Origin: Candidatus Melainabacteria bacterium
Lineage (GTDB): Bacteria > Cyanobacteriota > Vampirovibrionia > Obscuribacterales > Obscuribacteraceae
Length of the DNA: 64,000 nucleotides
Direction: 5' to 3'
NCBI GenBank assembly: GCA_003242885.1
Contig: QKMZ01000017.1
Location: 50,026 to 114,025, forward strand
The notes under the pieces were generated by a model. That model ran no database searches. It worked only from the letters and a program-made list of their open reading frames with translations, and was not told the DNA's origin. Made by a program: the position numbers and the translations under genes. Positions 1-64,000 of the stretch are shown one piece after another; positions within the stretch are counted from its first letter, which is position 1; every line of letters begins with the position of its first letter.

Positions 1-221
1 TTGTATCGCTCATGCAAGCGGCACAAGCAAACCCTTCCATTATTAGTGATGTGCGCTTCCAGAAGGCGCTGGCAGATGCTCTGAACTACGGCAACAGCAA
101 TAAACGAGTGCAGTCGACCGATGCATCATTCGCTTCAAGACAGAGCACCCAACCCGGCGTCGTATTGCCGGAGGCTAGCGTATTAGCTCTGAGTTGAAAC
201 ACTTCTCTACTACAAATGCGA

Positions 222-255
222 AAAGGCCGATCTGGTAAATCGGCCTTTCTTTTTC
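222..255 (+). terminator. Rho-independent terminator-like hairpin
   Basis: aaaggccgat-ctggta-atcggccttt followed by ctttttccc. Confidence 0.7.
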
Positions 256-269
256 CCTCAGGATGAAGT

Positions 270-1001
270 CTATCTATGAAAGCGATAGTCGCGCTGTCGC
301 TCATTGCTTCTGTCAATCTGGCGACCGATTACATTGCCGCCCAGAGCGCCAATCAGCGCGCCTGTTACACCGTTATGCCTGCCATTGCGTTCCCCTATAA
401 CACCGCCTGCGACACCGCCGACGATAGTGCCTATGACTTCAGCATTGTTGTTGCCTCTATGACCTGAAGGGTATCTTTCGTAGTCAGGATATCGATTCTG
501 TGGATAGGATCTATAAATGTCTCGACCTGGAGGGTTGTGATTATCATTGCCCCAGCTGCCATTTCGAGGGTAAGGCAGCGGCGGGAAATTGATGTCTACA
601 TCAATTCTTCCTCGTCCTCCATTAGGCGGATGATTGTCACGCACTCCGCCATTTGGATAGTTCCAGCCACCTTGTCCGTAGCGTCCTTGGTCAATCTGTC
701 CTACGCGTCTTTCGCGTCCGGGATAACCAACATATACCTGCCCATTTTCGGTTATGGTCAGGTCATCGCCCATACCATTTCGCTCTGAACGATTGATCTG
801 TTGTGCAAGTTGCCTGAATGCATACCTGTCTGTTCGGTATATATCCTGCAGAACATTGGCAACTTCTCTGCCATTGCCAAAATCTAGCTCTCGAGCCATT
901 TCTCTCGCAGGGTTCGTTTGCCCCCTGTAAAAATCATCTCTCGTCACAAGTCGAACCTCACGCATAAAGGGAGATTCAATAAAACGAGAGTACTGTGACA
1001 A
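270..1001 (-). CDS. Glycine-zipper-containing hypothetical protein
   Basis: C-terminal GGVAGGVIGERNGRHNGVTGALIGALGGNVIGRQI resembles glycine-zipper/17 kDa antigen-type domains. Confidence 0.6.
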   Translation of the reverse strand: MSQYSRFIESPFMREVRLVTRDDFYRGQTNPAREMARELDFGNGREVANVLQDIYRTDRYAFRQLAQQINRSERNGMGDDLTITENGQVYVGYPGRERRVGQIDQGRYGQGGWNYPNGGVRDNHPPNGGRGRIDVDINFPPLPYPRNGSWGNDNHNPPGRDIYRSYPQNRYPDYERYPSGHRGNNNAEVIGTIVGGVAGGVIGERNGRHNGVTGALIGALGGNVIGRQIDRSNERQRDYRFHR

Positions 1002-1143
1002 CCACGTGACACAATGAAGACAGCCTCCCTGTGCGACTCAACGCTAAAACGTTCAAAGATTTTTTACTTTTGTGCAGATTCGAAATGCGCTTGTTGTCTG
1101 AATCCGCACAAAAGACAAAATTATTGCAACAACTGTGCGGAGT

Positions 1144-1785
1144 TTAATCGTCCATGACGATACTTTGACTGCCGACAAAACCAATCTCTCTCAATGCCTT
1201 CATCAGACGATCTCTTTGCACAAGTGAGAGCTTTGCTGCCTGCATCTGGGCATTATTTAGCTTGCCATTTTCAAAAGCAGCTCGAAACAAATCAATAAGA
1301 ATACGTCTTTCTATCAATTCAACATCGAAAAGATCAACAAATGTCCAGAGCAAATTTGTCACTTGCAAACCGTGAATTATCTCAATCCTATTCGAGTCTA
1401 AATGACGTCTGAAAAACCGGCATCTAAATGGAGGCAGAGAGTTTCTTCTAAAATTTCTAGGCACAATTACATCAAGATGAGCGGGCACTGTTTGAATAAT
1501 ATTGTGAAGATAGAGGGCGGTCGCAAATGCAAAGACTCCCGCCATCTCTCCGTTTTTGTCTTCCGTCCAAAGTTGGGTGACAATGTAGTCTTCTCTGTGG
1601 CAAGAGAGAACTGGGAAATATTTGAATCGAAAGATGCTCCGGACGTTTCTCAGCCATTCACCTTTTCGAACGTAATAGACCTGAAGCTGCCTTGAATAAC
1701 CACAGTTCGCTGCCTGATTCGCAGTGAAGAATCCTTCCTGCTTTAGCGCAAGCTGATACAAGCGATCGTAGTCAGGCTTTTTCAT
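1144..1785 (-). CDS. AbiEi-like (type IV antitoxin family) protein
   Basis: Start set to internal Met MKKPDYDRLYQLA; QEGFFTANQAANCGYSRQLQVYYVRKGEWLRN N-terminal winged-helix signature; paralogue of 8110-8736. Confidence 0.65.
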   Translation of the reverse strand: MKKPDYDRLYQLALKQEGFFTANQAANCGYSRQLQVYYVRKGEWLRNVRSIFRFKYFPVLSCHREDYIVTQLWTEDKNGEMAGVFAFATALYLHNIIQTVPAHLDVIVPRNFRRNSLPPFRCRFFRRHLDSNRIEIIHGLQVTNLLWTFVDLFDVELIERRILIDLFRAAFENGKLNNAQMQAAKLSLVQRDRLMKALREIGFVGSQSIVMDD

Positions 1786-2074
1786 ATGCCGGTATTTCTC
1801 ATCGATTTTCAGTTTTGCAGCAAGCCGGGTGAAGTGCAAGGGCAATACCGCCAAATCAGTAAATAAGCCGGAATTGCTTGCATGAATGTACAAACAATCA
1901 GACAAAACTGACAAATACTTTTGACAAATATGCGACCACGGATTGATTTTCAGTGAAATTTGACATTAAACGAAACTGAGATATGATGCGGTTTTCAATT
2001 GAACACGCAAGCCGACAACGGTGTTCATTTTCAATGCGATTCTAATACAGTCAGACTGAAAAGGAAGCAATCAA

Positions 2075-2554
2075 ATGGACTGGCAGCTTGAACTTGTTAT
2101 GGCTGTGCGCGCCGTTTTAGCAGCTATTCTTGGCGGCATCATTGGCTTCGAAAGAGAATTGCACAAGCACGACGCCGGCATCAGAACATATGCTGCCGTA
2201 GCTGTCGGATCCTGTGTATTCGGCTTAGTATCGATGCATTCGCAGGGAGCCACAGCTGGAGATTCGAGAATTTCTGCGCAAATTGTCAGCGGCATCGGAT
2301 TTATATGCGCCGGAGTAATTATGCGCGGACAAGGTGGACGCACCATAGGTCTAACTACGGCCGCAACCATCTGGGCAACAGCATCTATAGGTTTGACAAT
2401 GGCTTACGGAATGTACGTGCTCGGTGTTCTCACAACGATCATTACATTTTTTCTTTTAGCAGTTCACGACACGCCTTACTGGAAAAAAATGTCGAAGAAA
2501 GATCACTTGCATAAGCCGGGAAGCTCGCATCATGACCACCAGGACGACGACTAG
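2075..2554 (+). CDS. MgtC/SapB family membrane protein with His/Asp-rich C-terminus
   Basis: RAVLAAILGGIIGFERELHKHDAGIRTYAAVAVGSCVFGLVS...GIGFICAGVIMRGQGGRTIGLTTAATIWATASIGL. Confidence 0.85.
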   Translation: MDWQLELVMAVRAVLAAILGGIIGFERELHKHDAGIRTYAAVAVGSCVFGLVSMHSQGATAGDSRISAQIVSGIGFICAGVIMRGQGGRTIGLTTAATIWATASIGLTMAYGMYVLGVLTTIITFFLLAVHDTPYWKKMSKKDHLHKPGSSHHDHQDDD

Positions 2555-2623
2555 ATTTGAAAAGTTCTGTACTCTGATACCCAGTTATACTACCTTTTTT
2601 AGTAGAAAAAAACGCAAAGAAAA

Positions 2624-2676
2624 TCGACCAGAAAACGCTTGACTGCAATGCAGTCGCGGTGCGCTTTCTGGTCGAC
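2624..2676. repeat. Nested inverted repeat between convergent genes (terminator or small palindromic element)
   Basis: TCGACCAGAAA (2624-2634)/TTTCTGGTCGA (2665-2675) enclosing GACTGCA-a-TGCAGTC (2641-2655). Confidence 0.7.
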
Positions 2677-2690
2677 CGAAATTCTTATAG

Positions 2691-3611
2691 TTACGTCACT
2701 TTAGCACAGGAAGCTTCATCAGATTTGCAGTTTTTCTGCTCCACTTGAAGCGTGCTGTGATGCAGACCAAATTCCTCCTGGGCAATTTTGGATATCTTCG
2801 CAAGAAGAATATCCGTATCGGCAGCCTCATCAATGAGAACGTGAGCAGTCAAGGCATCGCGTCCAGAAGTGATTGTCCAGACGTGTAAGTCGTGGACATC
2901 AAGCACGCCTTCGACTGCCACTATCGAGCTTTGAAGTTTCTCAAGGTTGACACCATTTGGAGTGCCTTCCATGAGGATATGAACGCAGTCCTTGATGAGC
3001 TTCCAAGTGCGCGGCAGAATCATCAAGCCAATGACGCCAGACACAATCGGGTCGACAATGGTCCAGCCGGTAAACATGATGATAAGCGAGGCAGCAATAA
3101 CGGCGACTGACCCCAAAAGGTCGCTCATCACCTCCAGATAGGCAGCCTTTGCATTGAGCGAACCGTCCGACGAATCGGACAGTAGCTTAACGCCGATGAG
3201 ATTGACGATAAGTCCGCCCACCGCAACAAGCAACATTGGCCCTGTGAGAATTTCAGGCGGGTTGGTGAATCGTTGATACGCCTCGTAAAGGATGTACAGA
3301 GACAACCCGATGAGAACGAGACCATTGACAAGCGCCGCTAAGATCTCAGTTCGGTAGTAGCCGAAGGTTTTGCGCTTGCTGGGTGGCTTTGCGGCAAACC
3401 AGACAGCAAAAAGTGCAAGCATCAGGCCGGCTGAGTCGCCCAGCATATGCCCGGCATCTGCAATCAACGCAAGACTACCGGTATAAAGACCGCCAACTAC
3501 TTCTACCGCCATGAAGGTGAAGGTCAAAGCGAGAACGGTTTTCATCGCTGTTTTGTTCTTCTTGCGAAGCGCCGCGAAGTCACCGTGATTGTGATTGTGT
3601 TCGTGAGACAT
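2691..3611 (-). CDS. czcD: CDF family cation (Zn/Co/Cd) efflux transporter
   Basis: His-rich N-terminus, LIADAGHMLGDSAGLMLALFAVWFA, HVLMEGTPNGV, HDLHVWTITSG. Confidence 0.9.
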   Translation of the reverse strand: MSHEHNHNHGDFAALRKKNKTAMKTVLALTFTFMAVEVVGGLYTGSLALIADAGHMLGDSAGLMLALFAVWFAAKPPSKRKTFGYYRTEILAALVNGLVLIGLSLYILYEAYQRFTNPPEILTGPMLLVAVGGLIVNLIGVKLLSDSSDGSLNAKAAYLEVMSDLLGSVAVIAASLIIMFTGWTIVDPIVSGVIGLMILPRTWKLIKDCVHILMEGTPNGVNLEKLQSSIVAVEGVLDVHDLHVWTITSGRDALTAHVLIDEAADTDILLAKISKIAQEEFGLHHSTLQVEQKNCKSDEASCAKVT

Positions 3612-4066
3612 GGGTGTTCTCCATCTTTCTAAACCAACACGCCTGCCTTGAAAGGAAGCTCAGAGTGCTCGAAGTGACAGGCACGTGTTTGGTTTGGTTT
3701 GGATGTGGTGAGTCTGAAAAAGGGGTTAAAAAGACATGTAAAAACTATGCGATCTCTTGAAGGCAAATCAATCGGAAAGGAGCAACAGAGAAGCATTTTG
3801 AGAAAACGGTCTAAAAAAACTTAAGTACTCATAAGCAAAAGTGTCGAAATCTCATCTCGCAACACTTCATAGAGGTCGAGCAAAAGCGATAGCTGATCGC
3901 TCATTGCGCAGATAGCGCAGCGAAAAGCAGAGAAATGAATTGCATCTGTAAAACGGTATTCAAGACATTGCGGAGATACGCTAAGCAAGTTTTGAAGAGG
4001 GTTTTAAATCATTGCAACATCTGATCACTTTTGACATTTGTGCAGAACCAAAAGCGAAAACCATGT

Positions 4067-5551
4067 TCATTTACGCGTGTAGAAAAATGCCGAATCTTTG
4101 ATCAAGTGCCAGCGCTTTAGGTCTATTTTTTTTACAAGCACCCAATTTTTTTCAAGACGATCATGAAAGTTCTCATCAGCCGTACATCCGGGAAACGGCT
4201 CGCCGATATATATGAGCGAATCGCCAGTGTAGGCTCTCAAAGCTCTGTAGGCCATCTCGTCATTTAATGGCGGCCAACATAGAAACAATGTGCGATCCGG
4301 ATGATATGCAACGGTGGTTTCGGTGGCTGGTAAAACTTCTGTCCAGCTGTTAGTTTTCAACGTATAACCATTGCGTCCTGTTGCAGATGGGGCAAAATCA
4401 TATGCGATGATATCGGCACCTCTATTTCTCAAAAGTGCTGCCCAATATCCTGTACCGGCACCAATTTCAACCAGCGGTCCAACCTCTGCAATCGCTTTCA
4501 AAACGTTCTTTGAGGGGATCGCCCATGAATACTTACGTACCATCAAGTTCCTGCAAAAGCGGCGCATGTCGCTCGCGCTGTAGCGCTCTTGCAGAGAATC
4601 AAAAATTTCTTCCAAAGGATTGCAGCCATTTTGTAAATCATCAGATACGACCTGCTTCTCGGTGATACCAGGCAAGGTCCATGTTGAATCTCTATCGAAG
4701 TTTATCGAGAAATCAAAAAGAGACACAGCGTCATCGAGCCAACCCCAATAGAGGAAGATACTGCCAAGCTGAACTGCACAATTGGCAATGGTAGTGAGGG
4801 AATCCGTATCTTTTGTCAAAAGAGCTTTTTTTAAAACAGCCTCAGCTTCGCCATATTTGCCCATTTCTGTATAAGCGACTGCTAGATCTTCAAAAGCATG
4901 CAACTTCAGCCTAGAGCGAGTGGCATCAAGCAAGTCGCAAGCGGACTTAAGATAGCCTTCTGCCAAATCGTAGCTACCCATGGTGACGAGCAAACAACCT
5001 AATCTGGTGACTGCCTGTGCATAACTCAAAGTGGAGCTTGGTGTTTTCTCAAAGTTAGCTTTGCGGATAGTCACTGCTCGGGTGAGACAATTTTGCGCAT
5101 CTACATTGGCGCCTCTTGAAGCCAGATACTCAGAAAAATTCATGAGTAAATCAGCAATTTCAGGATGATTCGGTCCGAGCTGTTGCAACCTCAATGCCAC
5201 CAGGCGCTCATATACAGGCGCCAGCAAAACATTATAATCACTGAGCCATGAACTCCAGCGAAGCAAAAGCCTATTCAAAGTCTCCAGCACTTGAGGGTGA
5301 TCCGGTCCAAGCGATCTTGCTTGAATATCAAGGAGTTTTTGCAACTCAGACATACAGTCGCTTGAGTTGAAGACTCTCGATTCAAGTGCTTCTACAAAGT
5401 CTTTGCCATCTGCCAAATCAACCAGGTTCAGAGCTTGGACAGCAAGTTCGTCTGCAATGCTGAGATTGCCCGTAACTCGCGCTGTCAAAGCGGATGTTGC
5501 AAGACCCAACGCTTTTTGCGAGATCTTCTCGGGGTCCTTTTTCTTATCCAT
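4067..5551 (-). CDS. TPR-repeat protein with C-terminal methyltransferase-like Rossmann motif
   Basis: Repeated TPR-type helices; VEIGAGTGYWAALLRNRGADIIAYDFAPS SAM-binding-like motif. Confidence 0.65.
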   Translation of the reverse strand: MDKKKDPEKISQKALGLATSALTARVTGNLSIADELAVQALNLVDLADGKDFVEALESRVFNSSDCMSELQKLLDIQARSLGPDHPQVLETLNRLLLRWSSWLSDYNVLLAPVYERLVALRLQQLGPNHPEIADLLMNFSEYLASRGANVDAQNCLTRAVTIRKANFEKTPSSTLSYAQAVTRLGCLLVTMGSYDLAEGYLKSACDLLDATRSRLKLHAFEDLAVAYTEMGKYGEAEAVLKKALLTKDTDSLTTIANCAVQLGSIFLYWGWLDDAVSLFDFSINFDRDSTWTLPGITEKQVVSDDLQNGCNPLEEIFDSLQERYSASDMRRFCRNLMVRKYSWAIPSKNVLKAIAEVGPLVEIGAGTGYWAALLRNRGADIIAYDFAPSATGRNGYTLKTNSWTEVLPATETTVAYHPDRTLFLCWPPLNDEMAYRALRAYTGDSLIYIGEPFPGCTADENFHDRLEKNWVLVKKIDLKRWHLIKDSAFFYTRK

Positions 5552-5593
5552 AGTAAAAGCGTCCGTGGATTCCAGAGAGTAGCGCCGTTCACC

Positions 5594-6268
5594 TCAATTA
5601 AGAGAAGCCCTTATAGCTCGTGCCTTCGAAGATGTAGACAACGTGAAATGAGCAGAGAACAAACCTTTCTTGGTGAGTGTGAAAGACATGTCTTCTTGAA
5701 GTTTCACCAGACCCAGACGTTCAAGCCTCAGTATGGCATCGAGAAATGAGTCGTCCTCAAGGCACATATGCGCGTTGCCACCGTCCAGATGAGGAAACTC
5801 ACAATCGTCAGTCGTGACCAACTTCAGTCCGCCGGCATTTCGCATCTCCGAAAGTACTTTGTCTATGCCGTCTTCGCAATCGTTGCACTCACAATCATAA
5901 TTAGTTGTTGAGCGTGATCTGACCAAGAACGCAACCAAATAGCCTCTGTCTGTGAGACTGAAAAGCGGATCATCAGCGCTGTTTCTCGACTCTCTAATCA
6001 ATTCATTGCGTTGCATGCCGCTAATTGCTTCCATGTATGGATCTGAAAGGCAGCAAAGCTTACTCTGCCTTCCTATCAAATCTGTATGTCCCTCCTCTTT
6101 GACTAATCGCAAAGGACCATATTTATAAAGCTCGAATAAGAGCCTTGAGGTAGCTTGTTGAACGCTTATCGACCGTTTGTTATTAGGTTGGTGCATAAGT
6201 ACCTTTTCAATCAAATAGAGATGACTGAGACCAATGACGGCATATGAAATAACGTCTGTGTTAAACAT
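5594..6268 (-). CDS. Hypothetical protein
   Basis: Long ORF in an apparent same-strand gene run with neighbours. Confidence 0.5.
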   Translation of the reverse strand: MFNTDVISYAVIGLSHLYLIEKVLMHQPNNKRSISVQQATSRLLFELYKYGPLRLVKEEGHTDLIGRQSKLCCLSDPYMEAISGMQRNELIRESRNSADDPLFSLTDRGYLVAFLVRSRSTTNYDCECNDCEDGIDKVLSEMRNAGGLKLVTTDDCEFPHLDGGNAHMCLEDDSFLDAILRLERLGLVKLQEDMSFTLTKKGLFSAHFTLSTSSKARAIRASLN

Positions 6269-6273
6269 CGGTT

Positions 6274-6717
6274 CTAAGAACGAGCCATCTTCGACATGTC
6301 CATAGCAGACTGCGCAGCCTGGGCGTACATTCTCGATAATTCTTGAGCGCTCGTACCAAGAGTTTGTATAACACCGGCAAACAATGCACCTAATGCTTGG
6401 AAGAAGGATGCCAGAATGCCGGCGCCGCCGGGAAGAGCAATCATTGAGTTAATAATGCCATCCAACCCGGGCATCAACTGTGAAAGTGCACTTTCTGCTC
6501 CCATCATTGGATTAGTACCGGCACTGGCATTGAATGTGATTCCATCCGGCGTGATGGTTGCCTGAGGCAATACACCAATGGATGAATCGGCCATAGGTGG
6601 AAGCTGTTGAAATTGAGAATAAAGATCAGGGACGCCGAATTGTTCCGTAACTCTGACAACATTGTCTAGAGCTTGAAACGCACCTTCGCCTGCACCTTCT
6701 TGTGAATCAATTAGCAT
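6274..6717 (-). CDS. Hypothetical protein
   Basis: Long ORF, same orientation as 5594-6268. Confidence 0.5.
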   Translation of the reverse strand: MLIDSQEGAGEGAFQALDNVVRVTEQFGVPDLYSQFQQLPPMADSSIGVLPQATITPDGITFNASAGTNPMMGAESALSQLMPGLDGIINSMIALPGGAGILASFFQALGALFAGVIQTLGTSAQELSRMYAQAAQSAMDMSKMARS

Positions 6718-7058
6718 TTTTGAAAACGAATATCATTTCTGTGGCAATCCTTCCGAGATCTGCATGATATCAACGTTTCAGCGATTGTCAACGAGTTACA
6801 GCGAGACACAAATGTACAACTCTCCTTGAAACAATTCATTCAAAACCGACTCACCATGCACCTTTTCAAACACCAACAACAATCAGCCCAAAGACTGCCG
6901 TTTTACATCTGTGCAGAAAACATTTTGATTCAACCTAAGCGAAACATGCCTGCCACAACCATTTGATACAGAAATACGCACGAATGTACAAAAACAAAAA
7001 CAGAACCAGCACAGCAATTTTGACATTTGTGCAAAAGACTAAAAGAACCTACAAAAGA

Positions 7059-7092
7059 GTGCTGGAGACGCTTGACCGAGCATCTCCAGCAC
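7059..7092. repeat. Perfect 10-bp inverted repeat
   Basis: GTGCTGGAGA (7059-7068) / TCTCCAGCAC (7083-7092). Confidence 0.7.
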
Positions 7093-7554
7093 CTGGGGTA
7101 TGAATGCAGTTAACCAATTTTGTTTGCTTTAACCTTCCTCTGAGAAGCAAACGAATGGAAGTGCGCTGTCGTTAACGGTATTACTAGTGGTGCCCTCCTC
7201 CAAAACGACTAAACAAAATTTTTACCCTGGGTTAGTTGCTATCGAAAGTCTGGGCTTGTCGATGGAAATGATGATAGGTTTGCCATCAAAACTTGTCAAG
7301 AGTTTTTCCGCAAAACGTGCATCACGAGCCAGTTTCCATACATGAATGTAAAAGACGGCGAAAAAGACAATCATTTTCACCGAAGCTTAGCGATATCACA
7401 GATAGTGCACAAATGACAAATAACCCGTCAAAACACTGAACCTGTAAGAGTTTCAAAACCCTCTCCGCAACGCCGTGGTGAAAGTCTTCCACTAATATCT
7501 TGCCGCCAGCCAATTTAGCTGCAAGACTAAAACTTAGTAGTACTGCGCATCGAA

Positions 7555-7929
7555 ATGAAAATGAAAGCGCTTTTCATTGCCCTTCTCTTTCTTATCCTCT
7601 CTTCAAGCCTCGGAATTTGTCGAGGCTTTTGTGCTGATGTTCAGCATCATGTGACCGGAAGCAAAAATACCATCTCGGCGATAAATGAGGATTGCTGCTC
7701 TGATTGCGGTCATTCAAAAACATGCTGCAGCAATAAAGCGTATTCATCTGGAGCAGTGTCTCTAGCCTTGGATTGGGAATTACTTCGCCAAGTCTGTCAG
7801 ACGTTAGTAATTGTCGATGAGCAAGACTTATCACTAAAAGAACTCTACAGAATGTCGAGGGGCACGCGCGCACCACCATTTGTGGAGACGATTACAACTT
7901 ACTCTTTGTGTCAGCGACTTCAAGTTTAG
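7555..7929 (+). CDS. Small secreted Cys-rich protein
   Basis: N-terminal hydrophobic signal-like segment; CCSDCGHSKTCC cluster. Confidence 0.5.
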   Translation: MKMKALFIALLFLILSSSLGICRGFCADVQHHVTGSKNTISAINEDCCSDCGHSKTCCSNKAYSSGAVSLALDWELLRQVCQTLVIVDEQDLSLKELYRMSRGTRAPPFVETITTYSLCQRLQV

Positions 7930-8109
7930 AAAGACGAGCGGCGTGTTACGTCGCCCTGCTTTCATTTGAAGTCGTCAATTAGTGGCAACATAGCTTAGAA
8001 AAGTTTCCGAGAAAACCAAGCAAAAGCGCGCTGAAAAGCTGCCTTTGAAAAGTCACAGAATTGGACGACTGACTAAAACTCCCTAGTCAGAAATTTTTTC
8101 TTTGGAATC

Positions 8110-8736
8110 ATGAACAAGCCCAACCTAGATAAGCTGTACGAAATTGCCAGCAACCAACAAGGTTTTTTCACAGCCCATCAAGCGACGAAATGCGGTTACT
8201 CGCGCCAATTACAGGTTTACTACGTAAAGAAAGGCGAGTGGATTCGACACGCCAGGAGCATTTTCAAATTGCTCTGCTTCTCCGAAACATCACCTTTTCC
8301 AGATGATTACTACATAACTCTGCTTTGGAGCGAAAACCAGCAAGGTCACTTCGAAGGGGTGATGGGATACACAACGGCCCTCTACATCCACGGTTTAACT
8401 GATACTGCTCCGGAAGACATTCACTTCATCGTTCCCAAGCGCTTCAGACGAAACAGTCCACCTCCAGGACGAATTCGCTTTCATAGAAGAGACCTTTTGC
8501 CTGAGCTGATTGCCTCTGTGGAAGGATTGAAAGTCATGACCGTCTTCGGAGCGGTCAGAGACCTTTTGATGCGAAATAGCCTTACGGAGCCTTCTCTGTT
8601 TGCGATTTTAAATACCGCTCTGGAAAAAGGAACAATTACGGTCGAAGAAATTGAACATCTTGCTTCTCAATTGCATCAAAAACCACAAATTGTACAGACG
8701 CTGGCAGAAATAGTTGATACCAGAAAAGGCGCCTAG
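8110..8736 (+). CDS. AbiEi-like (type IV antitoxin family) protein
   Basis: QGFFTAHQATKCGYSRQLQVYYVKKGEWIRHARSIFKL; paralogue of 1144-1785. Confidence 0.7.
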   Translation: MNKPNLDKLYEIASNQQGFFTAHQATKCGYSRQLQVYYVKKGEWIRHARSIFKLLCFSETSPFPDDYYITLLWSENQQGHFEGVMGYTTALYIHGLTDTAPEDIHFIVPKRFRRNSPPPGRIRFHRRDLLPELIASVEGLKVMTVFGAVRDLLMRNSLTEPSLFAILNTALEKGTITVEEIEHLASQLHQKPQIVQTLAEIVDTRKGA

Positions 8737-8749
8737 GAACAGTTGAGAA

Positions 8750-9010
8750 ATGTACAAAATTGCAGACGCAAGAACAGCTGTAGCCGCGCTTCTTTGTGCT
8801 GCCAGCAATCCACATATTTCAGAAGCACAAGCAAAGGTACTTATTCAAGAAGCTGCTCAGAATGCCGTATTAGCATTCGGACTGTTCGCATGGCACGAAC
8901 TTATCCAGATTGCAATCGAGCAGCTTAACGACAAGAAATTGGCTCCTATTGTGACCATGGAACTTCGAGAGATGTTTCAAAATGCGGAAATAGACAATTC
9001 GATGTCATGA
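8750..9010 (+). CDS. Small hypothetical protein
   Basis: 86-aa ORF immediately downstream of AbiEi-like gene. Confidence 0.45.
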   Translation: MYKIADARTAVAALLCAASNPHISEAQAKVLIQEAAQNAVLAFGLFAWHELIQIAIEQLNDKKLAPIVTMELREMFQNAEIDNSMS

Positions 9011-9024
9011 CTCGAAACTGCTGT

Positions 9025-10356
9025 TTATTCTTCCTTGATTTTGTATTTCTTGAATTTGCACGAATCGGTGAATCCATATGTTTCTCCGGTCTTTTCGTCG
9101 ACCAATATGTCTCTATCTGAATTCTGACTTCCGTAATATTTCAAATTATGCTCGACTGCGCCTTTTCCAAAAGCAGTCTGCAGAGCTTCTCTTGCATCGG
9201 ATGGTAGTCCAAAATATTGAATTGCTGCCATGTCATCAAAAGACGCTGCATTTCTTAAGTCAAGGTCACACCAGTCACAAACCCTAAAAGGAGGAAAAGT
9301 GAGCACTTTCAATGTCTTTAGCTGATATCTGAGATTAGCAAGAATTCGCAAGCTGGAAGTTTTGTAAGGCACTTTCACTACAGCAAATGTTGATTGAGAG
9401 CCAAGCATTATGGGCTGCGCTTTAGCCGGGTAGAAGGTCCAGGATACATCGCCAAATCTGGTGCCAACTCCTACGACATGAGGCAATTTGTATGCATACG
9501 AGTCTTCGATCGCTCTTGAATACTCACCTTTACCACCAGATGCTCCCATCCATTCAGGTTGTGCAGTCAACGTGACAGTGGTTGTGTCTTTCCTGTCTAT
9601 TGGAAGAATGGCATTTTCAGGATAGATTGAAAGAATTTCTGCACTTTCAGAAATTTTCAATTCTTTAAGGGCTTTGCGTTTATCGTCTGTAGTCGTCTCC
9701 GATTCTCCATCTGAAGTGGCACCATCAGGAGGGTCGACTTGAGCTAGTTCTGGTTGCTGACAGGCAATTTTTGCTTCAAAACGAGCAAAGCTATATTTCA
9801 AAGGAATTGTTGTTGCCTTTACCGCCGGAATATTAAAGTGCATCAAGACGAGGTAATAGGAGTAGTGCGGATCAATTTTAGGAATTGCATTTGGATCTCT
9901 ATCGTGGCCAAGACTTGCAACTGAGCAGTTACCAAGGAATTTCCTGTTATCTATCGTGTATATCCACAACTTGTGGCGAAATGGCACATTTTGCCAGTGT
10001 TTTCCGGCCTTTTCGGTAGTTATATCCAATCGCTTCTTAAACTGGGCTGCGTACGAATTCAGTTCTTCCAATTCGCTCTCTTGGTAGTAATCAAATTCCG
10101 TTTTTGCTGCAGAATCTGCGGATTTTGAAGCCGTTTCTTTATTCTTTTTTGCATCTTCTTTTGCTTGTAACTTTGTCCACAACCCAATTGATTTGTTAGA
10201 AGAGACAGATTTATCGTTCAATCTAAATTGACTTTGTGCTGCAAACGCGGAATGCGTACTGCCTAAAAAACTAAAAATCAAAAGGCTAGCAGCTACAACT
10301 TTGACAACTTCACCACTCTTTTTAAACTCGGAGGCGCAAAAACGAGAGGGATTCAT
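9025..10356 (-). CDS. Secreted hypothetical protein
   Basis: Hydrophobic N-terminus VKVVAASLLIFSFLGSTHSAFAA; 443-aa ORF. Confidence 0.55.
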   Translation of the reverse strand: MNPSRFCASEFKKSGEVVKVVAASLLIFSFLGSTHSAFAAQSQFRLNDKSVSSNKSIGLWTKLQAKEDAKKNKETASKSADSAAKTEFDYYQESELEELNSYAAQFKKRLDITTEKAGKHWQNVPFRHKLWIYTIDNRKFLGNCSVASLGHDRDPNAIPKIDPHYSYYLVLMHFNIPAVKATTIPLKYSFARFEAKIACQQPELAQVDPPDGATSDGESETTTDDKRKALKELKISESAEILSIYPENAILPIDRKDTTTVTLTAQPEWMGASGGKGEYSRAIEDSYAYKLPHVVGVGTRFGDVSWTFYPAKAQPIMLGSQSTFAVVKVPYKTSSLRILANLRYQLKTLKVLTFPPFRVCDWCDLDLRNAASFDDMAAIQYFGLPSDAREALQTAFGKGAVEHNLKYYGSQNSDRDILVDEKTGETYGFTDSCKFKKYKIKEE

Positions 10357-10460
10357 TAATTGAACTCCATGGAAACTATATTGGGACGCCTCAAAAATGA
10401 TAGTTCATACGAGACGAAAATAGTCTTCCCGGAGTTCTAAATCCGGAATGGATCTCAAAA

Positions 10461-11693
10461 CTAAACGACTTGTCCGCTCTGCAAAATAGTATTCAAAGTC
10501 CCGGTCAAGTTATAGTTCGAACCCGCTCCACCGTCAGGTCCCGAGCCGGAAATAATGCTGTCTCCTACTCCGATATGCAAGTGCGAACCCTTGCCTGCAG
10601 CATTACCTGTTTGACCCACTCGACCAACAACATCTCCAGCTGTGATTTGATCTCCGGGCTTGAGCGGAGTTCCGTCCTCTCTTCCAGCCAACGTCTGCAT
10701 GTGCGCATAGTAAGCGGTTTTTCCATCTGCTTGCTTTATCGTGATGGTATTGCCGCCTAGACCGCCCGAGTCCACACTCACCACTTCGCCATCAAAGAGA
10801 GATCGAATCGGTGTACCTTCCGGAGCAAATATGTCGGCGGCACCATCAGAACTTCCATGATGCAATCCGATACTGCTATCCGAAAAACCGTCTACAGGGA
10901 AAACCCGTCCATCAGCAGTAATCGCAGGCGACAATCCATCTACAGCCGTGGGCGCAGCACCACCAGCTCCTCCTGCGGAGCCTGTGTCATAGCTGCCTGA
11001 ATCACCGTCAGAGGCGCCTGAGAAAGAGTTACCACCACTTGAACCGGCGCCTGAATATCCTCCACTATCACCTGCAGAACCAGCCATGCTAGATGCATTA
11101 CCGGAAGGACCGGAGTAGGCAGCCGAAGATACCTGGCGGGCATGAGAATCACCAGCAACAGCATTGAAATCTGGTATTGGTCTACCTTCAGCCATAGCCC
11201 GCGAACACTCTTGCAGCCACCTCATCACTTCATCGAAAGAACGGGGAAATTGCTGCATAGATGGATGCGATGCGCGAAAAATGTCCAAGACATTCTGTAT
11301 TACAGCCTTCTGCACATCATCTGCCTGCTGAGCGTTCTGTATTTCTATGTTTATTGGATCGCCCGGCTTGGCTTTGCTATTCGGGTTTTTAGAAAGCTTT
11401 CCTCCTGTGCCGACAAAGTAGTCCGGCTCTTTCCCCATGCGCTTGTTCATTTCAGCTGTGGAGAATTCCACATTAGAAGCGTTCTTCAAAACATTTTCCA
11501 TCTCAGGCGAAAGCGCATCAGACATGGTTTTTCCACTTTTGAAAATATCAGGAAATGATAATTGACTTGGTTCTGCCGACTGAATTCTTTCAGTTGAAAA
11601 TGGAAGTTGCCAGGCTTCACTGGCTAAATTTGCTGCCGCCGGATTCATGCCAAAAGGCAGTGTCGGCATAAAATTTCCATCAAATGGTGGCAA
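10461..11693 (-). CDS. M23 family metallopeptidase with Gly/Ser-rich linker
   Basis: GLHHGSSDGAADIFAPEGTPIRSLFDGEVVSVDSGG...YAHM...GDVVGRVGQTGNAAGKGSHLHIGV. Confidence 0.85.
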   Translation of the reverse strand: MPPFDGNFMPTLPFGMNPAAANLASEAWQLPFSTERIQSAEPSQLSFPDIFKSGKTMSDALSPEMENVLKNASNVEFSTAEMNKRMGKEPDYFVGTGGKLSKNPNSKAKPGDPINIEIQNAQQADDVQKAVIQNVLDIFRASHPSMQQFPRSFDEVMRWLQECSRAMAEGRPIPDFNAVAGDSHARQVSSAAYSGPSGNASSMAGSAGDSGGYSGAGSSGGNSFSGASDGDSGSYDTGSAGGAGGAAPTAVDGLSPAITADGRVFPVDGFSDSSIGLHHGSSDGAADIFAPEGTPIRSLFDGEVVSVDSGGLGGNTITIKQADGKTAYYAHMQTLAGREDGTPLKPGDQITAGDVVGRVGQTGNAAGKGSHLHIGVGDSIISGSGPDGGAGSNYNLTGTLNTILQSGQVV

Positions 11694-11845
11694 GGATTAT
11701 CTTTCCTCTACAAATAGGTCACGAAGTCAAAAGCATAGAATTGATGAGCGGACAGTTTTGGAAATAATTTGTGAATTTTCTGTATACAACCAAAAACAAG
11801 TTACACAAATGTAAAACCTAGAGCACCGGGAAAAGACAAATCTAT

Positions 11846-12238
11846 TCAGACATCGAGGGCGGCCATTCTTATTATTTCCTCTCTAATCCTGCAATCATCC
11901 TCGTCAAGCAAATCAGTTTCAATAAAGCCGTTGACTCTGTAAGCTTCTTTCAAAGACAAAATACTTTGTTCAAGAATTTGTGAGATGCTGGATGGTTGAG
12001 TACGAATAAAAAGCACAGGAATCAATTCATATCGAGATCTCGACCTAATTTCTCTAAGCAAATCGACTGCACGCGAATCATCGAAATGAACACCTATAAT
12101 GATCAAATCAAAGCTCATCGGTGAATCTAATAACCGCAAAGCATCATCAAGGGTAGATGAAGAACGAAAGTCAAAATCCGCAAGTACGGCATATAGCCTG
12201 CGCAATCCTTCTACGTCACTGGCCAAGAAAAGTTTCAA
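11846..12238 (-). CDS. Response-regulator receiver-like protein
   Basis: MSFDLIIIGVHFDDSRAVDLLREIRSRSRYELIPVLFI receiver-like pattern. Confidence 0.5.
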   Translation of the reverse strand: MKLFLASDVEGLRRLYAVLADFDFRSSSTLDDALRLLDSPMSFDLIIIGVHFDDSRAVDLLREIRSRSRYELIPVLFIRTQPSSISQILEQSILSLKEAYRVNGFIETDLLDEDDCRIREEIIRMAALDV

Positions 12239-12316
12239 ATCGGATTCCCTCTAACACCTTTGTAGCAAGAGTTTCCGAATGTGGCTAGATGCACATTCAA
12301 GGAGAGTCAATCAGAA

Positions 12317-12526
12317 ATGAGAAATTCAGCTCAAAGAAAATCGCCAAATGAATTCATATGCGTAGATTACGTTCAAGGCAGGTGGCGCGTTTCCATAGGC
12401 GAACACGTTTTTATGGAGACTGTCGAAAGCAAAGTAGTCTTTCAATTTGCAGGTAAATTAGCGAAGAAAGAAGGGCTTGGAGTAGCGTTCTATCTGCAAG
12501 AGCTCGAAGACGAGGCCTCCAACTGA
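12317..12526 (+). CDS. Small hypothetical protein
   Basis: 69 aa from ATG at 12317. Confidence 0.4.
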   Translation: MRNSAQRKSPNEFICVDYVQGRWRVSIGEHVFMETVESKVVFQFAGKLAKKEGLGVAFYLQELEDEASN

Positions 12527-12619
12527 GCAAAATCTATTTTCTTCCTTTTGACATTCGTACTTAAACATTTGACTCGCAAAGACAAAACTATTCCACAACT
12601 TCGTGTAAAAGCGTAGGCT

Positions 12620-13009
12620 GTGATTATGCCTGCCAAGCCAAAGAACCGTTTAAAAAAAACACAAGCGTGCTGCACTATCCACGCTACTTTGTCTGCGCAA
12701 GAACCGATAACTTCAGATCAGGCGGCAAAGTTGGAAGATCTTTTCAAGGTACTCGCTAACGATACACGACTCAAACTTTTGCATAATCTAGCCCGGGTTG
12801 AAGAAATGTGTGTTTGTGAACTGGCGGCAGCTGTTGAAATGACGCCGCAAGCTATATCAAACCAGGTGCACAGACTGTCAGATCGTGGCGTTGTATCTAC
12901 CAGGCGTGGAGGCAACATGATCTACTACCGCATAATTGACCAATGTGTCGTCGCGCTTCTGCAGAAAGCTCTTTGCTTACTTGATGACAAGGAAATACAT
13001 AGAGAATAG
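12620..13009 (+). CDS. ArsR/SmtB (CadC-like) metalloregulator
   Basis: LFKVLANDTRLKLLHNLARVEEMCVCELAAAVEMTPQAISNQVHRLSDRGVVSTRRGGNMIYYRI. Confidence 0.85.
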   Translation: MIMPAKPKNRLKKTQACCTIHATLSAQEPITSDQAAKLEDLFKVLANDTRLKLLHNLARVEEMCVCELAAAVEMTPQAISNQVHRLSDRGVVSTRRGGNMIYYRIIDQCVVALLQKALCLLDDKEIHRE

Positions 13010-13112
13010 AGACATTTTCAATTGCGTTCCGTGCGAAATACAAACAAGGATTTCGACTCTCCTATGAATCAATCATTTGACTTCCAAGCAATTCTTCGAT
13101 AATATTGGAAAT

Positions 13113-13412
13113 ATGAAAACAACTGATGCAGTAAAAGGATTGGGCGCCCTTGCTCAAGAAACGCGCCTGGACATTTTTAAGCTGCTTGTGCGAAAGGGCT
13201 CAAGCGGAATGGCTGCCGGTCAGCTGAGCGAACATTTTGAGATGCCCGCTGCAACTATGTCCTTCCACCTAAAAGAACTGAGCAACGCGGGATTGATAGT
13301 TTCTCGCCGCGAAAGTCGGTCAATTATTTATTCGGCAAATTATGCACACATGCAGACTCTCATTAACTTCTTGCTTGAGAATTGCTGTGTAGACAATGGA
13401 GGAAAGTGCTAA
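13113..13412 (+). CDS. arsR: ArsR family transcriptional regulator
   Basis: ALAQETRLDIFKLLVRKGSSGMAAGQLSEHFEMPAATMSFHLKELSNAGLIVSRRESRSIIYSA. Confidence 0.88.
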   Translation: MKTTDAVKGLGALAQETRLDIFKLLVRKGSSGMAAGQLSEHFEMPAATMSFHLKELSNAGLIVSRRESRSIIYSANYAHMQTLINFLLENCCVDNGGKC

Positions 13413-13882
13413 TGAAGAGGCTTCACGTACATGTCGCAGTTGCAGACATTGAACATTCAACAAAATTCTATTCCGGCCTGTTTGGCTCAGAGCCTACAGT
13501 TCGAAAGGATGACTATGCTAAATGGATGTTGGAAGATCCGCGTGTAAACTTCGCGATTTCCGCTAGAGGACGGGAGCCCGGACTCGACCACCTCGGTATT
13601 CAAGCTGAAAACGAGTCGGAGTTAAAAGACGTTTCGAGCCGGTTGAAGGCCGCAAACTTGAATGTGATCGATGAAGGAAAAACTACCTGCTGCTATGCGG
13701 AATCGGATAAGGCCTGGGTTGTTGATCCGCAAGGTATTGCCTGGGAGACCTTCCTCACCTCAGGCGCATCGACCGTATACGGTGACGATAACGATGTAAG
13801 CACGGCTATACCAATGCACAAGCTAACTGCTTGCTGCGCTCCGGAAGTAGAAGCTATTCAAGTGGAGCTCAAACGCAAATGA
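13412..13882 (+). CDS. arsI: ArsI/CadI-type glyoxalase-fold protein (candidate C-As lyase)
   Basis: MKRLHVHVAVADIEHSTKFYSGLFG...TTCCYAESDKAWVVDPQGIAWETFLT; overlaps the arsR stop codon. Confidence 0.82.
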   Translation: MKRLHVHVAVADIEHSTKFYSGLFGSEPTVRKDDYAKWMLEDPRVNFAISARGREPGLDHLGIQAENESELKDVSSRLKAANLNVIDEGKTTCCYAESDKAWVVDPQGIAWETFLTSGASTVYGDDNDVSTAIPMHKLTACCAPEVEAIQVELKRK

Positions 13883-14301
13883 AGGTGATATTTGCTTGTG
13901 TCCACAATGCTGGGCGCTCTCAGATGGCAGCTGCTTTCTTCAATCAATTCGCTAACTCTGAAAAGGCAGTCGCCGTCTCAGCCGGAACACATCCGGCTGA
14001 TGCGGTTCATGATTGCGTGCGGCACGCTATGCAACGCGCCGGCGTTGATTTGTCTGATGCAAAACCGCAATTACTCACAGACGATTTGGCAGAATCTGCG
14101 GACCTACTGGTCACAATGGGCTGTGGGCAGTCGTGCCCGGTTGTTCCTGGTCTTCGCCGGGAAGATTGGCCGTTGCCGGATCCGAAGGGCAAATCTGACG
14201 ACGAAGTTTGCTTGATTCGCGATGAAATTAAGACAAGAGTCGTTAGGCTTTTGAATCACTTAAACGCTCTAGAATGCTGCGACCTAGAGGTTGAGTATTA
14301 G
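13879..14301 (+). CDS. arsC: Low-molecular-weight phosphatase-type arsenate reductase
   Basis: CVHNAGRSQMAAAFFNQFA P-loop (C-x5-R), MGCGQSCP, WPLPDP; ATGA overlap with previous gene. Confidence 0.88.
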   Translation: MKVIFACVHNAGRSQMAAAFFNQFANSEKAVAVSAGTHPADAVHDCVRHAMQRAGVDLSDAKPQLLTDDLAESADLLVTMGCGQSCPVVPGLRREDWPLPDPKGKSDDEVCLIRDEIKTRVVRLLNHLNALECCDLEVEY

Positions 14302-14999
14302 TGATTACAGACGATGACAAGGCCTTTTTGAATTCATTTGAGCAGTGTTCCCTCGGGTCAAAATGCTGGAATCATGCAGCGCACATAAGAATGGCTTGGC
14401 TGGTCTTGCAGCAAGAAAGTTCTTTCGAGTCTGCATTAGAGCGCATTAGACAAGGCATTAAACGTTTTAACGCGGTCAATAACAGTATTGGCTACCACGA
14501 AACGATAACCGTGGCTTTTGCACGTCTCATTGATGCCAGGCGAATCCCGAATCAGTCTTGGCAAACGTTCTTCGAGAAAAACAGTGATCTATTTGAAAAG
14601 AACTGTCTGGAAAAGTTCTACAGTCCGGAGCTTTTAAGCTCTGCTCGCGATATCTTTCTTGAACCAGATCGAAGTCCGTTGCCTCTGTCGGTTAATAAAA
14701 TGGTTTTGAGTGTAGAAGAAGCAGCAATTCTCTTCTGCAATATTCAAATACGACCACGCAACTCTGCCAGCATCAAGCAGTTAATCCCATTTGTTAAATC
14801 GAACGAAATTCAAGAAAACACTGTTTCAGTTACTTTCCCAAAAAATGTGAGAGAAGAGTTGCAATCATTCGTTGCTGCCGAGAGACTTTGCTGTTCATCG
14901 CTTGTCTGGGATATTTTAGACGAAGACAAAAATATCGTGCTGAAAGTTGCTGGAAATAAAGAACAAGCAGCTGTGGTATTCGCTTGGTTTGAGGAGTAA
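14301..14999 (+). CDS. Hypothetical two-part protein in the ars-type operon with Cys-Cys motif
   Basis: Start overlaps arsC stop; [12 protein letters not shown]...[14 protein letters not shown]-part and [17 protein letters not shown]-part. Confidence 0.6.
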
Positions 15000-15001
15000 A
15001 G

Positions 15002-15331
15002 ATGGACATTGCAAAGTCAGCACTGGTTTTTGTCCTGGCAGGTCTTTGCGAAATAGGTGGCGGCTATTTGATGTGGTTATGGCTTCGAGCGGGCAAAAGC
15101 ATCTGGCTAGGAGTCATTGGAGCTGTAATTCTTGTACTCTACGGAGTAATTCCGACTCTTCAACCAGCAAATTTCGGAAGGGTATATGCAGCCTATGGTG
15201 GTGTTTTCATAGTAATGTCATTGATTTGGGGTTGGCAGATTGACAAAACTTTGCCAGACAAATTTGACTGTCTTGGTGCAATCATTGCTTTGATCGGAGT
15301 AGCAGTAATTTATTACGGGCCTCGCAATTGA
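15002..15331 (+). CDS. YnfA/UPF0060 family four-helix membrane protein
   Basis: [73 protein letters not shown]. Confidence 0.85.
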
Positions 15332-15389
15332 ATAAGCATCTAGTTTGACTGGATGCAGTCAGTCGTATTCAGAATGATTTCCAGGTTTG

Positions 15390-17174
15390 CTAAGAATCTG
15401 GTCGAAACTGATTGTCCTTCGAAGATATAAGTGTCGCGATTCGATGGGCGACAACATTCATAAGAGCTTCAACAGTGACTTGAGCATCTTCGTCAGGAGC
15501 TGTTGCTTTCAAAGCTCGAAGCGAAACAAGCAAAGTCCGCAAGTCTTTGAAAGTCGAAGTAGACACCTGCAGTTCTTGCAGCCGTGCTAATTCAGACAGC
15601 CAATAGCGATCACACGTTTTGGACATATCCGCAAGAAGTAGATCACGTTTTCGCTTCTCCTTTTGATCACGCATTTTCAATTCAAAGACTATACGCCTGG
15701 CAGCCAAAAGGCCGGCCGGAACATCTTTTTTGTCAGAAGGAGTCAGGGGTGCGGTTTCTGAAGAACCACCCCCCTCCACACCGTTATATTCGTCCGTACA
15801 GATTGCAAAGAAGCCATCGGCCAAGTCTTCATATGCTTGGCGCCAGATGTCCTCATGTTTATAGAGGGTCTCACGAGAGCACTGGGCCGATTTTTGCAGA
15901 TCGACTGTTGTGAACTTCACACTGGCGCTCTTGAGCTTTTCTAGTGCGCTTTGAATGCGTTTGCGAGCATCAACTTTGCGGTTTGCATTTTCTCGGACCC
16001 AGGAAATCGGCTGTACCGGTGCATATTTTTTGGGTTCATCTTGGCGCCTGTGTGGTGGAATCCAATTGGCGGCGCGTTCAATTTGAGATACTGCATCGGC
16101 TTCGCCCTTATTGAGGTCTTTGCTGAAGCCGTTGTGACGAAGCTCGAGTATTTGTTTTATAGCCAGTTCCCTTTCGGTTTCATATCCATAACCAAGCGCC
16201 GGCAGCGCACAACTTGGGTCGCCGTAGAAGAGATAGTGAGAAAGGCAGTGAATCGCATCGGCTCGTTGAGAAGGTCCGCTCAAACCAGTTGCATGATAGG
16301 TGCGTCCACGAAACCAGTCGTCGGCACGTATGCCCGGAGGCATAACCGAAAAAATCGCGGCAACATCTTCTGTATGTTGTCCGGCGATTTTGACTTTGCG
16401 ATCCGGCATTGCAATTACATTGCCAGGCGTTCTCGGCTGTGCTCTCAGTGCCGTAACTTTGTCCAATTTTTCTGCACAGAGAGTTGCATGCTTTTGAAGT
16501 TCTTCGAATTGAGCCCGCGTATTCGAGCAACTATTAGCCGCGTCCAGAAAATAATCAAGAGCTTTAGTTGGACTGAGTTCCCATCTTTCTATATCAGACT
16601 CCAAATTCCTGTCATTGAGAAAAGCGAAGCCGGATTGAAGCGGAAGACGCAGACCCATGCCGGCAGATGCATGTGAAACATTAGGAAAAATCTCCAACTC
16701 GCCCGATTTTATACGAAATCCCGTATAAGTCAGAAGATTGACCAGCGCTCGTTTTAAATGCAGGGAGTTGACGAGTTCGTCGAAAAATATATATAAATGC
16801 CATCCACTGCTTGTACTCGAACGAAAAGGCACAACTTGCGTGATACCGGCATCACGCAGGACTCTCTTCAACTTATTGAATGACCGAAGGTTGTGATATG
16901 GACTTTCCGCATCAATATCTAAGACAGCAAATCGAGTTTGTTTGCCGAAGCGAAAACCAAGCAGATACTTCGGATGAACTCCAGCTACAGCCTTGAGTAT
17001 TTCAGTGTCTGTGAGCCGCCAGTCTTCATTTGCTGAAAGCCAGGAGTCCGAGTCGTGCGGACGATATATATATTGGTATCGATGATGGTGAAACAGTTGG
17101 AGAAATTCAGAAACAGTGTCATCCCAACTTTCTGGAAAGATTACTGCGCGCTGAAATCTTGCGGGCCGCTGCAC
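15390..17174 (-). CDS. AEP-like primase/replication protein (intact copy, plasmid A)
   Basis: FAVLDIDAESPYHN (DxD), SSGWHLYIFFDE (sxH-like), GLRLPLQSG; homologous layout to 50404-52275. Confidence 0.7.
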   Translation of the reverse strand: MQRPARFQRAVIFPESWDDTVSEFLQLFHHHRYQYIYRPHDSDSWLSANEDWRLTDTEILKAVAGVHPKYLLGFRFGKQTRFAVLDIDAESPYHNLRSFNKLKRVLRDAGITQVVPFRSSTSSGWHLYIFFDELVNSLHLKRALVNLLTYTGFRIKSGELEIFPNVSHASAGMGLRLPLQSGFAFLNDRNLESDIERWELSPTKALDYFLDAANSCSNTRAQFEELQKHATLCAEKLDKVTALRAQPRTPGNVIAMPDRKVKIAGQHTEDVAAIFSVMPPGIRADDWFRGRTYHATGLSGPSQRADAIHCLSHYLFYGDPSCALPALGYGYETERELAIKQILELRHNGFSKDLNKGEADAVSQIERAANWIPPHRRQDEPKKYAPVQPISWVRENANRKVDARKRIQSALEKLKSASVKFTTVDLQKSAQCSRETLYKHEDIWRQAYEDLADGFFAICTDEYNGVEGGGSSETAPLTPSDKKDVPAGLLAARRIVFELKMRDQKEKRKRDLLLADMSKTCDRYWLSELARLQELQVSTSTFKDLRTLLVSLRALKATAPDEDAQVTVEALMNVVAHRIATLISSKDNQFRPDS

Positions 17175-17236
17175 CTGAGGTGAGCCCGCTGCTGATATGC
17201 CGGACGTAGTCTACTCTCTTTCTAATTTTCGACGAG

Positions 17237-17375
17237 TTGACCTATCCGGATCCGTGCTTTAACATATTCATCAAAGGGGACTTGCCAGAACCTTTTGAAT
17301 GAAAATTAGGTGGATCCGTAAGGGTCTTAATAGAAGAGACAGCACCGCCAAGTGTCGTCTCTTTTGTTTTGAGAG
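17237..17375 (+). ncRNA. Candidate antisense RNA to the leader of the AEP gene 15390-17174
   Basis: TTGACC (17237-17242)-17 bp-TAACAT (17260-17265), then hairpin AAGAGAC(17334-17340)/GTCTCTT(17357-17363)+TTTTGTTTT. Confidence 0.45.
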
Positions 17376-17378
17376 CAA

Positions 17379-17666
17379 TTAGCTCTCAGTTGTTTCGACG
17401 GTAACAGTCACCTCCTTGCCGAGCTTGTACAAGAACTTCACGAGAAGTTCCGCGCTAAATTTGTCGATGCTCAAATTCAAGATTTCAGAAATTCTGGGTT
17501 GTTTAACTCCAAGTTTCTGAGCGGCTTGTTGTTGAGACATGCCTGTCTGCAAAAGCTCCTGCTTGAGTTGTCCAATCAGTACGGTGCGAAGTGCCAGACA
17601 CTGACCTTCAGCCGAGGGCACACCTTTCTTGCGAAACATCTGCCTGTAGTATTTGACTTCGTTCAT
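17379..17666 (-). CDS. XRE-family HTH regulator
   Basis: LLQTGMSQQQAAQKLGVKQPRISEILNLSIDKFSAELLVKFLYKLGKEV. Confidence 0.8.
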   Translation of the reverse strand: MNEVKYYRQMFRKKGVPSAEGQCLALRTVLIGQLKQELLQTGMSQQQAAQKLGVKQPRISEILNLSIDKFSAELLVKFLYKLGKEVTVTVETTES

Positions 17667-17705
17667 GTGCAGTTGCTTTCTAGCTTGTGATTTGCCGAGA
17701 CAGAT

Positions 17706-17725
17706 TTATACGTGATTTCGTATAA
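17706..17725. promoter_or_regulatory. Palindromic operator upstream of XRE gene; second copy inside AEP gene at 16709-16728
   Basis: TTATACG-tgattt-CGTATAA; 16709-16728 TTATACG-aaatcc-CGTATAA. Confidence 0.6.
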
Positions 17726-17745
17726 GCATGATCCGACTTCCAAAT

Positions 17746-19149
17746 TTATGACGTATTTGTTCCGAACGGCAGCGTCAGCTGCTCGTATGAATCCCAGTCA
17801 GTGTCTGCATTTTTAGATGCACTGACTTCTTTCTTTTTCTTTGCAGGTCCATCTCTAGACGATGATTTTCGCGATTGCGATTTCTTTAAATCAGTATTCT
17901 CTGACCGAGGAGGCGGACGTTCATTTGAACCTTCATGCATGAATAAAAGTGTTTGAACCATTGATTCTTCAGCGTCAGCTTGAGATTCCAAACTGAGAGG
18001 TTCTGCGGACAGACCTTTATCCTCAGCCGGATCTAAATTCTCAGACATGGCTTCTGTACTTTGCAGCTCAACAATTTGTGGTGCAAGAGTTCCTTCAGTA
18101 ACATCTTTGTCTCGAGCGAAAAGCTGTTTTTCGCAGTCTTCTGTTTCTGAATCAATTTGCTCAGTCGAAATCAAAGCAATGGGATCAATGCAAACAGGGT
18201 CAAAATAATCACTTGTCTGGTCAGACTGGACAAGTTGGTCATCATGGACAATTGCCTGAAACTCTTGCTCCTGTTCGATTTCAAGGATGTCGTCCTGAGT
18301 CTGAACAAGTTGCAACAGGGCAGTTTCGAAATCATTGTCTTGTGCCTGGACAAACTTCTCTGTTTCCAGGTCAGATGAAAACTGCTCACTCTTTTCAACC
18401 AAGCCGGTTGGCGTTTCTATGGGAGAAAAGTCCATCTGCTTATCTGTCTCGATTGTCTGGACAGAAGTTTCTAGTGGTGTGAAATCGATGAGTGTTTCTG
18501 GAACTTCATCCTTAATAGATTGAATTGCCGGCACCTGAAGCATTGCGTTCTCAAAAGTTTCATAGGCAACAGCGTTTGTTCGCAAGTCTTGCATGAACAT
18601 CGAAACAGCGTTCTGAAAAGACATTTCCGATGCAGCAACAACGCGCACAAGGTCGTCATTCAACCAGTTAAAACTGGCTTGGAGTGGAATTTGAAGTGGT
18701 GCGCCGGAAGGAAGTATAGATACGGCCTCCGAATCCACATCAAACCAGTTGTTCTTTAGCCACGTCGCAGCTACCTTAACAGCGGTCGGAGTAGCAACAG
18801 ACTCGGCAAAGAAGACAAAGATTTGCCAGAGTTCTAGTTCATCTATATAAAAGGTTTTCGGTTGAAGACCAGTGTCTCGGAGCTGTTTTTGGAGATTTTT
18901 AGTCGTCTGAAAAGCTGTTGGGGACTTAGTTCCATCTATTTGAATAACAAGGAATTTGCTTTTATCTATTACTCCAAAAGCACGACGTACAGAAGAATCT
19001 GCTGAAAGACTGGAGATCAGCTCGTCGTCAGAAAGATAGTGCCACTGGCTGGTCGCTCGCCATGTCTTAGAACTTTTCGAGCGAACATATGTTTGATGAC
19101 GTTCCGCAAACAACCTGAGGAATGCAGACAGCTCGTTTCTATCAGCCAA
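17746..19149 (-). CDS. AEP-like paralogue with degenerate catalytic motifs and acidic C-terminal region
   Basis: Aligns to 15390-17174 and 50404-52275 but has FLVIQID, LWQIFVFF, LQIPLQAS at the DxD/H/R positions. Confidence 0.6.
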   Translation of the reverse strand: MADRNELSAFLRLFAERHQTYVRSKSSKTWRATSQWHYLSDDELISSLSADSSVRRAFGVIDKSKFLVIQIDGTKSPTAFQTTKNLQKQLRDTGLQPKTFYIDELELWQIFVFFAESVATPTAVKVAATWLKNNWFDVDSEAVSILPSGAPLQIPLQASFNWLNDDLVRVVAASEMSFQNAVSMFMQDLRTNAVAYETFENAMLQVPAIQSIKDEVPETLIDFTPLETSVQTIETDKQMDFSPIETPTGLVEKSEQFSSDLETEKFVQAQDNDFETALLQLVQTQDDILEIEQEQEFQAIVHDDQLVQSDQTSDYFDPVCIDPIALISTEQIDSETEDCEKQLFARDKDVTEGTLAPQIVELQSTEAMSENLDPAEDKGLSAEPLSLESQADAEESMVQTLLFMHEGSNERPPPRSENTDLKKSQSRKSSSRDGPAKKKKEVSASKNADTDWDSYEQLTLPFGTNTS

Positions 19150-19241
19150 CGCGGGTACAGAAGACTCCTTCTGTAGGTCCTCACGAGTATTAATGGCTAG
19201 TCTCTCTTTCTAGTATTTATTGAACGGAAATTTGATTTTGG

Positions 19242-19266
19242 TGACACCACTTGCGGTGTCTTTTAT
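19242..19266 (+). terminator. Hairpin + T-tract antisense to the leader of 17746-19149
   Basis: GACACC-acttgc-GGTGTC-tttta. Confidence 0.55.
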
Positions 19267-19339
19267 AGATCGATCAGATCCTAAAGCCCGGAGAAGAAAT
19301 GATCAAGATCTATTTGGGCTGATCTGCGTTAGTTTTTGA

Positions 19340-19570
19340 GCTTTTGCCTAGACTGACCGGACAGAATATACAAAGAATGTCTAGACAGTCCAGTTCCAAT
19401 CCTCAGACAAGATAGCATATGTCTAGACGGACTAGACGGTCAAGACATATTTTAATTTTGCGGCACCAGATTCGGTATCGATCCATTCCCTTACCTTGGT
19501 CAAAATTCTGACTAGACAGCAAAGAAAATCAGTCTAGACAGTCCAGTCATTCGAGTCTAGACAGTCTACG
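19340..19570. repeat. Iteron-like cluster of GTCTAGAC palindromes (candidate ori/operator region, plasmid A)
   Basis: GTCTAGAC at 19379-19386, 19421-19428, 19532-19539, 19555-19562; GTCTAGACAGTCCAGT repeated exactly at 19379 and 19532; partial copies nearby. Confidence 0.65.
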
Positions 19571-19746
19571 CACCACACCCATGGCGCGACCAGTCACGCC
19601 CCGCCAACCCCGTCCCGTCGACATTTACAGGGGCAGGGCAGTCAAAGTCATTTGTCCAGACAAAGTTTCAAACTAAAACAGGTGCACCAAATACGGTTTT
19701 TCACTATAATGACCAAGTCGCCCGTTACTAGATTTGGATATATCCG

Positions 19747-20415
19747 ATGACTAGACTGTCTAAGCAACCCATGGCAAAAATGCCTTCAATGTCTGACCAG
19801 CCTGTCCAGACATTGGCTCAAGAAGGCAGCTGGATGTCCCTTCAAGAAGCTGTCCAGGCAACGGGTGTATCGGAAAAAACGTTGCGCCGCTACGTGAAGA
19901 AAAAGGCACTTCAGTCTAAACGGTTGGGCAAACTTGCAAATTCGCCTCTGCAAGTATGGATTACGCCGGAATTTGCAAAGGACGTTAACGACGATATTCC
20001 GGAGGAACAAGATGACCTCGATGTTGTCGATGCGGAGTCGGAAAGCATTGAAGATGAATATATAGAAGAAGACTTTTCACCGGAAGAAAAGCCTCGATCT
20101 AATCCTTCGCAAGAAGTTGAGCAGATCATAAAGACTATCGCAGAACAGTTCGGAAACAAGCTCGACGAGCAGAAGGAAGTCATCTTTCAATTACGTCATG
20201 AGCTGCAGGAAAAGGATACGCAACTGCGTTTGTTGCCTGACTTGCAGAAGAAATTGGAAGAAGAAGAGAAACTCAAAGATTTTGAGACGACCGCATTGAA
20301 GAAGCAAATCGAAGAGCTGAACAAAGAAAATGCTGAGCTAAAAGAAGCGGCTGAACAATCGAGCAAGGCGGCTTCACAGAAAAAAAACTTCTGGGGTTGG
20401 TTCACAGGCAAATAG
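19747..20415 (+). CDS. HTH/coiled-coil DNA-binding protein (replication or partition accessory, plasmid A)
   Basis: WMSLQEAVQATGVSEKTLRRYVKKKALQSKRLG HTH followed by long Glu/Lys/Gln-rich coiled coil; divergent from AEP-like paralogue. Confidence 0.6.
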   Translation: MTRLSKQPMAKMPSMSDQPVQTLAQEGSWMSLQEAVQATGVSEKTLRRYVKKKALQSKRLGKLANSPLQVWITPEFAKDVNDDIPEEQDDLDVVDAESESIEDEYIEEDFSPEEKPRSNPSQEVEQIIKTIAEQFGNKLDEQKEVIFQLRHELQEKDTQLRLLPDLQKKLEEEEKLKDFETTALKKQIEELNKENAELKEAAEQSSKAASQKKNFWGWFTGK

Positions 20416-20545
20416 TTAGTGCGGTGGACCTTCAGCCATCACCTTAATTTCAACGTTGGTGCCCACCGGCTTCAAGGTCGGTCTTTGGACTGATCTGAAC
20501 GCAAAACAAAAAATCTTTGATTTAAGAGCAGTTTGAACTCACCTC

Positions 20546-21268
20546 TTGCAAAGAGAGAAATTGCTGCTAAAAATCCGACTGAACAAAAGAGTAATTTTGT
20601 TCAGTCAAGAGAAACAGCAATGGACCATATATCTACTCTCTGCACTTGCATCCAAAAACATGCCCGCATATACTGAACGATATATCTCGCTAGAAAGATT
20701 TTGTTCAATGCCCGGTCAAGCTGCAATTTTGAAAGACAAGGATATCCAAAACATATTCCAAGTCATTCCGTCTCCTCGAAACAAACTTCTCTTTGCAATT
20801 GGCATATACACCGGGTTACGCATCGGCGAAATCGTCCGCCTCGAAACCGACCAGGTGATTACCGAGAACGGAACAGTCAGAAACAAACTGACTGTCAAAC
20901 GCCTGAAGAAGCGCGGGACTGTCTACAGCGACATTCCCATTCACCCAAAACTAAGATCGTATATTCGAGAATACGCATTGTCGACAACACTTGGGACCTG
21001 GCTCTTCCCGTCCGACCGATCGGCAAGCGGCCATATCGAGCGCGTGCAAGGGCACTACATTCTGCGAAGCGCTTACGATGCACTTCGACTTGATGGAACC
21101 AAAACACATTCAATGCGCAGGACTTTTCTAACAACACTTAGTCGAATGGGTGTGCCACTACGCACGGTGCAAGAGATGTCTGGGCACTCTTCACTTTCAC
21201 AACTGCAGGCGTATCTTGCAGTCGATCCGGAAGACACTCGCGATGCGGTGCATAGGCTGAAATATTAG
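20546..21268 (+). CDS. Tyrosine recombinase/integrase
   Basis: IYTGLRIGEIVRLETDQV, THSMRRTFLTTL, MSGHSSLSQLQAYL (R..HxxR..H..Y). Confidence 0.85.
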   Translation: MQREKLLLKIRLNKRVILFSQEKQQWTIYLLSALASKNMPAYTERYISLERFCSMPGQAAILKDKDIQNIFQVIPSPRNKLLFAIGIYTGLRIGEIVRLETDQVITENGTVRNKLTVKRLKKRGTVYSDIPIHPKLRSYIREYALSTTLGTWLFPSDRSASGHIERVQGHYILRSAYDALRLDGTKTHSMRRTFLTTLSRMGVPLRTVQEMSGHSSLSQLQAYLAVDPEDTRDAVHRLKY

Positions 21269-21270
21269 GA

Positions 21271-22137
21271 ATGATTTCAATGCAGTCGGTTTCCAAAACA
21301 AAATACTCAGAACTGGAAAAGGAAGTAATGCTGCTACTTGCAGCATGGGAATTGATTCTTGACCTGGTTAATTACGACAAACTTGAAATGGACTATTTCA
21401 AGGAAGGAACTGTGATGTTCCAAAATGATGCGCAAAGACGCTTATTTCACGTACTATTCGCAGATTTTTTATCAGCGCCACGATACGAAGCTTTCAGACC
21501 GGGCATGACCGAAAAGGACAAAACAGAAAGCTTTATGCGACTGCTCACAAGGGTGGTGGAAAAACCTTTACTCTCTACAGAAGTTAAGCCGTTGAAAAAG
21601 GCTATTGATAATATCGACAAGTTTTTTGGTGAGAAATTCGTCCTTAATGATATGTGGTTACCCACTATCGATCGACATGCCACCATCAAAATAGATCCGA
21701 AAACTCTTCTCTTGCTATGCGGTAATCATGTAAAACACAGTTTTTCTAGGCTAGAAATAGATGCGAGAGCTTTAGTCAAAGTGTTTAAGGAAAACGACAT
21801 TGATATTGGCATAGACGAAGTATTCATGATACTTCCAGAGTTATTGGAGTGGTTTTTGATTGTTTACTATCAAAATGAGAAATCAATTGTCAATCTCTTG
21901 AACGAACTTCGCTGGGGACTTTATCGCTATATTCGTGAAGAATTCGAAAGAAGTTTCTTTTGGAAAGAGCCATATATGGGCGTAAGACAATACGGGTTCA
22001 ATGTACCAAAGGAATGTGCGACTAGGATTGGTTCACATTGTTATTGGGAATTGATGAACGCCGTTCGACGTGAACCCAATTTCCCATTGTTTGAAAATCA
22101 ACGTGCTTTGCGTTTGATTTTTGACTTTAAATCATAA
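21271..22137 (+). CDS. Hypothetical protein
   Basis: 288-aa ORF closely downstream of integrase; terminator-like GGGCAGGC/GCCTGCCC at 22159-22182. Confidence 0.55.
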   Translation: MISMQSVSKTKYSELEKEVMLLLAAWELILDLVNYDKLEMDYFKEGTVMFQNDAQRRLFHVLFADFLSAPRYEAFRPGMTEKDKTESFMRLLTRVVEKPLLSTEVKPLKKAIDNIDKFFGEKFVLNDMWLPTIDRHATIKIDPKTLLLLCGNHVKHSFSRLEIDARALVKVFKENDIDIGIDEVFMILPELLEWFLIVYYQNEKSIVNLLNELRWGLYRYIREEFERSFFWKEPYMGVRQYGFNVPKECATRIGSHCYWELMNAVRREPNFPLFENQRALRLIFDFKS

Positions 22138-22459
22138 GATAGCTTGCTGAGAGAAATGGGGCAGGCTCTCGAGCGCCTGCCCTTAAGTTCAGTTGATCAG
22201 TGAGTTCGCAATATTAGAGCCGTCCATACAGTTATCAGTGCGAATAACGCAATCAATTCTTGCATTTCAACCTCCTTGGTGTCAGCGTCGAGAATCCTAT
22301 TCTCAATCGCCATGTAAGTGCTTACGAAGGCAGCCGTTACTGCCGTTGTTTGATAGTAGTCGCATACTCAAAAAGTCTATGCCAAAGAAAATCAGGGTAT
22401 ATAACGTATCCACAAACTCTGTAAAAGAAACTTTCTAGACAGTTTAATCGTATCCACTT

Positions 22460-23008
22460 ATGTCGAAACCCAAAAAGTACAAGGACATTCACATTCGACT
22501 GACCGAATGGCAGTTGAAGGAAATTGACCATTTAGTCTTTAGATCAAAGAAGTTCAAAAGCAGAACCAGCTTCATTCGAGCAGCGATTACTTCTCAGCTG
22601 GAAGAGCAGAAGCGAGAAACTGTCCGTACGCAATTCCAACAAGTCATAGACTCTATAGGTCTTTTCCAAGACGAAGTAATCAGTGCCTTGCTTCTTTGTT
22701 GGCGTGCGGCAGCTGAAAGCATTGCAGTAGATCTTGAAATTCAGAGAAGAAATTTGCCTAACAACAGCGAGGAGGAAATAAGTAAGTTAAAAAGACTAGC
22801 CAAAGAACGCTCAAACAAGTGGGCCTCCGAATGGAAAGCAGCTTCGGCTATCGATCTAGCTGAACTGAAGCATTCTCCAAAGAAAACAAAAGTGAGAGCA
22901 ACCAAACCGGTTGATGGACAGCAACTGATCGATAGCGCTGACATTAAAGAACATTATGAAATGGGACAGGCAACCAAAAAGAAAACACGGAAACCGCAGC
23001 AAAAGTAA
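22460..23008 (+). CDS. Hypothetical protein with possible RHH-type N-terminus
   Basis: KDIHIRLTEWQLKEIDHLVFRSKKFKSRTSFIRAAITSQLEEQ. Confidence 0.5.
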   Translation: MSKPKKYKDIHIRLTEWQLKEIDHLVFRSKKFKSRTSFIRAAITSQLEEQKRETVRTQFQQVIDSIGLFQDEVISALLLCWRAAAESIAVDLEIQRRNLPNNSEEEISKLKRLAKERSNKWASEWKAASAIDLAELKHSPKKTKVRATKPVDGQQLIDSADIKEHYEMGQATKKKTRKPQQK

Positions 23009-23187
23009 TACGCGAGCACGGCAGATCTAAGGAAAAATGCTGTACCTGGGCGGAAATACACAAAAAAAGGTTTTCGAATGTTTTACGCGCACCAAAGGCA
23101 CCCAAGTGAAAGTAATTACTTAGCATCTGCTTTCCGCGCGAACATTAGCTTACTTTGGAAAACAATTAGCGGTTTTGACCTTTCAGA

Positions 23188-23877
23188 TTGTGGTATATGA
23201 AGTCGTGCCCACTGAGCAAAACGGCTTCATCGATGAAAGATAGTAGCGACAATAAAGTCAAAGAAACATCCAGTTTCAGCGATAAAAAAACAACACAGCC
23301 TGCAGCCAAAGAAAAGAAGCCTGGCTTGACACTTTGGACCGGGTTAAATGAAGATGCAATCAAAGAACAGATAAGTATCGCACATGTGACGGCCATAGCT
23401 GCTCGTGCCGGGATTACTATCACAAAGGACAATCAGGATCAGGGCCATGATGGGCTTTTCAAGCTCGTCAAAAGTATCAATGGCAAGCAGCGAAACGGCG
23501 CCTTTCCTCTTGCGTTTCAATTGAAAGCGAGTTCAAGGCGGGTGTCAGTAAAGAAAAACGGCGATGTTACTTATCTGATGACGCCTGACGCTTATAACAA
23601 AATTGTCGACTACAACGCCGAAGCGGAAGGGGAACAAGGTGCAGGCGTGCCTTGCATTCTGATTGTTTGTTGGTTGCATGAAAAAGGTGACGACAACTGG
23701 GTAAATAGCGCTCAAGAAGCTCTAACACTGAAAAATTGCTGTTTCTGGAAATATCTTCCAGGTTCACTGAAACAAGTGGAAAACAACAAAACGGTTGCGC
23801 TGGATAAGCTCCTAACTCCCGAGGAGCTACTTAGAGTAATGAGGTTACGGGAAGAGAACAAAAAACTAGATGGCTGA
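23188..23877 (+). CDS. DUF4365-like putative PD-(D/E)xK nuclease
   Basis: ITITKDNQDQGHDGLF...LAFQLKASSRRV; C-terminal LDKLLTPEELLRVM. Confidence 0.6.
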   Translation: MWYMKSCPLSKTASSMKDSSDNKVKETSSFSDKKTTQPAAKEKKPGLTLWTGLNEDAIKEQISIAHVTAIAARAGITITKDNQDQGHDGLFKLVKSINGKQRNGAFPLAFQLKASSRRVSVKKNGDVTYLMTPDAYNKIVDYNAEAEGEQGAGVPCILIVCWLHEKGDDNWVNSAQEALTLKNCCFWKYLPGSLKQVENNKTVALDKLLTPEELLRVMRLREENKKLDG

Positions 23878-25147
23878 TGATCGCATTAATCTAGTAGAAA
23901 TAGCGCACTTGATTTCATATCTTGAGCGAAACGGCTGGCGTGACGAATATAAGGATCAACACGTCCAAATTCTAGGAGGTTTCGACGATGATTCTGGTCA
24001 GCCGCTTAAAATCACAATTCCAAAAGACAAAAAATCAAGAAATTTTCAAATCCTTCTTACAGATGCTCTAGAAATGGTTAGTGCCGTTCAAAAGGAGGAT
24101 TTATCGACTGTACTCGATTACGTAACAGGGGTATCTTACGATGTACTTTCTCTCCGAATTGAAACACCTGGGAATCGCCACACAATTTCGCTAAACTCCG
24201 CAGCGCAGATAGTACCAAATCTTAAACAGCTGATTGGATATGCTGCTACCGGGCTTAAATCTCCACAACCAGTGCATAACGGTCTTTCGAGTGCAGGCAA
24301 GCGAATGGTTGAAACTTGCCAGTTCGGTCAGACCTTTATTGGTAGCTATGGATTCACGGTGCAAGCTCCTATCAAGACTAGTTTTGCACCATCTACGGTG
24401 GCTTATTCTTCAGCAAGTATTGATGAAGACGAAGATGGTGATGATGATAATGAATTGGTTGCAAAGGTAGAAGCAGAATCAAAAATAGAAAAAATTCCTA
24501 TGGAACGACGAGCCCTAATAAGACTGGTGCGCGGTTTAAAGTTCGTCAAAGAAGCTGAGGCAAACAAAAGTGTAGAACCAATTCTAGCCGGTTTTGAAGA
24601 AGGCTTAAGCGCAAATATGTGTGACGCACTCGCATCAATGCTTGAAGTTGACGAAAAACAGAATGCAAGATTCGAATATAGGTTTAGTTGGTCGCCAATC
24701 ATCGAGGTTAAGGATAGAGCGTTTTCTGAATTAATTAGTCTGCCTCCTACTGCGGCGACCAGACTACGCTCGGCATCTAGTCAGATGAAGGTCTTTGAAC
24801 ACACACCGGAGACAGTTACGATAATTGGGTTGCCATCGAGACTTGAGAATAGAGAAGGTGAAAAAGAGAACGTCAGCGCCAGAGATTTTAATGGTGTCTT
24901 TGATGCATCAGATCTGGAGAAGCGCATAACTATAAAAATCCTTCGAGTCTTGGACGGCAAGCTTCCAGTCCCAGGTTTGACTTACATTGGAGTTTTTCTT
25001 GCGTCGAAGGAGCGAGCAGAAGCTTCTCAAGCATGGGATGCGGATAAGCTGATCCAAATTTCCGGAAGGCTCGAGAAAAAAGGAAGAGAATGGTATCTGC
25101 TTAATTCGCATAGTTTTCAGCTGATTCACACTCAAAAGGATGATTAG
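23870..25147 (+). CDS. Hypothetical partner of DUF4365-like protein
   Basis: Overlaps 23188-23877 by 8 bp; NLVEIAHLISYLERNGWRDEYKDQHVQILGGFDDDSGQPLKITIP. Confidence 0.6.
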   Translation: MADDRINLVEIAHLISYLERNGWRDEYKDQHVQILGGFDDDSGQPLKITIPKDKKSRNFQILLTDALEMVSAVQKEDLSTVLDYVTGVSYDVLSLRIETPGNRHTISLNSAAQIVPNLKQLIGYAATGLKSPQPVHNGLSSAGKRMVETCQFGQTFIGSYGFTVQAPIKTSFAPSTVAYSSASIDEDEDGDDDNELVAKVEAESKIEKIPMERRALIRLVRGLKFVKEAEANKSVEPILAGFEEGLSANMCDALASMLEVDEKQNARFEYRFSWSPIIEVKDRAFSELISLPPTAATRLRSASSQMKVFEHTPETVTIIGLPSRLENREGEKENVSARDFNGVFDASDLEKRITIKILRVLDGKLPVPGLTYIGVFLASKERAEASQAWDADKLIQISGRLEKKGREWYLLNSHSFQLIHTQKDD

Positions 25148-25234
25148 ATCCTGACACGAATTTGACATCAGAAGTTGCAGATGTAAGCAACAACAAAATG
25201 TTGTGCATAAATGAAAAACTGAAGGAGCTTTCAG

Positions 25235-26581
25235 TTGGACAAAAAAGATCGCCTCATATTAAGTATACAAATTGCACAGCTGCTGGATGATCATATAGAA
25301 GAAGCAGACTTACCATCAGAGTGTGACCGTTTCGGTTTAAATTCTGGCGATGTTGCAGATGCAGATTCAAGCAAGCGTATGTATGTACGCAATCGTCTTG
25401 ATAAATTGAGCGATTTCGATTTCTTAAATATGACAATTCAAATAGAAAAGTGCTATCCAGATTTTGGCATTCGAGAGTCGGCCAGAAAGCATCTAGATGC
25501 GGTTAGTGGTCCGAATATCTCCGATCTGTCTAGGAGGTTGATTATCGATGAATTGGAACATGTTGACCTTTTTGGAGACTACACCAAATTAGACGAAGAT
25601 CTTGAGACTATGTGGCCAATTTCTGAACTAAATTCTCCATATCCGAGAGGCGGTTCTTTGAAAAAGTCTATTATTCAACACTGCATTAGAAATCCTGGAG
25701 ACTGGGATAATACCTTTCTTTTGGACCAATTGGATATCATTGGCTGTTCAAGAACTTTATTTTTCGAATTCCTTGAAAAAGTTGTTCATCCAAATTCTAG
25801 GAGAAAAGAGAAACAGCAAAATTTGGTTGATGCAATTAATCAGCACCTGAAAAACGATGGTTACCATTTCATTCAAACAAGCTCTATATCAGGGTATCCA
25901 ATATTCAAAATTGTTGCAGTCGGTGGAGGTGTAGCCGGTGCCCCCAAGAATTTGATCTTCGCAGCGGATGGTCCTAAGCCTGAAATTGTACTTTCAGACG
26001 CAATCAATAATGATATTCGCATTGTTAAAAACGCTGACAACTGCTTAGTTTACGACAGACCCATCGGAAGTAATGGTTTGTCGAAACAAGACATGCTCGA
26101 TTGGTGGAAAGATCTCAAAGGCATTGAAAAAACTGACGAAGCTCGAAAAAATCTGGTTGAGCGCTTGTCAAAGTCACTTGCTTCCATTGGTGAAAGAAAT
26201 TTGTTCTATTGCTATTACAAGATGTTCAAAGCAAGAGGTGATCATTTTCCTGCATTGGTTCCGCAAGTCTATCTTCATTATGATCCGTATACCATAAAAC
26301 AATTGGGTGGTTTTTCTCGGCTTGCAAGACAGCGGATGGACTTTCTAATTCTCTTCAGTTCGTCAGTGAGAGTGGTCATAGAAGTCGATGGCTCACAACA
26401 TTTTTCTGATGCTGGAATTGCTTCATTGAAACTGTATGCAGAAATGGTTGAAGCAGATAGAGATTTGAAATTAGCCGGCTATGAAATCTACAGGTTCGGA
26501 GCGAATGAACTGTGTGGCAAAGAATCAGAGAAAAAAATTCAAGAGTTTTTCAGTCGTCTTGTAAAAAAGCACGGAGTTTAA
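25235..26581 (+). CDS. AbiJ-N-terminal-like protein with C-terminal DUF559-type PD-(D/E)xK domain
   Basis: FFEFLEKVVHPNSRRKEKQQNLVDAINQHLKNDGYHFIQTSSISGYPIFKI and QRMDFLILFSSSVRVVIEVDGSQHF. Confidence 0.6.
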   Translation: MDKKDRLILSIQIAQLLDDHIEEADLPSECDRFGLNSGDVADADSSKRMYVRNRLDKLSDFDFLNMTIQIEKCYPDFGIRESARKHLDAVSGPNISDLSRRLIIDELEHVDLFGDYTKLDEDLETMWPISELNSPYPRGGSLKKSIIQHCIRNPGDWDNTFLLDQLDIIGCSRTLFFEFLEKVVHPNSRRKEKQQNLVDAINQHLKNDGYHFIQTSSISGYPIFKIVAVGGGVAGAPKNLIFAADGPKPEIVLSDAINNDIRIVKNADNCLVYDRPIGSNGLSKQDMLDWWKDLKGIEKTDEARKNLVERLSKSLASIGERNLFYCYYKMFKARGDHFPALVPQVYLHYDPYTIKQLGGFSRLARQRMDFLILFSSSVRVVIEVDGSQHFSDAGIASLKLYAEMVEADRDLKLAGYEIYRFGANELCGKESEKKIQEFFSRLVKKHGV

Positions 26582-26891
26582 ATGCGAGCTCTGACAAGGA
26601 CCATGAGTAAAAGCCAGCTCCAGCGGGTATAACATACACTGCACAACATAATGTTTTTCCCAACCTTCGAATCGAGAGACTAGGACGAACAAAAAGTTTT
26701 TTCACTATCCGCATACGCATGATTTTCTGAAACGAAACGATTTTCGTATTCTTAGTCCTGACGCGCCGGACAATTACAGTTTTAATAACTCGTGGATTCA
26801 TAATGATGACCACTTTTTAACTGCCTTTGAGCTGGAAGAAAAGGGAGTTGTTGAAGCAACTAGTAAACACCTAGAAGACATTCTCTACCTG

Positions 26892-27677
26892 GTGAAGGAT
26901 ATTCATGACGTTTATGGCTGGCTTTTACAAGATTTCGCAAAGAAACCGCCGCCACTGTCGAAAAGTAGCGTCCAAGCTGGCGGTAACTGCTTTATGGAAT
27001 GTAGACGCCTACTTACGGTAGGAGTAATCACTCTATTGCGCGGACACGTGGGCGATTCTGCGATGTACGCTCGTCGCGCAATTGAATCGATGTGTTTTGC
27101 AGTAAGAGCTTGGTCTGACGACCGAGCTGCAAATGCGTGGCTAAATTTCCTCAAAAGCAAAACGGCTTCTAAGAAGTATAGAGATATGTTTCCCCTGATG
27201 AGGCTTTTGGGAGAATGGAAGGAGAATTTTCAAAACGGTCCTCGAGTATATGCTCAGTATGAATGGTTGTCGAATCAAGTTCATCCGACATATTCTTCTA
27301 TGATGTTCGCTCAACGACGAGAGGAAGATGAAGAGGAAAAGGAGACTACTTTCAATTTAAGTTACTTCGATGCGGAAAACGGTCCCCACCTTTTAGCAAC
27401 GATGTACTTCGAAATTTTGAGTACGCATCTTGCAATACTTTATTGTGTGGCAGAATACGTTCTTCAAAATGATGAATCCTACGCTCAGGAAATCTTCCTT
27501 CCTTTTTTAGATGGCACAAAAATCGAATACTTGATGCAACGAGAGCGCTGGAAAGACGCAATGACGACTATCGGCGGCAATGCGCCTCAAAAAGTCAACC
27601 GCGCGTCAATTGACCAAGCCGAACGCATTATCAACAACCTGAAATCAGTAGATAAGGCTGACTCTGAAAAATTGTGA
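26892..27677 (+). CDS. Hypothetical protein
   Basis: Long ORF from GTG; frame stays open upstream to 26652 with no ATG, so the 5' end is uncertain. Confidence 0.5.
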   Translation: MKDIHDVYGWLLQDFAKKPPPLSKSSVQAGGNCFMECRRLLTVGVITLLRGHVGDSAMYARRAIESMCFAVRAWSDDRAANAWLNFLKSKTASKKYRDMFPLMRLLGEWKENFQNGPRVYAQYEWLSNQVHPTYSSMMFAQRREEDEEEKETTFNLSYFDAENGPHLLATMYFEILSTHLAILYCVAEYVLQNDESYAQEIFLPFLDGTKIEYLMQRERWKDAMTTIGGNAPQKVNRASIDQAERIINNLKSVDKADSEKL

Positions 27678-27807
27678 TTGCATAGCGAAAGCAGAGTTAA
27701 GAACCCTGTATCGCCAACCTACCTTGTCCGATAATGGCAATTATGTTCCTGAATGAAGTTTTGGGGTCAAATGTAATACCCAAAAGTTCGCGCAGTTTGA
27801 TTGTGCC

Positions 27808-28629
27808 TCAGGAGTCAGTAAACAATTGCTGCTCTCTGTCTATCTGAATCCAAGGTGGCTCGGCACCTTCTCCTTCGCCTATTGTCAGGTCATGGTGTTC
27901 GAGATACGCAATCACTGTTCCGTGAGTAAAGTTAGCTACTAGACTGAAGAAAAGTTGTAGCGAATTACAAAGGTCATTTATGGCTTGTTGATCAGGACCA
28001 TTCACAGTCGGCTCTATCCCATACGTCTGAAACCATGCCACATTCATCATTTGGTCAATCATATTGTTACGGTAAAGTGTGCCGCCATCATTGCTTGACT
28101 GCATGTGCCATCCGACGATAGTTTCATTTCGATTTTTTTCATGCAAATCAAGTTGGGTTTCAAAAGCCCTATTGATTGGGCCGCCATCATAGTGTGCAAG
28201 CAATTTGTCCCTAACGAATTTGGCTCGTTTCAAATAGTCAATGTGCTCACTGTCGGAAAGATGTTTTTCAAGCAAATTCCAGTAATCAACAAGTTCTTGT
28301 CGGCTTCGAATTATTTTCCACATCCTAGAGTTCGGATCGTTCTCATGCTTTTGGAGAGGTTCTATAACAACCTTAATAGCTTCCGCCGCAACGGCTGAAT
28401 TCCAGCGCATGAAGTGCCAAAACAGGCCGCGGCAAATAACATCCAAATGAGCACTCTTTTGACGCATCCCAAGAATGAATTCAACTCCAGGCGATAGATT
28501 AATGTCATTCGCGATGCGCATAAGGCGCAGGATAAAGGGCCAATCTTTGGTTTTTCGAAGTCCATGCATATCAATTCCGGTCGAATTAAAGACCTTTGGC
28601 AATACAATTGGCTGTTGATCAAAGTTCAT
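27808..28629 (-). CDS. Hypothetical protein
   Basis: 273-aa ORF. Confidence 0.55.
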   Translation of the reverse strand: MNFDQQPIVLPKVFNSTGIDMHGLRKTKDWPFILRLMRIANDINLSPGVEFILGMRQKSAHLDVICRGLFWHFMRWNSAVAAEAIKVVIEPLQKHENDPNSRMWKIIRSRQELVDYWNLLEKHLSDSEHIDYLKRAKFVRDKLLAHYDGGPINRAFETQLDLHEKNRNETIVGWHMQSSNDGGTLYRNNMIDQMMNVAWFQTYGIEPTVNGPDQQAINDLCNSLQLFFSLVANFTHGTVIAYLEHHDLTIGEGEGAEPPWIQIDREQQLFTDS

Positions 28630-28800
28630 TTATTCCGCTCCAAAATTGTGAATGAAACAGATTTAGATACCGATGCGATTTTAAACTTCTTTTGCAGAAG
28701 TTGTTCCTTAGGAGAATGAGAGTGCCATCATGGACAACTGTTGGCAAAGGTATATGTCAAATGGGTATTAATTCAACAGTCATTCCGGAGCAACTCCATG

Positions 28801-29088
28801 CCATTAGACACCACGCACATAGAGACTTTGATAGAAGCCTACACCGAAGCAGCCGTTCAGGCTCAACGTTTCGCCGATAAGTACAGCAAAATCTACATTG
28901 AAGAGTCCAGGTTTTATAATGAACGAGCTGAAGAATTTCTTGCTCACGCTACAGCGGCTAAGGCGCTCGAGCTAGACCAATCCCTCCAGGACTTTGCTCT
29001 CTACGCCGCAGAACTTAAGAAACATGATCAAGACGACTTAAGTGCAGCGAAGAAATTTTTTCAGGTACGAAAAGCTCTCTGGGAGTAG
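28801..29088 (+). CDS. Small helical hypothetical protein
   Basis: ATG at 28801; ORF ends directly before repeat site 1. Confidence 0.5.
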   Translation, partial: PLDTTHIETLIEAYTEAAVQAQRFADKYSKIYIEESRFYNERAEEFLAHATAAKALELDQSLQDFALYAAELKKHDQDDLSAAKKFFQVRKALWE

Positions 29089-29093
29089 AACAT

Positions 29094-29102
29094 TACCAAG
29101 AA
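29094..29102 (+). repeat. Module-border repeat, site 1 (TACCAAGAA arm)
   Basis: aACATTACCAAGAATttgct. Confidence 0.7.
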
Positions 29103-29103
29103 T

Positions 29104-29292
29104 TTGCTCGTTAGCGTTTCTTGCTCTTCGATTCTTGATCCGGAACATGCAAGCTTGAATAGGATTATGACTGAGAAAGATGATGGCAAAAATGAAATTC
29201 GCAAAGAGTCAATCACGACCCTGAGTGTTTGTGCCCTTGCCGTTCTGACGATAGTAACCACTGGAAATCTTGAATTTAGCCAAAAGCACTGA
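29104..29292 (+). CDS. Small hypothetical protein with one predicted hydrophobic segment (module 1)
   Basis: ORF lying between repeat sites 1 and 2. Confidence 0.35.
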   Translation: MLVSVSCSSILDPEHASLNRIMTEKDDGKNEIRKESITTLSVCALAVLTIVTTGNLEFSQKH

Positions 29293-29376
29293 GGTGTGTT
29301 GCTGTCTCTCGGTGAGAAGCGGCGAAAACGGCGCACGTTGAAGGAGCTACCAGCTCCAAAAGAGTAGCCAAAACAT

Positions 29377-29400
29377 TACCAAGAATGACTGAAATTGGTA
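29377..29400 (+). repeat. Module-border repeat, site 2 (TACCAAGAA-tgactg-AAATTGGTA)
   Basis: Perfect TACCAA/TTGGTA inverted arms in 24 bp. Confidence 0.7.
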
Positions 29401-30119
29401 CCGCTATGACAGATGACGAAATTATCGAAAGCGTTCGGCATTCTTTGATCGTTCTTGGAGTCGGGGATATTAAGAGGGCCTATGAAGGACGTTCGTTAGT
29501 TGGAGCTTTTACACTGTGTTGCTGTTTGCTCGATTCAGCTTCTGGATATTGTTGCAATGGCAACAACTTTGAGTCATTTTGCGTCCAGTTTTTGCACAAG
29601 GTAAATCGAAAGTATAGACAAATTCAGCAGTTGCTATACACTGCGTTGCGAAACGGACTTGTGCATTCACATTCCCCTGGGATCCGACTGGAGAATGGAA
29701 AGATTTGGCGATTCGCTCTTAGTACTGAAAATCCGGAAAAGCATCTGACAAAATCAGAATTCGGTGACCAGGTAGAAGTATTTTTAAACCTCGATTGTTT
29801 CATTGCTGATGTTGAAGAAGCAATAAACAGATACTTCATTTCGGTGTCCGATTTGAAAGATCCTCATAGGAAACGGAAACACCTTTTGGAACACGCAAAG
29901 AACGTCGGATGGCTCAAGATTTCTAGAGAATTCGAACAACAAGATTGCGCAGGAATTCTCTTGCGTGGGCTTGTTACCGGTACAGGCTTTCCTCAAGATA
30001 AACAATTTGTCCCACAGCCAACAGACGCGACTGTATTTCAGAGGAAGAAAATGGAGCCGGAAAAGAAGCGCAAAAAAAAGTCTCAAATACCCGGCTTCTT
30101 ACTCCCGAAAGATGAGTGA
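29385..30119 (+). CDS. Hypothetical protein (module 2)
   Basis: 244-aa ORF between repeat sites 2 and 3; LLYTALRNGLVHSHSPG motif. Confidence 0.55.
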   Translation: MTEIGTAMTDDEIIESVRHSLIVLGVGDIKRAYEGRSLVGAFTLCCCLLDSASGYCCNGNNFESFCVQFLHKVNRKYRQIQQLLYTALRNGLVHSHSPGIRLENGKIWRFALSTENPEKHLTKSEFGDQVEVFLNLDCFIADVEEAINRYFISVSDLKDPHRKRKHLLEHAKNVGWLKISREFEQQDCAGILLRGLVTGTGFPQDKQFVPQPTDATVFQRKKMEPEKKRKKKSQIPGFLLPKDE

Positions 30120-30142
30120 AAGCTGCTTCATTGCACAAACAT

Positions 30143-40262: not shown

Positions 40263-41108
40263 CTACATGCCTCCTACGCCACCAACACCACGCGCAGGTA
40301 GATTGACTTCTTCAAACTTGCCCGGATTGCGGTTGGGATCACGCATCATTTCCCTTTCTTTCATGTCCTTCAGCTTTTGTCGCAGTTTGCTGTTCACAAT
40401 CTTTTGCGACGCTGCGGCTGGGTCTTTTGGCATCGATCCAGCCTTCGCTACAACCGGCTCCTTCACTGCTTTGACATTGGCAATTTTCAGATCACGGGCA
40501 AAAGAAACAATCTTCGCCAATTGCGCTTGAATCTTTGGTTCAAGTTTTGCTTTTAGCGAAGCACCCGCCTGCTGTCTGGCAAGATTGATCGCAATTGACG
40601 GATCCAATTTTCTCAGCCCAGTCGATGCCGCGCCTTTTGCACCAACCGAAATTGCAGATTCCCAGCAACTGTACTTGGCTGTGTATTGGGTATCGACGGT
40701 CTCTCTAACCTCAGCGATTTTATTCATCGCTTTGATTTCTTTCTGCAAGCTGGCTTTCTGCTCTGTTAAATCAGCTCGCTGCTTCGCCTTGCGTTCTAGA
40801 TGCTCTTTGAGAATTTCCTTTTTTCCGGCGCGAACTTGTCCTTCAAACTGCTTAGACTTTTCAGAAACGGTTTTGTACTTTCCTGTGCCGGAATTCTTCC
40901 GCCGGGCTTCACTCGCGTTTTCAAGCTTTCGGTCATTAGTGCTCTTCTTGCCAGAGTCGTATTTCAAAGAAGCCTGTTCCTTTGGCATCTGCGACTTTTC
41001 GGAAGAATTACTGCGCAATTCCTTGGGTCTGGAAACTTGCGTCTGCCGCTCTTTGGATAGCGACTTTTGCACTTTCGGCTTTTTTCTTCTCTTTTCGGGA
41101 TCGGTCAT
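40263..41108 (-). CDS. Basic hypothetical protein in mobilization operon
   Basis: Lys-rich ORF between T4CP and relaxase. Confidence 0.5.
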   Translation of the reverse strand: MTDPEKRRKKPKVQKSLSKERQTQVSRPKELRSNSSEKSQMPKEQASLKYDSGKKSTNDRKLENASEARRKNSGTGKYKTVSEKSKQFEGQVRAGKKEILKEHLERKAKQRADLTEQKASLQKEIKAMNKIAEVRETVDTQYTAKYSCWESAISVGAKGAASTGLRKLDPSIAINLARQQAGASLKAKLEPKIQAQLAKIVSFARDLKIANVKAVKEPVVAKAGSMPKDPAAASQKIVNSKLRQKLKDMKEREMMRDPNRNPGKFEEVNLPARGVGGVGGM

Positions 41109-41117
41109 AACAAAGCC

Positions 41118-42482
41118 TCAGCTTTTGTCTTTCTCATCTTCCCAGGATGCCTGTTTCTGCTCCAATTCTTCTGCCCGTTTCTCTTTTATCCAAGATCTCA
41201 GTTTCGAATACTCTTTCTTCTTCATACCCTGCGCCCACTTCTCACCAGCTTCATATTCGTCTGCCAAAAATTCCAACGCTTCACGAGAATCAGACTTTTC
41301 GTACAAAACCTCTTCATCTTTTCCGGGTACTTTTATCGTAATCGGTTCTACTCTTTCTTGCTCTCGTATCCACAAGTCCAAAGCTTTTGCCTCTACCGGA
41401 GTCAGAACGATTTCACCTTTCCGGTCCATTTTCCGGACGCCATTTAATTCGGACAGACTGGAAGCTTTTGTCACGGTCAATTTCTGCTCCGCTCCTAAAT
41501 CAAGCGATAAATCTTTCACACCCAATGCTTGGGCAAAAAGCCGTTTCTCCAGGTAATTTCCATCCTTTACCCATGTATCTAGCCTTTTGTACTCATCTTC
41601 TGTCAACTGCTGCCGAACAGACGATCCAACTTTCAAATACTCCTGCTGCAGTTTTTTCAATTCAAGTAGCGAACTGTTCCAGTTATAATCAACAGACGCG
41701 CCAGCAAAATTGAGCCTGATTTCAGTTGAGTAGTACTCCCATGCAATTTCCTTGGCTTTCTTGGCTCGCGCTTCCTGCCTTGAGCGCTTGCCGGCCAATT
41801 CTTCTGTGGAAGGCATATCACCCAGCGACTCCTTTTCTCTCTCCAACAGAAGCTCCAGGCGATCAGCTTTCTGCTGCTCCGGAGCTCTCAAAGTTTTTCT
41901 ATTGAACTCTTCTTTCGCAGCTTTTAACGCCCCAACTAGTCGTTCCTTCAATGTCCTGGACGTGGCTTCTTTGCTGCCATTTCCTTTTACACGCTCATGC
42001 TCCTTAAATCGGTCAAGTAAGCGATTTCGCTCAAGGTATTCGTCTCCAACCTCTTTCACCTTCGTGTAATCAGGACGTCGCAAACGCACTTGCCGTCCTT
42101 TCTTGTCGGTAGCCATGACTACAACGTGTGCGTGAGGATTCGCCGTGTTCTGGTGCTCAACTGCATACCACTCCAAATCCAAACCTTTGGACCTGCCTAA
42201 CTCAGTCATAGTCTCTCGAACGAACTGCTGGACATTTGCCTCTTTAACGCCCGGCGACAGGATCAGCTTGTGCATCAAAACGCCACGGTTTTCTTGCTGA
42301 TCGATCGCTCGATGGACATCGTTGGCAGTAAAACCGTCAGCTCGATCAGTAAAAAAGCTTCGATTGACTTCGTTCTCGTCTTTGCCTGGACGAAAGCGAA
42401 TGTAGTTGATGTGCGCCTTTGCTCGACCACGACCTTTGTTTGCCGCTTTGATGTAGCTGTGTTTTACAACCGACCTGGTCAC
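41118..42482 (-). CDS. Relaxase/mobilization nuclease
   Basis: HSYIKAANKGRGRAKAHINYI, NPHAHVVVMATDKKGRQV histidine motif; homologue 61845-63245. Confidence 0.85.
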   Translation of the reverse strand: MTRSVVKHSYIKAANKGRGRAKAHINYIRFRPGKDENEVNRSFFTDRADGFTANDVHRAIDQQENRGVLMHKLILSPGVKEANVQQFVRETMTELGRSKGLDLEWYAVEHQNTANPHAHVVVMATDKKGRQVRLRRPDYTKVKEVGDEYLERNRLLDRFKEHERVKGNGSKEATSRTLKERLVGALKAAKEEFNRKTLRAPEQQKADRLELLLEREKESLGDMPSTEELAGKRSRQEARAKKAKEIAWEYYSTEIRLNFAGASVDYNWNSSLLELKKLQQEYLKVGSSVRQQLTEDEYKRLDTWVKDGNYLEKRLFAQALGVKDLSLDLGAEQKLTVTKASSLSELNGVRKMDRKGEIVLTPVEAKALDLWIREQERVEPITIKVPGKDEEVLYEKSDSREALEFLADEYEAGEKWAQGMKKKEYSKLRSWIKEKRAEELEQKQASWEDEKDKS

Positions 42483-42488
42483 AAGAGG

Positions 42489-42926
42489 CTACCTCTTGGT
42501 GATTTTTCCAGACATCTGCTGCGCTACCGCGCTCTCTTCTTTGCTCAGTTGCTCGTGTATCTGCTTTGCGGCCGCGCCCTGACACTCCTTCATCATGTCT
42601 TCCGTATCTTCCAGCCGAGACAAGAATTTGTTGGACGCTAGAGATTGAACAGCATTTTTAGCCAGCAAGGCACAGATTCGATTCACTCCAGCTTTGATGA
42701 CAGAGACGACTTCATCAGTTGATGCTTTGAGTTGTTGCGCATAAACCGTCTCAAGTTTGTCCCTTTGTTCAGCCTCATAATTGAGCAAATATGTGAGCAA
42801 TGCCTCTCGTGCAAAATCAGTGTCTTTCATGCCGCGAGCTCTAGCTAGTTGCTTTAGCTTGAACATGTCATCGGCAGTCAACCAGGTTCTAATTTCGGCA
42901 GTACGGCTTCCTCTGAGTTTTGGCAT
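42489..42926 (-). CDS. MobC-like relaxosome accessory protein
   Basis: RTAEIRTWLTADDMFKLKQLARARGMKDTDFAREALLTYLLNYE RHH-like; upstream of relaxase. Confidence 0.65.
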   Translation of the reverse strand: MPKLRGSRTAEIRTWLTADDMFKLKQLARARGMKDTDFAREALLTYLLNYEAEQRDKLETVYAQQLKASTDEVVSVIKAGVNRICALLAKNAVQSLASNKFLSRLEDTEDMMKECQGAAAKQIHEQLSKEESAVAQQMSGKITKR

Positions 42927-43123
42927 TTTGACAATCTCCGGCGCTAAAAAGCCTATCTGTTGCCATCATAAACGAATTCCCGGATAACTCCCAATCTACA
43001 TTTTCGCCGCTCGGTTGGCAAAACCGCCAGCTGACTATGCGTCTACTGGAATTCGGATTGTTGTTCTTCTGACTTTGCCGAACGCTTATACTGTTCAAAG
43101 TATGTGACTGAAGTCTTGCATTT

Positions 43124-43357
43124 ATGACTGCGACAAAACTTTTGATTCTTATTGCATCTTTCCTCATTCCGTTCATTTTCTTTACGCTGGCGGGGGTGCT
43201 GGTTAAGGTAAACCACATCAGGAGCGACGATAGCCAGCAACTCGACAGGCTTCTAGTTAGTTATGCAACTAGTTGGGGACTGACGGCTGGCATAGTCGGC
43301 TTGACTATCGCTCTTTTGATCATTTGGGCTCGAAAAAGCTATTTGCCTCGAAAATGA
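43124..43357 (+). CDS. Small two-TM membrane protein
   Basis: 77-aa ORF with two hydrophobic segments. Confidence 0.4.
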   Translation: MTATKLLILIASFLIPFIFFTLAGVLVKVNHIRSDDSQQLDRLLVSYATSWGLTAGIVGLTIALLIIWARKSYLPRK

Positions 43358-44970
43358 GTTTCGACTGCCTGTATGGTCTGTTTGATTGTTTTTACAACAC
43401 CAGATTTTTGAAGAATTATCAGGTTGCGCGGATAAGACTCGCTTTTCCAGCCGGTCAGAGAGCCTGCTCTGTGCCCTGTCAACTTCTCCTCAATCTTTTC
43501 GGATGCACTGATTTCTCTGTATTCATTTTCGTGAATGCCAGCGGCTGAATTTCTTACTTTCGAGACAACGTCCGGGTTATATGTGTAGAGGAGAGACTCA
43601 AAACACTTTGGTGTCTGCTCTGTCGGGTTCGCTTTGTCGTGTGCAGAGAACGCTTCCATGCGTTCTTGCAAATACGCGGCAACAAAATAAGGTGCGATAG
43701 ATGGCTCTAAGGCAGCGCGCGACGCGTCTGAGTTGTACAAGCTTAGTTGAGGATACTTCTCTGCCAACCTGTGAATATTTTGGACTTGTATTTGAGCAGG
43801 GCCAATCGACGCCTTTATGTCCTCAGAACCATCGGAATTAAGAACATGACCGTTTTTACGGATCTGATTGTCCTCGTCATCATCATCGCCGCCTCGGTGA
43901 ACAAGCTCATTCAGAATAATCGCGGCGATAACCTTCTCATTCACGCCGTAGTGTTTCAGATCGGGAAACTTTTCCATGGCATCCTGGCAAGCCGGATAAT
44001 CAAGACTTCGATAAGTAGCTTTGTCTGCAAGCCTGATGGCACGCAGAGCCTGATCCATTGACTCAGCAGTACTTTGTACTGCTATACCTGCCACCTCACC
44101 CACATTCACTTTGGGAATCTGTATGGGAGCAGCTTCCGGATGTTCAAGGTAGTACTTTTCCAAAGGCTTCTGAGCCAACGCATCTTGCTCGATCTCAACA
44201 GCATTTGTGGCGTCCAGGCGAATTTCAACGTTCTCGCCCACCCCTATCTCTTTGGGTAGCTCCACAGTGCTCCATGCGACAAGTGGCGAATCGGTTTTAT
44301 CCAGTTCATTTGCCTGTAACGCAGCCAATGCCTCTTCGCCTTTCTTGGTCATATAGTCAATCGACACTTGCGCCTGAATTTGCTGCGCTTCGCCTAAATC
44401 ACGCGCTTGACCCATTGCTGTACAAAGGGCCAGTGAATATGAATCTGTGAGTTTGTGAGTCTTTTCATGGTTAAGGCCATCTGCATATGCTAGTTGACCG
44501 TCCACTGGTAAATGAGCGCTTCCTTTTGAAAAACCATCCTTGAGAGCGTAAGGACCACGTCTCGCCATTAGATCTGCCATATCTTGTGCGACAGCTAGCG
44601 CATTCTCTCGCGCTGCTCCTTCAGGCAATTGTTGAGCAGCCTCCCACTTCTTCAAACAATCTTGGGCCCATGGGTAACCACCAGTGGGTTTATCTGCTAA
44701 ATCTCTTAGCTCGTAAAGACTGATGCTGTCCTGCGGAGTCGAAGCTACAAAACCTCTTGCGGCAATCACCTTGCCGTCGGATTCAATGCGCAAACTATCG
44801 TCTTTTTTGCCGCCGGCACTCCCATCATGCTTATCCGGATTTAGGAGTTGAATTTCCCTGATCTGGCTGGCATCAGCATTACAAACAGATTGAACATCGG
44901 GAGTATTCAAAGCGTCACTTTCGGGGCGCTCAATAGACTGCTGCAGTTGGTCACTTGGATCGTTCGGCAT
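43339..44970 (-). CDS. Lytic-transglycosylase-like protein
   Basis: YGVNEKVIAAIILNELVHRG...SIGPAQIQVQNIHRLAEKYPQL; homologue 57553-58443. Confidence 0.6.
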   Translation of the reverse strand: MPNDPSDQLQQSIERPESDALNTPDVQSVCNADASQIREIQLLNPDKHDGSAGGKKDDSLRIESDGKVIAARGFVASTPQDSISLYELRDLADKPTGGYPWAQDCLKKWEAAQQLPEGAARENALAVAQDMADLMARRGPYALKDGFSKGSAHLPVDGQLAYADGLNHEKTHKLTDSYSLALCTAMGQARDLGEAQQIQAQVSIDYMTKKGEEALAALQANELDKTDSPLVAWSTVELPKEIGVGENVEIRLDATNAVEIEQDALAQKPLEKYYLEHPEAAPIQIPKVNVGEVAGIAVQSTAESMDQALRAIRLADKATYRSLDYPACQDAMEKFPDLKHYGVNEKVIAAIILNELVHRGGDDDDEDNQIRKNGHVLNSDGSEDIKASIGPAQIQVQNIHRLAEKYPQLSLYNSDASRAALEPSIAPYFVAAYLQERMEAFSAHDKANPTEQTPKCFESLLYTYNPDVVSKVRNSAAGIHENEYREISASEKIEEKLTGHRAGSLTGWKSESYPRNLIILQKSGVVKTIKQTIQAVETHFRGK

Positions 44971-45403
44971 ACACCTATTTTTCCCAAAGCGCAGTTTCTT
45001 TGACGTGAGGCAAACACATCGGCTGAGGCCGCTTGCAGAAATTACTTAAAACTTCGGACGTATAAACTCAATAAGTACAAGAGCTTTGACCAATTTCGTA
45101 TAAATACAGACAAAATTTTCCCTGGCTCCGGCAAGCAAAACGGTTAAATTATGAGCAATACAGACAAAATCGGATCACCTTTTATCCTGCCTTACGGCAC
45201 TGCGTGGCGTCCGTTGCGCTTCAGTTCCACTTCAGCGCCGGGAGTGCTAGCGCACCTCGAGGAGCGTCCGGGCGCCGCGATTTGTTCTATTTCGACAAAT
45301 GGTAGTTGTCGATTTCAGAAGTCGGTGTCACAAATTTCAAAAGAGGATGTCACGACTTCTTCAGGGTCGCTTCGCTTCAAGGAAGCGCTTTTGCCAAACC
45401 ACC

Positions 45404-46387
45404 CTAGTACAAGGTCCAGCGCATCAGTTCCTTTTCAACCTTTTGCTTCTGCTCCTCCGAGCATCGGTTAAACAACATTTCAGTGGAAAGCAAAAAATAT
45501 CCATTCTCCAGCGTCATGTGGCGATGCTCCATTAGATCTAATGCGGTCGCTAAAACTATCGCCCATCTTCTAGCTGGGTCCTTTTGGTTTCTGCTTAGAA
45601 AAAGAATTTTGGGACAACGCTCGCACACGAACTTTTGCCACTCGACCCGTTTACCATAAGAGTTCATCGGCTGTCTGAGCTGACGATGAACCACCTTAAG
45701 TAGCCGAAACCACCTAGCAGCATCAGTAAGTCCTCCAGGCAACATAACACTCCCTTCTGTCACAGCCGCCCAGGTTCGACCGTCCAGCTTACTCACAACG
45801 CTTGGAGCCGGTTCAGGTTTCTCTTTCTGCCAGGCAATAGAACTCCCTGTTACTCGGACTGCTTCCAACATCAATCTGTGCACTGGACATGACAGAAAAA
45901 TAGCCAGCCGCCACGGAAGCAAAAAAGCTGCGTCCGGATAACCCTCCATGCATAAACGACACACTAACACCTCGCTGCCCTGCGCCTTCCGAAACCACCG
46001 GATACCATCAGATAGTCGACTGCGCGTTAGCCAGATTGCTCTCGACCCAAGCTCCTTAGTTTCAAAACAATCGAAAAGAAACGGCATCAGACCCGCAAGC
46101 GTTGCTCTCTGGACGGCCTCCAGCTCCACACCTGTTCGCTCAGATATTGCCTTTATTAGCTGCTCCGGGGGACTCCGGTCCAACGTCGGTATTTGCAATC
46201 CTTGAAAACCAAGCCCCCATCTCAGCAATTCTCCCGTACCAAGTCCATAAACAGCTCCAATTCTTCTGAGCCAGGATGACAAACTCTCGCACGGAAGCAG
46301 CGGCGGATGCCCCGGCCATCGCATTGTCATCACTTCACCCCTTCTCAAAGGCTCGGCGCCTCTCGGGCGGCGATTGGTATTGCGCAA
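45404..46387 (-). CDS. tniQ: TniQ family transposition protein
   Basis: PPLLPCESLSSWLRRIGAVYGLGTGELLRWGLG; CRLCMEGYPDAAFLLPWRLAIFLSCPVHRLML. Confidence 0.85.
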   Translation of the reverse strand: MRNTNRRPRGAEPLRRGEVMTMRWPGHPPLLPCESLSSWLRRIGAVYGLGTGELLRWGLGFQGLQIPTLDRSPPEQLIKAISERTGVELEAVQRATLAGLMPFLFDCFETKELGSRAIWLTRSRLSDGIRWFRKAQGSEVLVCRLCMEGYPDAAFLLPWRLAIFLSCPVHRLMLEAVRVTGSSIAWQKEKPEPAPSVVSKLDGRTWAAVTEGSVMLPGGLTDAARWFRLLKVVHRQLRQPMNSYGKRVEWQKFVCERCPKILFLSRNQKDPARRWAIVLATALDLMEHRHMTLENGYFLLSTEMLFNRCSEEQKQKVEKELMRWTLY

Positions 46388-47240
46388 GCCTTAATGTCTT
46401 TTCGTTGATGCATTCCTCGCCGCTGTTCACCGCTTCTATCGCTGCTGCGTTAAGTAATCTCGCAATTTCTCCAATGGTTCCTCCTGTTTTAGCGAGAACA
46501 TATTTGGACAGTCCAGAAGTCGCTATTCTCGATGGATGCTTGAGCGGCAGCGCAGCCGCAAAGCTGGCCATCAACGACCTAAGCTCTTCTCCTTCCTCCC
46601 AGACTGGCAGCATAAGCGGCTCAAACCGATTTTCCAGTTGATCATCTGACCTTATTGCCAGGTACGCTTCCCGCGTACCAACCCCCACTATTGGTACCTG
46701 AAGCTCATTTCCTAAAAATCTGAGTAGATTCAAAAACCCCCGCCGCGTTCGTGATGAGCCTGCCAACACATTATGCAGCTCGTCTATAATTAGCATCTTT
46801 ACTTTCACTGTTCGGCAAAGCCGCAAACTGAGCTGCTCTAGCTCAGCCACCTGTGCACGAGGCCTAATTGGCGCTCCGATACTACTCAACAGCATTTCAT
46901 AGAATCTTCCCGTTGCTGGCTCTGACGGCACCTGAACCACAACTATCGGAATTACTCCTGGTTCAAATTCTCCGCATCCAGCCACCATTTGATCTCTTCT
47001 AAATTTCTCTACTATCTTGCTCTTGCCATTATTGGTCGGCCCAACCATCAGGACATTAGGCATTCTCTGTTTTTTCGGCCACAACATTAGTTCGTCCAAC
47101 CGGCTTAGTGCCGTTTGCGCTTTTGCATACCCAATCCACCGATCACTACGAATATGCCAAACTCGCTCTTCATTTGGAAGCAATGCTGCTTCACGGGCAG
47201 CTTCGGTCAAATGGCTCAGATCCGGTGTGACTATGCTCAT
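46335..47240 (-). CDS. tniB: TniB AAA+ ATPase
   Basis: MVGPTNNGKSKIVEKF Walker A; MLIIDELHNVLAGS Walker B. Confidence 0.9.
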   Translation of the reverse strand: MSIVTPDLSHLTEAAREAALLPNEERVWHIRSDRWIGYAKAQTALSRLDELMLWPKKQRMPNVLMVGPTNNGKSKIVEKFRRDQMVAGCGEFEPGVIPIVVVQVPSEPATGRFYEMLLSSIGAPIRPRAQVAELEQLSLRLCRTVKVKMLIIDELHNVLAGSSRTRRGFLNLLRFLGNELQVPIVGVGTREAYLAIRSDDQLENRFEPLMLPVWEEGEELRSLMASFAAALPLKHPSRIATSGLSKYVLAKTGGTIGEIARLLNAAAIEAVNSGEECINEKTLRLAQYQSPPERRRAFEKG

Positions 47241-47244
47241 AAGA

Positions 47245-48963
47245 TCACCACTCCTCTACGTCAAATGGCTCAATTAGCTTCTCTGTCCCAGTTTCGTCTT
47301 CTGGAATGGCAAACTCAACACTCTTGAGCCATTCCTCAACTTCAAATGGCTTCACGTAGCTGTCTTCATCTACTTCTTCTGCTGACACGATAGGGGTGGA
47401 TTCCTCTGCCGGCTGAGCAAGATGTGCTCTACGATTCTTATCCCTCCGAGCCCGCTTTCTCTCCTTAACCGCACTTTCCGTAATTTCGCGCATCTCTTCA
47501 ATCATGCTGAAAATTGCTGCTTCATCTACTTGCTCTAACCCTCTCTTTCGCAGGTTCTCAACAGCTTTTCGGTGTTCCCACTGTGTTACCGGCGGCCGTG
47601 AAAGTGTTCGGTATGGTATGTCGAAATAAAGCTTGCTCTCAGGATCTAGAACCCAGATTCGGCTCAAATCTCGCGGATCTCGCCGAATAATGAATTTCCC
47701 CAGACGATCACGGCTCGCTATCCAGGGTTTAAGAACATCTCCAAAATATGTTATGTGGTCTATTAAAAATCCCTGGCGCGTAACCCTTCGCTCTATCACC
47801 GGAAGAAAATCAATCAAGAATGTCTGCTTATCTCTTATATCAACAATCGGAAAAGCCTCAATGCTTCTCTTCCAAACGGCGGCCGGCGTCTCTGTCAAAG
47901 TGCCGTGTATGGTCCCGTGATATCTCGCTATAGCCAACACCAGCCACTTCTCCAGCTCCGACAGTGTCAAGCTGGCGGTCCTTTCCGGCTTGTCTGTTCC
48001 AAGCTTCTGAACATTTGAAAAGGTAGTGCCCGGCACCTCGTGACTCATTGTCATCGCTGTGCCTATTACACGCTCTATGATCCCACCAAAGTGTGGCTGC
48101 CCTTTTGGTCGATAATCCTGCTCAATGCCATACTGCTCACAACCTCGCTTGAGTGCTTCACTGTGGAACTCCGGCGCGTTGTCTACATGAATCTTTTTCG
48201 GCTTACCACGCATTGGCCACAACCTGATATCGAGCCCAAACCGCTCCAACCAAGCACTTTTGTCCATCACAACATGCACCAGACAGAGTCCCACCGACAG
48301 AGTCGAAGGAGCCTCAAGAGTAAGCAGCATGCCGACTATACAGCGCGTAAAAACATCAATCGCCAAGGTTAATGACGGTCTGCCGATAGCCTCTCTTGAT
48401 GCCTCATCAACAACTTCGACATCCATTTTTGTGTGATCAATTTGAACCACCGCCATGGGACCATCCGCTGGCGGCATTTCTCCCGCTGCCGGTTGAAGCC
48501 GTCTAGCTGCTGTTCCTCCTTGCCTCTTCCTTGTTACCATCAGCGGATCGAGCGTTTCGATTCGCGCGTCTATCGTGTTATACGTCGGAGCCTGCTGCCC
48601 AGACCTAATACAGCGCATCCGAATCTCACGCGCTATTACTGCCCTGGAGCGCCTTTGCCTGGACAGATATAGGCTCTTGAGCACTTCAGCAATGATTACT
48701 TCTACTTCTGGACTAATTCGAGATTTGCCTTTGCCGCCTGGAGGACTACTCCGGGCCATGTCTGTCACCAGCCCCTGACCCATCCGATATCGCTTCACCA
48801 GCCTATAAACTTGCCTGCTACTTATGCCGAGCATCGCTGCCGCCTCCTCGGCCGCAGTCAGACCAACAACCTCTTCTTGAGCAAGTGGCGCTATTACCTC
48901 GCTGCGTTTCTTCGCCCAGATCCACTCTCTGTCCGTTAGCAGTAGCACTCCATCTTCCTGCAT
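47245..48963 (-). CDS. tniA: TniA DDE integrase/transposase
   Basis: VVQIDHTKMDVEV, SLTLAIDVFTRCIVGMLLTLE, IHVDNAPEFHSEAL, GIIERVIGTAM; start set at ATG 48963. Confidence 0.9.
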   Translation of the reverse strand: MQEDGVLLLTDREWIWAKKRSEVIAPLAQEEVVGLTAAEEAAAMLGISSRQVYRLVKRYRMGQGLVTDMARSSPPGGKGKSRISPEVEVIIAEVLKSLYLSRQRRSRAVIAREIRMRCIRSGQQAPTYNTIDARIETLDPLMVTRKRQGGTAARRLQPAAGEMPPADGPMAVVQIDHTKMDVEVVDEASREAIGRPSLTLAIDVFTRCIVGMLLTLEAPSTLSVGLCLVHVVMDKSAWLERFGLDIRLWPMRGKPKKIHVDNAPEFHSEALKRGCEQYGIEQDYRPKGQPHFGGIIERVIGTAMTMSHEVPGTTFSNVQKLGTDKPERTASLTLSELEKWLVLAIARYHGTIHGTLTETPAAVWKRSIEAFPIVDIRDKQTFLIDFLPVIERRVTRQGFLIDHITYFGDVLKPWIASRDRLGKFIIRRDPRDLSRIWVLDPESKLYFDIPYRTLSRPPVTQWEHRKAVENLRKRGLEQVDEAAIFSMIEEMREITESAVKERKRARRDKNRRAHLAQPAEESTPIVSAEEVDEDSYVKPFEVEEWLKSVEFAIPEDETGTEKLIEPFDVEEW

Positions 48964-48999
48964 AAGACCTCCGTCCTCGGTGGTTAGCCATGCAAAGTT

Positions 49000-49023
49000 T
49001 CTCAAAAAGAACCTTTTATGGGA
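49000..49023. repeat. Candidate tyrosine-recombinase core site inside the transposon, plus accessory half-site at 49092-49100
   Basis: TCTCAAAAA-gaacct-TTTATGGGA (7/9 matching inverted arms); TTTATGGGA again downstream. Confidence 0.55.
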
Positions 49024-49111
49024 CACTGCCCTGAAAAAAAACCTCGATAACGGGCATTTTCATTACAGGCTCCAACAGTCTTCCAGCCATCTTTTATGGG
49101 AAAGTGCACAA

Positions 49112-49702
49112 ATGCCCAATTCACCTCCGCCAAAAATCCCAAATATAGAAAAACGGTCTCGTGAATATTTGACCCAAGCGGAGGTCAAGCAAATGATCGA
49201 CGCTGCAAAAATTACTGGCAGATACGGTGCAAGAGACGCTTTACTCATTCTCGTTAGCTATAGACACGCGTTGAGAGTGGGGGAGTTGATCGAATTAAAG
49301 TGGGACCAGTTCGACCTGGACAATGCTCTATTTCATGTGAATCGCCTGAAGAATGGCAATCCGTCAGTCCACTATCTGGAAGGCGATGAGATTCGTGCGC
49401 TTAGAAAATTGCGCCGGTCCTACTCAGACTCAACTTTTGTCTTTTGCTCTGAACGTCAAGGACCTCTGACTAAAAGTGCCGTTCACAAAATAGTCGTCCG
49501 CGCCGGTCTGCTTGCCGGTCTTGAATTGTCCGCTCATCCGCACATGCTTCGCCATGCCAAAGGTTTTCAGTTAGCGTCCAAAGGTGTGGACACACGGGCA
49601 ATCCAGGCGTACTTTGGCCATAAGAACATCCAACATACCGTCACCTACACACAGCTTGATCCCACTCGCTTCAAAGGCTTTGGCAAGGATCTGAGGTTAT
49701 AA
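49112..49702 (+). CDS. Short FimB/XerD-like tyrosine recombinase carried by the transposon (candidate resolvase)
   Basis: YRHALRVGELIELKWDQFDLD, HPHMLRHAKGFQLA, AIQAYFGHKNIQHTVTYTQ; close homologue of 31322-32026. Confidence 0.85.
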   Translation: MPNSPPPKIPNIEKRSREYLTQAEVKQMIDAAKITGRYGARDALLILVSYRHALRVGELIELKWDQFDLDNALFHVNRLKNGNPSVHYLEGDEIRALRKLRRSYSDSTFVFCSERQGPLTKSAVHKIVVRAGLLAGLELSAHPHMLRHAKGFQLASKGVDTRAIQAYFGHKNIQHTVTYTQLDPTRFKGFGKDLRL

Positions 49703-50152
49703 CCGTTGCCACCAAACGAATGTGACACTGACTTCTGAAAAATAGCCTTATGTGACATCGACTTCTGAAATTCTCACCCCTCTTTTTTTCAACAGTCGAT
49801 GTCACAAGTCTCACCCTTGCCGGATCGAGAATGACATCCACTTCTGAAATCGACAGGAGTCGCTACACCTCGGCACAGCACGACCGCCTACTTAGATTTT
49901 CAAGCTCTCTTTAATTTGTCGTGCGGCTAAAGCCCCCTCGGGGCGTGCAGGGTTCATCAAGCCCCGATGTAAGGGGCGCTTTCTGCTTTGCACGCAGGCA
50001 CAGCACATACGAAGAGCAACAAGCTAGAGATTTCTCGCCGCCCTAAAGCCAGTTTGAAATTTTTGCATCACTAGGGAATTCCACCTTTTTCTATCCAAGC
50101 CTTTCAGGCGAGGATGTCATTATGGTTTTAGAGGTAAGCATGGAGTGCCCGT

Positions 50153-50407
50153 ATGAAAAAGAAAGCCGAAAAAATCGACCGTGAAGTGGTTGAGAATATG
50201 ATGGTCGATACAACAAGGCTCAGAGCGGCTTTGATGTTGGCGTGCCTTGAACTTACCCAAGGTGATTTGATTGCGGCTATCGATTTATCTGAGGAACTGT
50301 ACGACACCGCGCCGAAATTACTTGAAGGTCTAAACGAGACGGGCCTGGATAATTTGCCGTGCGGTCCAGCCAAAGTGCTCCCTTTCCCCAAAAAAACAAG
50401 CAATTAA
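50153..50407 (+). CDS. Small hypothetical protein
   Basis: 84-aa ORF. Confidence 0.4.
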   Translation: MKKKAEKIDREVVENMMVDTTRLRAALMLACLELTQGDLIAAIDLSEELYDTAPKLLEGLNETGLDNLPCGPAKVLPFPKKTSN

Positions 50408-52275
50408 AAACTGGGCGGACCTCTCAAGCTTTTCGCCGTTTTCTCGATCAGTGAAAATTCATCTGCAAAACCTGATGAATAGCCCTGATTGCCCGTTGTC
50501 AAGAATTTATAATTGATAGGCTTGGTGGCTGTTTTCCTGTTTTTGTTTTTTGCTCCAAAGAAAGGTAGGGCGCTGGTTTTAGTAGCTGCGCCTGTCTTTT
50601 CTTTAGTACCGCTTACGGTGGCATCAGTATAGCAAACTAAGCCAGGTGCTTGGTTCCGAGAAATGGAAGAAATTCCCTCCGCACCCATCTGCCCCTCTGC
50701 CCGAATACCGTCGAACCAGGGCCCCGGTGTAAATACTTGCTCAACAACCCGCAGGGCTTGGTCTTTACGCTGGGGGTTCGATGGTTGGCTATTCGCCGGG
50801 CAGATTGTAAGGGGGGCTACCGAAGCGGTTTTACTGTCTTCAAGTTCTCGATTCGCTAAGTCCAAATCCGAACAAGGCGGAATTTCTGATTTCTCTTTTT
50901 CTTCAAACCCAACTTCCGGAACTACCGAACCCGAAAAATCCCCCCACACCCCCCGGTTATAAACGCTGGGCCAGATAGCCAAGAGATCAGAATGCTTTGA
51001 AATCGTGCGCCGATTGCAGCCTGCTTTTCTGGCAATTTCCGATTTAGTTAACACCACGTCTTCTGCCAAAAGTTCTTGGATGGCTTTCTTGATTCGGTTT
51101 CTTGCATCTTCCAGGCGTGCATTATTCGCCTCGGCCATCCGGTCTACCTCATACAGTCGGCCGGTCTTCGCATATACCTCTAGCAGCCTCTTCAAGAGAC
51201 GATCAGTTAGAGGGTAGGGTTTTCTAGCCTCATAGTTTTTTCCTCGCCTCCAGAAGACCGTTCGCCATATATGCGCCTCAATTTCTTTCCATTGCTCTAA
51301 ATTGATGTGCCTGCAAAAACCGTTGTGTTTCTTTTTCAGCCAGGCCTCAATCAGCCTTGCCCTGGTTTCATCATTTCGTCGGCCTGGATATGCCGGGACG
51401 TTCTCTGAAGGATCTCCATACCAGAGATAATGACCCACAGCCATGACAGCATCGTGTCTTTGCCCTTTTGCTGTCAGCCCGTAAAGCCAGTGCTCACGCC
51501 CTTTGTCCCAAGTCTCTTGAATCTTCCCTTTTCTGAACAGATCATCAAAACCCGCAAGCGATATGACTTTTTCATGCTCCTGGGCGCCGGCGCCGGCATG
51601 ACTGCCGGCGGATTGAATTTGGCTTTCTATCAAGGTTTTGGCATTCTGCCAATTTCTTGAATTTTCTTCGAAGTCTTGAAGGAATGAGGCTAGCGCCTCG
51701 TCTTCTCTTATTTCTTCTCTTCTAACTTCTATACTTCCATCCGGAGCAAGCCAGCCAAAGCCTTTCTGAAGGGGCAGTCGCAGAGCGTTTCCGCTCGGAA
51801 AAATCTCGAGCTGTCCGGAGGCAATTTCATAGCCCAGTGTCTTTAGCCAGGTCTTTAGAGTCTGGTTTACTTCGTCACTTTCGGCCCATTCCTCAAACGG
51901 CAAATACAAGTGCCAGCCGCCTGAATCGCTGCTTTGATACGGAATTCCGTATAGGCCGACTGCAGCTAAATGCGCCTGCAGTTTTTGCAGTTCGGTTTCA
52001 TTGTGATATCTGCTGCCTATATCCAAATCCAAGACAGCATGCCGGGTCTTGTGTGACCAGTAGCAGCCCCGATAAAGACCGCGCCCTTCATCTGACACCA
52101 CGCCCAAGATCTGAGCGTCCAAGAGCGGGCCCACGGCCTTCTGCCATCGCTCCTGGTCATAGGTCTTCCAGATAAATGCATCACGGCGAGGAAACAACGA
52201 AGAGAATGCCTCTCGTTGAAATAGAGTTGTTGGGCCGCTATCTGCGGCTGTTAAAAATGCTGTAGCTCCGGTCAC
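50404..52275 (-). CDS. AEP-like primase/replication protein (intact copy, plasmid B)
   Basis: HAVLDLDIGSRYHN (DxD), SGGWHLYLPFEE, LRLPLQKGFGWL; HTH-like KSEIARKAGCNRRTISKHSDLL. Confidence 0.7.
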   Translation of the reverse strand: MTGATAFLTAADSGPTTLFQREAFSSLFPRRDAFIWKTYDQERWQKAVGPLLDAQILGVVSDEGRGLYRGCYWSHKTRHAVLDLDIGSRYHNETELQKLQAHLAAVGLYGIPYQSSDSGGWHLYLPFEEWAESDEVNQTLKTWLKTLGYEIASGQLEIFPSGNALRLPLQKGFGWLAPDGSIEVRREEIREDEALASFLQDFEENSRNWQNAKTLIESQIQSAGSHAGAGAQEHEKVISLAGFDDLFRKGKIQETWDKGREHWLYGLTAKGQRHDAVMAVGHYLWYGDPSENVPAYPGRRNDETRARLIEAWLKKKHNGFCRHINLEQWKEIEAHIWRTVFWRRGKNYEARKPYPLTDRLLKRLLEVYAKTGRLYEVDRMAEANNARLEDARNRIKKAIQELLAEDVVLTKSEIARKAGCNRRTISKHSDLLAIWPSVYNRGVWGDFSGSVVPEVGFEEKEKSEIPPCSDLDLANRELEDSKTASVAPLTICPANSQPSNPQRKDQALRVVEQVFTPGPWFDGIRAEGQMGAEGISSISRNQAPGLVCYTDATVSGTKEKTGAATKTSALPFFGAKNKNRKTATKPINYKFLTTGNQGYSSGFADEFSLIEKTAKSLRGPPSF

Positions 52276-52306
52276 TGTCTGCCTTTAAGCGTTTGAAAAC
52301 GCGTGC

Positions 52307-52452
52307 TTGACTGTGCCAGATCTGTCCGCTATCCTTATCGCATCGGGGAAATCGCCTGCCAGCAAAACCCCAATATTAATCGAATATCCGAAAGATCTAG
52401 TCTATTGATTTTTTGAAAAGCATCGCCCCTGGCGGTGTTTTTTTTTGAAAGA
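52307..52452 (+). ncRNA. Candidate antisense RNA to the leader of the AEP gene 50404-52275
   Basis: TTGACT (52307-52312)-17 bp-TATCCT (52330-52335); terminator CATCGCC-cct-GGCGGTG-TTTTTTTTTT about 90-110 nt downstream. Confidence 0.5.
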
Positions 52453-52576
52453 TTTCAGACCTTGCCACCCTGGGTAGTGGCTAATGAGAAACGTCATGGT
52501 CAGAATAACTGTAAGAAACACATAGAGCAATTGATCCTGTGAGGCATACAGCGGATATAGAGGCACTTGAAAAAAG

Positions 52577-53000
52577 TCAGTGAACAATCATAATTAGTCA
52601 GTGACCATATCTGAACATTCTTTAGAAAGCCCACCTGATGGAAAAAATTGAATCGCACGAACTTCAAAGTGACCTAAGCATGGTTGGCTTTGAAAAAGTA
52701 TTTGTTCAAGTTGAACAAACTGAAAAAACTGAACAATCCGACAAAAAAACCGATGTTCATGAACATATTCAGGAATTTGAAGCAGACTCGACCGAATTGG
52801 TCAGCATGGCAGAAGCCTCCAGGCGTTTGAAAATTCCTTATCCAACTTTACGCCGCCAAGTCTTGGCTGGAAAGATTGAAAGCTCGTTAGGTCGCGATGG
52901 AAAACCGCTGGTCAGATTGGCCAGGCATGAAAAGCCATCGAATATTCGCGAACAAAAAGTGAACAAACCAGAGCCGATTACGGTACAAAGTGAACATTCA
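52577..53000. repeat. GAACA-type motif cluster including palindromes (candidate operator/ori/centromere, plasmid B)
   Basis: TTGTTCAA-g-TTGAACAA (52702-52718), TGTTCATGAACA (52754-52765), upstream cagtgaacaat/cagtgaccat/ctgaacatt, further gtgaaca in the ORF. Confidence 0.55.
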
Positions 53001-53210
53001 GCGAATATTCAACGATTGCTTGAGGTCATTGAGTCCGAGCGAAGTTACTCGCGCAGTCTCAATGAAAGGCTAGAAGCAGCGAATCACCGCAATGGATACC
53101 TTGAAGCACAAGCAGAAGGCTTTCAAGAGCAAATCAAACTCCTGACTGATAGTCAGCATAAGCGCGGTTGGTGGGCTCGTTTTAGTTCTTGGTTCATGAC
53201 CGGCAGATAA
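52638..53210 (+). CDS. HTH/coiled-coil DNA-binding protein (plasmid B counterpart of 19747-20415)
   Basis: VSMAEASRRLKIPYPTLRRQVLAGKIESSLGRDGKPLVRLARH then coiled coil; same divergent position next to AEP gene. Confidence 0.6.
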   Translation: MEKIESHELQSDLSMVGFEKVFVQVEQTEKTEQSDKKTDVHEHIQEFEADSTELVSMAEASRRLKIPYPTLRRQVLAGKIESSLGRDGKPLVRLARHEKPSNIREQKVNKPEPITVQSEHSANIQRLLEVIESERSYSRSLNERLEAANHRNGYLEAQAEGFQEQIKLLTDSQHKRGWWARFSSWFMTGR

Positions 53211-53257
53211 CCGGTTTTATGTATTATTTAAGTTACTACAATCTGAAAAGGCGAACG

Positions 53258-54544
53258 GTGAAAATCGGGATAGAACGCAAAACCGCTCCCCTAGTTCTGT
53301 TCTGCACACTTTCTTTTTTATTGGGCATGAGCATGGTCTGGTGGTTGGTTGACGTCGATTTGACAAAACCGGCTTTAGCTCAGCGAACCGATTTTCTGAA
53401 TGCCTTTTACATTGCGGGCGCCATCATGGCAAGGGGTTCTCTTCATGAGCTCTATCCCCCGTTAGAAGCAGACAGCCAAGTTGATTTTGAATTTGCCAAA
53501 GTTGCGCACTCGCTCTTACCTTATTTGCCAGTGAATTCTCAACCTTGTTGGCAATACCCCCCAATCGATGCACAGTTTCTTTCGTTGTTTGCTGGACTGC
53601 CAAGCTCGACAGCACTTCTCACGTGGCAGATTTTAAGTATCGCTGCTATCGGTGCTTCCGTTTTTTTTGTTAGCAGGTTCGCAAAGGTTCACTGGGCTAT
53701 CGTTTCAAGCCTATTTATTATTTTTCTTCCGTTTTTTCAAACACTCAAGTTTGGACAGCAAGGTATTCTGTTTGGTCTTTTTCCACTATGTGCAGCTCTC
53801 TACTTGCTTGGCAGAGACAAGCCTTTTATAGCGGGATTGGTAGTATCGCTGACGTTTCTTACACTAAAATTTTTGGTAATAGCTGGATTAATAAGCCTTG
53901 CTTTGCTGCCGAATCAGCGGCGTATGTTAATCGGGCTGGCAACAGGCTGTTTTATTCTTGTTGGCTTCATGCTTGCAACAGTGCCATTTTTAACGTGTTT
54001 GCAATGGTTGCACAATATTCAGCTGTCCGAAAAGTATTTTTTTGAGCCGCATTTCTATCACAATTTGAGCTTGTACGTTTCGTTCCCGGCCCTATTGATA
54101 TTGCACTTCCCGATAGAATTTCGAACGTTCGGCAAAATCCTGTTTTATCTTTTAGCGGTAACGATTCTCGCTGTGACAATGTTCATTCAGTGGCGACTCA
54201 TGAATTCGAAACTGCCTTTAGAACAGAAACTACGGATCGTTTTTGCTTCTGCTTTTTACGTAATGCCAGTGATTCTGCCACATTTACTCTATTATGACCT
54301 TGCGGGAATAATGGTTGCGAACATTCTTCTATGGGATGTTCAGCCGTCATCTTTGATTTCACAGAAACTGCGGGCTGCTGCAATAACGTCAACACTAGCT
54401 ATAGATGCATATTTCATCTGCTTCGCTGTATTGAATAATTCTTCCTTTCATCCACTCATTTTTTCTTCTGTCTTGACGCTTGTTTATTTGCAGTTGTTAT
54501 GGATCGTCAAAAACACTGTGGCACAAACAAAAGGCGAGCATTAG
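53258..54544 (+). CDS. DUF2029/GT87-like polytopic membrane protein
   Basis: DFLNAFYIAGAIMARGSLHELYPP; YPPIDAQFLSLFAGLP; GQQGILFGLFPLCAALYLLGRDKPFIAGLVVSL. Confidence 0.65.
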   Translation: MKIGIERKTAPLVLFCTLSFLLGMSMVWWLVDVDLTKPALAQRTDFLNAFYIAGAIMARGSLHELYPPLEADSQVDFEFAKVAHSLLPYLPVNSQPCWQYPPIDAQFLSLFAGLPSSTALLTWQILSIAAIGASVFFVSRFAKVHWAIVSSLFIIFLPFFQTLKFGQQGILFGLFPLCAALYLLGRDKPFIAGLVVSLTFLTLKFLVIAGLISLALLPNQRRMLIGLATGCFILVGFMLATVPFLTCLQWLHNIQLSEKYFFEPHFYHNLSLYVSFPALLILHFPIEFRTFGKILFYLLAVTILAVTMFIQWRLMNSKLPLEQKLRIVFASAFYVMPVILPHLLYYDLAGIMVANILLWDVQPSSLISQKLRAAAITSTLAIDAYFICFAVLNNSSFHPLIFSSVLTLVYLQLLWIVKNTVAQTKGEH

Positions 54545-54667
54545 ACCGGTCTATTAGCGGACGGGCAAAAAAATTGCCTTTTAAGTGGGGAAGTGCCCAC
54601 CGCATTTTGGAACTGAAGTCTTTCAACTGGGCATAATTTACCAGATGGATATCACGGGAAATTTCTT

Positions 54668-55447
54668 ATGCGAAATGCCTTTATTCTGCTGTCAGCCTTG
54701 CTTCTTCTAAGCTTCGATTCATCGTCTGCTCAGACACTCATTGGCTCTCCAATTGATCCTGACAAAGACGGAATTGCTCGTCCCAGCGACCAAGAACTTT
54801 TACAAGCCCCAAAGAATAGACATATGATTACTATGAGTGTACCGGGAGATCCTTCTATTAAGCGGGGATGCACACTTTCATTTGACTTTGATCGCTCTGG
54901 AAAAATTGAAAGTTTGCAAATGGTTCATTCGTCTGGAAAGCCAGAAGTTGATTTTGACTGTATCTGTGCTGTTTTAGGATCTTCTCCTTATGAGCCCAAT
55001 GAACGAGGTGATCGCAAAAGCATTTTCTATACCTTTGGAGGTCGAGACCTTCATGAACAAAATGAAGGTGTAAAGGCGATAAACAGACGACAACGGAGTC
55101 TCTTACTATCAAAAAATGGGCTGAGCCCGTCTGAGTATTATGTCTGTAACTTAGTTCCTATCAGTATTCTTTATCGTTATCCAGGTGTGTTTTCAGAAGC
55201 AGAAATTTGCGATATCTCAAATTTGAGAGTAATTGCAAAAACATTTTTTGATAGAAAGAATTCGCCAAGCGTTCCTGAAATTGTGGCAAACAAACGATTT
55301 CGGATGTTTTATGACAAATGGAATGAATTTGTTAGTACGCACAAAAAAGCGACAAAGGAAGAAATAGCAAAATTTCGAGATGGAGTAGATAGCGAGTTTA
55401 AGGATATGTTCTTAACGCTATCAAACTCCATCTCGAAGAAGTTGTAA
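54668..55447 (+). CDS. Secreted hypothetical protein
   Basis: Signal MRNAFILLSALLLLSFDSSSAQ. Confidence 0.5.
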   Translation: MRNAFILLSALLLLSFDSSSAQTLIGSPIDPDKDGIARPSDQELLQAPKNRHMITMSVPGDPSIKRGCTLSFDFDRSGKIESLQMVHSSGKPEVDFDCICAVLGSSPYEPNERGDRKSIFYTFGGRDLHEQNEGVKAINRRQRSLLLSKNGLSPSEYYVCNLVPISILYRYPGVFSEAEICDISNLRVIAKTFFDRKNSPSVPEIVANKRFRMFYDKWNEFVSTHKKATKEEIAKFRDGVDSEFKDMFLTLSNSISKKL

Positions 55448-55497
55448 GACTCCTACTTATTCTTTTAGCTCCGTAGTTTGTCTAATTTCAGTTCAGC

Positions 55498-56355
55498 TCA
55501 CGGAGTGCACTGAGTGGCATAAGTACCAGCGGCCGGGTTCGCCTGGTTCATATACCAGTTGTTTGTAAACCGGTAGGTACACTTGAAATAGTTAGTGGTG
55601 TCCGCGTCGAGGGGGCTGCGAGCAGTACTTCCAGTAGCGATTGCAAACTGTTCTGCAAACAGTTCTTCCTTGTTTCCCCACCAATAAGCGAACGCAGCGT
55701 TATCGGCAACGGTCTGAGGGTTGTTGGCGGCCTCCCAGGCCTGGTCATCCGGATACAGGTTATTGAACGTTGCCGAGTTGGACAACATTCCATTGTAGCG
55801 GTCGAAATGGTGGCCGGTCTCGTGCCGCGAATCGTGGTTTTGCAAGGTCGTAGACTGCGGTTTCACAGCCGGATATCCCGCGGCGGTGTCCGGCACGTTT
55901 TCGTAAACGATAATTGCGTTCTCAGGGTTACCGAGTGCCGTAAACAACGAAAATGCAGGCTTGTTGATCTGAGCATTCCACACGGTCACTGGATTCTGCC
56001 CTGACGCTTGCGCGTACTGTAACGGGCTATCGAAAACGTAGACTCGGACTGTATTGGTCGTCATCAAAGTGCCGATGGTTGGTTCAACGTTAGAAATGCC
56101 CTTCAAAGGGTTATAGACGCTAAAGCCACGGCTCGCTGCGGTGCTGGTTCCGCAATAATAGAACTTAGAGTTCGCACCGGTAGTACCATTGACGGGCCAC
56201 AATGTGCCGCCAACGCGTGGCTCACACATTACACCCGTGCCACCCAGATTAATCGCAGTGATATAACCTTCGGCGGCAAAAGCAGGGGAAGCGCCGAGGA
56301 AGCCGACGCCAAGGAGCAGGGCTCCCAGTGCGAGAATTTTTTGCTTGATATTCAT
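55498..56355 (-). CDS. Secreted HExxH (zincin-like) protein
   Basis: Start MNIKQKILALGALLLGVGFLGASPAFA at 56355; DSRHETGHHFDRY; shares signal and 5' leader with 32881-35055. Confidence 0.6.
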   Translation of the reverse strand: MNIKQKILALGALLLGVGFLGASPAFAAEGYITAINLGGTGVMCEPRVGGTLWPVNGTTGANSKFYYCGTSTAASRGFSVYNPLKGISNVEPTIGTLMTTNTVRVYVFDSPLQYAQASGQNPVTVWNAQINKPAFSLFTALGNPENAIIVYENVPDTAAGYPAVKPQSTTLQNHDSRHETGHHFDRYNGMLSNSATFNNLYPDDQAWEAANNPQTVADNAAFAYWWGNKEELFAEQFAIATGSTARSPLDADTTNYFKCTYRFTNNWYMNQANPAAGTYATQCTP

Positions 56356-56846
56356 GTTTTTTCCTTTTGGGAAGTTGGTTTGGTCCACCTTCTCAGTCCC
56401 AATTCAAACGCAACAAGGATCTGAACACCTTCGCTGTCCTTGTCTTGCTTGGTGGTTATCCTTCTATTTGCGCTGAGCGCTGGGTTTTGCCTTTGGTTGA
56501 GAAGTGAAAGTGGGATTTTGAGCCTATACAAACGCACAGGTGAGAATTGACCCTAGTGTCACTTTTCGTCATGTTTTTAATGAAGCTGTTACTTAGTATA
56601 GTTTCAGACACAATTGATAGAAGCTGTAAAGAGTCATGGATAGCTAATCCTAAAGGAATACTGAAATGCTAGCGCCAGGTTTAAGTTACACGGGCTTAAA
56701 CTAGCGTCCTTACGCTATAAGGTTTTCGGGCGATTTCAAGTGATACCAGTTAACGTCACTTTTATTAGTCTGCTTCTGAGCAAAGTGGCCACAAGGTTTT
56801 CGGCTGAGTGTCTGATTATCGATATTATGTTTCATGCCACCGAAGG

Positions 56847-56901
56847 CGCCACCGCGTTGTTGAAATCGCGCGCAGTGCGACTTTCAACGTTAGCGGTGGC
56901 G
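56847..56901. repeat. Long interrupted hairpin in non-coding region
   Basis: CGCCACCGC/GCGGTGGCG, GTTGAAA/TTTCAAC, TCGC/GCGA nested. Confidence 0.7.
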
Positions 56902-57301
56902 TCTTCCGTCGTCGCTACTATTCAGCCTCTATCCTCTAACCCTAATTTGGGGTAGGCAACAATCCACCATTTCACCCTTGATGCCTGTTGTCATTGTCCG
57001 GCATTAAGTACGCTTTTTTTGTCAGTTGCAATTTCAGGTCATTGGAGGTAATTATCACGAGATCCAGCCCAAAGCAAAGCTTATTTTTCCGGCACCAGTG
57101 CCGCTTTCAGAAGGCGATAACTTTCCTTTGCACTGTCGTGTATTTGCCTCTTACGCTTGAGTTGCGCCGGATTCGACGCAGCCCTTTAGGAGACAAAAAT
57201 TGAAAATCAGAGTCATTACTGTAACCACTTTCCTTTTACTCATTTACTTGCTCGCTGCAAGTCCGGCTCCGGCCTTCTGAGCGCCCGGGAAAGCTATACT
57301 C

Positions 57302-57556
57302 ATGAAAATGAAGAACTATCGCTGGATGTGGATTTCCTTCGTCGTGTGGTTCGTCGTGGTCGGCGGCTACATGGATTTCATCGTATGGATGGAAGAATTG
57401 AAACGTCCCGGCAGCAGTGAGAATTTACTCTTTGAATTACTGCGAACCGGGCTTTTAGTTGGCATACCAGCTGGTTTGATTGGAATTGCACTTTCAGCTT
57501 TGGTGCGCTGGACAATTCGGAGCGGCTGGTGGGGCTCCCGTGACTCAACAAACTAA
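57302..57556 (+). CDS. Small membrane protein
   Basis: 84 aa with two hydrophobic segments. Confidence 0.45.
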   Translation: MKMKNYRWMWISFVVWFVVVGGYMDFIVWMEELKRPGSSENLLFELLRTGLLVGIPAGLIGIALSALVRWTIRSGWWGSRDSTN

Positions 57557-58443
57557 CGTTGCTTTTCTAATTTCCGTAATTCGTTCAAAACGTTATTCAG
57601 GTGGTCGTTTCCACCGCCTGGATTGAACGACATGATAAGCGCTTTGGTTTCTTGTCCAGACTTCCAGAGGGGCAAACAATTGTTCAAAAGAAGCCTCTCA
57701 TCATGCTTCATGGTGTTTCTGTCCGGCGTATTTTTTGCCCAAGTCTCAAGCGATTGAATACGGTCGTCGAGATAAGCACCCACAAGTGCAGTCGCAATTG
57801 ATTTGTCCACAGCCAGTTTTGTGAGATCGTTGGCAGTCGTTCCACCGAATAGATCAGGGTACTTTTCGCCCAGATGCCGGATATTTGATATCGAAATTTG
57901 ACCAGGGCCGACAGTAATGTCTTTCATCGGTTGTACGAGATTGCCGGTTTGACGAACAAACCAATCCGGTGCTGCATCGTCTATTGAGCCATAATACTTT
58001 TGCTCGTTGTTCATAATCGCGGCAATTAAATTAGGGCCGATACCCTCATGCCTTTCTGAATATGCAGAAAGCTTGGGAAGGGTCTGGCTTACACGTCTTG
58101 CTACTTCACTGTCAAAAAAATGATTGGGCTTTTCTCGAAGAGGATGCAGAGCACCCTCAAACGGTTTCAATATGTCTTCTTTCTTCCAAGCCACCTGAGG
58201 TCCTTTCGAGGAAACCTCAGTTCCATCGCCCATATCAATCAGCAGAGGATTGCTGTCAGCATAAGCCTTCATGTCCCCAAAGGTGCTGAATTTGCTTGTT
58301 CTTTGCGCGTCGGCTTCTGCCACTTGCTCGGATGTGACAGCGCGATCCTTGCCCAAATTGTCCGGCTTCTTAATCCCGGCATCAGGCTTTTGCTCTGCCT
58401 GGTCTGCTGGTTTTTGAATCTCTGCCACGTCCAGAAGCCTCAA
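57553..58443 (-). CDS. Lytic-transglycosylase-like protein
   Basis: GIGPNLIAAIMNNEQKYYG...VGPGQISISNIRHLGEKYPDLF; homologue of 43339-44970. Confidence 0.6.
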   Translation of the reverse strand: MRLLDVAEIQKPADQAEQKPDAGIKKPDNLGKDRAVTSEQVAEADAQRTSKFSTFGDMKAYADSNPLLIDMGDGTEVSSKGPQVAWKKEDILKPFEGALHPLREKPNHFFDSEVARRVSQTLPKLSAYSERHEGIGPNLIAAIMNNEQKYYGSIDDAAPDWFVRQTGNLVQPMKDITVGPGQISISNIRHLGEKYPDLFGGTTANDLTKLAVDKSIATALVGAYLDDRIQSLETWAKNTPDRNTMKHDERLLLNNCLPLWKSGQETKALIMSFNPGGGNDHLNNVLNELRKLEKQR

Positions 58444-58478
58444 CAGTTCTGCATTTTTCCAGTATACGCCTGCTGTCT

Positions 58479-58811
58479 CTATGGTTCAAAATTGAGTTTG
58501 CTTGCGGCTTTTTTGACACTTCCTAGCAAACCAACGGTGTTCTGTCCTTCTTTGGTAAGGCTGTATTCGACTCTTGGCGGTTTTTCTCGGAAGATTTTCC
58601 GACGTACCAGCCCCAGTCTTTCTAAAAGCCGAACCCGCTCGGTGAATGTCTTTGCCGATAATCCAGGTAAATCTTGAAGTATCCTTTTCGTGCGCTTTTC
58701 TCCGGATGCTAACTCCAATAAAATCGCGCTAGTCCAGGTAGGGCTCAAGGCTTTGAGCGCATTTTCAATCGGAACTGCATCAACAGGGCGCAAAGTAACG
58801 TGCTTGCTCAT
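58479..58811 (-). CDS. HxlR family transcriptional regulator
   Basis: ALKALSPTWTSAILLELASGEKRTKRILQDLPGLSAKTFTERVRLLERLGLVRRK. Confidence 0.85.
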   Translation of the reverse strand: MSKHVTLRPVDAVPIENALKALSPTWTSAILLELASGEKRTKRILQDLPGLSAKTFTERVRLLERLGLVRRKIFREKPPRVEYSLTKEGQNTVGLLGSVKKAASKLNFEP

Positions 58812-58813
58812 TT

Positions 58814-59359
58814 CTATTTCCCTTCCGTCTTAATTAGCTGCGCCATTAGACCACTGTGCCCTATCGTCATTGCCGCTGAATATCCACCGGTTGCCCGGTT
58901 TCCAGCTTTCCAGACAAGCTCTGTACCGTCGATGATTGCCTCATATTTCCACTGATCCTTATCCCACGGCGCAGCGCTCTTGTAGTTTTTGTCATGCATC
59001 AGCCACCACCACATGGCGTATTCTTCGCGCTTTTTGTAAGGGATGTATGTGGCTGTCAGATTGTCCAGGCGCTCACCTTTTTCAAAAGCCCAGTTCTGAA
59101 GATCAATCGAAAAGGCGGCTTTGACGTTGTTTGCGACTTTTCCATATCCGGATTTGAATTTCCTCGGACCTGTCGGAAACCAGTTCTTACTTGGATTTTT
59201 GTCTTGTTCGGCAGCTATCTCTTGAATCGTTTTGAAAAAAGTCGGGCTGCGTTTTTCGACTCCGGTATCGCCAAAAACCGCAGTGGTAGACTCTGCCAGG
59301 GCGGGAAGACCGATCAGAAGACAGAGAGCTGCTGCCGTCAATTCTTGTGTTGTTTGCAT
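58814..59359 (-). CDS. Secreted hypothetical protein
   Basis: Homologue of 37188-37721. Confidence 0.6.
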   Translation of the reverse strand: MQTTQELTAAALCLLIGLPALAESTTAVFGDTGVEKRSPTFFKTIQEIAAEQDKNPSKNWFPTGPRKFKSGYGKVANNVKAAFSIDLQNWAFEKGERLDNLTATYIPYKKREEYAMWWWLMHDKNYKSAAPWDKDQWKYEAIIDGTELVWKAGNRATGGYSAAMTIGHSGLMAQLIKTEGK

Positions 59360-59361
59360 AT

Positions 59362-59874
59362 TCACTCCATTTCTCCTACCTGCTGTGGTCCCAATAGAGC
59401 GCAAGTTCTGATGCGCTTATTTATTGCCCTAATGATGTTTGTGTTTAAATATCCACCAGGCGGAATCTCGTAAATGTGCCATCGATACAGGATTCTAGTG
59501 GTGCCATCTTGTTGTGGAAGAAAATCGATGTAGCAAGTTAACTGGCGGATTACTTCTCGGACAGCTGGAATTTGCTCGGTGTATTGAACTAATGTAGTGA
59601 TTCTTAAAACGTCAGGATCGGCTCTGAGATTGACTCCCAGATGTCCTATGTTTGGCGTTAGATCTCGTGCCATCTGCAACCAAAGGTCATCCATCGGGAA
59701 TTGAGAATAGAAACTGCCTTCGCGAGCTTCCATCGCCAGGTCGTCTTTGCGCTTCTCTTCGAAGTCGCTATAAACTTTCCCGGCTTCATCAGCAACCTTT
59801 TTGGCTGCATCCTTGCCCATATCAAACAGCTTCTTTCCCCAGCCGATAGCCTTCTTTTTCGTTTCCTCGTCCAT
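59362..59874 (-). CDS. Hypothetical protein in mobilization operon
   Basis: 170-aa ORF adjacent to T4CP. Confidence 0.5.
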   Translation of the reverse strand: MDEETKKKAIGWGKKLFDMGKDAAKKVADEAGKVYSDFEEKRKDDLAMEAREGSFYSQFPMDDLWLQMARDLTPNIGHLGVNLRADPDVLRITTLVQYTEQIPAVREVIRQLTCYIDFLPQQDGTTRILYRWHIYEIPPGGYLNTNIIRAINKRIRTCALLGPQQVGEME

Positions 59875-59883
59875 AATTCGCCT

Positions 59884-64000: not shown

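Follow-up and report, generated by a model that had tools for sequence, protein, structure and literature searches.

The window, the whole 64,000-nucleotide stretch analysed here, lies in a 6.73-Mb genome of 17 contigs. It contains three AEP-like genes, one of which (P0001) has lost most of the positions needed for catalysis. We refer to AEP copies that have lost the catalytic positions as dead, and to those that retain them as intact or active. The features discussed below are as follows.

15390..17174, minus strand: intact AEP P0002, 594 aa, presumed plasmid primase (Pfam AEP-TOTE, 4.9e-7)
17379..17666, minus strand: small XRE/HTH_37 gene between the dead and the active AEP (Pfam HTH_37, 4.6e-14)
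17746..19149, minus strand: dead AEP paralogue P0001, 467 aa, an intact ORF with a full-length orthologue (G037:C105)
17749..18534, minus strand: acidic, poorly conserved tail of P0001, residues 206-467 (composition and conservation)
17764..17781, minus strand: clamp-binding-like motif QLTLPF, P0001 residues 457-462 (motif in 23 of 25 dead tails)
18535..19149, minus strand: AEP-fold domain, P0001 residues 1-205 (AF2, Foldseek, VIA and motif positions)
19150..19746, no strand: intergenic GTCTAGAC/CTAGACnGnC repeats, putative origin/operator
19747..20415, plus strand: divergent HTH (HTH_17/MerR-like) and coiled-coil-like protein, 222 aa (Pfam HTH_17, 1.7e-4, below its cut-off)
50404..52275, minus strand: intact AEP P0003 on a second plasmid, without a dead partner; comparison copy

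The uninterrupted ORF of 467 aa described for P0001 in the earlier note was borne out, on the minus strand. Its start codon is TTG, and the closest orthologue, with 46% identity over the full length, has ATG at the aligned position. Searches of P0001 against NCBIfam, PHROGs and Pfam gave no significant match. The catalytic positions of its AEP-fold domain are occupied by Q70, D72, Q109, S144 and Q153. In motif I, the first Asp is replaced by Q70 (VIQID for VLDID) and the second is retained as D72. The His of motif II is replaced by Q109 (LWQIF for GWHLY). The Glu that serves as the third acidic metal ligand (LEIFP in P0002) is Ser144 in P0001 (AVSILP), and the Arg of LRLPLQ is Q153 (LQIPLQ). 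The three Gln substitutions relative to the intact copies, on which the earlier note was built, are thus real. Its statement that all three signature catalytic positions had changed to Gln holds for the Asp, the His and the Arg as residues. However, the Arg, although present in all 78 intact relatives, lies outside the three classical AEP catalytic motifs, Ser144 is a fourth loss, and D72 is kept.

Structural modeling placed P0001 within the AEP superfamily. The AF2 model of residues 1-215, built from an alignment of dead relatives only, had a pLDDT of 92 and a pTM of 0.88. Its best PDB match was the Prim-Pol domain of Marinitoga CAPP, 7nqd (Foldseek, E 2.5e-8), and superposition with VIA gave a Z score of 17.1 over 186 residues at 3.6 Å. 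Nearly all the remaining VIA rows were AEP enzymes, including LigD, Prim-PolC, PriS and human PrimPol. P0002, which retains all catalytic residues, gave a model with a Z score of 17.9 to the same structure. In profile-profile comparison (hhalign), the dead and active families matched with 100% probability and an E value of 1.5e-46. This value, together with the match of both predicted folds to one AEP structure, puts the resemblance far above chance. By its predicted fold and its descent, P0001 is an AEP superfamily member; the structure prediction and superposition that the earlier note had proposed came out in favor of the AEP fold. The shared fold alone is no proof of function.

The active family aligns with CAPP at DxD, GxH and E-I-F-P, and mutation of the DxD pair kills activity in two CAPP enzymes (PMC8211822). 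Where an active primase has DxD in motif I, His in motif II and a third acidic ligand, P0001 has QxD, Q and S. Because the positions aligned to CAPP are replaced and the CAPP DxD mutants are inactive, P0001 has very likely lost catalytic activity.

P0001 had matches in 39 of the 50 genomes of its bacterial family, and the fetched loci yielded 118 AEP-like ORFs for comparison of dead and active copies. These split cleanly. The catalytic positions were retained, wherever the region was present, in 78 and lost in 40; among the latter, 27 had none of the five positions, 13 had one, and none had more. In the tree, the two groups were separated by a single branch with 99% SH-aLRT support, which label shuffles never matched; within the dead group the branches were long and the inner order was unsure. 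The 40 dead paralogues make up a family of their own, clearly set apart from the active AEPs. They come from one family of Melainabacteria, which are non-photosynthetic relatives of cyanobacteria. The dead domain was also more acidic than the active one, with a median net charge of -5 versus -1. A class-level search of 382 genomes added only two weak matches outside this bacterial family. At the phylum level more outside relatives appeared, and the four aligned loci to which our reading applies (L166, L167, L168 and L170, with L169 left out) showed active-type residues. A profile scan of genome contigs with a two-row alignment matched the G037 orthologue only. P0001 gave no tblastn match in PLSDB, and no viral relatives were found in IMG/VR with either the dead pair or the active family as query.

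The Gln residues proved to be conserved in part. The G037 orthologue carries the same three (VIQVD, LFQIF and FQIPLQ), and Gln replaces His in 29 of the 40 dead AEPs. At the remaining positions the replacements are diverse, with Gln in place of the first Asp in 10 of 40 and of the Arg in 2 of 40. Gln as a general signature of the dead family was therefore ruled out, His to Gln being the only common change. The Pro of LPLQ was retained in all 40.

A decaying duplicate of an active AEP might be expected to show missing catalytic residues and a rapidly evolving tail, such as are seen here. However, the ORFs are full length across the family, and a single branch with strong support sets the dead members apart. 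The dN/dS (NG86) between P0001 and its orthologue was 0.18 in the domain and 0.21 overall, with dS near saturation, and was below 0.5 in all other measurable pairs. A confident fold from a dead-only alignment and a conserved motif in the tail likewise argue against a pseudogene. The pseudogene reading was rejected on the intact ORFs, the dN/dS, the tree and the motif, and decay is all but excluded. The earlier note had also favored a catalytically dead AEP over decay, and the AEP fold, the 40 dead members, the same Gln residues in the orthologue, the low dN/dS (about 0.2 in the comparison it had suggested) and the gene order together give that view strong support. The two contrary outcomes it had named, absence of an AEP fold, and random substitutions with frameshifts in relatives, did not occur.

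The C-terminal part of P0001 is of a different character. The tail has a net charge of -43 over residues 206-420, and its end is slightly basic. The acidic C-terminal half had been recognized before, and its 59 Asp or Glu among 262 residues confirm it, but the clamp-like motif near its end, which points to a mechanism more specific than those considered in that note, had been overlooked. This motif, QLTLPF, lies 11 residues before the C-terminus. Comparison with the orthologue gave 85% identity over the motif region and 24% over the remainder of the tail. A match to QLxL[FL] or QLx[LFI]P[FLIV] was present near the C-terminus in 23 of 25 non-redundant dead tails of at least 60 residues; the second, hexapeptide form, which is P0001's own, was added to the test after the tails had been inspected, and the 25 tails are homologous proteins, not independent samples, though otherwise hardly alignable. 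Shuffled tails gave a mean of 0.34 matches and a maximum of 4 in 2000 runs. The strict consensus QLxLF, an established beta-clamp motif (PMC4549789), occurred in 14 of the 25, with 0.07 expected. The clamp-like motif was rare in active AEPs (1 of 78) and in the last 150 residues of other ORFs (15 of 440). Similar motifs are found in host proteins, including DnaE (QMNLF), MutS (QLSLF) and a Y-family polymerase (QISLF). The tail peptide of P0001 thus resembles a sliding-clamp docking motif, which suggests a putative clamp binder. A second possible clamp-like stretch, QTLLF, occupies residues 399-403 (window 17941-17955), with QSLFF at the aligned place in the orthologue.

The setting of the gene was examined in the sister loci. 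In 15 loci that contain both genes, a divergent HTH/coiled-coil gene is followed by a repeat-bearing intergenic region, the dead AEP and the active AEP, the dead gene coming first and on the same strand as the adjoining active one. In several of these paired loci the small XRE gene lies between the two AEPs, as it does in the window. The 17379-17666 gene is of antitoxin type and is 86% identical to its G037 counterpart, while the AEPs are 46-47% identical. The earlier note had described the divergent HTH/coiled-coil gene and an iteron-like region next to P0001, as well as an active copy in the matching place on the second plasmid. All of these were found: the repeats lie between P0001 and the HTH gene, and the active copy at 50404-52275 is divergent from a gene at 52638-53210. 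However, the note had missed the intact AEP that lies directly downstream and whose pairing with the dead gene is conserved. The GTCTAGAC/CTAGACnGnC repeats lie at 19345-19570, and a further copy, at 19748-19760, falls where the HTH gene begins. CTAGAC repeats at 19345-19570 are well above chance, and seven of the eight matches in the window fall within 19348-19760. The GTCTAGAC repeat is common to L052, L064 and L067, and other loci carry different repeats. From its position and its repeats, we infer that 19150-19746 is a putative origin. The P0001 gene adjoins the repeat array, as iteron-type initiator genes do, and the HTH protein, which had no sequence match in the PDB, may be the repeat binder.

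The HTH family was divergent upstream in all 15 paired loci and in 41 of the 57 loci with a solo active AEP. From the solo loci, the basic replicon looks like an HTH gene, a putative origin and an AEP, and the dead gene looks like an addition to it on the origin side. In the fetched DNA, 57 of the 72 active AEPs examined had no dead neighbor. P0002 has relatives on 66 plasmid records in PLSDB, where the organisms named are cyanobacteria.

Variation among these parts was seen within one MAG, G004, in which three contigs (C35, C37 and C57, with loci L074, L064 and L075) carry the paired cassette; their co-residence rests on binning. The three active AEPs have a protein identity of 98-99% and a DNA identity of about 93-94%. 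In contrast, the dead AEPs are 26-28% identical and the HTH proteins 31-47%, and the intergenic repeats also differ. The DNA similarity ends at or near the dead gene. A simple copy made in assembly is ruled out by the DNA differences among the active genes. No terminal overlap was found in contig C8 or in the three G004 contigs, so that a circular form is only putative for these. Identity correlations were 0.47 for dead-active, 0.48 for dead-HTH and 0.28 for active-HTH, which leaves the partner of the dead protein undecided. The swap fits the dead AEP, the HTH gene and the origin being the part that differs between compatible plasmids. Together with the position beside the putative origin, it points to an origin/specificity module, within which the dead AEP is not separable from the HTH gene and origin. 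The earlier suggestion of a copy-number, incompatibility or origin-binding factor is accordingly plausible for the module, and its assignment to the dead AEP in particular did not stand out from the HTH gene and origin.

Tentatively, and with a confidence that falls slightly short of even, we propose that P0001 is a dead AEP primase reused as a clamp-tethered, non-catalytic adaptor of plasmid replication initiation. The dead domain would make no primers itself and would bind DNA of the origin, a primed single strand or a partner bound at the origin. The tail, presumably flexible, would capture the host sliding clamp, which in turn would deliver Pol III to the primer synthesized by the neighboring intact AEP. 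The fold and the motifs are computed; the function of P0001 is inferred. The dead AEP may also help to set plasmid specificity, because differences in the dead gene go with differences in the HTH gene and the origin, even where the active AEP is nearly unchanged. Several points weigh against the adaptor. Clamp and DNA binding by P0001 are both putative, and the acidity of the dead domain relative to the active one disfavors strong DNA binding. The 57 active AEPs without a dead neighbor imply that AEP replication can generally proceed without the dead protein, and L052, although a paired cassette, has no match to the clamp motif. Moreover, several dead genes are alone on large contigs, so plasmid initiation cannot cover all members.

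Plasmid AEP primases are able to synthesize primers, but how the host polymerase reaches these in bacteria has been little studied. If the adaptor proposal is true, the link would come from a conserved dead AEP that lies next to the origin and bears a clamp-docking motif. The dead AEP would also be a candidate determinant of incompatibility in a large group of plasmids on which there has been hardly any work. A broader proposal, which we hold with some reserve, is that a whole primase family has lost catalysis, carries a clamp tether and has become a plasmid initiation and specificity factor, which several genera also retain by itself in fixed places on large contigs. Such a family would parallel, among AEPs, the role of ImuB as a dead polymerase hub, and would be a replication enzyme turned non-enzymatic scaffold. 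In the open-access literature we found no description of a dead or inactive AEP family, with or without a clamp motif, nor of such a conversion elsewhere in the AEP superfamily.

Other functions would also account for part of these observations. A dead copy of an active enzyme is a natural competitor, and P0001 could be a negative regulator of initiation, Hda-like in principle, that occupies origin or primer sites. It would act on meeting clamps loaded on DNA, so that a just-replicated plasmid is not re-primed, and would thereby set copy number and incompatibility. The type of the motif (QLSLPL in Hda; PMC3836487) and the divergence of dead AEPs between replicons of one MAG agree with this, but the motif equally suits recruitment and there is no known DnaA-like partner or target in this system; we regard the regulator as unlikely, though deserving attention. 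The order of the genes in the 15 loci, with the dead one first, adjacent and on the same strand, would suit a PriL-like non-catalytic subunit that pairs with the downstream active AEP in a heterodimeric primase and shapes priming, since homologous domains could pair. A specific interface is hard to reconcile with active AEPs of 98-99% identity going with dead AEPs of 26-28% identity. Most active AEPs have no dead neighbor and some dead genes no active one, and the only Cys residues of P0001, Cys320 and Cys339, are both in the acidic tail, leaving no PriL-type iron-sulphur domain. On this balance a PriL-like role seems improbable. Finally, the stand-alone, motif-bearing dead genes in conserved neighborhoods on large contigs could reflect a general clamp-associated factor of DNA metabolism (repair, fork restart or element defence) that travels with these plasmids. 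Against such a factor stands the close association of the dead gene with the repeats in the cassettes on plasmids, and we give it a low probability.

Comparison with known systems clarified where the adaptor proposal borrows and where it departs. It is modelled in principle on TrfA and ImuB. TrfA of plasmid RK2 is not an AEP but an iteron-binding Rep of another fold. Like the role proposed for P0001, it is an initiator with a clamp-binding motif, and that motif is required for replisome assembly at RK2 oriV (PMC4980987). ImuB is an inactive polymerase relative with the clamp motif QLPLWG, through which it becomes a clamp-bound hub to which an active partner is attached (PMC10421592). It belongs to the Y-family and works in mutagenic repair, whereas the P0001 model has the AEP fold and not the Y-family fold; the two would be alike only in the way they work. 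The QLSLPL of Hda is close to QLTLPF, but Hda is an AAA+ protein that acts on DnaA and has its motif at the N-terminus, while that of P0001 is near the C-terminus. PriL, the large subunit of archaeal and eukaryotic primases, is likewise a non-catalytic partner of an AEP catalytic subunit; its architecture differs, with a C-terminal four-Cys iron-sulphur domain where P0001 has two Cys only. Marinitoga CAPP shares the AEP fold with P0001. The CAPPs studied are active polymerases that need the DxD Asp pair (PMC8211822), and P0001 lacks the catalytic set; unlike CAPP, P0001 has a clamp-like tail, and no CRISPR context was seen at its locus. The cyanobacterial plasmid AEPs matched by P0002 in PLSDB (e.g. 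NC_005231.1) are intact family members and, unlike P0001, presumed active enzymes. The plasmid Rep CyRepA1 was set beside these relatives as a further comparison; any kinship of P0002 with CyRepA1 itself is putative.

Dead AEPs without an active neighbor were found in conserved neighborhoods, mostly on large contigs, with the clamp-like motif present in some and absent in others. They formed four groups: L044, L054, L056 and L063; L050, L059, L060 and L066; L053, L055 and L058; and L071 and L072. In the third group, a Replic_Relax-family gene lies directly upstream of the dead AEP (L058:8686-9600, minus strand), an arrangement conserved in L053 and L055.

The contig of the window (C17) appears to consist of two plasmids that meet at a Tn402/Tn5053-like transposon (window 45304-49861 and 63902-64000; C17:1-104, L157), and both contig ends are copies of transposon ends. 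The 5-bp direct repeats pair, with GTAGT assigned to a large plasmid of about 100 kb and GGAGT to a small one of about 18.6 kb. P0001 and P0002 are on the large plasmid and P0003 on the small one. The join is either an assembly join or a real cointegrate. The large plasmid also carries a gene for a DisA-type (DAC) cyclic-dinucleotide cyclase with sensor domains, which adjoins a ThiF-family gene (L158:3118-4569, minus strand).

Follow-up and report, generated by a model that had tools for sequence, protein, structure and literature searches.

In replicative transposons, resolution systems are usually presented as belonging to a particular family, with the serine recombinase TniR serving Tn5053 and TnpR, TnpI or TnpS/T serving Tn3. 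A transposon from a Candidatus Melainabacteria bacterium raises the question of how an element with Tni transposition genes might be served by a recombinase of another kind. Tn5053-type elements form cointegrates that are resolved by res-TniR and are long-lived without the resolvase (PMC7765201). The window, by which we mean the whole 64,000-nucleotide stretch analysed (positions 50,026 to 114,025 of contig QKMZ01000017.1, here C17), holds a Tn5053/Tn402-type element of 4,549 bp (45307-49855) whose ends enclose genes for TniA, TniB, TniQ and a tyrosine recombinase (Table 1). A literature search, with most subscription journals outside it, returned no description of a Tni element with a tyrosine resolution module. 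We consider it likely that this is a replicative transposon of the Tn5053 type that lacks tniR-res and has acquired a tyrosine-recombinase module, similar to TnpI and its IRS, that would carry out resolution.

Table 1. Features of the transposon, its recombination site, its flanks and related sites. Coordinates are those of the window unless a contig is named.
Feature	Coordinates	Strand	Remarks
GTAGT left flank of transposon	45302..45306	.	target duplication, partner at C17 start; single GTAGT in empty site G111:C162
Left (tniQ-side) end	45307..45352	+	TGTCGATTTCAGAAGTCGGTGTCA and a second copy
tniQ	45404..46387	-	PF06527, E 6.6e-15
tniB (AAA+ ATPase)	46335..47240	-	PF05621, E 2.7e-69
tniA (DDE transposase)	47245..48963	-	Mu-transpos_C and sub-threshold rve; ATG 48963 likely start
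Core site	48998..49025	+	arms 48998-49008 and 49015-49025 around GAACCT (49009-49014); single copy in assembly
Accessory half-site TTTATGGGAAAGT	49093..49105	+	direct, 78 bp 3′ of core right arm
Tyrosine recombinase, 196 aa	49112..49702	+	PF00589; R-K-HxxR-H-Y motifs; XerC/D/A/H homologues
Right (tniA-side) end	49723..49855	-	four end repeats: 49723, 49753, 49787 (inverted), 49832; terminus TGTCGATTTCAGAAGTGG
GGAGT right flank	49856..49860	.	partner 63900-63904
14-kb replicon between transposon copies	49856..63904	.	rep-like gene, relaxase, coupling protein (Pfam)
Second transposon copy, left end	63905..64000	+	100% to 45304-45402; cut by contig end
Paralogue core site	31302..31329	+	inverted arms scored with 6-bp centre
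Paralogue accessory half-site	31407..31419	+	88 bp 3′ of paralogue core right arm
Paralogous recombinase, 95-kb plasmid	31322..32026	+	76% identity; listed ORF start inside core, true start uncertain
Orphan core-plus-accessory sites	G117:C35:20122, G077:C226:5232, G077:C295:4818, G055:C14:32200		+77 spacing; stretch of up to 1.5 kb without recombinase gene

The gene calls of the original prediction (TniA, TniB, TniQ and a FimB/XerD-like tyrosine recombinase) were borne out by Pfam matches. The three tni genes lie in one operon, and TniA is 54.8% identical to that of an Enterobacter Tn5053-type element consisting of tniABQ, a serine recombinase and mer genes. The ends were searched for using the repeat TGACATCGACTTCTGAAA, copies of which lie on both sides of the tni gene cluster; the element begins with TGTCGATTTCAGAAGT at 45307 and its inverse finishes at 49855, giving the TGTC...TTTCAGAAG inverted termini, internal repeats and 5-bp duplications of Tn5053/Tn402. 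No match to a serine resolvase was found within the element, leaving it without the tniR/res of that family. Only 97 bp separate tniQ from the left end and there is therefore no room for tniR, which in Tn5053-type elements (the Enterobacter element was compared) lies 3′ of tniQ. The tyrosine recombinase had been assigned to the resolvase position; this was wrong, as it sits at the opposite end, between tniA and the tniA-side end, with 20 bp separating its stop codon from the first repeat of the right end. An independent insertion unrelated to the transposon was rejected, as the termini on either side of the gene match and the end repeats start no more than 20 bp away from it. Clearly, though, the transposon acquired the module, and only in this sense does the earlier proviso hold that the recombinase might prove to be an independent insertion; the site arrived together with the gene, at a location suited to a resolution function.

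The window copy has a different 5-mer at each end, each paired with one flanking the other copy. C17 (114,025 bp) begins in the right end of that second copy, followed by GTAGT, and finishes in its left end, preceded by GGAGT; about 99 bases of the repeat are left at either end of the contig, which we read as a de Bruijn overlap. The resulting layout, GTAGT-Tn-GGAGT-(14-kb plasmid)-GGAGT-Tn-GTAGT, is the one predicted for replicative transposition (target-GTAGT-Tn-GGAGT-donor-GGAGT-Tn-GTAGT), and two controls back this copy-and-paste reading. The empty target was found in a related genome as G111:C162, which is the same plasmid (100% over 2.3 kb) with one GTAGT and the outer flanks joined without the transposon, and the ends of the 14-kb segment, when joined in silico, gave an unbroken alignment to the transposon-free L121 (79%, 1.7 kb) and L120 (75%, 2.1 kb), as expected of a contiguous donor. 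Replicative transposition through cointegrates, as in Tn5053/Tn402, is thus recognised here by structure alone (reciprocal duplications and two empty sites). Whether C17 is a true cointegrate or two separate plasmids joined by the assembler across the repeat cannot be told, and copy-and-paste transposition accounts for either; an identical layout would result if two plasmids already carrying one copy apiece underwent homologous recombination. The cointegrate looks unresolved in the assembly, which, if real, would mean that resolution is inefficient.

Two further observations concern these plasmids. The rep-like protein encoded at 50404-52275 has no Pfam match and has relatives on other contigs of the genus, and it is probably the replication protein of the 14-kb plasmid. 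Both insertions (45183-45306 and 63817-63904) lie ~80-120 bp from TATCCTGC, a MOBP nic-like sequence near mob genes, with the tniQ side towards it, and at L067 (1-63) an insertion is found in the same TATCCTGC-type repeat in the same orientation; the elements may target oriT-proximal DNA in a manner comparable to res-site hunting.

The recombinase consists of a catalytic domain only, which is plain from Pfam and the size of the protein, and lacks the N-terminal extension of many relatives. Its catalytic motifs are intact, placing a catalytically complete recombinase beside its site. This bears on a comparison with TnsF of the Tn7-like Tn6022, a tyrosine-recombinase relative that is inactivated and carries N-terminal zinc fingers (PMC10293859), and which could be taken to hint at a target selector in the window as well. 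The window protein keeps its catalytic motifs and has neither zinc fingers nor any other extra domain, and there is very little chance that it selects targets. A FimB-like DNA invertase flipping a promoter would agree with the best NCBIfam matches, which are tyrosine-type DNA invertases; these matches remain below the curated cut-off for the FimB/FimE type (148.9 of 222 bits), and there is one core in the genome with no inverted partner, making an invertase highly improbable.

The site occupies the gap from which tniA and the recombinase gene diverge. This gap had been given as 148 bp (48964-49111), which is right if tniA starts at the ATG at 48963 and the recombinase at the ATG at 49112. The predicted core, TCTCAAAAA-GAACCT-TTTATGGGA at 49000-49023 with arms complementary at 7/9 positions, was confirmed, and the full site has two inverted 11-bp arms with 6 bp between them, forming a palindrome that is imperfect (8/11), followed 78 bp downstream by a direct half-site. 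The second copy of TTTATGGGA, the one accessory half-site found at the window core, is present at 49093-49101, one base from the predicted 49092. A matching arrangement had also been predicted for the paralogous recombinase and was recovered there, with TTTATGGTA at 31319-31327 and 31407-31415. Core and accessory together score 18/22 at both window genes, a value reached in none of 60 dinucleotide shuffles of each. The window contains 5 copies of TTTATGGKA where 0.57 would be expected, a number reached by no shuffle, and the 13-mer TTTATGGKAMAGT has four copies in the 6.7-Mb genome, three of which are at the two window recombinase genes. The whole core, allowing up to 3 mismatches, occurs once in the assembly.

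When the window is compared with L074, DNA homology (about 72% identical) extends only from the core to the recombinase stop codon. A boundary so near the core is what might be seen if an integrase had used the core site to bring a small element into the transposon. Against this, the other boundary lacks a second core, the genome has no further copy, and no cargo is carried. The accessory element, for its part, is a direct half-site placed at set distances; we think an integrase most unlikely. Partner sites for an integrase or an invertase were sought and none were found in the genome.

To follow the site among relatives, every position upstream of their recombinase genes was scored for inverted 11-bp arms with a 6-bp centre and a direct half-site 70-95 bp on. 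At least 16/22 was scored by 22 of the 31 loci, and all 22 have the half-site at +77-79 or +86-89 despite the wider range searched. These two spacing classes are about one helical turn apart, which suggests a looped complex. Arm sequence varies by locus while the accessory copy matches its own core, nearly always at these same distances. The cyanobacterial loci have the same architecture and agree in spacing (+77/78), some with quite different arms, such as TTACCAACTTA/AAAGTTGGTAA with an accessory matching 11/11 at +78; the centre is 7 bp at some loci. Some loci gave no convincing site (e.g., L089-L091, L097, L099, L100, L140, L142 and L154-L158). The original expectation of conserved recombinase and site pairs held over dozens of loci, where arms differ and spacing is fixed, and among Tni elements came down to one case.

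At most loci the accessory reads in frame as part of the recombinase N-terminus, giving a PSFSVKS-like peptide, and its conservation could be partly coding. The two window genes have the motif in a different frame. Furthermore, all four orphan cores examined, which were found by the core pattern alone and have no recombinase gene within 1.5 kb, have an accessory at exactly +77. Because sites without a nearby recombinase gene keep this spacing, the geometry is not a coding artefact, and that explanation was rejected. When arm and accessory sequences were permuted, no permutation was as good as the observed pairing, an inflated result since the sites had been selected for high self-match; we place little weight on it and rely on the spacing and the orphan sites.

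The recombinase family was found in 25 of 382 genomes of the class and a related TniA in 7, with the two joined only at the window. No such recombinase is carried by the other Tni elements examined: three TniA relatives (L069-L071) have a serine resolvase after tniB or tniQ, as does the Enterobacter element, whereas L067, another relative with both ends visible, has no serine resolvase. Tni elements as general carriers of this recombinase were thus rejected, the window being the only TniA-bearing locus to have one. Since the pairing is seen once among Tni elements, it is an acquisition by the window lineage and not a feature of Tni elements.

Within the class, most loci of the family lie away from any Tni gene, some relatives adjoin ParA on plasmids, and the paralogue on the 95-kb plasmid lies outside any transposon, with no Tni gene next to it. 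These contexts would fit a plasmid multimer-resolution cassette that was caught between tniA and the transposon end, keeping its biochemistry and riding as a passenger rather than serving as the transposon's resolvase. We find this unlikely, given that the closest relatives (81% identity), L074 and L075 of Obscuribacterales, are inside an unrelated DDE and AAA+ transposon (with GCTTGC at both outer ends in L075) in the same place and orientation, divergent from the transposase and with the site between. In the tree, the window and L074/L075 proteins group together, apart from the plasmid copy, which comes next. In addition, any such site carried by a replicative transposon would act on that transposon's cointegrates anyway. 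A Tn3-family transposase adjoins the recombinase at L138, L139, L141, L143, L145 and L148, all on cyanobacterial plasmids, and at 7 of 14 further loci from other genomes of the phylum; the Tn3-linked proteins form a separate group with moderate support. Tn3 elements, the second transposon and plasmid partition loci are all places where resolution is needed, and the module is portable, with close copies serving another transposon family and distant ones accompanying Tn3-family elements and plasmids. It is possible to go further and view the 0.73-kb core-to-stop unit as a self-contained cassette for resolution, passing by site-specific recombination of its own between unrelated replicative transposons and plasmids, with the orphan sites served in trans for landing or resolution, an idea that we regard as rather doubtful.

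Several further loci were also recorded. The recombinase gene at L086 (7710-11145) is interrupted by an apparent trio of tyrosine recombinase genes resembling a RIT element. A second family of tyrosine recombinases, of about 190 aa, is found in the window at 20708-21265 (on this plasmid), at L074 (10154-11453), where it is encoded in the L074/L075 transposon operon, and at L079 and L103. A plasmid stretch that is 100% identical to window 28771-35947 carries an additional transposon at L023 (4403-7471); its transposase shares 40% identity with the L074 one. Lastly, at L078 (3800-3840) a transposon end of the L074 type comes after a recombinase, with the matching transposase absent from the stretch examined.

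Returning to an acquired resolution module, a working scheme can be proposed. TniA, TniB and TniQ would carry out a copy-and-paste insertion that leaves donor and target replicons fused, with a directly repeated transposon copy at each junction. The recombinase would bind the two inverted core arms and cut and rejoin around the 6-bp centre, and further binding some 7.5 or 8.5 helical turns off, at the accessory half-site, would build a synaptic complex that favours direct repeats. Recombination between two directly repeated cores would then split the cointegrate. As the site is between divergent genes, the enzyme may also regulate both tniA and its own gene. The single case of a TniA and recombinase pairing, the possibly coding share of the accessory's conservation, the 8/11 core and the missing N-terminal extension all count against this scheme.

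The occurrence of a tyrosine system with a conserved two-part site beside cyanobacterial Tn3 transposases, as well as within a Tn5053-type element and a second DDE transposon, means that resolution behaves like a module that can be exchanged. The variety of sites also provides dozens of natural recombinase and site pairs for specificity studies.

Among known systems, Tn5053/Tn402 is matched in TniA, tniABQ order, ends, duplications and cointegrate structure, and differs in having tniR/res where the window element has a tyrosine recombinase at the opposite end. TnpI of Tn4430 and Tn5401, in the Tn3 family, acts at an inverted core beside its gene and at direct accessory repeats (PMC7157771). 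The parallel drawn originally between this system and a Tni-type element stands for the tyrosine recombinase, the inverted core beside its gene and the direct accessory sequence, and fails for the accessory number, with one half-site at +78 in the window instead of DR1-DR2. The window protein is also a 196-aa catalytic-domain protein encoded alongside a different transposase, and TnpI was compared by description only. Cyanobacterial Tn3-family elements (Nostoc NIES-3756, Calothrix NIES-4101 and others) have the same recombinase family (48-56%) and site architecture, and the Calothrix NIES-4101 core is close to that of the window, but their transposase is of the Tn3 type and several have a 7-bp centre. 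The L074/L075 transposon has the closest recombinase, with the module in the same place and orientation, yet its transposase is only 25% identical, its ends are different and it encodes an additional recombinase of 194 aa. Type V-K CRISPR-associated transposons are Tn5053-like, lack TnsA and give cointegrate products (PMC8188705). They differ from the window element in being RNA-guided and have no identifiable resolvase, and a native tyrosine module beside TniABQ is therefore of direct interest.
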